Translations under genes and position numbers: made by a program
Part shown: in pieces, positions 1 to 42,397 of the stretch
How the letters are laid out: every line of letters starts with the position of its first letter
Numbering within the stretch: position 1 is the stretch's first letter
Notes under the pieces: model-generated
Seen by the model: only the letters and a program-made list of their open reading frames with translations
What the model was told of the DNA's origin: nothing
The model's database searches: none
NCBI GenBank assembly: GCA_003139095.1
Contig: PLHW01000023.1
Location: 1-42,397 of the forward strand
From: Acidobacteriaceae bacterium
Lineage (GTDB): Bacteria; Acidobacteriota; Terriglobia; Terriglobales; Acidobacteriaceae
Length of the DNA stretch: 42,397 bases
Direction of reading: 5' to 3'

Positions 1-35
1 CCGATCAACTCTGTGACGTCATTCGCAATCTTCAT
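1..35 (-). CDS. cysK: Cysteine synthase, N-terminal fragment
   Basis: Only the first 11 complete codons lie inside the window; the gene continues past position 1. The translation MKIANDVTELIG matches the usual start of O-acetylserine sulfhydrylase (cysteine synthase A), where the next residues are normally NTPLV. The start is the ATG at 35-33. A purine-rich GGGGGAG about 11 bases upstream on the minus strand can serve as ribosome binding site, and a TACAAT hexamer at 104-99 is a possible -10. The family makes cysteine from O-acetylserine and sulfide with PLP. The call rests on a very short segment. Confidence 0.6.
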   Translation of the reverse strand, partial: MKIANDVTELI

Positions 36-203
36 AGGCGGTTTTGCTCCCCCAAAAATAAGGATACGGTCGGCGGCGCGAGCGCTGCAAAGTCTACCAT
101 TGTACTAGTGTATTCGTTGATCCACACCCCGAAGGCGGACAGCCGATCTTTTCCATTCCTGCCCTTGCGGCTCGGCTTGGCTTGCGGTTTGGAATGGTGT
201 GCG

Positions 204-292
204 TGGTGCCCGGAGACGGAATCGAACCGTCACGTCCTGTTAGGGACCCGGGATTTTAAGTCCCGTGCGTCTGCCAGTTTCGCCATCCGGGC
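204..292 (-). tRNA. tRNA-Leu (anticodon TAA)
   Basis: Read on the minus strand this is a complete class II tRNA. The 7-bp acceptor stem is GCCCGGA (292-286) with TCCGGGC (214-208), followed by discriminator A at 207 and an encoded CCA at 206-204. The anticodon arm has stem CGGGA/TCCCG and loop CTTAAAA, giving anticodon TAA, which reads UUA leucine codons. A long variable arm and a T arm with GGTTCGATTCC follow. The minus-strand flank upstream has a TATAGT hexamer at 320-315 that may be a -10 box, without a convincing -35. Confidence 0.95.
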
Positions 293-564
293 GGGCAGTT
301 GTCTCGCAGTGAAGCCACTATAAATCAATCGAACCCTATAAGCATCGTCCATCGGCTGGCTCTGCGCCCAAAAAGCGCGTCCACACGGTACTTTGTATGC
401 AACTTTTCGCCGCTCTTTGGGTTTCTTATTCTGGCAGTAGGCTGTACCCTGAATGTTTACCGATTCGCGTTCGGAATGTTTAGCGATTTCGCGTCGGACG
501 GTTAACCGGCATCTAACAAAGTACCGAGCACGAATCAACTGACACTGCCACTCGGGAGGTAATT

Positions 565-1167
565 TTGGAACAATCTCGTTTTTCCTTTAGAGCGGTCCTG
601 ATCGGACGCACCCTCATGTTATTTGTGCTGCTTTTCGTGTGGGCCGGCTTGGCTGGCGCGCAGACCGGAGCCATGTCTCCGAATCAGGATGAATCCGATG
701 GCGTCAGCGCCGGCGGAAACTGGCTCGAATTCCATTCCACCGACAAGATGACCGGCCACAAGAAGGCCCGCTTTGAGTTGCAGTCGAACAATTATTTCCG
801 TGAGGATAACGAGTACAAACCGCGCATCAATCTGATCTGCGATAACGGCAAGCTCAAACTGGCCGACTTCAACCCGGGCGTCCGGCTGCCTCCTCCGAAC
901 CGTCCCGGCTTTTGGGGACAGCCGCAACTTGAGGTCGAAGTGCGGGTGGACGATGCGCACTACCACAAAGGTTGGAACTGGCTGCGCGGCCACTACCTCT
1001 CCATGGACAAGGAGACGACGCGCGGCTTGTTGGGCGCCCAGGTCTTCAACATTGCCCTGCCCACGCGCAGCGGCCGCCAGATTGCGGAGTTCTCTCCAGC
1101 CGGCCTGAATCTTGGGCGCATCAAGGAAGCCTGCGACCTGACGCCCAAAAGGCCCAGCAAAGACTAA
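565..1167 (+). CDS. Secreted protein of unknown function
   Basis: The protein has 200 residues and starts with a typical signal peptide: a basic n-region, a hydrophobic stretch around residues 15-30 and an AGA-Q cleavage-like site near residue 32. The rest is a soluble domain rich in charged and aromatic residues, with no motif I recognise. The start is a TTG at 565, preceded four bases upstream by GGGAGGT at 554-560. A later ATG at 616 would cut off the basic n-region and has no ribosome binding site. It is monocistronic, ending at a terminator hairpin 22 bp downstream. The function is unknown; an exported or periplasmic location is the only inference. Confidence 0.8.
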   Translation: MEQSRFSFRAVLIGRTLMLFVLLFVWAGLAGAQTGAMSPNQDESDGVSAGGNWLEFHSTDKMTGHKKARFELQSNNYFREDNEYKPRINLICDNGKLKLADFNPGVRLPPPNRPGFWGQPQLEVEVRVDDAHYHKGWNWLRGHYLSMDKETTRGLLGAQVFNIALPTRSGRQIAEFSPAGLNLGRIKEACDLTPKRPSKD

Positions 1168-1188
1168 GTCTCCTGGACCAGCCGCTTT

Positions 1189-1216
1189 CGGGGAGGCACA
1201 CCGCCTCCCCGATTTT
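1189..1216 (+). terminator. Intrinsic terminator after the secreted protein
   Basis: A perfect 9-bp stem, CGGGGAGGC (1189-1197) with GCCTCCCCG (1203-1211), a 5-base loop and the T-rich tail ATTTTC. It closes the gene ending at 1167 and separates it from the carbamoyl-phosphate cluster. Confidence 0.8.
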
Positions 1217-1369
1217 CTTGCGCGCAACCTCAATCCTGCCTATTCTTTGCCGTCGGAAGCCCCGTGTTGGCCCGGCTTCCCCTCACACCTGCCTGTGACA
1301 TGCGACACTGCCCGCCCCTCAAGGCCCAGCGCAAGCTAGGGAGTAATTGCAATCCTCTTGGGGGTGCTT

Positions 1370-2701
1370 GTGAAGAAAGTCCTAATCCTCGGAGCCGCCG
1401 GGCGCGACTTCCACAACTTCAACACGTTCTTCCGCGACAACCTTGACTACCACGTAGTGGCCTTCACAGCGACCCAGATTCCCGACATTGCGGGCAGGCA
1501 GTATCCGCCGGAACTTGCCGGCCGCCTTTATCCCGAGGGCATCCCCATTTTTGAAGAGAAAGATCTGGAGAAGATCATCGCCGACGAGCAGGTCGACACC
1601 GTCGTTTTTTCCTACAGCGATGTTTCGTATCCCACGCTGATGCACCTGGCATCGCGCACCGTAGCTGCGGGCGCGGATTTCTGGCTGCTCGGAACCGAAC
1701 ATACGCAGATCAAGTCGCGCGTCCCAGTCGTTTCGGTGTGCGCGGCCCGCACGGGATGCGGCAAGAGTCCAGTCTCGCGCCTGGTCGCCGCCAAACTGCG
1801 CGAACAGGGACACAAACCCGCGGTCATTCGCCATCCCATGCCCTATGGCAACCTCGCCGAGCAGGCCGTCCAGCGCTTTGCCACGCTTAAAGACCTCGAC
1901 TTGCAGCAATGCACCATCGAAGAGCGCGAGGAGTACGAGCCGCATATTCGGCTTGGAACGATTGTCTACGCGGGCGTCGATTACGAGAAGATTCTGCGCC
2001 AGGCCGAAACTGAGGCGGACGTCATTCTCTGGGACGGCGGCAACAACGACACTCCTTTTTATGTGTCGGATCTTGAAATCGTGGTCGTCGATCCGCACCG
2101 GCCCGGCCATGAGCTCGCGTATTTCCCCGGCGAGGTGAATCTGCGCCGCGCCGATGTGGTGGTCATCAACAAAGTCGACACCGCCGCGCCGCAGGATGTC
2201 GAAACTGTGCGCCGGAACATCAAGCAGGCGAACCCCACCGCCACTGTGATTGAAATGGCTTGCCGCGTTTCGGTTGCATCGCCCGAGATGATTAAAGGCA
2301 AGAACGTTCTAGTGGTCGAAGACGGACCGACGCTCACCCACGGCGAAATGCCCTACGGCGCGGGCGTAGTCGCCGCGCGGCAATGCGGCGCGGCCCAGTT
2401 GGTCGATCCGCGGCCCTATGCCGTCGGCTCCATTCGCGGCACGTTCGAACGGTTCCCCCATTTGACCAGCCTTTTGCCCGCAATGGGCTATAGTGCCATG
2501 CAGCGGCATGAACTGGAGGAGACCATTCGCATGACGCCGTGCGATCTGGTTTTAATCGCGACGCCTATCGACCTGGCGAGCGTGATCAAGATCGACCGCC
2601 CAACGTTGCGCGTGACCTACGAGGTGGAGGAGCTGACCAAGCCCGGCTTGTCCGAAAAGCTGGCCGCTTTAGCCACCCGGCGTGAACACGCGCTGGTGTG
2701 A
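1370..2701 (+). CDS. Cyclic 2,3-diphosphoglycerate synthetase-like GTPase (COG2403 family)
   Basis: The protein has 443 residues. It begins MKKVLILGAAGRDFHNFN, a Rossmann-like N-terminal part typical of the family related to archaeal cyclic 2,3-diphosphoglycerate synthetase. A P-loop GCGKSPVSR lies near residue 130 and an NKVD guanine-specificity motif near 267. The GTG at 1370 is chosen because family members start at that methionine and a GGGGG tract lies seven bases upstream; an in-frame TTG at 1358 is less likely. The substrate in bacteria is not known to me. Its place directly upstream of ornithine carbamoyltransferase and carbamate kinase suggests a role in carbamoyl-phosphate or arginine metabolism, which is an inference from context. 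Confidence 0.8.
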   Translation: MKKVLILGAAGRDFHNFNTFFRDNLDYHVVAFTATQIPDIAGRQYPPELAGRLYPEGIPIFEEKDLEKIIADEQVDTVVFSYSDVSYPTLMHLASRTVAAGADFWLLGTEHTQIKSRVPVVSVCAARTGCGKSPVSRLVAAKLREQGHKPAVIRHPMPYGNLAEQAVQRFATLKDLDLQQCTIEEREEYEPHIRLGTIVYAGVDYEKILRQAETEADVILWDGGNNDTPFYVSDLEIVVVDPHRPGHELAYFPGEVNLRRADVVVINKVDTAAPQDVETVRRNIKQANPTATVIEMACRVSVASPEMIKGKNVLVVEDGPTLTHGEMPYGAGVVAARQCGAAQLVDPRPYAVGSIRGTFERFPHLTSLLPAMGYSAMQRHELEETIRMTPCDLVLIATPIDLASVIKIDRPTLRVTYEVEELTKPGLSEKLAALATRREHALV

Positions 2702-2769
2702 ACCGGTTGCACTTTTCTTGGTTGAACTTTTACCGGCTGAATGGTGACCGCCCGCATAACGAGGACCAG

Positions 2770-3741
2770 ATGAACGCCAAAGATTTCCTGACCATCAAAG
2801 ACTTCTCGCCCGCTGAGATTCAATATCTGCTGACTCTTGGCCGCCAGGTGAAGACCCATCCGACGACCTACAGCGAGACGCTGAAGCGCAAAACGCTGGC
2901 CATGATTTTTGAAAAGCCGTCGTTGCGCACGCGCGTCAGCTTCGACGTCGGCATTCAGCAGCTCGGCGGCTTCTCCATTTATCTCTCGCCTGCCGAGATC
3001 AACCTCGGCAAGCGCGAGTCGGTCTACGATGTCGCGAAAAACCTTGAGCGCATGGTGCAGGGCATCATGATTCGCACCTTTGCGCACGAGATCGTCGAAC
3101 AGATGGCGGAATACGCGGACATCCCGGTCATCAACGGCCTCACCGACTACAGCCATCCCTGCCAGGCGCTGGCCGACTACATGACAATGTGGGAGGCCTT
3201 CGGCAAACTTCAGGGCCTGAAGATCGCCTATGTCGGCGACGGCAATAATGTCGCTCACTCGCTGATGTTCACGGGCGCGCAGGCCGGGGCGCACGTATGG
3301 GTGGCAACTCCGCCCGGATACGAACCGAAAGCCGACGCCGCTCGCTGGGCCAGTGAGCGGGGCCGTGAAACCGGCGCAACCTGCACCGTCACAAACGACC
3401 CGCAAGAGGCGGTTTCGGGCGCCGATGTCGTGTACACCGATGTGTGGGCCAGCATGGGCCAGGAAGCGGAAACCGCAAAGCGCAAACAGATTTTCGCCCC
3501 CTTCCAGGTCAACCAGGAATTATTCCAGCGCGCGCGTAACGGGGCCATTTTTCTGCATTGCCTGCCCGCCCACCGCGGAGAGGAAGTCACCGCCGACGTC
3601 ATCGACTCGCCGCGCTCGCTGGTGTTTCAGCAGGCCGAAAACCGGCTGCACGCCCAAAAGGCAATCATGATCGAACTGATGAAGGGAGAGTTCGTAAAAC
3701 TTCCGGACCTGGCCGAATTGCGCGAACTGGCGCACGTCTGA
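2770..3741 (+). CDS. argF: Ornithine carbamoyltransferase
   Basis: The enzyme joins carbamoyl phosphate and ornithine to give citrulline and phosphate (or the reverse). The 323-residue length is normal for the family. The carbamoyl-phosphate loop is SLRTR at residues 51-55, followed by HPCQ near 130 and the ornithine-type signature HCLP near 263, which separates it from aspartate carbamoyltransferases (HPLP). The ATG at 2770 has GAGGA five bases upstream; the longer in-frame start at 2698 would add 24 unrelated residues. It follows the GTPase gene by 68 bp and precedes carbamate kinase. The last codons, GCG CAC GTC TGA, belong to a short tandem repeat that continues into the spacer. It could serve synthesis or catabolism. 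Confidence 0.92.
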   Translation: MNAKDFLTIKDFSPAEIQYLLTLGRQVKTHPTTYSETLKRKTLAMIFEKPSLRTRVSFDVGIQQLGGFSIYLSPAEINLGKRESVYDVAKNLERMVQGIMIRTFAHEIVEQMAEYADIPVINGLTDYSHPCQALADYMTMWEAFGKLQGLKIAYVGDGNNVAHSLMFTGAQAGAHVWVATPPGYEPKADAARWASERGRETGATCTVTNDPQEAVSGADVVYTDVWASMGQEAETAKRKQIFAPFQVNQELFQRARNGAIFLHCLPAHRGEEVTADVIDSPRSLVFQQAENRLHAQKAIMIELMKGEFVKLPDLAELRELAHV

Positions 3742-3807
3742 AAGCGCATGTGACGGCGCGCATCTGATGACGCGCATCTGACGACGTAAGTCTGACGGCG
3801 CATGCCG
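3730..3807 (+). repeat. Degenerate short tandem repeat at the argF-arcC junction
   Basis: About six imperfect copies of a 12-16 bp unit close to GCGCATCTGACGAC run from the last four codons of the carbamoyltransferase gene through most of the spacer before carbamate kinase. The first copy supplies the stop codon. No coding function is seen. Confidence 0.75.
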
Positions 3808-3827
3808 AGCGGTGCGAATCGCACTTT

Positions 3828-4823
3828 ATGAAAACCCTTCTCCTGGCCATCGGCGGCAATTCCCTGATTCGCGCCGGCGAAAAAGGCACGGTCGCCGAGC
3901 AAATGGCGAACGCCCGCCGCACAGCCCGCGAGATCGTCGGCCTCATCGGCGACGGCTACCGCATCGTGCTCACGCACGGCAACGGCCCGCAGGTCGGCGC
4001 GGCGCTGCTGCGCTCCGAAGCGGGCGCGAGCCAGGTCCCCCCCCTGCCGCTCGATGTCTGCGATGCCGCCACCCAGGGCGAGATCGGCTACATCCTTCAG
4101 CAGTCTCTCCAAACTGAACTGGAAGCTGTCGGCCTGCACGTACCCGTGGTCAGCGTGCTCACGCGCAGTGTGATCTCGCTCGATGACCCGGCCATGCAGC
4201 ATCCCAACAAGCCTGTCGGTCCGTTTTATTCGCAGCAGGAGGCCGAGGACCGCAAGCGTCAGCTTGGCTGGGAGATCGTCGAAGACGCCGCTCGCGGCTA
4301 TCGCCGGGTCGTTCCATCGCCCGAACCGATCGAGATTGTCGAACTCGAAGTCATTCGCCAGTTGGTCGGCAGCGGAGTCCTCGTCATCGCCTGTGGTGGA
4401 GGAGGCATCCCCATCGCGCGCCAGAACGGGCTGCCCGTCGGCGTCGAAGCCGTCATCGACAAGGACCGCGCCTCCGCGTTACTCGCCTCGCGCCTTGGCG
4501 TCGACCTGTTTGTCATTTCCACCGACACCGACTTCGTCTACCTTGATTACCGCAAACCCACGCAGACTCCGCTGCGCCAGGTGCATGCGCGCGAACTCGA
4601 AGAGTACCTCGCCGCCGGCCACTTTGCCCCAGGCAGCATGCGCCCCAAAATCGAATCGGTGCTGCGCTTCTTGCATGATGGCGGTAAAAAAGCGATCATT
4701 GCCTCACCCGAAAGCCTGCACCAGGCTGTCGCTGGCAACACCGGCACCCACATGCTGCCCAACTCATCTGGGCGCGATACCACGAGCGGGACCGAGGTAG
4801 CCGTTCCGGCCGGAAGGCGCTGA
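3828..4823 (+). CDS. arcC: Carbamate kinase
   Basis: The enzyme moves phosphate between carbamoyl phosphate plus ADP and carbamate plus ATP. The 331-residue protein has the amino-acid-kinase fold signatures: LLLAIGGNSLI at the start, THGNGPQVG near residue 50, ACGGGGIPI in the middle and a DKDRASALLA segment before the nucleotide-binding region. The start is the ATG at 3828; the upstream spacer is mostly repeat, so the ribosome binding site is weak. It sits between two carbamoyltransferases, so the product of one could be used to make ATP, or carbamoyl phosphate could be supplied to the other. No arginine deiminase gene is in the window. Confidence 0.93.
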   Translation: MKTLLLAIGGNSLIRAGEKGTVAEQMANARRTAREIVGLIGDGYRIVLTHGNGPQVGAALLRSEAGASQVPPLPLDVCDAATQGEIGYILQQSLQTELEAVGLHVPVVSVLTRSVISLDDPAMQHPNKPVGPFYSQQEAEDRKRQLGWEIVEDAARGYRRVVPSPEPIEIVELEVIRQLVGSGVLVIACGGGGIPIARQNGLPVGVEAVIDKDRASALLASRLGVDLFVISTDTDFVYLDYRKPTQTPLRQVHARELEEYLAAGHFAPGSMRPKIESVLRFLHDGGKKAIIASPESLHQAVAGNTGTHMLPNSSGRDTTSGTEVAVPAGRR

Positions 4824-4826
4824 CTT

Positions 4827-5813
4827 ATGCCCGAACCGATCATCATCCACCACAATTTCGAGCGCGCCGACGCGCAACATGACGCGCCGCACACTGCGCC
4901 CAAGCCGCGGCACGTCGTCGAATCCCAGCAATTTACCGTGCCGTTGCTGATGGAACTCTTTGACCGCTCGCGCCTAATGGAGCGTGTGGTCGCGCGCGGC
5001 GGCACCCTCGACTATCAGAACCGCATCATGGCGAGCCTTTTCTATTCGCCATCCATGCGCACGCGCTTTTCGTTCGAAGCCGCCATGTTTCGCCTCGGCG
5101 GGCGCGTGCTCTCCACCGAGCAAGCGAGTGCGTTTTCCTCCGAAATCAACGAGGAAGAAGTCGAAGACTCGATCCGCATTTTGTCCGGCTATAGCGACGT
5201 GATCGTCATCCGCCATCACGCCGCCGATGGCGCCAAGCGCGCGGCTCAGGTTTCCACCGTGCCCGTCATCAATGCCGGCGACGGCAATGGCGGCCAGCAC
5301 CCCACGCAGGCCCTGCTCGATCTCTACACGATTTATCGCGAACGCCCGATCAACGGTCTGAGCGTGGCCTTCATTGGCGAACTCGATAAGGGCCGCACCG
5401 CTCGCTCGCTGGCCTATCTGCTGGCGAAATTCGAGCGCGTGAAAATTTTCTTCGTCAGCCCCCCTGAACTTCAGATGAAACCCGACATTCTGGCCTACCT
5501 CGAAGAGCATGACGTCCGCTACGAGCTGGAATCAGATTTGCAGCGCGTGATCGGTGAGGCTGACGTGGTCTATCAGACGCGCATTCATCCCGACCGCGTG
5601 CACGATCGCGATCGTACCCTGGGCCGGTTTGCCATCGACTCGGCAATGGTGCAGCGCATGAAGCCCGACGCGCTCATCATGCATCCGTTGCCCCGCACCG
5701 CCGAACTTGACAAATCCGTCGACGACGATCCGCGAGCGCTTTATTTTCGCCAGGCGAAAAACGGCCTGTTCGTCCGCATGGCCCTGTTGACAATGCTTTT
5801 GGAAGGCAGCTAG
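4827..5813 (+). CDS. Aspartate carbamoyltransferase-like protein with altered active site
   Basis: The 328-residue protein belongs to the aspartate/ornithine carbamoyltransferase family. It keeps the carbamoyl-phosphate loop (SMRTR, 76-80), GQHPTQALLD (157-165), GRT (189-191) and the aspartate-type signature HPLPR (286-290). Aligned by eye with plant and E. coli PyrB, the 80s-loop KGET is replaced by NEEE: the catalytic lysine (Lys84 in E. coli) is Asn108. The Gln that binds the aspartate amino group (Gln231) is His254. It follows carbamate kinase after three bases, so it is co-translated. It may be PyrB, but the substitutions and the ornithine-linked neighbours allow a different acceptor substrate. 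The family call is firm; the substrate is not. Confidence 0.8.
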   Translation: MPEPIIIHHNFERADAQHDAPHTAPKPRHVVESQQFTVPLLMELFDRSRLMERVVARGGTLDYQNRIMASLFYSPSMRTRFSFEAAMFRLGGRVLSTEQASAFSSEINEEEVEDSIRILSGYSDVIVIRHHAADGAKRAAQVSTVPVINAGDGNGGQHPTQALLDLYTIYRERPINGLSVAFIGELDKGRTARSLAYLLAKFERVKIFFVSPPELQMKPDILAYLEEHDVRYELESDLQRVIGEADVVYQTRIHPDRVHDRDRTLGRFAIDSAMVQRMKPDALIMHPLPRTAELDKSVDDDPRALYFRQAKNGLFVRMALLTMLLEGS

Positions 5814-5944
5814 GTGCGAGCGGTCAAGCGATTCGCCGGCGTCCCGATTTTTCGAGCGCAAGTCCGCTCGCCGCACATTTACCGAATCCCGCGGCTGAAA
5901 TTCACCTCCGCAGATTAAAATAGATCGTTTGCCGAAAGGACCTT

Positions 5945-7159
5945 ATGACCGTACACGAACCCGCTCGCAGCACTCATCATCTCGTCGAACTCGAAAATCT
6001 TTATGGAGCCCACAACTACCACCCGCTCGATGTCGTGATCGAGCGCGCCGACGGCGTTTGGGTCTATGACGTCGACGGCCACCGCTACCTCGACTGCCTG
6101 GCCGCGTATTCCGCCGTCAACCAGGGCCATTGCCACCCGAAAATTCTGCGCACGCTCATGGAGCAAGCGCAAAAAGTCACGCTCACCTCGCGCGCATTTC
6201 GCAACGACCAACTGCCGCTGCTTTATGAGGACCTGCACAAGCTCACCGGCTTTGACATGGCGCTGCCCATGAATTCCGGCGCCGAGGCCGTCGAGACCGC
6301 GCTCAAGACAGCCCGCAAATGGGGCTACAAGGTCAAAGGCATTCCTGAGGGCAAGGCCGAAATCATCGTCTGCGCCAATAATTTTCATGGCCGAACCATT
6401 TCCATTGTCAGCTTCTCCACCGACGAGCAATACCGCGACGGCTTCGGCCCGTTCACTCCCGGCTTCAAAATTATCCCCTTCGGCGATGCGGCCGCGCTAC
6501 GCGCCGCCATCACCCCTAACACCTGCGCGTTTCTCGTCGAGCCGATTCAGGGCGAAGCCGGCATCGTCATTCCGCCGGCAGGCTTCCTCAAAGAGGCCGC
6601 AAAACTCTGCCAGGAAAACCGCGTGCTGCTCATGCTCGATGAAATCCAATCCGGCCTCGGACGCACCGGCAAACTTTTTGCCTACATGCACGAGGGCATC
6701 TCGCCCGATGTCGTCATCATCGGCAAAGCGCTCGCCGGCGGCTTCTATCCCGTCTCCGCAATCCTCGCTTCGCGCGAAATTCTTAGCGTCTACAAACCCG
6801 GCGACCACGGCAGCACCTTCGGCGGCAATCCACTGGGCTGCGCCGTCGCCCGCACCGCGCTAAAAGTGCTGATTGAAGAAAACCTGGTCGAACGCTCGGC
6901 AGAACTCGGCGCCTACTTCCTTGGCCTCCTGCAAACGCTGCGCTCGCCCAACCTGAAAGAAGTGCGCGGCAAAGGCCTGTGGATCGGCATCGAACTCACC
7001 GGCCCCGCCCGTCCCTACTGCGAGGCGCTTAAGGAGGTTGGCATTCTCTGCAAAGAGACGCATGACCATGTCATCCGCATCGCCCCGCCCCTCGTCATCA
7101 CCCGCGAAGAAATCGATTGGGCCTTCCAGCGCATTGAAAAGGTGATTCAGGGCAAGTAG
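5945..7159 (+). CDS. rocD: Ornithine aminotransferase
   Basis: A class III PLP aminotransferase of 404 residues. It converts ornithine and 2-oxoglutarate to glutamate semialdehyde and glutamate. Visible landmarks are [12 protein letters not shown] (substrate/PLP phosphate loop), [20 protein letters not shown] with the PLP-binding aspartate, and [15 protein letters not shown] with the PLP lysine. The start is the ATG at 5945, with GAAAGGA five bases upstream. It lies 131 bp after the carbamoyltransferase-like gene on the same strand. That fits ornithine produced or used by the carbamoyltransferase being routed to glutamate and proline. Acetylornithine aminotransferase is the main alternative, but the N-terminal [11 protein letters not shown] is typical of RocD. 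Confidence 0.9.
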
Positions 7160-7172
7160 CAGACTGCAATGA

Positions 7173-7208
7173 CCCAGGTTCGCGCCCGCCTTTGGCCGCG
7201 AACCTGGG
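7173..7208. terminator. Perfect 12-bp inverted repeat after rocD
   Basis: CCCAGGTTCGCG (7173-7184) pairs with CGCGAACCTGGG (7197-7208) around a 12-base loop. It starts 14 bp after the rocD stop and probably ends the cluster transcript or stabilises its 3' end. No T run follows, so a purely intrinsic terminator is uncertain. Confidence 0.55.
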
Positions 7209-7304
7209 AAGCGCCGGCATGCCCCCGGTTGAATCCCTTCCTGCATCTCCAGCCCTCGCAAAGAATCCAATAATGATATCTTGGGACACGCATCGGGAGC
7301 GCGC

Positions 7305-8480
<1,176 letters not shown>

Positions 8481-9827
8481 GCAGCCGCAAACGGATCAGC
8501 GTTCCTCCGCCTTCGCGGTTGGTAACGATCATCTTCGCCTGCTCGCCATAAAGCACCGCCAGCCGCTCGCCCACGTTCGCCATGCCGATCCCCGCGCCAT
8601 TCCTGCCTTCTTGCGTGCCACTGGAGGCGAGCGACGACTCGATCCCCACGCCATCGTCTTCCACCTCGATCACCAGCAGCGATTTAATCGTCCGGCTGCG
8701 CACCGTAATACTGCCGCCCTCCACCTTCGGCGCCAGCCCGTGCTTGATCGAGTTTTCGATCAGCGGCTGCAGGATCATGCTCGGCACCATCGTGTCCAGC
8801 GACGCCGGATCGAGGTCCTTGATCACCCGCAATTTGTCGCGCCCAAAACGCACCACCTCAATGTCGAGATAGTTGTCGATGAACTCCACTTCCTCGCGCA
8901 GCGAGACAAACGAATCCGTGTTGTTCAGCAGCCGCCGCAAAATCGTCGCCAGCTTCGTGATCATTTCGCGCGCCGTATCCGGATCGAAGCGCACCAGCGA
9001 CGAAATGGAATTGAGCGTGTTGAAAAGGAAATGCGGGTTTATCTGATTCTGGAGCGCCGCCATGCGCGCCTGCAGCAGCAATCGCTCCTGCTCTTCCAGC
9101 TTCAATTCGATCCGCACATTGTTGAAGATCTTCAGCTCCGTGCCCACCACGGTCGCTGCCGTCATATAGATCGCCGCTTCCACCCACAGGTTCGAACTCT
9201 CCAAACTAAAGATCGAAGACGGAAAAGCGTGCCATATCTCAGTTTGTAGAAAACGCAGCCCGATGATCGTCACAAAAAAAGTCACTTGCCAGTCGAACAG
9301 TCGAGGGCGCGGAAGGTTGCGGCGAATCCAGCGAAAAATTGTGAGATCGACAAATGGCGAGAACGACCAGATGTCCTCCTGCTCCGGCGCAAAACGCCGC
9401 AACTGCCCGGCCACGATCCCGGCCAGCGCATACAGCGGCATGCTCGCCCACTCGCCATGGTAGAGCGCAGGCAGCCCCACCAGCGCGCCGCCAATTCCTC
9501 CCGACAGCCGTCCGCCAATCACGCCCAGCAGCAACGCCGTTTCCAGCGACAGGTCGCCCGAAATAAAACTAGTCACGTTGAAGCGGATCCATACGCCGAG
9601 CGCAATCGGCAGCCCCATCCAGAGCGCGAGATAAATTTTCTCTTTGGTGAGCCGATGCTCGCGGAAAAGAAGCTTCCTGAATTCCTTCGATCGCCCGAGT
9701 ACGGTCGACACCGTGACCGCAACGCCCAGCTTGATCAAAAGGTGGATAAGGATCAGCCGCGGTTCCAGCATGCAAACATCGTACTAGAAGAGCGGGATCA
9801 GTTCTCAGTTCCCCGCTCGCCAACCAA

Positions 9828-11153
9828 TCATAGAATCTGCGCCGCGGCGTCGCGCAACAACTTTTCCAAGTCGCAGCCCGCCGGCACTCCGCCCTGCGCG
9901 AAATCACGGCTGCCGCCGCCGCGTCCGCCCACAGCCGCCAGCGCCTGCTTCAGCAACGCGCCCATATCGCCCGTCCCGCCCGGCGTCTGCGCAAATACCA
10001 CGCCCGGCGGATTCACCGTGCTCCCAACCAGCGCGACGATGCCCGCGCCAGCCCGCACGGCTTTCTGCGCAAACAATTTCGCAAAGCCCGCGTCGCGATC
10101 GGCAAACACGCGTGTGATGACGATGCGCTCAGCCGGAGCCACCGCACCGGAAGGCTCAGATGACCCGATGCCCCGATCACCCGATGACCCGATTCCTCTT
10201 ACCGCCGCCCGCGCCATCACCTCCGCCAATTCCTCCAGCGCCTCATCCCTCTGCCGCCGCCAGCCCTTCGACTCCTCGAACGTCTTCCGAATCATCTCCG
10301 GAACATCGCCCATCTGCGCCGAAAAAAGTGCTGCCGCCTCGGTCAAAGCCGCGAAGTCGCGCCGCGCCGCCGCCACTGCCCGCCCGCCGCAAACAAACTC
10401 CACGCGCACGCCCTGCCGCGTCTTCTCGGACTTGCGCAGCAGAATCGCTCCAATCTGCCCGGTGGCGCCCACGTGCGTTCCGCCGCACGCCGACAAATCA
10501 AAATCCGTCACCTCAATCAGCCGCAACTCATCCCGCTCCGCCGGAGGCAGCTTCCGCAAGCCCAGTTTCTCCGCCTCCTCGCGCCGCACATACCGAATCC
10601 GCACTGGTCGGTTCGCCGCCACAATCTCGTTCGCCCGCTTCTCCGCCTTCTCGACCTGCGCCGCAGTCAGCGCCGCCGCCGCCAAATCAATCGAGCAATA
10701 ATCCTCCCCCATGTGAAACGAAACCGTCGGCATTTGATACAGCTCGATGAACGCGGCCGAAAGCACATGCTGCCCCGTGTGCTGCTGCATGTGGTCGCGC
10801 CGCCGCCCCGCGTCAATGCTGCCATGCACGGCCGCGCCGATCGAGAAACGACCGTCCGCGCCCGTCCGCGAGTGCGCCTCCGCGCCAGTCAAGGCCGGAG
10901 TCTCCAGGTAATGCACCACGCGCCCATCCTCCGCCTCAACCACTTCGGCAACGCGCACGCGCTCGCCCACCACGGTAATCCATCCCGTATCGTGAACCTG
11001 TCCGCCGCTAGTAGGATAAAAAGCCGTCTCGCGCAGAATCAAAGCCGGCCGTGAACCCGCGCCCGCCTCGGAGCCAGACATATCCGAAATTTCTTCGACG
11101 GCGGAGTCAAACTCCAGCAACTCAGGCTGATCGTAATAAAGCCGCGTAGTCAT
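9828..11153 (-). CDS. Alanyl-tRNA editing protein (AlaX-L type, DHHA1 domain)
   Basis: The protein (441 residues) combines an N-terminal alanyl-tRNA-synthetase editing domain with a C-terminal DHHA1 domain. These proteins hydrolyse Ser-tRNA(Ala) or Gly-tRNA(Ala) in the cytoplasm. The FYPTSGGQ motif lies near residue 45. The zinc ligands are in HTGQH and CGGTH, and glycine-rich GGRGGG stands near the C-terminus as in AlaRS. A short linker rich in GIGSS, about residues 320-336, is encoded by a tandem DNA repeat. The start ATG is at 11153. It lies directly downstream of the SRP RNA gene on the same strand. Confidence 0.9.
   Translation of the reverse strand: MTTRLYYDQPELLEFDSAVEEISDMSGSEAGAGSRPALILRETAFYPTSGGQVHDTGWITVVGERVRVAEVVEAEDGRVVHYLETPALTGAEAHSRTGADGRFSIGAAVHGSIDAGRRRDHMQQHTGQHVLSAAFIELYQMPTVSFHMGEDYCSIDLAAAALTAAQVEKAEKRANEIVAANRPVRIRYVRREEAEKLGLRKLPPAERDELRLIEVTDFDLSACGGTHVGATGQIGAILLRKSEKTRQGVRVEFVCGGRAVAAARRDFAALTEAAALFSAQMGDVPEMIRKTFEESKGWRRQRDEALEELAEVMARAAVRGIGSSGDRGIGSSEPSGAVAPAERIVITRVFADRDAGFAKLFAQKAVRAGAGIVALVGSTVNPPGVVFAQTPGGTGDMGALLKQALAAVGGRGGGSRDFAQGGVPAGCDLEKLLRDAAAQIL
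10159..10193 (-). repeat. Short tandem repeat inside the editing-protein gene
   Basis: Imperfect copies of an 11-bp unit near GATGACCCGAT occur in tandem and encode a GIGSS-GDRGIGSS linker between the editing and DHHA1 domains. The reading frame is kept. It looks like an in-frame expansion tolerated in a flexible linker. Confidence 0.7.
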
Positions 11154-11218
11154 GATGAAAGGCTAAGAGGAAGTCGGAAGAAGGGCAAGAAGGTTTTAGA
11201 TCGCCAGATGATGAAAAA

Positions 11219-11326
11219 AGCCAGGCACCGGCGCTCCACTGCACACGAAAGAGCCCGTTACCGTTGCTTCCTTCCGGACCTGGCGGGGTTGGCGGGAAAA
11301 CGTCGCGCGGAACCGATGCCTGACCC
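11219..11326 (-). ncRNA. ffs: Signal recognition particle RNA (4.5S, small bacterial type)
   Basis: On the minus strand the hallmark apical loop GGTCCGGAAGGAAGCA is present, near 11262-11280. The RNA ends pair: CAGGCATCGG at the 5' side (around 11322-11313) with CCGGTGCCTG at the 3' side (around 11231-11222), allowing one G-U pair. The length of about 105 nt fits the small bacterial SRP RNA without Alu domain. It works with Ffh in membrane targeting. The exact ends are estimated from the pairing. Confidence 0.93.
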
Positions 11327-11401
11327 TTCATACTATCAAGAAAATCAACTGCCTCGCACGGCCGCAGATCGCCGCTTTGCATTTACCTAGCCGCGAAACA
11401 G

Positions 11402-11430
11402 GAGAAGGCCGGCTCAATACCGGCCTTCTC
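11402..11430. terminator. Perfect 11-bp hairpin downstream of the frameshifted secreted gene
   Basis: GAGAAGGCCGG (11402-11412) and CCGGCCTTCTC (11420-11430) enclose the loop CTCAATA. It lies 51 bp beyond the minus-strand stop at 11481 and upstream of the SRP RNA. The T tail is weak on either strand. Confidence 0.65.
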
Positions 11431-11480
11431 GTTCGTCGCCCCACGCTTTCGCTCCGCGTCAGGGCTTGCTTGAGTGGGGC

Positions 11481-12155
11481 TTATTTAAGTTCCATCCAAA
11501 AAACGTCGCACCTTGGAACTATGTTTCCCTTTTTGTCATGCGTGTGGCCTAACGGGAAGGGATCAGGGGTTCCGTCGGAATCCATGTCAGAGGTGAAAAC
11601 AATACCACGGCCATCTTCTGAAACCGTTCCCTTTGCGTTTGCGCAGGTGTAAAACGGTGACGTGTCTGAGTTGCCGGTTTGGCCAAATCTCCAAGCCTCA
11701 TTGTCGGCATATTCCGTGGGGTCTGCGGAGATGCCGATAATCTCGTCCTGACCCCACTGGGAATATTGTTGGACTGGCGGGTGCGTCGTGGTTGTAAGGA
11801 TGACTGGGTAGATATCGACGCCTTGATATTCCGGCGGAAGGCCCGCGCCTTCGTTGGCGGGAATGTTGAGCCAGCTCGCGTGCTCGTCAAATCCACTCGG
11901 TGGGTAGTCGGTGAGAAGCGGGCCGATGATGCTGTTGTTGGGGTTCGCGAGAGGGTGCAGCAGCATAAACGATCCGGGTGCTTTGCCAGAAGCCCGGTCA
12001 AAAAAGCCCGCAGCAGGATGTCCGCCGCAATTAACGGTGCATGGGCGAGCGTGGTTCGTGCCAATTTCCCATATAAACGCGCTAGGGCACGCCGGTCCGG
12101 GGTTGCAACTGTTGTTCGTCGGCTCTATAGTGAAAAATGCCCCATTTCTAGTCAT
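11481..12155 (-). CDS. C-terminal half of a frameshifted secreted protein
   Basis: This 224-residue frame has no signal peptide. It continues the sense of the preceding gene: the upstream frame ends FKIHDGA-stop and this frame opens MTRNGAFFTIEP. Adding one base to the GGGG run at 12158-12155 (minus strand) would join them as HDG-G-MTRNG. Segments such as DEIIGIS and SEDGRGIVFTSDMDSDG resemble blades of a beta-propeller. ATGA overlaps the upstream stop, so translational coupling is formally possible. More likely it is the distal part of one gene broken by a 1-bp deletion or a sequencing error. The function is unknown. Confidence 0.6.
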   Translation of the reverse strand: MTRNGAFFTIEPTNNSCNPGPACPSAFIWEIGTNHARPCTVNCGGHPAAGFFDRASGKAPGSFMLLHPLANPNNSIIGPLLTDYPPSGFDEHASWLNIPANEGAGLPPEYQGVDIYPVILTTTTHPPVQQYSQWGQDEIIGISADPTEYADNEAWRFGQTGNSDTSPFYTCANAKGTVSEDGRGIVFTSDMDSDGTPDPFPLGHTHDKKGNIVPRCDVFWMELK

Positions 12156-13033
12156 GCCCCGTCGTGTATTTTGAATGACGGAAGTGCAGTGCCATTGCCA
12201 TCGTCCAGGGCACTAAGGCTTTGGCCGCTAAATCCCCAAGCTTGCCCGGTCACGGTATTGATGCTTGCACAGCCTCCCGGTACAAGTTTGACGGGTTCTT
12301 TGTAGGCGAGGGCCCACTGGCCGTTGTCCTGGCCTTGGTCGGAAAGGGCAGTGCCCCACGTGTGGTACATTCCCAGAACAGTGTTTGTTGGTATCGCCGT
12401 TCCCCATGTGCCCGACCAGTTGGGTTGGTACCCTTGCAGGCCGGGGCAGTTGGCGAGGTCATAGATGTCGGGCGGATTTGTATTGATACTCGTCCAACAA
12501 CAATCTATCGACGTCCACTTCTGAATCCTGGTATGGTTTACCCTCGCATAGATAATCCCAGCGTTCGATTCGTCGAACATCAGGTCGGCCGAGAGATTCG
12601 AACTCTGTGTTGTTGCCGAGGGGGCTGCGATGTCAAATTTAATTATCGCGGATCCTCCATTTGTCGATTTTGCGATGATGTATCGAACTGAGTTGTTGAG
12701 TATCGACGAAATGTTATCTCTTTGATTGTCGTCGGTTTGTGTCGCAGGGCTCTGGGCATCGGTGTCTGGAACCTGAATAGCGTCGCCGCCAGGGAATACG
12801 GTAGCGTCCGTTAATCGCCAGATGCAGATTCCGTTGTAGCCGGTGACCGGGTCGTTGGAAAAACACCATTTTTTCCCCATTCCTGTGCTGCCGCCCCACA
12901 CGCTGCCCGGAACCACTGGACCTGGCGTGTAGTTGCTGTCTGTTCTTGCGACCGAATAGTCCATGTAAGGTTGTGCGCTAAGTGTGGTTGAGAGGAGGAC
13001 TGCCAAGCAAAACGTAATCAACAAGCCTTTCAT
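12152..13033 (-). CDS. N-terminal half of a frameshifted secreted protein
   Basis: This 293-residue frame begins with a clear signal peptide (MKGLLITFCLAVLLSTTLSA) and ends in KIHDGA. GGAGAG six bases before the ATG at 13033 is a good ribosome binding site. The mature part has several cysteines and Asn/Thr/Gly-rich segments, as in exported acidobacterial propeller-like proteins, but no motif I can name. With the frame at 11481-12155 it would form a secreted protein of about 518 residues. The DNA is somewhat less GC-rich than its neighbours, so a recent arrival is possible. Confidence 0.65.
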   Translation of the reverse strand: MKGLLITFCLAVLLSTTLSAQPYMDYSVARTDSNYTPGPVVPGSVWGGSTGMGKKWCFSNDPVTGYNGICIWRLTDATVFPGGDAIQVPDTDAQSPATQTDDNQRDNISSILNNSVRYIIAKSTNGGSAIIKFDIAAPSATTQSSNLSADLMFDESNAGIIYARVNHTRIQKWTSIDCCWTSINTNPPDIYDLANCPGLQGYQPNWSGTWGTAIPTNTVLGMYHTWGTALSDQGQDNGQWALAYKEPVKLVPGGCASINTVTGQAWGFSGQSLSALDDGNGTALPSFKIHDGA

Positions 13034-13312
13034 AGGGTCTCTCCTTTACTACATCGGTTGATCGGTCTCCTTGTGGGTTAGGTTGTTTGGTTGGGTGTGG
13101 AACAACGATCAACGAACTCAAAATTACGCCAGTTTCGCTGTGGCACGCACGCGCTCGGGTATCGTCCTAATCTGCCTTCAGGTGGAGAGGAAATGACGAC
13201 GAGCTTCTCTTCGACCGGGAGTGTGTTCACTTTGTCCTTGCCTCTCTGGCGAAGGCAAGCCAAAATGAGCATTGAGGGCTAGCATTTCGGCTTGCCGAAG
13301 TTGCTGGTTCAA

Positions 13313-13345
13313 GGGCCGTTAGAGATTGGCGTCTCTAGCGGTCCC
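13313..13345. terminator. Hairpin downstream of the GloVer-repeat gene
   Basis: GGGCCGTTAGAGA (13313-13325) pairs with TCTCTAGCGGTCCC (13332-13345) with one bulge and one G-U pair, around TTGGC. It lies 36 bp past the stop of the minus-strand gene at 13381. The remainder of the 13034-13380 gap holds nothing I can identify. Confidence 0.55.
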
Positions 13346-13380
13346 CCTTGTTTGCGCTCGTGGTGGGTTGCGGCCCCCTC

Positions 13381-14616
13381 CTACGGTATAAGTTCAAACA
13401 CTACGCCCCAGTTGTAGGTTCCGCCGAGGACGGCGGTACCATAGAGATTTCCCGTCTGCGGATTCCAAGTCAATCCCGCAGAGGGATAATACCCATCCGC
13501 TCCGCCAGCGAAAGAGTGAAGGACAGTTTCCCGCCACTTGCCGTGCTTGGTTGTCGGTGGCGAAAGCTCGAATACTGTGCCGCAGCCGTGGGCTTTGCCG
13601 CTAACGCACTGGCCAGTACCGCCGATCTCCGTCGTTCCGTAAAGATTGCCTGTGCTCTCATCCAGAAGCAGACCGGCATAGGGCCAGGCGCCGTCGCCTT
13701 TCTTGGCGCCCTTGAACCTGTAGATCACTTTCTCCACGCCGCCCGCGGTCACCTCGAAGACCACGCCGTGGTTAGAACTTCCGCCGAAGAGAGTCGTGCC
13801 GAACAGGTTCCCCTGCGCATCCATGACTAGTCCCGGATTTCCCGGGCCCGGCTCGCATCCGTCTCCGCGGTGTCCGGTAAAAGCGTAGAGCGTGGTTTCT
13901 ACCCCAGCGGGAGTCACCTCAAACACCATCCCGCAACCCAAAGGGGACGAGGGATCCATTCCGTAGAGATTCCTCGTCTTCCCATCCTGTACTAATTTGC
14001 CCTCGGGCGTGCTCCCAGACGTTCCCGGCGCGCCGAAGCTATAAACGACACTTTCCGATCCGGTCGCCGTTATCTTATAAACGGCGCCCGCATCCCCATA
14101 AGCGCCACCGGCCACCGTGACTCCGTAGAAATCGCCGGTGTTCGGATCCTGAATCAAGCCGGAATCCGGTTGCTTCCCGTCGACTCCGCCTGTGAAGCTA
14201 TAAAGCACCGTTTCGGTCCCATTTGGATCAATCTGGAATACGGTGCCGTCGGGACCCCCATGAACTCCCCCGCCACCAGTTGTTCCGAACAGATTCCCCT
14301 TTGAATCGAGCAGCACGTCTATGGGCCCAGCGCCGTCGGGGCTATTAGTGAAGCTATGAAGAACGCGCTCGACGCCAATCGGCGTAAGCTCAAACACGGT
14401 TCCGCAGCCTGGATACTGGCAGCCACCGGAGCCCCCGCCGCCAGTAACGCCATAAAGATTGCCTGTAGAGGGGTCCAGCGTCACAGGCGCCTGAGGCCAC
14501 TCCCCATCCGGGGCGCCACTGAAGCTGTACAGCACGCTATAGGTTTGCGCCGCCGCCAGCGCAGCGGACGCGAGCAAAAGCGCCAATACCCAACCTTTCC
14601 TGCGGTATGAGTTCAT
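13381..14616 (-). CDS. Secreted GloVer tandem-repeat protein
   Basis: The 411-residue protein has a signal peptide (hydrophobic residues about 8-24, ending AAAQ). Then follow seven to eight repeats of about 45-50 residues. They share VLYSF-(S/T)-G-x-DG, a Gly/Pro stretch, D-x-(S/T)GNLYG-(T/V)T-xxGG and GTVFELTP. This is the choice-of-anchor tandem repeat of Gloeobacter/Verrucomicrobia type (TIGR03803), probably propeller-like and extracellular. The ATG at 14616 has a perfect GGAGGA seven bases before it; the 50-residue upstream extension lacks family similarity. No C-terminal anchor is obvious. Role unknown; such proteins are common at the surface of acidobacteria. Confidence 0.88.
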   Translation of the reverse strand: MNSYRRKGWVLALLLASAALAAAQTYSVLYSFSGAPDGEWPQAPVTLDPSTGNLYGVTGGGGSGGCQYPGCGTVFELTPIGVERVLHSFTNSPDGAGPIDVLLDSKGNLFGTTGGGGVHGGPDGTVFQIDPNGTETVLYSFTGGVDGKQPDSGLIQDPNTGDFYGVTVAGGAYGDAGAVYKITATGSESVVYSFGAPGTSGSTPEGKLVQDGKTRNLYGMDPSSPLGCGMVFEVTPAGVETTLYAFTGHRGDGCEPGPGNPGLVMDAQGNLFGTTLFGGSSNHGVVFEVTAGGVEKVIYRFKGAKKGDGAWPYAGLLLDESTGNLYGTTEIGGTGQCVSGKAHGCGTVFELSPPTTKHGKWRETVLHSFAGGADGYYPSAGLTWNPQTGNLYGTAVLGGTYNWGVVFELIP

Positions 14617-15231
14617 AATTCCTCCAATGCTCTCACTCCTTGTTTCGCCTGCGATGCGAGCCATGCGAATCACTTCCCCGGCCCCCGGCAAATTCCGGCA
14701 GGAATTCTCTGACTTCCTGTTTGCGCAGACGGCAGATGTCAGGAGTTGGTTTAGGAGCGTCGCCAAACGCGAAGCGGGTCAATCGCCCACCTCCCTATGG
14801 TCTTCGGTTCGCCCCCTCAGGAAACCAAAAACCCTAACTATAAAATCTTGGGAACTATCTTTAGACAAGTTACAAACGGTGTCAAGCCAAAAGACGCAAA
14901 TCACGCCAATGCGTGATAGATATCACACATCGACTGTCATAACTCAGCGGGCCGCCCACTTTAATATTTCGTCTTCATATAGTTACACACTGATGTCAAG
15001 TTGAAACAGCATTGTGAATAACACGTTAATAATGTAAATCATAACGTCCATCGCGCTCATCCTATGCCGCTAATAAGCTGCCAATGATCACCAGTAAGTA
15101 AGTCAAAGGCCAGCGCTGTAATCACAATCCCACCCGAGGCATAACACTCTGGGCCGCAGTTTCGCGCGGGAGCGCGACCACAAAACCATTTTGCGTACGA
15201 TCCAACATCCATCTCGCTCGCCAGAAATTCC
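14617..15231. other. AT-rich intergenic region with a CRP/FNR-like palindrome
   Basis: No gene is visible here. The sequence is clearly AT-richer than the neighbours and forms the upstream region of the minus-strand GloVer gene. It contains the overlapping GTGAT/ATCAC palindromes listed separately. I see no ORF with a plausible start and ribosome binding site and no RNA gene. Confidence 0.6.
14900..14926. promoter_or_regulatory. Overlapping GTGAT/ATCAC palindromes (CRP/FNR-type site candidate)
   Basis: ATCACGC-CAAT-GCGTGAT (14900-14917) is a perfect inverted repeat. It overlaps GTGA-TAGATA-TCAC (14913-14926), which has the half-site and six-base spacing of a CRP-family operator. The nearest gene it could control is the GloVer gene starting at 14616, about 285 bp away. 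Confidence 0.4.
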
Positions 15232-15690
15232 TTGACTTAGCCGCTCGCAAAGCCAGACGATAAACGTAGGACACACAAAGTGCTCGACAGATTTGTTCTT
15301 TGAAAAAATGGGGTTGGAGTCACGGGTCCGTGTGACGGAGGCAAGGGGAACCCCACAAGGGGTTGAAAAATAGGCTCTAACTCCTTATTCCGGAATACTT
15401 TACGTATAAGTATTTATTCCTGAATACTTTGCAGCCAACACCCCGAGGAAACTCTATTTTCCGACCGTTAACTCCAATGTCCTCAAGACTTTGCCTCTAA
15501 GTCTCTATTTCTCAAGACTTTGGCTGGCATAAAATCGCAAAATTGCGGAAAATCGAACCTAACTGCAACTCAGCAAAAGAGTTGTAATAACTAAGTTCAA
15601 GTCTTTATTTTTGAATACTTTGAGAACCAACTTACTCTAAGTCGCTGACTCCATTAGACAGGGGCAGGAGGGGAGAGGGGAGGGGGGGTA
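15232..15690. repeat. Large intergenic element, copy A: phased 17-bp motif array with G-rich tail
   Basis: The head is TTGACTTA (15232), then CACACA--GTGC (15272) and CTTTGA (15298). Five 17-bp motifs of the form TATTYYYSAAKACTTTG follow, at 15386, 15415, 15477, 15506 and 15606; the copies at 15386 and 15477 are degenerate. A near-palindrome CGCAAAATTGCG lies between the last two (about 15537-15548). The element ends in ATTAGACAGGGGCAGG and a purine tract with five G runs up to 15690. Copy B (28044-28525) has the same parts at nearly the same distances. No ORF. It could be a non-coding RNA gene, a protein-binding array or a non-autonomous mobile element. Confidence 0.75.
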
Positions 15691-15704
15691 TCCCGGCTGT
15701 TCAG

Positions 15705-16367
15705 CTACCGCACCACCAGCACCTCGCGAATATTATCCCGCGCCAGAAAAAACTTAATCGACGCAAAATCGCGAAACAGGTTCTCGATGTGCCGGTTATT
15801 AAACACCCGTTGCAGCCGCGGCGAGCGCTTCTCCGCCTGCCCCGGCACCGCAAATCGAATCTCCTGCATGTCCAGCATGTCGGTGCCGGTCACGTGATAG
15901 CGATAGCACGTCGAGTCCGGCCCCGCGTCGCGCGTGTGAAAAAATGCCAGCAGCAGTCCGCCCGGCTTCATCACCGACCACAGCCGGTCGATCGTCGGCT
16001 TCACCAGGCTCTCTTCCATATAGTCGGGCAGGTTCCAGCACAGCACGATATCGAAATGCGCGTTCGGATAGACCAGATTTTCCTCGAGGAATTTCTTGCT
16101 GTCGATCGTCGCCTTGCCCGCGCTGTCCAGCGTGCGCAGCGCCGGATCAAGCGAAGCACGCAGCAGGTCCTCGCTGTAATTCTTATGCCCGTTGTCGGTG
16201 AAATAGCGAATGTTGTTCGCCGAGGTCGCGCCCACGTCGAGCACGCACAATCCCTCCTGCGAATTCAAAACGCGCGAGATTTCTCCCACGCCGCTCGAAC
16301 GGCGGCTCAGTTTCTGCTTCGGCGCGGATTCCTCCGCTCGCTTCGAAGAGCCCCAAAAGAATTTCAT
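15705..16367 (-). CDS. Class I SAM-dependent methyltransferase-like protein
   Basis: The 220-residue protein has a Rossmann methyltransferase fold by pattern: VLDVGATSANNIRYF near residue 43 in the place of motif I, an FDIVLCWN motif IV near residue 107, and VMKPGGLLLAFFH near residue 135. Motif I lacks the usual GxGxG (GATSANN instead), so SAM binding may be altered. The first 25 residues are basic and polar. The substrate is unknown. It lies 74 bp from the bactofilin gene on the same strand and could be co-transcribed. The stop is 15 bp from the G-rich end of the large intergenic element. Confidence 0.75.
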   Translation of the reverse strand: MKFFWGSSKRAEESAPKQKLSRRSSGVGEISRVLNSQEGLCVLDVGATSANNIRYFTDNGHKNYSEDLLRASLDPALRTLDSAGKATIDSKKFLEENLVYPNAHFDIVLCWNLPDYMEESLVKPTIDRLWSVMKPGGLLLAFFHTRDAGPDSTCYRYHVTGTDMLDMQEIRFAVPGQAEKRSPRLQRVFNNRHIENLFRDFASIKFFLARDNIREVLVVR

Positions 16368-16441
16368 TCGGTTAGAAAAACGGCGCTAACGCCGGGGTGC
16401 AACTCGGCGCCGCGGCCAAATTCACCCTGCATCCCAGCGCG

Positions 16442-16804
16442 CTACGACGTCGCGGTTCCCTTCCCTGCTTCCTTCTGGATGTCAACTTTTCCCTTTAAAA
16501 ATGCGCCTTCTTCAATGGCGATACGCTGCGTGGTCACGTCGCCCGTCACCACCGCCGACTTGCGCAGGTCCAGCCGGTCTGACGCGATCAGGCTTCCCTC
16601 CACCTTGCCCAGCACCACAATCGACTTCGCATTCACGCTCGCCTTCACTCTTCCGTTCGGTCCGACGGTCAAACTGTGGCTCCGCAGGTCGATGTTGCCT
16701 TCGACTTCGCCGTCGATATATAGATCCTCTGATCCCGATACGTCTCCCTTGATAACGACTGACCTGCCTATGTTCGCCAGTTCATTATTCTGCGGAGCAT
16801 CCAT
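16442..16804 (-). CDS. Bactofilin
   Basis: A polymer-forming cytoskeletal protein of the bactofilin (DUF583) family, about 120 residues. The core shows the repeating right-handed beta-helix pattern: VIKGDVSGSEDLYIDG, VEGNIDLRSHSLTVG, GRVKASVNAKSIVVLG, KVEGSLIASDRLDL and VTGDVTTQRIAIEEGAFLKG. The tails are short and polar, as usual. The start is either the ATG at 16804 (GAGGTC seven bases upstream) or the ATG at 16816, which adds four residues. Bactofilins form filaments at the membrane and organise cell shape or polarity. Confidence 0.92.
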   Translation of the reverse strand: MDAPQNNELANIGRSVVIKGDVSGSEDLYIDGEVEGNIDLRSHSLTVGPNGRVKASVNAKSIVVLGKVEGSLIASDRLDLRKSAVVTGDVTTQRIAIEEGAFLKGKVDIQKEAGKGTATS

Positions 16805-16975
16805 CGTTGACCTCATTCCCTCGCGCCACCTGAGCGCGAATTATTGATTGTAAATCATTGGCTGGCTGCCGCGCCGTGAGAGTCCAATGGAACTTATTGT
16901 GCCAAAGCAGTTTACAGGGCGCCTCCGGCAACTCTCGAAAAGCAACGCGAGACTTGCTAGCATCGTCTAAACAAC

Positions 16976-17923
16976 GTGAATCGCGCTCCTCTCATTTCGC
17001 TTGCCTCATCCCCGATTTCGCGGGCCTCCGCTTGCCTTGTCGTTCTCACCGCACTCGCCTTTGCCCAGTCATCGCCCTCGTCGCCGGACACTTTGACCGC
17101 GTACAAAAGCCCCGTCGAACTCGTGCGCAAGGCTGCCCACCACGAGATCGAGGCCTCCGAGGGATCGGCTGTCCATTTCATGTATCGCGGGGTAACGACG
17201 TCCTCCAAAGGAGGGTCGGTCTCAAAACTTTACGTCGAGACGAAAGACGGAACTGCCTCACTCACCGTCGCTCAGGACGGCAAGCCGCTCACGCCGGACC
17301 AGCAGCAGGCCGAACAGGCGCGCCTCGACCGTTTCGTCAACCATCCCGACGAACTGCGCAAAAAGCGCAATCAGGACCGCGAAGATAACGACCGGACGGC
17401 CCGCATCATGCGCGCCCTGCCCGATGCGTTTTTTTATGAATACGCGGGAGAGGAAAAGGGCTCGGCCGGAATCGGACGAGCCGGCGATCCGCTCGTCAAC
17501 CTCAGGTTCCGCCCCAACCCCAGCTACCACCCTCCTTCGCGCGTGGAAGAAGTGCTGACGGGCATGCAGGGCCACATCCTGGTGGATACGGTTCATGACC
17601 GCATTGCCAGCATCGATGGCACGCTATTCAAAGACGTTGGCTTTGGCTGGGGCATTCTCGGACGACTGAATCGCGGCGGCCATTTCCTCGTGCATCAGGT
17701 CGACGTCGGCGACGATCAGTGGGAAATCTCCAGCATGACCGTCAACTTTACCGGGAAAATTATGCTGATTAAGAATTTCTCCATCCAATCGACCGAGGAG
17801 TACAGCGGCTTCCGGCAGATATCCCCCAGCCTTACCTTTGCGGAGGGAGTGCGGCTTTTGAAGAAAGAAGAAACCACCGCCGCGGAGGTCCCCGCCACAA
17901 CCAGCAGTCTCGCGCAAAGGTGA
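16976..17923 (+). CDS. Exported protein of unknown function
   Basis: The 315-residue protein starts at a GTG. It has a basic, hydrophobic N-terminus (about residues 15-30, ending AFAQ) consistent with a signal peptide. The mature part has a highly charged stretch around residues 105-145 (many E, K, R, D, Q), then a beta-rich segment including GMQGHILVDTVHDRIASIDG and FGWGILGRLNRGGHFLVHQ. The latter resembles outer-membrane-lipoprotein-carrier-like domains seen in acidobacterial hypotheticals. No catalytic motif is visible. It is transcribed alone, towards the convergent enolase-family gene. Confidence 0.75.
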   Translation: MNRAPLISLASSPISRASACLVVLTALAFAQSSPSSPDTLTAYKSPVELVRKAAHHEIEASEGSAVHFMYRGVTTSSKGGSVSKLYVETKDGTASLTVAQDGKPLTPDQQQAEQARLDRFVNHPDELRKKRNQDREDNDRTARIMRALPDAFFYEYAGEEKGSAGIGRAGDPLVNLRFRPNPSYHPPSRVEEVLTGMQGHILVDTVHDRIASIDGTLFKDVGFGWGILGRLNRGGHFLVHQVDVGDDQWEISSMTVNFTGKIMLIKNFSIQSTEEYSGFRQISPSLTFAEGVRLLKKEETTAAEVPATTSSLAQR

Positions 17924-17962
17924 CGTTCCAGTTTTGAGCTTCGTTCCTTCTAAGCCGGGCTT

Positions 17963-19081
17963 TTATGCGGTTTCAGCGAGCAACGTCTCTTTCCGCACCG
18001 TGAACTTTTCCACCAGATCCTCGCGTACTCTATAACCCGTGCCTGCCTCGTCGCTGATCGTAATCGTCCCGTCCGACCGCACTTCGACCTCCGGTTCGAT
18101 GATGTCTTCTTTCCAGTAGCGCTTCGAAGCTGAGACATCCCCGGGCAGGCGAAAATTCTCCAGCGTGGAAAGAGCGATGTTGTGCGCCCTGCCCACGCCC
18201 GATTCCAGCATTCCCCCGCACCAGACGGGAACATCGTGCGCCAGCGCGACGTCATGAATCTTCTTCGCTTCCGTGAACCCCCCAACCCGCCCAACTTTAA
18301 CGTTGATGATTCGGCACGCGCCAATCTCCAGCGCAAAATTGGCGGCCCGCGCATGATGAATCGACTCATCCAGGCAAATCGCGGTCTCGATCGACCTTTG
18401 CAGCCGCGCGTGCAAATAGATCTCGTCGTCCCAAAGCGGCTGCTCAATCATGAGCAGCCTGAAGGCGTCGAATTCGCGCAGGTGCTCGACCTCGTCGAGC
18501 GTGTACGCCGAGTTCGCGTCGACGCTCAGCACAATGTCCGCCCAGCGCGCGCGAATTTTTTCCAGAATGTTCACGTCCCATCCCGGCTTGACTTTGACTT
18601 TAATGCGGCGATAGCCGGCGGCAAGTTCGGTTTCGATCTTCTGCAAAAGCTGCTCCGGCGAATCCTGAATCCCAATCGAAACTCCGCACACAATTTCGCG
18701 GCGCGTGCCCCCGAGCAACTTCCAGAGCGGCTGCCGCTTCAGGCGCGCCTCGGCGTCCCATACCGCATTTTCCAGCGCCGCTTTCGCCATGCGATGGCCG
18801 CGCACCCGCGCAAACAGCGCGCTGCAATCGCGGCCGGAGTGTACCTCCGCCTTCAGAAGCGCCGGCGCCAGGTAGTCGCGGATCGTGGGCCATGCAGTCT
18901 CGATCCACTCCGGGCTGTAATACGGATCTTCGCCGGCCACGCATTCGCCCCACCCGCGCACGCCCTCCGCGTCGATGCTGACCAGGAGAATGCAGCGGCT
19001 GTAGATGCGGCCAAAACTCGTTTCAAAAAAATGCACGAGCGGCATTTGAATTTCGCGGAGAGTTACCGATTCAATTTTCAT
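17963..19081 (-). CDS. menC: o-Succinylbenzoate synthase / N-succinylamino acid racemase
   Basis: An enolase-superfamily enzyme of 372 residues. The catalytic set is visible in order: KVKVK near residue 163 (acid/base lysines), SVDANSAY (first metal Asp), MIEQP (Glu), CLDES (Asp) and INVKVGRVGG (second catalytic Lys). This NSAR/OSBS branch either dehydrates SHCHC in menaquinone synthesis or racemises N-succinylamino acids, and several members do both. The ATG at 19081 gives the family start MKIESVTLREIQMPL. A GNAT acyltransferase lies 133 bp upstream on the same strand, which favours an N-succinylamino-acid role. No other men gene is in the window. Confidence 0.85.
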   Translation of the reverse strand: MKIESVTLREIQMPLVHFFETSFGRIYSRCILLVSIDAEGVRGWGECVAGEDPYYSPEWIETAWPTIRDYLAPALLKAEVHSGRDCSALFARVRGHRMAKAALENAVWDAEARLKRQPLWKLLGGTRREIVCGVSIGIQDSPEQLLQKIETELAAGYRRIKVKVKPGWDVNILEKIRARWADIVLSVDANSAYTLDEVEHLREFDAFRLLMIEQPLWDDEIYLHARLQRSIETAICLDESIHHARAANFALEIGACRIINVKVGRVGGFTEAKKIHDVALAHDVPVWCGGMLESGVGRAHNIALSTLENFRLPGDVSASKRYWKEDIIEPEVEVRSDGTITISDEAGTGYRVREDLVEKFTVRKETLLAETA

Positions 19082-19214
19082 CGATCTTTTCGGAAAATAC
19101 CTGCTCGCAAGGAAAGAACTCGGCCAGAGCACCAGAAGTATAGTTCGCTGGAACCCGCGTCGGCAAGGCGATCTACCCTAATGGGGTTTTACATCTGCGC
19201 AGATTGCCAAACGG

Positions 19215-20081
19215 TCAGTACCCCCAACGCTCGTCCCATCGTCCCAGCAGAAACCGCCCGTCCCCCTGTGCGTTGCGTTCGTAGCCCAGGATTGCGAGGC
19301 CCGCCGCGAATGCCTTCATGAACTGCTCTCGGTTTCTCTCTTCTACCGCCAGCGCCTGCGGCCGCGTCTCAGCCGCGGCTTTCCATTCGTAGATCGCGGC
19401 GGGCACGTCGATCTGTGTCTCGGGTTCGAATTCACGTCGGCGCCCCCCGGCGAGAACCGTCTTCACGCGCTCGGATTTCATCCACCACTCTGCGATCAGC
19501 CGGTCGCTCGGCAGCCCGCCCTGCAAAGGCGAAGACGTAACGCCGTACTGATTTACGTTGTAACGCCGCGCGATCGCGCCCAGCTTCTCAATGTTGAGAT
19601 ACGCGTTCTTGATTTCGAGTGGATCGAAGGTCCACTCCATCAGTTCGATTCCGCGCCCCAGAGCCTCGTCGCGCTGGAAAAGTTTTAAGCGCCGGCCCAG
19701 TCCGGCGTTGCGATATTCCCGCCGCACCGCCAGCATCTGCGAATGCAGATAGGCGTGGCCGTTGCGGAGGCCGGGAATCGCCAATGCAAAGCCAACCAGA
19801 TTTTCTTTATCAAAGGCGCCGACCACTTGCCCGCCAATTTTGTCGGCGACCACAAACAACCGCACCGGCACCAGTTCGGCGTCGGAGAAATTCCACACCT
19901 CTCTCTGGAGCGCAAAACACGCGCGCATCTCTTCCAGCGACGAGCATTTGCGAATCGTCAGCGCGCCCGCGTCGGAAGGAATGGCGTGGGAAGAAATGGC
20001 GTGCGAAAGCTCGGCGTGGGAAAGCTTGGCTTTCGGCTCGCCGCTCCCCGCCCGCGCTTCCGGCGCCTTCGTCTCCCTCAC
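19215..20081 (-). CDS. GNAT-family acyltransferase (COG3375 type)
   Basis: The 288-residue protein has an N-terminal tail with a 5-residue repeat (LSHAE, LSHAI, SSHAI) encoded by a tandem DNA repeat. The acyltransferase domain starts at about residue 42. The acetyl-CoA loop region reads VRREYRNAGLGRRLK. The C-terminal part (EWTFDPLEIKNAYLNIEKLG...) is typical of the predicted GNAT group often found beside menC-like genes. The GTG at 20081 overlaps the mazG stop by four bases (GTGA) and has AGGA upstream. In Geobacillus a GNAT succinyltransferase works with an N-succinylamino acid racemase; the neighbour here supports the same idea, without proof. Confidence 0.78.
   Translation of the reverse strand: MRETKAPEARAGSGEPKAKLSHAELSHAISSHAIPSDAGALTIRKCSSLEEMRACFALQREVWNFSDAELVPVRLFVVADKIGGQVVGAFDKENLVGFALAIPGLRNGHAYLHSQMLAVRREYRNAGLGRRLKLFQRDEALGRGIELMEWTFDPLEIKNAYLNIEKLGAIARRYNVNQYGVTSSPLQGGLPSDRLIAEWWMKSERVKTVLAGGRRREFEPETQIDVPAAIYEWKAAAETRPQALAVEERNREQFMKAFAAGLAILGYERNAQGDGRFLLGRWDERWGY
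19969..20030 (-). repeat. 15-bp tandem repeat inside the GNAT gene
   Basis: Three copies of a 15-bp unit (ATGGCGTGGGAAGAA, then two variants) start at 19981, 19996 and 20011. A partial unit lies before them. They encode 5-residue repeats close to LSHAI in the N-terminal tail. The unit length is a multiple of three, so copy number can change without a frameshift. Confidence 0.8.
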
Positions 20082-20986
20082 GCGTGTTCCTGCCGCTTGG
20101 CCTGCTGCCACAGTTCTTCGAGTTCGTCCATCGAAGCCTGCTCCGGTCCGCGTCCGCTGGCGTGTAATCGCGACTCCATCCACTGAAAGCGGCGCTTAAA
20201 CTTGCGATTTGTTTTGCGCAGCGCGGATTCGGAGTCGAGCGAGAGATAGCGCGCAATGTTGACCAGCACAAAAAACAGATCGCCGACTTCATCCTCCAGC
20301 CGCTCGTGCTGCTCGGCGGAAATCTGCGGCTTACCTGAGCCCGCAATCCCCGTACCTGCCGGACCCTGGATTGACGAGGCGTTCAGCTCTTCGCGCAATT
20401 CCGCCGTCTCTTCCGCAAGCTTTTCAAAAAGTCCCTCAATGTTCGCCCAGTCGAACCCCACGCGAGCAGCCCTCGAGCTGAGTTTGTGCGCCTCCAGCAG
20501 CGCCGGCACTCGAGACGAAACACCGGCCAAAACCGAGTGTTCGGCCCCTGGAGTTTGCCCGTCGCCCTGCTTAGCCTGCTCGCCGCCGCCCGCTTCCCGC
20601 CGTTTCTTTTTTTCCTCCGCTTTCAGTGCTTCCCAGTTGCGCAGCACCTCGGCGGAAGTGTCGGCTTTCACCTCGCCAAAAACATGCGGGTGCCGGTCGA
20701 CGAGCTTCGTCGAGAGGCGGTCCAGAACATCATCGATCGAAAAGTGCCCGGCTTCCTGCGCCATCTCTGAGTAAAACAGCACTTGCAGCAGCAAGTCGCC
20801 AAGTTCGCCTGTCAGCTCCGGCCAGTCGCGATTGTCAATCGCCTCCAGAACCTCATACGCCTCTTCCAAGGTGTAGGGTTTGATCGAGTCGAAGGTCTGC
20901 TCGCGATCCCACGGGCAGCCGCCAGGCGCCCGCAGCCGCGCCATGATTTGTACCGCCCGTTCAAAACGCTCGCCAGTCGTGGACAT
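20078..20986 (-). CDS. mazG: Nucleoside triphosphate pyrophosphohydrolase
   Basis: The 302-residue MazG hydrolyses nucleoside triphosphates to monophosphates and pyrophosphate, clearing non-canonical nucleotides. Two MazG domains are seen. The first starts at GGCPWDREQTFDSIKPYTLEEAYEVLEA, with ELGDLLLQVLF. The second has EKLAEETAEL and LEDEVGDLFFVLVNIAR with the ExxD metal motif. Between them is a charged, Gly/Gln-rich linker of about 45 residues (AEEKKKRREAGGG...). It starts at the ATG at 20986 and overlaps the GNAT gene at its end, so both are probably one operon. Confidence 0.92.
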   Translation of the reverse strand: MSTTGERFERAVQIMARLRAPGGCPWDREQTFDSIKPYTLEEAYEVLEAIDNRDWPELTGELGDLLLQVLFYSEMAQEAGHFSIDDVLDRLSTKLVDRHPHVFGEVKADTSAEVLRNWEALKAEEKKKRREAGGGEQAKQGDGQTPGAEHSVLAGVSSRVPALLEAHKLSSRAARVGFDWANIEGLFEKLAEETAELREELNASSIQGPAGTGIAGSGKPQISAEQHERLEDEVGDLFFVLVNIARYLSLDSESALRKTNRKFKRRFQWMESRLHASGRGPEQASMDELEELWQQAKRQEHA

Positions 20987-21140
20987 GAAACATCAATGTA
21001 AATGACGCAGAATCCCTGAGCAATGGCAGCGGACCGCGCGCGCATGGAAGCCGGACACAAAAGAGTGCAACTCCGGAGAATCAACCGCCATCTGATTTAT
21101 CAGCGTATTGCCCAGCGGCGCCGGCCACGCAGTAGTCTTC

Positions 21141-21169
21141 TTGCATGGCCGTTACCCCGGTGGTATGCT
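21141..21169 (+). promoter_or_regulatory. Sigma-70-type promoter for the two-gene unit
   Basis: TTGCAT (21141-21146) and TATGCT (21164-21169) are separated by exactly 17 bases. They point to the gene starting at 21266, leaving a leader of about 90 nt. Good match to the vegetative consensus. Confidence 0.6.
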
Positions 21170-21265
21170 CCGTATCCTTAGGTAACCTGTTGCTTTCCCC
21201 CCGTTTAGGTGTATTCTTAGCCCAAATCAGCTCAACCAAGGTTCTGGAGATTGCGCGTGGAGAAG

Positions 21266-21622
21266 ATGACGTTACCTCGACTCGATGCTTTGCATTATCT
21301 TTTCACCGAGGACGCCGATGGGATCACTGCTCACTGTCTCGATCTCGATCTGGTGACTTCGGCGGAAGACAGAGCCAGTGCGGAATCCCGCCTCAACGCG
21401 ATGGTGCGAGTGCAGATTGCGGGTGCCTACGGATCCGGTAATTTCGATTTGCTCTTCTTCAAAGCTCCCAGCGAGTTTTGGGCCAAAATGGACCAAGCCA
21501 GCGACCTGCCAAAAGCTCACCTGCGGATTGACACCGCCCCCCCGCAATATCTTCCTGTGGAGCAGAGAATTTTTCAGGTGCAATTGCCTGTGTTCCGCGC
21601 CCTCACCCCGCGAGCCGCATAA
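21266..21622 (+). CDS. Small protein, HicB-like N-terminus, unrecognised
   Basis: The 118-residue protein begins LDALHYLFTEDADGITAHCLDLDLVTSAEDRASA when read from residue 6 on, in two overlapping parts: LDALHYLFTEDADG and ITAHCLDLDLVTSAEDRAS. This resembles the strand-strand-helix pattern of HicB-fold proteins (a beta strand ending in an acidic turn, then a C-x-D-x-D-like strand and a helix). The rest, including LLFFKAPSEFWAKM, is not recognised. The ATG at 21266 has GGAG four bases upstream. The next gene starts four bases after its stop. It may be an antitoxin-like or regulatory protein, but HicA features are missing from its neighbour. Confidence 0.6.
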   Translation: MTLPRLDALHYLFTEDADGITAHCLDLDLVTSAEDRASAESRLNAMVRVQIAGAYGSGNFDLLFFKAPSEFWAKMDQASDLPKAHLRIDTAPPQYLPVEQRIFQVQLPVFRALTPRAA

Positions 21623-21625
21623 ACA

Positions 21626-21904
21626 ATGCCATTCCTCAGCGAAGTTCTGGAAGAACTACGTCTTTCCGTGTCCACCAAAGTGAAGGACGGCAACGAGACC
21701 CTTCTGCTCATCACCCGATCCGGCCTCCGCGGGATCATCCGAACCGGTTTTCGCGGGTTCCCTCCGCCTCCCGAGCATTGCTACACCCTCGCCGTCCGGG
21801 GCGACGACAATCCCTTCCTCTCCGAAGCCGAAGCCGCTGCGATTCGCCGGCATTTCAAACCGTCCAAGCGGGACGGCTTCATCGAGCTCGGCTTGTCAGA
21901 CTAA
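21626..21904 (+). CDS. Small protein of unknown function, partner of the preceding gene
   Basis: The 92-residue protein starts at the ATG three bases after the upstream stop, so it is co-translated. It reads as beta strands followed by a C-terminal helix (FLSEAEAAAIRRHF) and a polar end. It has no cysteines or histidine cluster apart from EHCYTLAV. I recognise no family. A two-gene unit of these sizes with its own promoter fits a toxin-antitoxin layout, but nothing in the sequence proves toxicity. Confidence 0.6.
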   Translation: MPFLSEVLEELRLSVSTKVKDGNETLLLITRSGLRGIIRTGFRGFPPPPEHCYTLAVRGDDNPFLSEAEAAAIRRHFKPSKRDGFIELGLSD

Positions 21905-21981
21905 CGGTCCTACTCGCTCATCACTCGAAAAGTACCAGCCCCCCGCATAGCGGAGATATCGGCAGCATCGCTCTCCACCAC

Positions 21982-22620
21982 TTACCGCGTCGACCGCACC
22001 AGCAACTCCGTCTCATCGGAGATAATCGCGTCGACACCCCACTCCGCGAACTGCCTTATTCCTTCCGCGCCATTCACGGTCCACGTCATGACCTTGATTC
22101 CACTCGCGTGCGCGCCTTCAATCATTCTCTGATCCGCCACCTCAAAATGTGGAATCAGCCAGGCAATCGGCAAGTCTGGCGGCGGAACCTGATCGCGCTG
22201 GTCGAACAGAAATCCCAAAGGAATGCCCGGATCGAGCCGATGCACCGCGCGCAACGCCTCCGGCAAGAACGAAGACACCACATAACCCTTCGACGGCGCA
22301 CCCTCGCGCAAGGCCGCGATGACCTGCGCCTCAAGTCCCGCGACCTTCAATTCGATGTCCAGAAACGCGCGCAAGGAAAATCGCGCGACAACATCGTCAA
22401 GCCTAGGAAGCGCCAGCACCTCAGCCGCTGCATCGCCAACTGTCAGCCCGCGAATCGCAGCATCGTGGCAAACCACAGCCGTGCCGTCACCCGAGCGCCG
22501 CACGTCGAACTCAAAACCATCGCAGCCATGCTGCAAGCACAGCTCAAACGATGCCAGGGTATTTTCCGGTGTGTGCCGAGAAGCCCGCGCACCGCGGTGC
22601 CCAAGCAGAAGGGGTCTCAT
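21982..22620 (-). CDS. ugpQ: Glycerophosphodiester phosphodiesterase
   Basis: The enzyme splits glycerophosphodiesters to glycerol 3-phosphate and an alcohol. The short cytoplasmic form (212 residues) shows the TIM-barrel signatures LLGHRGARASRHTPENTLASF (catalytic His and Arg, then PENT) read in two parts, FEFDVRRSGDGTAVVCHD (metal ligands and second His) and LDIELK. The C-terminal strand motifs VMTWTVNG and GVDAIISDE complete the barrel. No signal peptide is present. It is transcribed alone; the 84 bp after the gene pair at 21904 hold nothing notable. Confidence 0.92.
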   Translation of the reverse strand: MRPLLLGHRGARASRHTPENTLASFELCLQHGCDGFEFDVRRSGDGTAVVCHDAAIRGLTVGDAAAEVLALPRLDDVVARFSLRAFLDIELKVAGLEAQVIAALREGAPSKGYVVSSFLPEALRAVHRLDPGIPLGFLFDQRDQVPPPDLPIAWLIPHFEVADQRMIEGAHASGIKVMTWTVNGAEGIRQFAEWGVDAIISDETELLVRSTR

Positions 22621-22744
22621 ACGCGCTATCTGCCATCAGTTCACGAGGGAACTTGTCATCGTCCCAACCGCACAGCCCCACTTCGTTCGGGCGGCAATGT
22701 GAAAGAAGTTCTCGGCGATCTCTGCGATCTCGGCGGTTGAAGGT

Positions 22745-23053
22745 CTAGTCCAGATCGAAATCCCGAATCGGCTTCCCCGTGTCCGGCGTCTCTTTCGCCT
22801 TCTTCACCGCTTCCTGGAATTTCTTCTCCAGCAATTCGGAGGCATGCTTCTGCGCCTCCACCGACTGGCGAAAAATGGAATCACGCCGCCCATCCTGCTC
22901 TTTCATGGCCCGCGCCGCCTCTTCCATATCCTGAAACATCTTCGGCTTCACCGGCGCCACGTGCGAGATCACCGCCCGCGTTTCCGTGTCAATCTTCAGC
23001 ACCGCGCCGCAGCACGGGCAGGTCACGTCGAAATTGGAGTCACGTTTCGTCAC
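22745..23053 (-). CDS. Small zinc-ribbon protein
   Basis: The 102-residue protein has an N-terminal CPCC motif (TCPCCGAVLKID) that can form half of a zinc knuckle. A long charged helical region rich in K, E, Q and A follows, probably coiled coil, with an acidic end (IRDFDLD). The GTG at 23053 avoids overlap with the upstream gene that ends at 23079; an in-frame start at 23113 would overlap. I know similar acidobacterial proteins only as hypotheticals. A regulatory or scaffold role is a guess. Confidence 0.65.
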   Translation of the reverse strand: MTKRDSNFDVTCPCCGAVLKIDTETRAVISHVAPVKPKMFQDMEEAARAMKEQDGRRDSIFRQSVEAQKHASELLEKKFQEAVKKAKETPDTGKPIRDFDLD

Positions 23054-23078
23054 ACGCGCATCATACCGCAAATCCCCG

Positions 23079-23447
23079 TCATCGCGGCCCCAGCTTAATC
23101 GGCAAAATGTCAAACACGTACAGCATCTCCCACCCCAGCAGAATCACGGACACCAACACCACCAGAATCGCCAGCACCTCGCCAAAATTCAGTCCCTTTT
23201 TGCGCGCATCGAAGTGCCGCGCCCCCAGGCTCAAAATGTTCAGCGTGGCAAATCCAAATACCAGCGCCCAAAGAATGTTGTAGACCTGTTCGCGCGTCGA
23301 GGCGAACACCAGCAGCGCCGGCGCGGCCATCACCGCCCACGCATGCACCACGCGGCCGCCCGCAACCCAATCATGGGCGTGACCCATCGCAAACAAAATT
23401 GACAAGGACTTTCCTGGCCCCGCGCCCATTCGTCGAGCGTGCTTCAT
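23079..23447 (-). CDS. Small integral membrane protein
   Basis: About 122 residues with three predicted transmembrane segments: around AWAVMAAPALLVFAS, ILWALVFGFATLNILSLG and VLAILVVLVSVILLGW. A short charged loop (ARHFDARKKG) lies between the last two. The start is uncertain: the ATG at 23447 (MKHARRMG) is used, but a later ATG at MGHAHDW would also suit. It lies 25 bp upstream of the zinc-ribbon gene and is divergent from the HAD hydrolase gene. Function unknown. Confidence 0.65.
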   Translation of the reverse strand: MKHARRMGAGPGKSLSILFAMGHAHDWVAGGRVVHAWAVMAAPALLVFASTREQVYNILWALVFGFATLNILSLGARHFDARKKGLNFGEVLAILVVLVSVILLGWEMLYVFDILPIKLGPR

Positions 23448-23556
23448 GCAGAACTTCGATCTTACCTTTTTTACGCGCACCCGTCAGCGGCTCGCACCAC
23501 GTGCAACTCGAACTACGCTTCCTGCGCCCGCCGCGCATTACAATGCCATAGATACT

Positions 23557-24240
23557 ATGGCCGCCCAATACTCCGCAATCAACACCATCTTTTTCGATGT
23601 CGGCAACACGCTGCTCTTTCCCAATCGCCCGCGAATCCACGCCCGGCTCTCCGACCGCGGCCTCACCTGCGACCCCCAACATCTTCGCGATCTCGAAGCC
23701 CGCATCAAAAACCGGTTCGACGCGCTTATGATCGCCGACGGCAACCACGATCACGGCTTCTGGCGCATGTTCTACACCCAACTCTTCGCTGAGATCGGCC
23801 TTCACGACGACGAACTCCGCGACCACTGCGTCGCCTGCGTCCGCGACTCCGGCAATTGGGACCAGATTCTTCCCGGCACGCGCGAGGAGTTGCAGCGTAT
23901 CGCCGAGCGCTATCGCATCGCCGTCATCTCGAATGCCGACGGCCGCATTCGAGACGTGCTCCGCCGCTGCGGCATCGCCGATTGCTTCCTCACCATCACC
24001 GACTCCGGCCTTGTCGGCCACGAAAAACCGCACCCGGAAATTTTCCGCGTCGCAATGCAGTCGCTCGGCGCCACGCCCAGCGAAAGCCTCTACCTCGGCG
24101 ATGTCTATTCGGTCGATTACCTCGGCGCGACAGGCGCCGGCATGCAGGCCGTGCTGATGGATGTTCCCGGCGCGTACAAACAACGAGGAGTCCCGCGCGT
24201 TGAATCGCTCGCGGAACTGCGCGCCCTTTTAGCAGCGTGA
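23557..24240 (+). CDS. HAD-superfamily hydrolase
   Basis: A 227-residue phosphatase-like protein of the HAD subfamily I. Motif I is FFDVGNTL with the nucleophile Asp; the position of the second Asp is changed (DVGNT), as in several HAD enzymes. Motif II is VISNADG, motif III has Lys in GHEKPHPEIF and motif IV is LGDVYSVD. The cap lies between motifs I and II and is helical. The ATG at 23557 places motif I near residue 11. Typical substrates are small phosphorylated metabolites such as phosphoglycolate; none can be named here. Confidence 0.85.
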   Translation: MAAQYSAINTIFFDVGNTLLFPNRPRIHARLSDRGLTCDPQHLRDLEARIKNRFDALMIADGNHDHGFWRMFYTQLFAEIGLHDDELRDHCVACVRDSGNWDQILPGTREELQRIAERYRIAVISNADGRIRDVLRRCGIADCFLTITDSGLVGHEKPHPEIFRVAMQSLGATPSESLYLGDVYSVDYLGATGAGMQAVLMDVPGAYKQRGVPRVESLAELRALLAA

Positions 24241-24305
24241 GTTGATTTTGTTGTGTAGTGGAATTCGGCATTGCCCGCGCCGTCACGCAACGTGCTCGCC
24301 GCGCC

Positions 24306-25946
24306 CTACTTCAGCGCAATCACCTGGTGATCGTGGCAATCGGTGTGCATCGCGTCATACAAATTCGCCAGCAGACTCGTTCCGTACCGCGCCAGAAAAC
24401 TGACCCCCGCAATTTCCCGCTCCTGGAGCGCTTTGTGAGGAAACAGCGCGTCGCACACTGCATCTGCGTGCCGCGCGATGACCTCGTTGCGCAACAGTTC
24501 CGCTCGTCCCGCGCGCCCGTGCAGACGGTTGATCTGATACCACATTCGCATTCGCGCATGATCCGCCGCCGCCACCAGCGTCGAATCGAGTCTTCCAACC
24601 GAGTCGCGCACCCGCGTCATCGCCTTTTCCACGCTTGCATGCGCTTCCGAAAAAACGTTCTGCAATTCCGGCGGCAGCGAGCGCGCCGCCATCTTTTCCC
24701 GCACCTTTTCCGGCCCGTGAAATAAATCCGGAAAAGTCAATCCATATCGCGTCAGAATTCGCTCCGCCTTCGGTTCTACCAGCGTCGCCGAAAAGCGCGG
24801 CAGCGCCGGCGTCACGCGTCCCAGCAATTTTTCGTATACCACGCCCACTTGCGCAAAATACGCGATCTCCGCCGCGCCCCCCGTGTACGCCAGCGTCGGC
24901 AGCAGATAATCCTGCACCACCGGCCGAAACAGCACATTAGGATTAAAATTTTCCGGCGCCTGCTCGACCCGCTCCAGCAGTTGCCGCTCTGTGATCCGCT
25001 CATGGCCCGCCTGAAACCCGGCCTCGCCCGTGCCATTTGCCTTGCGCCGCACCGCGATCCGCGCGCCCTCCCTCACCTCAAACAGCAGCGTGGTCGCCGC
25101 CGTCACCTTCACCTGCTGGTGGTAGCCCGCCGCCTCCAGCGCCTTCCCGCGCGCCAGCAGCGCCTCGTCTAGCTCCGGCGCCCGCTCAATTGCCGCGCGC
25201 AGCAGCGGCTTTGCCAGACGATGAAACTCCGCGTCGGCGGGATCGAGCAGAATCACTCCCCACTCCGCGAACAGCCGCGCAAACAACCGCGCAAATCCGC
25301 TGCCCAGCGTTTCTCCCGGACGATATGATTCGCGCAGCCACGTCGCCGCCTCCGAATCGCCCAGCAACGACGCGGCCCGCTCCACCACGGCTTCAATCTC
25401 GCGCCCGAACACAACCGTGCCCACCGGCGCGTCCGTCACGCCGCGGCTTTCCGCAGTCAGTCGTTCCGGCCGGCCCGCGCCCGCCGATGGCCCCGCAGCT
25501 GAAAGCAACGTCGCGTGGTTCACCTCTGCCAGATCGTGATCTTCCGTCGCCAGCCAGAAAATCGGCACGCAATCTACTCCCGCTTTCGTCGCCTCCGCCG
25601 CCAACTTGACCGCGCTCAGAGCTTTGAAAATGGAAAAAAGCGGCCCTCCGAATAAGCCCACCTGCTGCCCGGTCACGGCCGCCAGCGCGCCTCGCCGCAG
25701 TCGTTCAACATTCGCCAGCGTGCGTTCCGACGCGCCCCACACGGCATTCTGCCGCGCAAGTATTTCACTCGCTTTGGCGCGCCGCTGCGGATCGTATTGC
25801 ACCCGCCCCGCTTCCTCTTTCAACCATTGGGCAGAATTTGGAGATCGTGGATAGAACTTCTGAACCGATGGACTGTGCGAAAGGTAATCCAGGAAAAGCG
25901 GCGTCGTGTGCGGAATCTGGCGGAACGGCACGCACTCGGCGTTCAC
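24306..25946 (-). CDS. bshC: Bacillithiol synthase (cysteine-adding enzyme)
   Basis: The 546-residue protein is BshC (YllA family), which adds cysteine to GlcN-malate as the last step of bacillithiol synthesis. Landmarks are FYPRSPN near residue 32, TGQQVGLFGGPLFSIFKAL near residue 92, FWLATEDHDLAEVNHA near 133 and GGAAEIAYFAQVGVVYE in the second half. The GTG at 25946 has GGGAGA seven bases upstream and gives the start NAECVPFRQIPHTT seen in relatives; the longer GTG at 25970 is possible. The first-step gene bshA is at 7305-8480, so the two are separated by 16 kb. Confidence 0.93.
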   Translation of the reverse strand: MNAECVPFRQIPHTTPLFLDYLSHSPSVQKFYPRSPNSAQWLKEEAGRVQYDPQRRAKASEILARQNAVWGASERTLANVERLRRGALAAVTGQQVGLFGGPLFSIFKALSAVKLAAEATKAGVDCVPIFWLATEDHDLAEVNHATLLSAAGPSAGAGRPERLTAESRGVTDAPVGTVVFGREIEAVVERAASLLGDSEAATWLRESYRPGETLGSGFARLFARLFAEWGVILLDPADAEFHRLAKPLLRAAIERAPELDEALLARGKALEAAGYHQQVKVTAATTLLFEVREGARIAVRRKANGTGEAGFQAGHERITERQLLERVEQAPENFNPNVLFRPVVQDYLLPTLAYTGGAAEIAYFAQVGVVYEKLLGRVTPALPRFSATLVEPKAERILTRYGLTFPDLFHGPEKVREKMAARSLPPELQNVFSEAHASVEKAMTRVRDSVGRLDSTLVAAADHARMRMWYQINRLHGRAGRAELLRNEVIARHADAVCDALFPHKALQEREIAGVSFLARYGTSLLANLYDAMHTDCHDHQVIALK

Positions 25947-26140
25947 CGGCAAATCTCCCGGCGCCGGCACACCTCACCACAATTCCGCGCTCGCCCAATA
26001 CGCATATTTTTCCTACAACCCAATTTCGTGAGCCCGCCCTCCGCGAGCAATTCCAGTCCTGCTCGCGGACGGGGAAACGAAGCCCTCGGCACAACTACAT
26101 CAGATGTCATCCAGCCCGGCAGGTTGCAGACAATCTCCCA

Positions 26141-27163
26141 TCACACCTTCAGCACCACCTTGCCGAACATCTCGCTCTTCTCCAGATATTCATGCGCGCT
26201 GCGAATTTCCTGGAGCGGAAACACATGGTCGATCACCGGCTTCAGCCGCCCCGCAAAAACATGCTGCAGCACCTCATTCAACTCGCCCATCGTCCCCATG
26301 TACGACCCGAGCAGCGCCAGTTGCCTCGAAAACAGAAAGCGCAAATCCAGTTCCACCTTCGGTCCCGTGGTCGCGCCGCACGTCACCAGCGTCCCGCCCG
26401 CCTTCAGCGATCGCACGCTCTCTTGCCACGTCGCCGGCCCTACATGCTCAATCACAATGTCGACGCCCTCGCCCTTCGTGATCGTCCGTACTTCCTGCGA
26501 AATCTTCTGCCGGTAATGATTAATCACGTGGTCCGCGCCCAGTTCGAGGGCCCGCTGCATCTTGCGCTCGTCTCCCGCCGTCGTAATCACCCGCGCATGA
26601 AACATCTTCGCAATCTGAATCGCCGCAATGCCGACGCCGGAATTCGCGCCCAGCACCAGTACCGTCTGCCCCGGACGAATCGCCGCCCGCCCCGTCAGCA
26701 TGTGCCACGCGGTTACAAACACCAGCGGCACGCTCGCCGCCTCGTTAAAGTCCAGCGTGTCCGGAATCGGAATCACGTTCACGGCAGGCACCGCAATCAA
26801 TTCGCAGTTGCCGCCATCCACGCCATTGCCCAGCACGCTGAACTGCCGGCACTGGTTGTGCAATCCCGCCACGCACTTCGCGCAACGATTGCAGAAAGTC
26901 ATCGGCGCCAGCAGCACCCGCTGCCCCACCTTCAGGTCGCCAATGTATTCCCCAACTTCGGCAATCTCTCCCGCAATGTCGCTGCCCAAAATGTGCGGCA
27001 GATTGACGCCGGGCAATCCCTGCCGCACCCAGATGTCGAGGTGATTCAGCGCGCACGCGCGTACCCGCACCAGCACCTGGTCCTTGCGCGGCTCGGGATC
27101 GGCAATGGTTTCGTACGTAAGAACTTCAGGTCCACCGAACTGATGAATGCGCACCGCTTTCAT
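26141..27163 (-). CDS. Zinc-type alcohol dehydrogenase / quinone oxidoreductase family protein
   Basis: A medium-chain dehydrogenase/reductase of 340 residues. It begins MKAVRIHQFGGPEVLTYE like quinone oxidoreductases, has GSDIAGEIAEVG in place of the zinc-site GHE region, and keeps the structural zinc lobe cysteines in FCNRCAKCVAGLHNQC. The Rossmann motif is VLVLGANSGVGIAAIQIAK and prefers NADPH or NADH. A catalytic zinc seems absent, as Cys at the usual first ligand position is replaced by Asn. Substrate unknown. A 170-bp gap without features separates it from bshC. Confidence 0.88.
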   Translation of the reverse strand: MKAVRIHQFGGPEVLTYETIADPEPRKDQVLVRVRACALNHLDIWVRQGLPGVNLPHILGSDIAGEIAEVGEYIGDLKVGQRVLLAPMTFCNRCAKCVAGLHNQCRQFSVLGNGVDGGNCELIAVPAVNVIPIPDTLDFNEAASVPLVFVTAWHMLTGRAAIRPGQTVLVLGANSGVGIAAIQIAKMFHARVITTAGDERKMQRALELGADHVINHYRQKISQEVRTITKGEGVDIVIEHVGPATWQESVRSLKAGGTLVTCGATTGPKVELDLRFLFSRQLALLGSYMGTMGELNEVLQHVFAGRLKPVIDHVFPLQEIRSAHEYLEKSEMFGKVVLKV

Positions 27164-27295
27164 GGAGTCTCCCTACGCGAAAGCTAGTTTCAAATTGGAA
27201 CTTGATCCTACCCGAAATGTACCAAAACTGGCGTGATCACGCGCACAGCAAAGCCACCTCGCCTACGAATAGATTTGGTTCGACAAGCCGTTTCT

Positions 27296-27382
27296 GGAGG
27301 GTGTTACCAGTGGGTACTGGACACGGTTTGCCAAACCGGTGAGCGCTCATCAGCCACTGCGGTTCGACTCCGCCGCCCTCCG
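27296..27382 (+). tRNA. tRNA-like gene with 8+4 bp acceptor/T branch, anticodon GCC
   Basis: GGAGGGTG (27296-27303) pairs with CGCCCTCC (27374-27381) to make an 8-bp acceptor, and GCGG/CCGC around TTCGACT makes a 4-bp T stem stacked on it. The D arm is CCAG-TGGGTA-CTGG. The anticodon arm is CGGT-TTGCCAA-ACCG, giving GCC (Gly codons). An extra arm GTGA-GCGC-TCAT (27339-27350) follows. The discriminator is G (27382); CCA is not encoded. The 8/4 branch, extra arm and G73 match allo-tRNAs with serine identity. The linker after the acceptor (TTA) is longer than usual, so decay is possible. Confidence 0.6.
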
Positions 27383-27419
27383 TACGCTGCTCAACAAAGT
27401 AACTCTTGACTTCATTTTC

Positions 27420-27480
27420 CGCTGGGCCGATCATTAAGATGGTTTGGCAAACCGTATCGCATATCCATTGTCGTAACACC
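27420..27480 (-). other. Truncated inverted copy of the tRNA-like gene
   Basis: Read on the minus strand from 27480, the segment shares GGTGTTAC and then, at a nearly equal distance, the 15-mer ACGGTTTGCCAAACC with the tRNA-like gene. The T arm and the acceptor stem are missing. The shared anticodon-arm palindrome is the kind of site used by tyrosine recombinases, so an attachment-site remnant is possible. Confidence 0.5.
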
Positions 27481-27483
27481 AGT

Positions 27484-27515
27484 AGCCCCGGCGTGATGAG
27501 CCGGGGCTTTTAATA
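27484..27515 (+). terminator. Intrinsic terminator downstream of the tRNA-like gene
   Basis: AGCCCCGGC (27484-27492) and GCCGGGGCT (27500-27508) form a perfect 9-bp stem around GTGATGA, followed by TTTAATATT. No plus-strand protein gene precedes it, so the likely terminated transcript is the tRNA-like RNA. Confidence 0.8.
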
Positions 27516-27556
27516 TTGGTAGACCCTTCTGAGAATAGCCGAGGCACGGAAAGCAA

Positions 27557-28008
27557 ATGACAGACGGACCACATACCAAACCGGGTCGCCTCGCCGATGT
27601 GCTTGCTCTTATTCAAGTGTTGGCGCTAGACCCGGACACAAAGCGAAGTGAAGAGGGAAACGGCGAAAGAACTCCAAGGTTCCCCGGCCTCCGCCGAGAA
27701 TTGGTTCGCACTCGCAAAAGAACACCGTGAATTCTTTCGGGTCAATCCTGGTCTTCACGCCGGTTTGTCGCTGGTTTCCCGATATGTTTTGCCGAAGACG
27801 GAGGGAGAAAAGAGGCCACCATTGTCCCCTGTCCCCTGAATTTGCCGCTGCGCTTCTTCAAACCGCAATAACCATGCATGACCGCCAAGTGGCAGCAGCA
27901 GAGTGGTGGAAAACTTGGATTCCTCTGGCGAGTGCTCTGGCAGCCGGTCTGATCGCTTCCGTGACGACGTTGTTTGCTCTCGGGCTTAACGGCTGGTGTA
28001 AACCTTGA
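27557..28008 (+). pseudogene. Decayed small membrane-protein gene with two frameshifts
   Basis: Three frames read as one protein of about 148 residues. MTDGPHTKPGRLADVLALIQ... starts at 27557. The frame shifts near 27655-27665 to ...AKELQGSPASAENWFALAKEH..., then near 27830 to ...EFAAALLQTAITMHDRQ..., which ends in a transmembrane segment and a TGA at 28006-28008. The second shift is explained by a 7-bp duplication, TGTCCCC at 27823 and again at 27830. Intact relatives, as I recall them, are small proteins of unknown function with this N-terminal domain and a C-terminal membrane anchor. It is most likely non-functional. Confidence 0.75.
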
Positions 28009-28043
28009 TGGGTTTGTCGACGCATTATTCCGGCTAAGATCCC

Positions 28044-28525
28044 TTGACTTAAGCTCCCGGCTTGATCTCAACTGAATGCAGCGCACACATCGTGCGGTCT
28101 TCGTCAGCTCTTTGACAACATCCTGTTTCCAACGAGGGTTGCGACCTCGCACATAGCGCGTTTCGGTTCCCAGAATGGGCGACGCACCGCGCCATCCCAT
28201 CGCAAGAGCCGAAGCAAATCCTTATTTCTCAATACTTTGCAATTATCTCTTTATTTTTGAATACTTTGCGGGAAATGTCGCAAAATGAGGCCATTTTTGA
28301 CAGCTAACTACCATGCGCTCAAGACTTTGCCGATAAGTCCATATTTCTCAAGACTTTGGCGGGCAGTAAATCGCAAAATTTGCGAAAATCGAACGTAACT
28401 ATAACGAATGAAAAGAATTGTACAAACTAAGTTCAAGCCTATATTTTTGAATACTTTGCGAGTAGACTTATTCCAAACTGCTGATTCCATTAGACAGGGG
28501 CAGGAGGGGGAGGGGGAGGGGGGTA
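28044..28525. repeat. Large intergenic element, copy B: phased 17-bp motif array with G-rich tail
   Basis: TTGACTTA (28044), CACACA--GTGC (28084) and CTTTGA (28110) are at the same offsets as in copy A. The five 17-bp motifs start at 28223, 28252, 28313, 28342 and 28442; motif 3 is degenerate in its first half. A perfect 15-bp palindrome TCGCAAAATTTGCGA lies after motif 4. The element ends with ATTAGACAGGGGCAGG and runs of 4, 5, 5 and 6 G up to 28525. It sits between the decayed gene and xdhC; its tail is about 130 bp before the xdhC start. No ORF. Confidence 0.75.
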
Positions 28526-28653
28526 GGCAACAGACGGTATAGACCGGGCGCATCCCGGACAGACCTAGTCAGCGAGCACGTCCCGTCAGCCTTTCATCCG
28601 CGAATCCCCGTATCCAATTTCGCCGCTGCGCCGCGCAAGTTAGAATCAACTCG

Positions 28654-29511
28654 ATGGATCTTTACGAAGAAATCGTTCATCTCCGCCAGACCGGACGCCG
28701 GGGCGCCGTCGCTACCATCGTCAACGCGCGCGGCTCCATTCCCTCGTTTCGCACCGCAAAAATGTTGGTGCGCGACGACGGTTCGATTCTCGGCACCATC
28801 GGCGGCGGCTGCGTCGAGGCCGAGGTCTGGCAGGCCGCCCGCGAGGTAATGGAATCGGAGCGGCCGCGCACGCTCACCTTCGATCTCAACAACGATCCCA
28901 AGTTCGATACCGGCCTGGTCTGCGGCGGCACGCTGGAGATTTTCATCGAGCCCATTCTCCCCCCCGCCGACCTCTACATTTTCGGCGCCGGCCATGTCGC
29001 CAAAAGCCTCTACCACGTCGCCCGCATTGCCGGCTTTGACGTAACCATCGTCGACGATCGCGAGGGCTTCGCCAATCGCGAGAATTTCCCAGACGCGCAG
29101 CAGGTCATTGCCGAAGATTTCGATGAAGCCATGGCAAAAATCTCTCCCGGCGAATCGGCCTACATCGTCATCGTGACGCGCGGCCATCGCGACGATATGC
29201 GCGTGCTTCGCTGGGCCGTGCAGACACGCGCACGCTACGTCGGCATGATCGGATCGAGGCGCAAGACGATCAGCATTTTCAAGGAGCTGCAAAAAGAAGG
29301 CCTGCCGGAAAATTTGTTCGCTCGCGTCCACGCGCCCGTAGGGCTCGACATTGGAGCGATTACGCCCGAAGAAATTGCCGTGTCGATCACAGCCGAGTTG
29401 ATTGCGAAACGTAGAAATGTCGAGCGCGAACTGCCCCACATGAAACTGGCACAAATGCGGCCGGCGGCTGAGACAAAACCATTCACCGCCAAGGACGCAG
29501 AAAAGGCGTGA
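28654..29511 (+). CDS. xdhC: XdhC/CoxI-family molybdenum-enzyme maturation factor
   Basis: The 285-residue protein belongs to the XdhC family, which binds molybdenum cofactor and helps insert the sulfurated cofactor into xanthine-dehydrogenase-type enzymes. The N-terminal XdhC_CoxI domain has GRRGAVATIVNARGSIP and GTIGGGCVEAEV. The C-terminal Rossmann-like domain has YIFGAGHVAKSL, TRGHRDD and YVGMIGSRRK. No molybdenum enzyme is in the window. The last codons (FTAKDAEKA, stop) are encoded by a dispersed short repeat, so the natural C-terminus may have been replaced. Confidence 0.9.
   Translation: MDLYEEIVHLRQTGRRGAVATIVNARGSIPSFRTAKMLVRDDGSILGTIGGGCVEAEVWQAAREVMESERPRTLTFDLNNDPKFDTGLVCGGTLEIFIEPILPPADLYIFGAGHVAKSLYHVARIAGFDVTIVDDREGFANRENFPDAQQVIAEDFDEAMAKISPGESAYIVIVTRGHRDDMRVLRWAVQTRARYVGMIGSRRKTISIFKELQKEGLPENLFARVHAPVGLDIGAITPEEIAVSITAELIAKRRNVERELPHMKLAQMRPAAETKPFTAKDAEKA
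29481..29511 (+). repeat. Dispersed ACCGCCAAGGACGCAG-type repeat at the xdhC 3' end
   Basis: The segment TTCACCGCCAAGGACGCAG and following bases resembles the common acidobacterial repeat of 'caccgcaaaggacgcaaagg' type. It provides the last ten codons and the stop of xdhC. A related CACGGAG-type unit is near the right end of the window (42322-42354). Confidence 0.55.
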
Positions 29512-29558
29512 TTTCGCGGCTGATCATTACAACTGGTCTCTTAAATGGTTTTGGGTAG

Positions 29559-29648
29559 GGCACGGCTTCAGCCGTGCCGTTCAGGACCAATAAAACTGCG
29601 GGCTTTAGCCCTGAGGGCCGAACGACCAAGGACGAACAACCAACGACG
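29559..29648. repeat. REP-like double hairpin and short direct repeats
   Basis: GGCACGGC-TTCA-GCCGTGCC (29559-29578) is a perfect hairpin. A second smaller one, GGGC-TTTA-GCCC (29600-29611), follows after a spacer. Then come imperfect 6-8 bp repeats of the AACGACC / GGACGAAC type up to 29648. The whole lies between xdhC and the CYTH gene and could also act as a terminator. Confidence 0.65.
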
Positions 29649-29663
29649 CTTTAAAATTTCCCC

Positions 29664-30263
29664 ATGCCCAAGGAAGTCGAAATCAAATTTCGCATCGCCG
29701 ATTTGAAAGCGCTCTCCGAAGCGCTTCGCGGCGCTGGTTTCCGCCGAATCACTCCGCCAACACACGAAATGAATTCGCTCTACGATTTGCCCGGACAAAA
29801 ACTTCGCAAGCGCGGCGAACTCCTGCGCCTGCGCAAATACGGGGAAAAATGGGTGCTGACGCACAAGTCCAAAGGCAAGAGCGGCCGTTACAAAGTACGC
29901 ACCGAACTGGAGACGTGCGTCGAGAACGGCGAGCAAATGGATGCAATTCTGCGCGCGCTCGGTTTCGCGCCCACTTTCCGCTACGAAAAATTTCGCGCCG
30001 AATGGTCCGACGGCGTTGGTCACGCCGTCCTCGATGAAACTCCGATTGGAATTTTTGGCGAACTCGAAGGTCCCGCGCGCTGGATCGACCGCACCGCGCG
30101 CTCTCTCAACATCGCGCCCAGCGACTACATCACGCAGACTTACGCCGATCTTTTCTTCACCTGGAAGCGCGCCACGCGCAGCCCGGCTTCGGAGATGACC
30201 TTTCGCGCCATCCCGCGAAAACGCCAACTCACGGGCTACACTCTTCCCCGCGATCGTCGCTGA
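29664..30263 (+). CDS. CYTH-domain protein (class IV adenylate cyclase / thiamine-triphosphatase-like)
   Basis: The 199-residue protein starts MPKEVEIKFRI, the ExExK signature of the CYTH superfamily. These tunnel-fold enzymes bind triphosphates with metal ions and act as class IV adenylate cyclases, triphosphatases or related enzymes. Further conserved basic and acidic positions are visible in LRLRKYGEKWVLTHKSK, RTELETCV and EKFRAEW, and a late FGELEGP carries the acidic pair. The ATG at 29664 is the only sensible start. The exact reaction cannot be told from sequence; a triphosphatase is at least as likely as a cyclase. Confidence 0.85.
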   Translation: MPKEVEIKFRIADLKALSEALRGAGFRRITPPTHEMNSLYDLPGQKLRKRGELLRLRKYGEKWVLTHKSKGKSGRYKVRTELETCVENGEQMDAILRALGFAPTFRYEKFRAEWSDGVGHAVLDETPIGIFGELEGPARWIDRTARSLNIAPSDYITQTYADLFFTWKRATRSPASEMTFRAIPRKRQLTGYTLPRDRR

Positions 30264-30284
30264 CTTGAGCCTGCGGCCAACTTT

Positions 30285-30758
30285 TCAGCTGGCGCGAGCC
30301 AAGTGCTCAACCGCAGCTTGATGTTGAGCCTTCCAGTGACTCTCGTAGCCGAGTGTCGAGAAATAAATCGCCTGATCGAAAAACAAATCGAGCAGCCGCA
30401 GCAACTCGAAACCTCCCAGAATCTCCAGTGGTTTTTCCCGCATCCCTTCCATCTCCAGAAAATCCCAGAGATTTTCTTCCGTCATCATCAGTGCCCAGCA
30501 AAGCGCGCTCAGCGAGACTCCCTGCTCGGCGCGGCGACGTCCGAGCGGCGTGTAAACGCGCTCGATGTCGTCTTCCGTTTTCGTCAGCAGCCAGTCGCTC
30601 AGATTCCGATACACGTCACGCGCCCGCTCGCGGAGTTCCGCGGGCGAAACACGGCGCAGATCGGCAGCGCGACTGGACCGTTCCAGTTTGTTTACCAGGC
30701 TTTCAGCTAGTTGTTCGGAGTGGGATTCGATCAGACGAACCAGGCGAAGAGCGATCAT
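30285..30758 (-). CDS. RsbRD N-terminal-domain-like protein
   Basis: The 157-residue protein is almost entirely helical. It resembles the RsbRD_N domain (sensory helical bundle of stressosome co-antagonists): IESHSEQLAESLVNKLERSS, VYRNLSDWLLTKTEDDIERVY in two overlapping helices and GVSLSALCWALMMTEENLWDF. No STAS domain follows, so it is a stand-alone sensor-like domain. It converges on the CYTH gene with a 21-bp gap. The role is inferred from the domain only. Confidence 0.65.
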   Translation of the reverse strand: MIALRLVRLIESHSEQLAESLVNKLERSSRAADLRRVSPAELRERARDVYRNLSDWLLTKTEDDIERVYTPLGRRRAEQGVSLSALCWALMMTEENLWDFLEMEGMREKPLEILGGFELLRLLDLFFDQAIYFSTLGYESHWKAQHQAAVEHLARAS

Positions 30759-30923
30759 AGTGACCTCCTCGACGTTGCGGCTCTATTGTAGTCCGATGAT
30801 TTCGCGAGCGGAATGAGAATGACGCGCCAGCAAGCGCCGGCACGACGGAAGCAGTCGATGCGACCAAAGCGGCCGATTTGCGAAAACCCGCGATGCGCGC
30901 ACCGTTCGCCTCTCGGCCCGGGA

Positions 30924-33900
30924 TTATCCCGCCGCGCCGCAGCACTTCTTATACTTCTTGCCGCTGCCGCAAGGACATGGATCGTTGCGCCCAACCTTGT
31001 CGCCCGAGCGCACCACTTGCTGAACCTGTCTGTCGCCCGCCCCCGCCATGCGCGCCTGCTCCAGCTCCTTCTTCTTCTTGCGCTGGAACGCTTCCTCGAT
31101 CTCGTCCACCGAAGTCGCGACTTTCCGCGCCAGACGGCCATTTCCGCCTTGACCGCCAGTGATAACCGAAGGCGCCCCCGCTTCCAGCGTCTGTTCCGTC
31201 TCTCTCTCCGCGCCTCGAGGAATCAAGTTCGCGTCGGTTGGTCGCTCTAGAACCTGCATCAGGTAGAGATAGCGAACCGTCTCTTCCTGGAAGCGCCGCA
31301 TCATGTCTTCGAACATGTCGAAGGACTCGCGCTTGTACTCGACCAGCGGATCATGTTGCCCGTAGCCGCGAAGGCCGATGCCTTCTTTCAGGTGATCCAT
31401 CGAGAGCAGATGATCTTTCCACTGCGCGTCGATCACGCTCAGCATGATCATGCGCTCGTGATAGCGCATCGCGTCGCCGCCGATGAGCTTCTCCTTCGCG
31501 TCGTAGCGCTGCTTCAGTGTCTCGAAGATCGCATCGCCCAGTTCGGCCCGGTTCAGTTCCTCCGGCTTTAAGCCCTCGGCATAAATGTCCACGCCAAAGC
31601 GCGTGAAGATCGCGTCCTTCAAGCCTTTCAGGTCCCAATCGTTGGCGTGCGCCTTGGCGGGGCAGAACTGCTCCAGGATGTCGCCGAGGATTCCGGAGAC
31701 GTAATCCTCGATGATCAGATCCTTCTGGTCGAGGCCTTCGAGCAAGCGGCGGCGCAAGCCGTACACGGCCTCCCGCTGCTTGTTCATCACATCGTCGTAT
31801 TCGAGCAGGTGTTTGCGGGCCTCGAAGTTCTGGCCTTCCACCGCTTTCTGCGCTGCTTCAATGCGCCGCGTGATCATGCGCGATTCAATCGGCACACCCT
31901 CTTCCATGCCCAGCCGCTGGAGCAGATTCGACACCCACTCTTTGGCGAAGATGCGCATCAGGTCGTCTTCCAGCGAGAGGAAAAAGCGCGACGAGCCGGG
32001 ATCGCCTTGTCGGCCCGCTCGCCCGCGAAGCTGGTTATCGATTCGCCTCGCCTCATGCCGTTCAGTGCCGAAGATGTGCAAGCCTCCGGCCGCGATTACT
32101 TCCTTGTGCTCGCGATCGGTGTCCGCTTTGTAGCGCGTGAACACTTCATTCCACTGATCGGTCGGAACCGCATATTCATTGCCCGCGTAATACCAGGTGG
32201 TACGGTTCGGATCGTCGGCCACATTCTCGATCTTGCCTTGCGCGGCGCGCACCGGCTGCGCCACTCCCTTCTTCACGCACTCCTGCTTCGCCATGAATTC
32301 GGGATTGCCACCCAGCAAAATGTCGGTGCCGCGGCCCGCCATGTTGGTGGCGATCGTGACCATGCCTTTGCGGCCCGCCTGCGCGACGATTTCCGCCTCG
32401 CGCTCGTGGTACTTCGCGTTTAGTACGACGTGCTTGATTCCCTTTTTCTTCAGTAACTCCGAGAGCCGCTCGGATTTCTCGATCGAGGTCGTGCCCACCA
32501 GCACCGGCTGCTCACTTTCGTGGAGGCGATGAATTTCGTCCGCAGCCGCGAAATATTTCTCTTTTTCCGTGCGGTACACGATGTCGGGATTCTCGATGCG
32601 CAGCAGCGTGCGGTTCGTCGGGATGACGACGACTTCCAACCGGTAGATCTTGTCGAATTCCGGCGCTTCGGTTTCCGCCGTACCCGTCATGCCGGCAAGT
32701 TTCTTGTACATGCGGAAGTAATTCTGGAACGTGATCGTGGCGAGCGTCTGATTCTCGCGCTCGATCTTCACGTTCTCCTTGGCCTCAATCGCCTGGTGCA
32801 AACCGTCCGACCAGCGGCGCCCCGGCATCAGCCGCCCCGTGAACTCATCGACGATAATCACTTCGCCGTCTTTAACGACATACTCAACATCCTTCTTGTA
32901 CAGCGCGTGCGCTTTAACGGCCGTTTCAACGTGATGCTTGAGCGCCCAGTTCTCCGGGTCGGCGACATTGCCAATGCCAAGCAGCTTCTCAACCTTTTCC
33001 CAGCCCTCGTCCGTAACCGTAATATTGCGGTGCTTCTCATCAACCACGAAATCCTTGGTGTAGATTTTCGGCTCGCCCGGCTGCGTGTCGATTTCCTCTC
33101 CCTGTTCCAGTTTCGGGATGATGCGATTCACCTTGTAGTACTTGTCGGTGGACTCCTCACTGGCGCCGGAAATAATCAGCGGCGTGCGGGCTTCGTCGAT
33201 GAGAATCGAATCGACTTCGTCGACGATGCCGAAGTTGTGTACGCGCTGCACGCAGTCGCGCAAGTCGAACTTCATGTTGTCGCGCAGGTAGTCGAAACCG
33301 AATTCGTTGTTCGTGCCGTAGGTCACATCTGCGGCATAAGCGGCGCGTCGCTCTTCATCGTCAAGATCGTGGACTATGACTCCAACACTCAGCCCGAGAA
33401 AGCTGTACAGCTTGCCCATCCACTCTGAGTCGCGCTTGGCCAGGTAGTCATTCACGGTAACAACGTGAACACCACGCCCGCTGAGCGCGTTGAGGTACAC
33501 GGGCAGCGTCGCGACCAGCGTCTTGCCCTCACCGGTCTTCATCTCGGCGATTTTCCCTTCGTGCAGAACCATGCCACCGATCAACTGCACATCGAAGTGC
33601 CTCATGTTCAGCACGCGGCGCCCGGCCTCGCGCACAATGGCAAAAGCTTCTTCAAGGATTTCGTCGAGTACCTGCTCGATCACCCGCCCGCGTTCTGTTT
33701 CAATTTCCTTCTGCCGGTCGGGATCCGCTTCCGGTTCGTCGGGAACGGTCTTGAGGCGATCCTGAATGAGGGCGCGGAATTGGTCCGTCTTGGCGCGGAG
33801 TTGATCGTCCGTAAACTTCTCGATTTCGGGCTCCAGCGCAGTAATCGCCGCCACACGCGGCAGCAGGCGCTTAATCTCGCGCTCGTTCTTCGTCCCGAAA

Positions 33901-33926
33901 ACCTTGCCTAATAAAGTGTTAATCAA
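30924..33926 (-). CDS. secA: Preprotein translocase ATPase SecA
   Basis: The 1000-residue motor of the Sec pathway. Walker A (TGEGKTL) is near residue 130 and motif [15 protein letters not shown] follows. DEAR is in [16 protein letters not shown]. The second nucleotide domain has [20 protein letters not shown] and [17 protein letters not shown]. The C-terminus ends with the zinc-binding SEC-C motif [15 protein letters not shown]. The protein is about 100 residues longer than the E. coli type. The extra length includes a segment between [10 protein letters not shown] and HIFGTERHE ([11 protein letters not shown]...KADTDREH), a kind of insertion seen in several phyla. The start is the ATG at 33926. 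Confidence 0.97.
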
Positions 33927-33982
33927 AACGGAAATCCTTCAGAGGACACAAGTCCCAGAGTATGCCTTAAAAGCCTAGCACA

Positions 33983-34228
33983 TTAGATGCAGCAAGGATT
34001 GAAGAGGACCGGGACCGCTGCTATCCGGCCGTAGGCCGGCGCGATTCCTTCGCCGACCTTCCGCCCTTTTTGCTTTTTCGGTTCCAGCGTCGCAAGCTTC
34101 CACTTTCCCTCTCCGAAGTCGCTCAACCACTGCCGAACTTCTTCCCCAAGTGTCGTGCCTCTCTCTTCGGCAATGCGTTCGGCCAGTTCAAGTTTGGCGG
34201 TGTCAGCACGAAACGTGATTTTCTTCAA
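33983..34228 (-). CDS. Ribbon-helix-helix antitoxin-like protein, no partner seen
   Basis: The 81-residue protein begins MKKITFRADTAKLELAERIAEERGTTLGEEV in two consecutive parts: a strand KKITFRAD followed by helix-turn-helix ELAERIAEERGTTLGEEV. This is the pattern of RHH DNA-binding antitoxins (VapB/CopG-like). The TTG at 34228 is the start and its ribosome binding site is weak. No toxin gene (PIN, RelE) adjoins: secA is downstream and the fusion ligase gene is divergent. The C-terminus after KKQKGRKVGEG looks unconserved. It may be an orphan antitoxin or regulator. Confidence 0.6.
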   Translation of the reverse strand: MKKITFRADTAKLELAERIAEERGTTLGEEVRQWLSDFGEGKWKLATLEPKKQKGRKVGEGIAPAYGRIAAVPVLFNPCCI

Positions 34229-34307
34229 CGCCGTCGCTTTTCCTGTTCCTTAAGATCGGCGCAGTTCCTAGTTTTCGTGAGCCGTCTTTAGTATATTCAC
34301 TCCGACG

Positions 34308-37067
34308 ATGCCCACGTTCTACCAGCGCTTTCAAGAGTCCGCCCGCCGGTTCCCCGATAACATTGCCCTTGAAATTCAGCGCGCCGAGACCGTCGAGCAC
34401 GTCACCTTCGCCGAACTCATGCGCATGGCGGAGAGCGTCGGCAACTGGCTCTCAACCCGCGTGCCTCGCGACGCCCGAATCGCCATTCTCGCCGCCAACC
34501 ATCCGCGCTGGGTGGCAGCGTACCTCGGGATCATCGCCGCCGGCAGAACCGCCGTTCCCCTCGACACGGCCTTGCACGCCGATCAGGTCAAGAAGTTGCT
34601 GCTCGATAGCGGCGCTTGCCTGCTGTTCTGCGACGTGAAGAATCTCGCCATCGCGGCTGAAGCGGTTAATGGCCTTCCAACAGACCTGGTGATGATGTCG
34701 GCCGTGGCCGAGTGGCAAGACCAATCCCCTCAGCAAGCCGGCCAGCGTGTAGCAAGCGACCTCGACTCGATTTTCGCCGCCGGCCCTGCCGCCTTTAACC
34801 CCGTTGTTCCCAGTGACAACGACCTGGCCGCCCTCCTTTACACGTCGGGCACCACCGCCGATCCCAAAGGCGTAATGTTGACGCACGCCAACCTCGTCGG
34901 CGAAGCGAATGCCGTCTTCGGCGTCGTCAGCATCGGCCCGACTGACGCGCTCCTCGGAATTCTGCCCATGTTCCACGTGCTGGCGCAGATGGCGAACTTA
35001 TTCCTGCCGCTGTTCAACGGCTCGCGCGTCGTTTATCTGGAAACGCTCAACACGACCGAACTCCTCCGCGCCCTGCACGACCGCGACATCACCGCCTTCG
35101 CCGTCGTGCCGCAGTTCTTCTACCTTATCCACGAAAAAATCTTCAAGGAACTTGGCAAGCGCGGCAAGCTGACTATGCGCATCGTTCGCACATTAATGGC
35201 GCTCAACCGCCTCCTGCGAAGCGTTGGCGTAAATGCCGGCAAGGTATTTTTCGGAAAGATTCACGCCACGTTCGGCAAGCGCATGCGCTACCTCGTAACC
35301 GGCGGCTCGCGTTTCGATCCTTCGATTCAGCTCGATTTTTACTCCTTCGGAATTGACGTGCTCAATGCCTATGGCCTGACGGAAACGACCGGTGGCGCAT
35401 TCGTGAACCAGCCCGACAAAATTGTTTTTGGTTCGGTGGGGCCGCCTTTCCCCGGCGTGGAGGCGAAGATTGTTCCCGCCGCAGAAACCGCGGAAGGCCA
35501 GCCTGGCGCAGGCGAGATCGCCATTCGCGGCGCGATCGTCATGAAAGGATATTGGAATCGTCCCGACGCCACGAAAGATGTGTTGCGCGACGGTTGGTTT
35601 TACACCGGCGACCTCGGCTACTTCGATCCCGGCGGAAATCTGTTTATCACCGGCCGCCGCAAAGAAGTCATCGTGCTCGCCAACGGAAAAAATATCTATC
35701 CCGAAGAGGTCGAGGCGCACTACCTCCAATCGCCCTATGTAAAAGAGATTTGCGTTGTGGCTTTGGAAGACCGCCCCGGCGATCCCTCTTCCGAGCGGCT
35801 GCACGGCGTTATCGTGCCTAATTTCGAGTTGCTGCGGGAGCGCAAGATCGTCAATACCAAAGAGGTGATCCGCCTTGACATCGAGGCCCTGTCCCATAAG
35901 ATCGCCTCCACCAAACGGCTCGGCGGATACGATGTCTGGCAGGAAGACCTGCCGCGAACCACCACGCGCAAGCTCAAGCGCTTTGAGATTGAAAAGCGCG
36001 TGCGTGAGTTGCAGAAAAAGCCAGGCGAGGCGGACCTTGACGCTGAGCGACCCCTCACTGACGACGAGCGGGTATGGCTCCAACGCGAAGACGTTAAGCG
36101 CGCGTTGGCTGTGGTGCGCGAGTCGGCGCGGAGCCGGGTTGGCTCAATTCTCCCCCGGCATAATCTGGAACTCGATCTCGGTCTCGATTCGATGCAGCGC
36201 GTCGAACTCCTTACCGCGATCGAGCAGCGATTGGGCGTCGATGTTCCCGAGTCGCGTCTGGCCGAGATCTACACCGTGCGCGAGTTGGTTGATGCCGTGC
36301 TGGAAAGCCATGGCGAGGGCAAACACAGCGCCCAGGCGACTGCTCCTGGCTGGTCCACGATTCTCGACGAGCCGGCGAACGATCCCGACGTGCTCGCGCT
36401 GGCCCAACATAACCTGTTTGCCGAAATCGTTTTTTTCCTGCTTGGCAAAATCATCTTCATGTTTGCCCTCGACCGCTTTCACCTTCGTGTGCGCGGCGTC
36501 GAGAATTTACCCGAAAAGGGTCCGTATCTGCTTTGTTCCAATCATCAGAGCTACATTGACCCATTGATTCTTGGCGGCGTGTTGCCCTGGCGAATTTTTC
36601 GCGGTACCTTCGCCGTCGGCACCAGCGACATTTTTGGCCGGGGTTTCATGCGCCGCCTCGCGCGCTGGCTGCGCGTAATCGTGCTTGACCCGGATGCAAA
36701 TCTGGTCCCGGCAATGCGCGCCGGCGCCTTCGGCCTGAGCCATGACCGCGTGCTGGTTCTTTATCCGGAGGGGGAGCGCACCAACGATGGTCGGCTGAGA
36801 ATATTTCGCAAGGGCGCGGCGATTCTTTCCATCCACACGCGGGCGCCAATCGTGCCCATCGCCATTGAAGGTTTTTACGAACTCTGGCCGCGTCACGAGA
36901 AGTTTCCGAAGGCTGGAAATTTGCGGATGACAATCGGCAAGCCGCTATTGCCTCCACCGGCGAGTGAGGCCAGTGAAGCCGCCTATGACCGCTTCACCGC
37001 GGAGTTGAAGGAAAAAGTCGCGGAGATGTGGCAGGAGTTGCGGGAAGACAATCGCGCCCAGCTTTAG
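34308..37067 (+). CDS. Fused acyl ligase - acyl carrier protein - PlsC acyltransferase
   Basis: A 919-residue, three-domain protein. Residues 1 to about 560 are an AMP-forming acyl ligase: YTSGTTADPKG (near 178), AYGLTETTGG, YTGDLG (near 431) and KNIYPEEVE. About 590-665 is a carrier domain with the phosphopantetheine serine in LDLGLDSMQRVELL (near 628). About 700-910 is a PlsC/LPLAT acyltransferase with NHQSYIDP (near 744), a hydrophobic helix before it, and YPEGERTNDG (near 818). The design suggests that a fatty acid is activated, loaded on the carrier and moved to a lysophospholipid or glycerol phosphate in the membrane. E. coli Aas has a related pair of activities in the opposite order and no internal carrier. 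Confidence 0.9.
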   Translation: MPTFYQRFQESARRFPDNIALEIQRAETVEHVTFAELMRMAESVGNWLSTRVPRDARIAILAANHPRWVAAYLGIIAAGRTAVPLDTALHADQVKKLLLDSGACLLFCDVKNLAIAAEAVNGLPTDLVMMSAVAEWQDQSPQQAGQRVASDLDSIFAAGPAAFNPVVPSDNDLAALLYTSGTTADPKGVMLTHANLVGEANAVFGVVSIGPTDALLGILPMFHVLAQMANLFLPLFNGSRVVYLETLNTTELLRALHDRDITAFAVVPQFFYLIHEKIFKELGKRGKLTMRIVRTLMALNRLLRSVGVNAGKVFFGKIHATFGKRMRYLVTGGSRFDPSIQLDFYSFGIDVLNAYGLTETTGGAFVNQPDKIVFGSVGPPFPGVEAKIVPAAETAEGQPGAGEIAIRGAIVMKGYWNRPDATKDVLRDGWFYTGDLGYFDPGGNLFITGRRKEVIVLANGKNIYPEEVEAHYLQSPYVKEICVVALEDRPGDPSSERLHGVIVPNFELLRERKIVNTKEVIRLDIEALSHKIASTKRLGGYDVWQEDLPRTTTRKLKRFEIEKRVRELQKKPGEADLDAERPLTDDERVWLQREDVKRALAVVRESARSRVGSILPRHNLELDLGLDSMQRVELLTAIEQRLGVDVPESRLAEIYTVRELVDAVLESHGEGKHSAQATAPGWSTILDEPANDPDVLALAQHNLFAEIVFFLLGKIIFMFALDRFHLRVRGVENLPEKGPYLLCSNHQSYIDPLILGGVLPWRIFRGTFAVGTSDIFGRGFMRRLARWLRVIVLDPDANLVPAMRAGAFGLSHDRVLVLYPEGERTNDGRLRIFRKGAAILSIHTRAPIVPIAIEGFYELWPRHEKFPKAGNLRMTIGKPLLPPPASEASEAAYDRFTAELKEKVAEMWQELREDNRAQL

Positions 37068-37093
37068 TCCAGCCTGAGGTCGCCCATCAATAG

Positions 37094-38002
37094 CTATGCG
37101 CCCGCGCCCCGCGTGCGTTCGCCAAATGCTTTAACGAAAGCCTCAACCACCCCGGCGTCAAACTTTTTGCCCGCCTGCGCCATGATTTCCTGTTCCGCCT
37201 GCAGCGGCGAGAGCGCCTTCCCGTATGCGCTGTTCGTCAGCTTCTGATACGTATCAGCCACCGCCAGAATGTGCGCCTCAATCGGGACATTAATCGAGCG
37301 CGCTCCCTGGTCCTGCAAAATCTGCTCGGCGACAATAATCGGTAGAACGCGCCGCATGGAATTCCCCACCGCCTGCGCTCGCGCATTCGGCTTGCGCCCT
37401 TTGCGGAAACTCGCCACCACTTCCGCATGCGTCACGTCGGCCGCCTTGTAAAGTGTGTCATTGCTGATGCCAAGTTCGCTCAAATCGCGCACCAGCACGG
37501 CGGAGCGCAGCAGTTCGATCCGATCGGAGCCGAGCCCCATCTGTTCGGCGATCTTGACCGAGGCATCCACCACTCGCTGGCTCTCGCTGTCGTTGCGTTT
37601 CTCGCTGGCGATGAAATGTTGCAGTACCAGCAGCAGGCTGGCAAAACTGTCGCGCAAATCGGCGGTCATGCCTTGCGCCCGCTCGTAAAGGGTGCCCATC
37701 GCGTATCCGGTCACCACCAATACGCCCGCCCAGATCGCAAAGTTAAACAGCCGTTCCTGCGGCAGCACTACCGTCCGATGCGCGGGCACCAGATTATTGA
37801 CGAAGTTCAGCAGAATAACCAAAAAGACCGACGCGAATGCGGTGAGAGTCGCGTGCCGGCGTCCAAAGAAGTAGGCCGAGTACAAAGTTGGCAGGAAGTA
37901 AAAGCAGAGTGCCATCGGCAGTGACTGTGCAAACGATTGCAACGCGGCTGCGATCAGGAAAAGCGATAACAGCAAAACTAGTTCTTTCGTGATTTTGCTC
38001 AT
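37094..38002 (-). CDS. Membrane protein with degenerate HD-GYP-like domain
   Basis: About 302 residues. The N-terminal third has four hydrophobic helices (LVLLLSLFLIAAAL, MALCFYFLPTLYSAYFFG, TLTAFASVFLVILLNFV, FAIWAGVLVVTGYAMG), like a MASE/DUF4118 module. The C-terminal part follows the HD-GYP order: LLRSAVLVRDLSELGI stands where A-x-LHDIGKIGI is expected, and VPIEAHILAVADTYQKLTNSAYGKALS matches the late helix. The HD pair is RD and the HHExxDGxGYP loop is missing, so phosphodiesterase activity is unlikely. Start: ATG 38002, or a GTG two codons earlier at 38008. It is convergent with the fusion ligase gene. Confidence 0.75.
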   Translation of the reverse strand: MSKITKELVLLLSLFLIAAALQSFAQSLPMALCFYFLPTLYSAYFFGRRHATLTAFASVFLVILLNFVNNLVPAHRTVVLPQERLFNFAIWAGVLVVTGYAMGTLYERAQGMTADLRDSFASLLLVLQHFIASEKRNDSESQRVVDASVKIAEQMGLGSDRIELLRSAVLVRDLSELGISNDTLYKAADVTHAEVVASFRKGRKPNARAQAVGNSMRRVLPIIVAEQILQDQGARSINVPIEAHILAVADTYQKLTNSAYGKALSPLQAEQEIMAQAGKKFDAGVVEAFVKAFGERTRGAGA

Positions 38003-38215
38003 GGTCACTCTAAGATGAATCGCTCTAAAATGAATTGCTATCAGGATGCGTCGGGCTCACGATGCCAACTGGCATCGCCCGCCCCACACGTATCCATGAT
38101 GCAATCCTCCGCCAAATCCCTGCGCCGCGATACTTACGGAAGTAATTGGGGAGTACAAGCCGCGCAGGCTGGACTGCAGCTTCAAATCAAGCCGCGAACC
38201 TGGTTCTCTCGCCCC

Positions 38216-39130
38216 TCACGCCTTCGCCTTGGCTCGTGGATGCGTCTGGTCGTAAACCTCCATCATGTGCCGCACCGAAAGCTGTGTATATCGCTGCGTC
38301 GTCGCCAGTCGTTCATGTCCCAGCAGTTCCTGAATGGCCCGCAGATCGGCGCCTTCTTCCAGCATGTGCGTGCCGAAGGCGTGCCGCAGCGTGTGCGGGT
38401 GCACGTCCGGCGACAGCCCCTTCGCCACCGCGATCCGCTTGACGATTCGCCCCACGCTGCGCGTCGTTATTCGTCCGCCGCGCTGGTTCACGAGCAGCGC
38501 CGGTGTGCTCTTCTTCACAGTCGCCAAAAGTTGCTGCCGCCAGGGCAGGTAATTCACCAGCGCCTCGCTCGCCGATCCGCCGAAGGGCACAAACCGTTCC
38601 TTCTTCCCTTTTCCCCGGATCAGGATCGCCTCATTGCTCATGCTGATGTCATCAAGATTGATACCGACCAGTTCCGAATTCCGAATGCCGCACCCATAAA
38701 GCAGTTCCAGCAGCAGCCGGTCGCGCTCCGGGAACGAAGCCACTTCCGGCATCTTCCCGTCGAGCACGTTGTTCACTTCTTCAATCGTCGGCACGCGCGG
38801 CAATTTCTTCGCCAGGCGCGGCGTCGAGACCAGCTTCGCCGGGTTCTGCTCGACCACGCCTTCCTGCGCCAGCCATCGATAAAGCGACCTCACCGCCGCC
38901 AGCGCTCGCGCCACGGAAGTCTTGTCCAATCCCTTGTCATAAAGGTGCGCGAGGAACCCGCGGATGACAATGTGATCGATTGTCCCCCAGCCGCGCTCGC
39001 CAATGTAACCCGCAAACACGTCGAGATCGCCAGCGTACGCCTTGATCGTATGCGGCGAAGCATTCTTCTCCCGCAGATGCCGGAGGAAATCGTCAGTGGC
39101 CAGTTCAACGGTAGTGCGAGACTGTTTCAT
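38216..39130 (-). CDS. xerC: Tyrosine recombinase, Xer type
   Basis: The 304-residue protein has the SAM-like N-terminal DNA-binding domain (residues about 10-95) and the catalytic domain. The R-K-H-R-H-Y set is visible: GIRNSEL (Arg), [10 protein letters not shown] (Lys), [14 protein letters not shown] (His and Arg), [16 protein letters not shown] (His and the nucleophile Tyr). Xer proteins resolve chromosome dimers at dif. A second Xer gene lies directly upstream on the same strand, so the pair may be XerC and XerD or an unusual tandem. Which is which cannot be settled here. Confidence 0.85.
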
Positions 39131-39245
39131 GAATTTGCAATTGGTGATTTGTAATTTGTAATTTGAATCCCAACTTGCGGCGCGGCTAGCTCGTCGTCTC
39201 GACGCGGTCCTTCAATTACCAATTACAAATCGCAAATTACAAATG
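39131..39245. repeat. Inverted AT-rich repeats between the two xer genes
   Basis: The left arm (about 39132-39164) has repeated AATTTGTAATTTG units; the right arm (about 39211-39243) has the complementary AATTACAAATCGCAAATTAC. They can fold back on a GC-rich centre. The right arm contains the stop codon (TAA) of the upstream recombinase. This is a sharp base-composition change in a GC-rich region. No RNA gene is evident; a dif-like site was looked for but is not convincing. Confidence 0.7.
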
Positions 39246-40193
39246 GTTCCTCCTCGCTCTCGGATGATGTTTCACATACACGCTCTTCAACCGGTCGAGC
39301 GCAACGTGTGTATAAATCTGTGTTGTTGAAATGTCGGCATGGCCGAGAATCGTCTGCACTGTGCGCAAATCCGCTCCATTCTCGACCATATGCGTCGCGC
39401 AAGAATGCCGCAGCATGTGCGGGCTGGCGTGCCGTCCGGAAGCGAGTCCCGCTTTTGCCACCATCTGCCACACTCGCTGCCGCGTCAAACGCCTCGCCCC
39501 CGCGCCCAAAAACAGCAGAGCCGAGCTTTTCCCGCTCGCGAGCAATTTTCTGCCGTCCTGCAAATAGTGTTGTAACGCCTGCTGCGCCGGAACTCCCAAC
39601 GGCACCATGCGCTCCTTGTCCCCCTTGCCATGCACCAGAATGTATCCCAGGTCCAGTTTCAAGTCTTCCAGCCGAGCGTTCGCCACTTCCGAAACGCGCA
39701 GTCCGCCTCCATACAAAAGTTCAACCATGGCGCGATCGCGCAGCGCCAGCGCATGCGCGCGCGGGCTATCTTTCCGCTTTGGCGTTCCCGCCGATTGCGC
39801 GCTCCCCAAGAGCGCCTCGCTCAGAATCGATTCCACTTCGCCCCGGCTCAGCGATTTCGGCAGCACCTTCCATTGCTTCGGCGAGTCGATGTTGAGCGTA
39901 GGATCCTTCTCGATCTTCCCGTCGAGTAACAAATAACGATAGAGATGCCGCACCGCGGACAGCTTCCGCCCCACCGATCGCCCGTCCAACTGGCGCGAGA
40001 ACATATCCTGGATGAAATCGCGTACATCTTCGCGCCGCGCGTTCGTAAGCGTCCGCTGCCGATTTTTCAGGAATTCCGCAAATTGAAGAAGGTCGCCGGA
40101 ATAGGCCGCAATCGTCAGCTTCGCCGACCCCCGCTCCACACGCAGATAGTCGAGAAATCCGGCGAGCACGCGAGCGTCGGCCTCAGCAGCCAT
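39237..40193 (-). CDS. xerD: Tyrosine recombinase, Xer type (second copy)
   Basis: The 318-residue protein starts at the ATG at 40193 (MAAEADARVLAGFLDYL); a 107-residue upstream extension of the frame shows no family similarity. The catalytic residues are in GGGLRVSEV (Arg), HGKGDKERMVP (Lys), SPHMLRHSCATHM (His and Arg) and ILGHADISTTQIYTHV (His and Tyr). It has an insertion of about ten residues (AQSAGTPKRKDSPRA) before the conserved ALALRDRAMVELLYGGGL. It is followed after 106 bp by the other recombinase gene. The stop lies in an AT-rich repeat. Confidence 0.85.
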   Translation of the reverse strand: MAAEADARVLAGFLDYLRVERGSAKLTIAAYSGDLLQFAEFLKNRQRTLTNARREDVRDFIQDMFSRQLDGRSVGRKLSAVRHLYRYLLLDGKIEKDPTLNIDSPKQWKVLPKSLSRGEVESILSEALLGSAQSAGTPKRKDSPRAHALALRDRAMVELLYGGGLRVSEVANARLEDLKLDLGYILVHGKGDKERMVPLGVPAQQALQHYLQDGRKLLASGKSSALLFLGAGARRLTRQRVWQMVAKAGLASGRHASPHMLRHSCATHMVENGADLRTVQTILGHADISTTQIYTHVALDRLKSVYVKHHPRARRNHL

Positions 40194-40276
40194 GTTATGA
40201 GTATCGACCGCGCCGACGAGAAGAAAAAGTGCCGAGCAGGATGCGTCCGCGTTTGCTAAACCAAAGGCCGGCGAGC

Positions 40277-40999
40277 CTAATCCCCCAGCCGCGCGCAGCC
40301 TTCTAGCACGTCCCGCGCGTAGAGCACACCTTCCGGCGTTTCCTCGTGCTTGAAATATGCAAATACATCGCGGCCCGCGGCAAGGTGCTCCTGAATCCGT
40401 CCGACCATGGCCTTGCGCTCCTCGGGCGTGTAACTCGGCTTGCGATAGCGGTAGTAGGCGAAATCGGCGGTCACCACGTGAGGAGTGTCGCGCTCCTCGC
40501 TCTCGGCAACGCACAGCGCAATATTCCTCTCGCGCAATGTCTGCCAGGTCGCTTCGTCATACCAAGACGGGTTTCGAAACTCGAAAGCAGCCCGAACCCC
40601 GCGCGGAACGAGCTTCAGAAACTCCGCCAGTACCGATTGATCCGCTTTAAAGTTGGGCGGGAGTTGGAACAAAATCGGGCCCAGCCGTTTCGCCCGCTCC
40701 AGCGCCTCAAGCGTTCCCAGAAAGCGCGCCAGAAAATCCTCTGCCCCTTTTAGCCGCTTGATGTGCGTCAGCACCTGGTGCGCTTTGATGGTGAACAGGA
40801 AATGGGGCGGCGTCTCCTTGATCCAGTTCTGGACCGTCGTCTCTTTTACTAACTGCCGGAAGGTGTAGTTGACTTCGACCGCATTCAGCTTGCTCGCATA
40901 GAAGTTCAAGAACTTTTTTTGCGCAAGCTTCTCCGGATAGAAGTCGGGCTTCCAGCTCGGATAGGCCCATCCAGAAGTGCCGACGTAAAGTTGAGGCAT
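40277..40999 (-). CDS. DUF72 family protein (YecE-like)
   Basis: A TIM-barrel protein of 240 residues of the DUF72/YecE family. Typical family segments are YVGTSGWAYPSWKPDFYPE at the start, VEVNYTFRQL, FTIKAHQVLTHI, FQLPPNFKAD, FEFRNPSWYDE and ADFAYYRYR near the end. The conserved Glu/Arg/Tyr residues of the putative active site are present. The molecular function of the family is not established. It stands alone between a repeat-rich spacer and the Xer genes. Confidence 0.9.
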   Translation of the reverse strand: MPQLYVGTSGWAYPSWKPDFYPEKLAQKKFLNFYASKLNAVEVNYTFRQLVKETTVQNWIKETPPHFLFTIKAHQVLTHIKRLKGAEDFLARFLGTLEALERAKRLGPILFQLPPNFKADQSVLAEFLKLVPRGVRAAFEFRNPSWYDEATWQTLRERNIALCVAESEERDTPHVVTADFAYYRYRKPSYTPEERKAMVGRIQEHLAAGRDVFAYFKHEETPEGVLYARDVLEGCARLGD

Positions 41000-41010
41000 A
41001 AGTTCGTATT

Positions 41011-41080
41011 GCAGAAGTCAGAAGTCAGACTGCAGACGTCAGATCGCAGAATTCCGAAATTCCGAAATCAAAAAATCAGC
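41011..41080. repeat. Degenerate short direct repeats upstream of the DUF72 gene
   Basis: Imperfect copies of GCAGAAGTCAGAAGTCAGAC are followed by AATTCCGAAATTCCGAAATC. They fill most of the spacer between the LigD-like gene and the DUF72 gene. No promoter is obvious in them. Confidence 0.65.
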
Positions 41081-41207
41081 GCGATTATACCCTGCGCCGT
41101 TTTCCCGATGCCGTGGCGCTCTTATGCGTTCGCCGCGAAGCAGCCCTCACTGCGCTCACAACCTTTGACCCTTTTCCCGGCGCGTCTTCCTTAATGGCAG
41201 CGTCGTC

Positions 41208-42194
41208 CTACTCAGCCGTCTCATCCCCTTCAGCCGCCCTCGCGCTCAGCCCTACCAACTTCGGCAATTTCTGTTTCAGCGTCAGCACCGGCTCAAACAG
41301 ATCGCCCATCTTCTCCACTCGCGCCAGCACATCTTTGGACTCAAACACCAGCCGCCCCGCGTCTTTCTTTTTCAGCGCCTGCTCAACCTCTTCCCATCGC
41401 ACCGGCGTCGAAACCGTCGGCCGCTCGCGCGCGCGCAGCGAGTACACGGAAATCGTCGTTTTGTGCTCGTCGTTCTGGCTCCAGTCCACCAGCACTTTAT
41501 TGGTGCGGACCGCTTTCTTCATATCCGACACGACCAGCTCCGGATGCTCCTGCTCGAGCAATCGCGCCAGCGCATGGGCAAACGGCTTCGTCTCGTCGTA
41601 ACTGGTCTTCGTGTTCAGCGGCACGTAAATCTGCAAGCCCTTCGACCCCGAAGTCTTCGGGAAGCTCTTCAGCCCGAAGTGCTCAAATATCTCCCGCACC
41701 CAAAGTCCAACCTGCGCGCATTGCACGATATTCGCGGGCGGCCCGGGATCGAGGTCAAACACAATCATTGTCGGCTGCTCAATCTCAGGCGCGATCGACA
41801 GCGACGGATGCAATTCGATCGACGCCAAATTCGCGATCCACACCAGCGTTGGCAGATCGTTTGCCAGAATGTAATCGATCGTCCGGCGATTGCCCTCGCT
41901 CCATACCGGCGCGGTCTGCACCCAATCGGGACGATGCTTGGGCGCATTCTTCTCGAAGAAATATTCCCGGTCCACACCTTCCGGATACCGCTTCATCGTC
42001 AGCGGACGTCCTCGTAGATGAGGCAGGAGCGCGGGCGCGATGCGAACGCAATAATCGACCACTTGCCCTTTGCTGAATCCCGCCGCGGGATAAAGAACTT
42101 TCTCAAGGTTGGTGAGCTTGAGCTTGCGGCCTTCGACTTCGACGATGGTGGGTGCGGTCACGTGAATTGGGATAGTCGATTCCACTCCAAACAA
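41208..42194 (-). CDS. Stand-alone LigD-type polymerase/primase domain
   Basis: The 328-residue protein is a LigD PolDom (archaeo-eukaryotic primase fold). It adds nucleotides during non-homologous end joining. Key parts are LTNLEKVLYP near residue 28, RYPEGVDREYFFEKNAP, the metal motif VFDLDPGPP (DxD), KTSGSKGLQIYVPL and VLVDWSQND. In the usual SGxKGLH motif the histidine is Gln (GLQ), as also remembered for some actinobacterial PolD proteins. No ligase, nuclease or Ku gene is in the window. The TTG at 42194 is used; a GTG nine bases later is possible. Confidence 0.85.
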   Translation of the reverse strand: MFGVESTIPIHVTAPTIVEVEGRKLKLTNLEKVLYPAAGFSKGQVVDYCVRIAPALLPHLRGRPLTMKRYPEGVDREYFFEKNAPKHRPDWVQTAPVWSEGNRRTIDYILANDLPTLVWIANLASIELHPSLSIAPEIEQPTMIVFDLDPGPPANIVQCAQVGLWVREIFEHFGLKSFPKTSGSKGLQIYVPLNTKTSYDETKPFAHALARLLEQEHPELVVSDMKKAVRTNKVLVDWSQNDEHKTTISVYSLRARERPTVSTPVRWEEVEQALKKKDAGRLVFESKDVLARVEKMGDLFEPVLTLKQKLPKLVGLSARAAEGDETAE

Positions 42195-42321
42195 ATCCGG
42201 GTTGCAATAAGAGCCGGTTGAAGCAAACGCCAGTCGCGCCGATTAGTATATCCGCGTTTGGATTCCCAACCCGCCCGCACGGTTGGTAAAACCTTCGTCG
42301 CTTTGTTCTTGCGAATTCACG

Positions 42322-42354
42322 ACGTTCTCCGTGACTCTGCGCCTCCGTGGTGAA
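42322..42354 (-). repeat. Dispersed CACGGAG-type repeat
   Basis: On the minus strand the sequence TTCACCACGGAGGCGCAGAG continues to a second CACGGAG. It is of the dispersed type often found between genes in acidobacteria and relatives (inference). It lies upstream of the LigD-like gene; the remaining 42195-42321 and 42355-42397 show no gene. Confidence 0.55.
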
Positions 42355-42397
42355 CAAACGCGACGTTTGACAATTGTTGAACCACATTAAAAGTGTC

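Follow-up and report, generated by a model that had tools for sequence, protein, structure and literature searches.

Two intergenic elements in a 42,397-nucleotide stretch of an Acidobacteriaceae genome (the window), copy A at 15232-15690 and copy B at 28044-28525, belong to a dispersed family that we read, with a probability of about one half, as noncoding RNA genes under Nus antitermination, with multivalent binding sites in a linear arrangement. We infer transcription, antitermination and action in trans from sequence. The full order of parts is a 5' leader, a hairpin, 9-16 nt, a boxA, a variable body, 25-nt units at a 29-nt pitch and a G-rich tail. The boxA, a signal that is read in RNA, precedes the array in the sense orientation, which suggests that the array is transcribed. 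The sequence-only reading that first described the two copies had a smaller element in view: the boxA and hairpin leader, the copy number, the positional orthology and a genome-wide C/T switch were absent from it.

The common anatomy claimed in that reading was borne out. Copies A and B share a TTGACTTA head (15232..15239 and 28044..28051; all features lie on the plus strand), CACACA-NN-GTGC at offset +40, CTTTGA at +66, five motifs spaced 29, 62, 29 and 100 nt in A and 29, 61, 29 and 100 nt in B, and a G-rich tail 54-55 nt past the last motif. The CTTTGA at +66 is now recognised as part of boxA, and the central palindrome that had been proposed is not kept in other copies. In copy A, the head is -35-like and starts a type-1 leader. 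A weak mini-hairpin with a 3-bp stem, CACACAAAGTGC, occupies a boxB-like position (15272..15283); in the same place other copies have GCAC..GTGC or GCGC..GCGC. The boxA of copy A, GTTCTTTGAAA (15295..15305), is assigned from its sequence, its enrichment and its likeness to rRNA leaders, and the body that follows (15307..15377) is not conserved between copies. Units 1-2 (TAA...AAKAYTTTR at 29-nt pitch, 15378..15431) and units 3-4 (15469..15522) were placed by motif spacing and the array model, unit 5 (TAAGTTCAAG...AATACTTTG, 15592..15622) by motif spacing, and the G-rich tail (15661..15688) by sequence and the family statistic. In copy B, a stem scan found a perfect 5-bp hairpin, CGCACACATCGTGCG (28082..28096), 10 nt ahead of boxA GCTCTTTGACA (28107..28117). 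A variable body (28118..28214), units 1-2 (28215..28268) and 3-4 (28305..28358), the motif of unit 5 (28450..28458, placed by sequence and motif spacing) and the G-rich tail (28497..28523) follow, the paired units and tail being assigned as in copy A. Neither copy yielded an intrinsic terminator in a simple scan. The 29-nt pitch and the 61/62 alternation are not multiples of 3 and do not suit a reading frame conserved across copies, as expected of a protein-coding gene.

The likeness of A and B is not due to chance: a blastn search of the host assembly (5.53 Mb in 75 contigs, the window being contig C35) with copy A as query hit 16 places at E<1e-5, counting A and B themselves. Read in one orientation, they have one architecture, with some members degenerate or truncated. 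Because most loci in this study were fetched with a 29-nt pattern, which makes 29-nt counts on those loci circular, the pitch is tested only by these blastn-found copies, whose search carried no spacing rule. In them 25 of 53 spacings are exactly 29 nt and another is 30. The full 29 / 61-62 / 29 / 98-100 layout is kept in 7 of the 16, and the remaining copies have lost motifs or have altered longer gaps. The host copies are not near-identical (best of 105 pairs 0.83, median 0.64). An exact motif pair at 29-nt pitch matched the host 22 times and its reversed-pattern control not at all. Dozens of copies are present in the host and its relatives. With copies many, spacing largely fixed and no match to an IS-derived MITE seen, none of the three outcomes set beforehand as refuting appeared. 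The idea of selection on geometry stands for the leader and the array; it does not extend to the whole element, because the stretch from boxA to the array varies in length.

The 133 elements contain 369 sense and 19 antisense occurrences of the motif; the fetching pattern required 294 of the sense motifs, and the other 75 are free of it. Elements carry two to six motifs. Of the 24 elements in one genome, G078, 13 have a third motif exactly 41 nt further on, and the other 11 lack a strict third motif. The G-rich tail is present in 88 of 130 elements (three of the 133 have too little downstream sequence to count), compared with 5 of 1034 control windows, and lies mostly about 8-14 or about 35-58 nt past the last motif pair. 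One host copy (L015, about 1664-2719; contig C75 of G000 near 116.8 kb) is interrupted after its fourth motif by what we take to be an IS1595/ISXO2-like transposase gene. Shorter degenerate relatives (CTAAGTCTTTGGTTTATAAAGACTTTAG...CATTAGACCAGGGGAGGGGGG) stand upstream of full copies in L003, L006 and L010, and another stands behind a type-2 leader in L458.

The element begins like a ribosomal RNA operon, as its hairpin and boxA resemble those of the family's rRNA leaders. Its boxA, GYTCTTTGAMA, is close to the gamma-proteobacterial consensus GYTCTTTAANA given in the part of PMC5725501 available, and the order boxB, boxA, boxC is that of rrn leaders in the accessible text of PMC10250234. In the 450-nt regions upstream of 109 elements, strict boxA is present in sense in 48, absent from 61 and never found in antisense, against a control rate of 8 in 912 kb. 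In G078, 16 of 24 elements have a strict boxA and five have near matches identified by eye (L404, L407, L414, L417, L421). Of 64 leaders with boxA, 31 have a hairpin whose stem reaches at least 4 bp and whose end lies 9-16 nt ahead of boxA, compared with a mean of 8.2 in shuffled sequences (200 runs, maximum 15). These hairpins differ widely in sequence (GCACACAATGTGC, GCCTCCCAGGAGGC, TGGGGCATTCCCA, GCAAACAAGTATTTGC). The 33 boxA leaders without such a hairpin include copy A, with its 3 bp. RNAalifold on a MAFFT alignment of eight type-1 leaders gave 0 pairs, because the alignment left the hairpins out of line. The host assembly has no 16S match, and therefore the 16S leaders of relatives were used for comparison. 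In seven family leaders read by eye, a CGCTYAGGCG or similar hairpin stands about 10-12 nt ahead of GGATCTTTGACAA; L379 has GGATCTTTGAAAA with an imperfect hairpin, and the congener G015 has a like hairpin ahead of GGTCTTTGACAA.

Upstream of the hairpin, the 109 host-genus elements fall into three leader types: type 1, CTTGACTTA, in 13 (A and B included); type 2, TTGAC-N8/9-TANNAT-like, in 37; and type 3, CATCACA...ATCACAGA, in 18. The other 41 have no recognised type. In type 1, TTGACTTA lies 64 nt ahead of boxA in four of the seven copies that have both (L001, L009, L011, L012) and 61, 67 and 101 nt ahead in the other three. When we scanned 543 kb of loci for TTGAC-Nk-TANAAT with k from 4 to 25, k was 9 in 35 of 46 matches. 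This 9-bp gap is far from the sigma-70 optimum of 17 and would make the sequence an unusual type of promoter. An AGAARTAG-like sequence is often next in type-2 leaders (for example L152, L157 and L193). Elements of genome G072 (L450-L452) have, by eye, TTGACA followed 15-17 nt on by a -10-like TATA hexamer. In G078, a CRP-like GTGA-N6-TCAC site with at most one mismatch is present in 22 of 24 leaders, where 0.23 is expected per region. A second such site lies exactly 22 nt downstream in 13 leaders, and the first is 95-98 nt from boxA in 17 and 129 nt in two. A simple scan scored no sigma-70-type promoter in copy A or B, which either counts against reading them as RNA genes or points to a non-consensus promoter.

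The repeated unit of 25 nt is TAASTCCTTTnnnTTSAAKAYTTTR, and a linker of about 4 nt within pairs sets the motif every 29 nt. The element had been proposed to be either a structured RNA or a multi-protein binding array. The folded RNA was not supported: RNAalifold found 0 consensus pairs in an alignment of 72 of the 88 listed array references, and folding of whole copies was near the level of shuffles (z=-1.91 for A, +0.54 for B). An alignment of the 3' core gave 14 pairs, one of them with a double change. An AAGTC...GACTT hairpin within each unit looked convincing in copy A and was rejected because many units read TAAC and cannot pair. An array of several binding sites is the better fit.

The fifth base of AAKAYTTTR is set genome by genome. 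All 50 sites of the host have C there, and G078 has T in 47 of its 48 sites. Over 294 sites, the within-genome majority at this base is 0.918, compared with a permuted 0.665 (0.741 at most). Bases three and nine show little or no switching (0.694 against a permuted 0.688, and 0.707 against 0.667). We then compared 28 orthologue pairs, hand-picked from the best 71 locus pairs and with loci shared between pairs, six of which involve mixed genomes. The fifth base differs at 18 of 18 sites in the nine pairs that join a C genome to a T genome and at 0 of 26 sites in the 13 pairs of the same state. All nine C/T pairs involve G008 (6 loci), and the switch thus rests on few lineages. That one base is C in some genomes and T in others, at nearly all of their copies, points to a co-evolving partner that acts in trans, and a partner with a changed preference would be the simplest reading of the switch.

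Sequence comparison also suggests that the array units may be diverged boxA units. A boxA-like sequence inside the array grammar, TAAG-YTCTTTGAMATC-NN-AYTTTG, is present in 11 of 142 elements and in none of 1.16 Mb of control sequence. Ten of the 11 in-frame units are exactly 25 nt long, and in five the boxA core is altered (L116, L139, L192, L196, L203). The array of L450 has the boxA-like unit as its own second unit. In 16 of 17 genomes, 13-mers taken from ordinary units agree with boxA in register better than their shuffles do (in G078, 6.12 against 4.61 of 11). A further step, which we consider unlikely, would be that the transcripts are strings of diverged boxA decoys for the antitermination machinery or a specialised partner and tune rRNA synthesis by titrating a Nus factor. 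NusB is not expanded in carriers: two PF01029 proteins are encoded in 15 of 18 genomes and one in three incomplete MAGs, whether or not elements are present, so these counts do not support a duplicated NusB as the partner that binds the array.

The exact pair pattern is present in 16 of 24 genomes of the genus, 7 of 41 of the family and 5 of 99 of the phylum, with the host counted each time; all five phylum genomes belong to the host family, and the pattern is absent from 90 of 90 genomes outside it. A 60-nt array model, scored on at most 150 candidates per genome, gave 32 matches in the host, matched 22 of 24 genomes of the genus with the host included (53 matches in G007, 51 in G020) and matched 15 of 41 in the family, some by weak partial matches only. 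The model has no match in the congeners G015, which is 100% complete, and G019, indicating that the family is dispensable. In a wider genome collection, 71 of 114 loci were scanned for a G-run within 80 nt, which accompanies at least 18 of 34 acidobacterial and at least 1 of 37 other matches; one Eremiobacterota match among the 71 has none. Carriers of the G-run among the matches listed are Edaphobacter lichenicola, E. aggregans, Bryocella elongata, a Granulicella MAG and strains KBS 89 and KBS 146. We take the other matches in the collection to be chance. In the viral collection IMG/VR, 48 stretches have the pattern, and two (L362, L374) have a run of five or more G; they are perhaps phage, or mis-sorted host DNA.

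G078, which we take to be Ca. Koribacter versatilis Ellin345, is a single contig of 5,650,368 bp with 31 array-model matches. Its first 5 kb presumably encode DnaA and DnaN, and the elements crowd this end of the contig. Of its 24 exact copies, 21 lie in the near half (KS p=1.3e-4), as do 25 of the 31 model matches (KS p=2.4e-4). GC skew at 20 sampled points is not clean, and the placement of the origin therefore rests on dnaA.

Many elements adjoin the same gene in different species, a judgement made mostly on one flank and drawn from the flanking proteins of the best 71 locus pairs. We hand-picked 24 orthologue pairs from these 71, with loci shared between pairs. The orthologue is nearer than any fetched paralogue in 15 pairs (few paralogues were fetched in some genomes), and a paralogue is at least as close in nine. 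That orthologues are mostly closest argues against wholesale gene conversion. As read by our own simple gene caller, the right-hand gene is on the minus strand relative to the element in 55 of 109 elements, on the plus strand in 47 and not called in seven; in G078 it runs opposite to the element in 15 of 24. No theme of function emerged from Pfam matches of 20 of the 24 G078 right-hand genes, four of which had no match, or from eight genes of the window, and cas domains were absent from 28 sampled neighbours. The mixed orientation and the lack of a common neighbour function argue for a stand-alone unit rather than the leader of the next gene.

Several observations concern single neighbourhoods. 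A common family of small right-hand genes is found at L112, L124, L136, L138, L147, L157, L189 and L190; where read, these genes start just downstream of the element and have CGSPA/FCxxH zinc-ribbon-like motifs. An Acido-Lenti-1 RNA (RF01687, 47.9 bits) lies on the minus strand of L125 at 539-584, about 1.9 kb from the element. In the window, ARAGORN calls a tRNA-Gly(gcc) at 27296-27382 (+), about 660 nt upstream of copy B, which Rfam scores as tRNA-Sec at 44.4 bits against a cut-off of 47; it is possibly a SelC-like tRNA or an allo-tRNA with an odd anticodon.

On the reading that we favour, a promoter, which in Koribacter stands behind CRP/FNR-like sites, would start a transcript upstream of the hairpin. 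The leader of this transcript would present a boxB-like hairpin and then a boxA of the kind found in ribosomal RNA leaders. NusB/S10 and their associated factors would bind there and make RNA polymerase processive, and the polymerase could then traverse the untranslated, length-variable spacer without being terminated by Rho. The key product would be the 3' array: unstructured 25-nt units, two to six in number and typically spaced 29 nt within pairs. Each RNA unit would combine a boxA-like 5' half with AAKAYUUUR, and a G-rich tail would come after the array. The array would act in trans, offering a sequence-specific factor a multivalent set of binding sites. Against this reading count the 61 elements without a strict boxA, the boxA leaders that lack the hairpin, the absence of a scored promoter or terminator in A and B, the unexpanded NusB set and the congeners free of arrays. 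The G-run may serve as a 3' end, a quadruplex or a roadblock.

The same features could be explained at the level of DNA, with the units as sites for a chromosome-organising or nucleoid protein and transcription as incidental. The absence of an RNA fold agrees with this, co-switching of one base would suit any factor acting in trans, and the G078 elements cluster near dnaA. IHF recognises the core WATCAA-N4-TTR with a free N4, and the unit motif has a similar CAA/GAA-N4-TTR. However, the N4 of the unit looks conserved as KAYT, although the search pattern fixed most of these four bases, a 29-bp pitch does not make up complete helical turns, and the array shares its strand with boxA and the hairpin, which are RNA signals. 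We regard sites in DNA as rather improbable. We also think it unlikely that the array and G-run form a specialised 3' end, a terminator or roadblock for Nus-modified polymerase that insulates convergent genes. An antiterminated polymerase would require a strong stop, and the G-rich tail is close to the adjacent genes, in many cases at the 3' end of one that is convergent. However, the right-hand gene is codirectional nearly as often, and a terminator needs no promoter and leader of its own. Moreover, the 3' regions of rRNA operons in five family members, whose genomes have 0-2 array matches each, have no array, which indicates that antiterminated transcription there does not use the array as its standard stop; one lone motif lies 1.7 kb past a 5S gene, and a sixth rRNA contig, L447, ends 1.5 kb after 16S.

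Some observations would suit a non-autonomous mobile element, either MITE-like or retro-like with a G-rich 3' tail: the copies are dispersed in tens, many near contig ends, and have mosaic 5' ends; G020 and G008 hold closely similar copies (0.93 over 75 nt); paralogues rival orthologues in the nine pairs noted above; and a 7-nt GACTTAG/CTAAGTC match, seen by eye, lies near the two ends of copy A. An inverted-repeat scan found no terminal inverted repeats, and none longer than these 7 nt was seen by eye. Together with the divergence among host copies, the orthologous positions and the 15 pairs in which the orthologue is closest, this leaves mobility with a low probability. A cis-regulatory 5' leader of the downstream gene, such as a riboswitch or attenuator, seems very unlikely to us. 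Some copies do lie just upstream of sense genes, including the small CGSPA zinc-ribbon-like genes and, at L141 and L211 in two species, a gene that is presumably rlmD-like; but 55 of the 102 called right-hand genes point the opposite way, and the scanned proteins have no common theme.

If the elements are transcribed, they would be a family of noncoding RNA genes with unusually many members per genome, found in a soil lineage, and rRNA-style antitermination would be used outside rRNA, phages and CRISPR. If the units are in addition decoys for Nus factors, dozens of origin-proximal genes switched by a CRP-type signal would form a sponge that acts on transcription elongation and not on mRNA. The genome-wide C/T switch offers an uncommon opportunity to trace the partner through co-variation.

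The sequence-only reading knew of no named family with this layout, and we found none. Rfam has no match to the element, either in the window at the gathering cut-off or in 15 loci at E up to 0.5, and the titles and abstract openings of the openly licensed literature contain no description of such a family. On sequence grounds, we rate this kind of element as probably new. Protein-titrating sRNAs of the CsrB/RsmZ type carry repeated GGA binding motifs in hairpin loops. The element is like them in having several short binding motifs in what would be one noncoding RNA and differs in its linear, unfolded AAKAYUUUR units at a fixed pitch, the absence of hairpin-presented GGA and the tens of genes per genome. 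Acido-1 (RF01686) and Acido-Lenti-1 (RF01687) are, like the proposed product, noncoding RNAs of Acidobacteria, as far as the available part of PMC2864571 describes them; in contrast, the element has no Rfam match and its array does not fold. The TAACTGA direct repeats of Beggiatoaceae also form many short intergenic sets with a proposed regulatory role, but they differ in sequence and lineage, and the opening of the abstract (PMC4679880) does not mention a boxA leader.

The rrn antitermination leader, as covered in the accessible parts of PMC10250234 and PMC5725501, shares with the element the order of hairpin then boxA, a similar boxA and an untranslated product. Unlike rrn, the element would yield a product that is not rRNA, and it has a variable body, a repeat array with a G-run end and array matches that number up to 53 in a genome. 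A boxA leader is also known from CRISPR arrays (Stringer 2020, as cited in the part of PMC7862264 available), which likewise combine a promoter, a boxA and a repeated noncoding array that needs read-through. The element is not itself a CRISPR array, which has near-identical repeats with unique spacers: its two to six 25-nt units are degenerate, the linkers within pairs are 4 nt, there are no unique spacers and the copies are dispersed. By analogy, boxA-led CRISPR arrays would nevertheless be the known system whose logic is nearest to that of the element.
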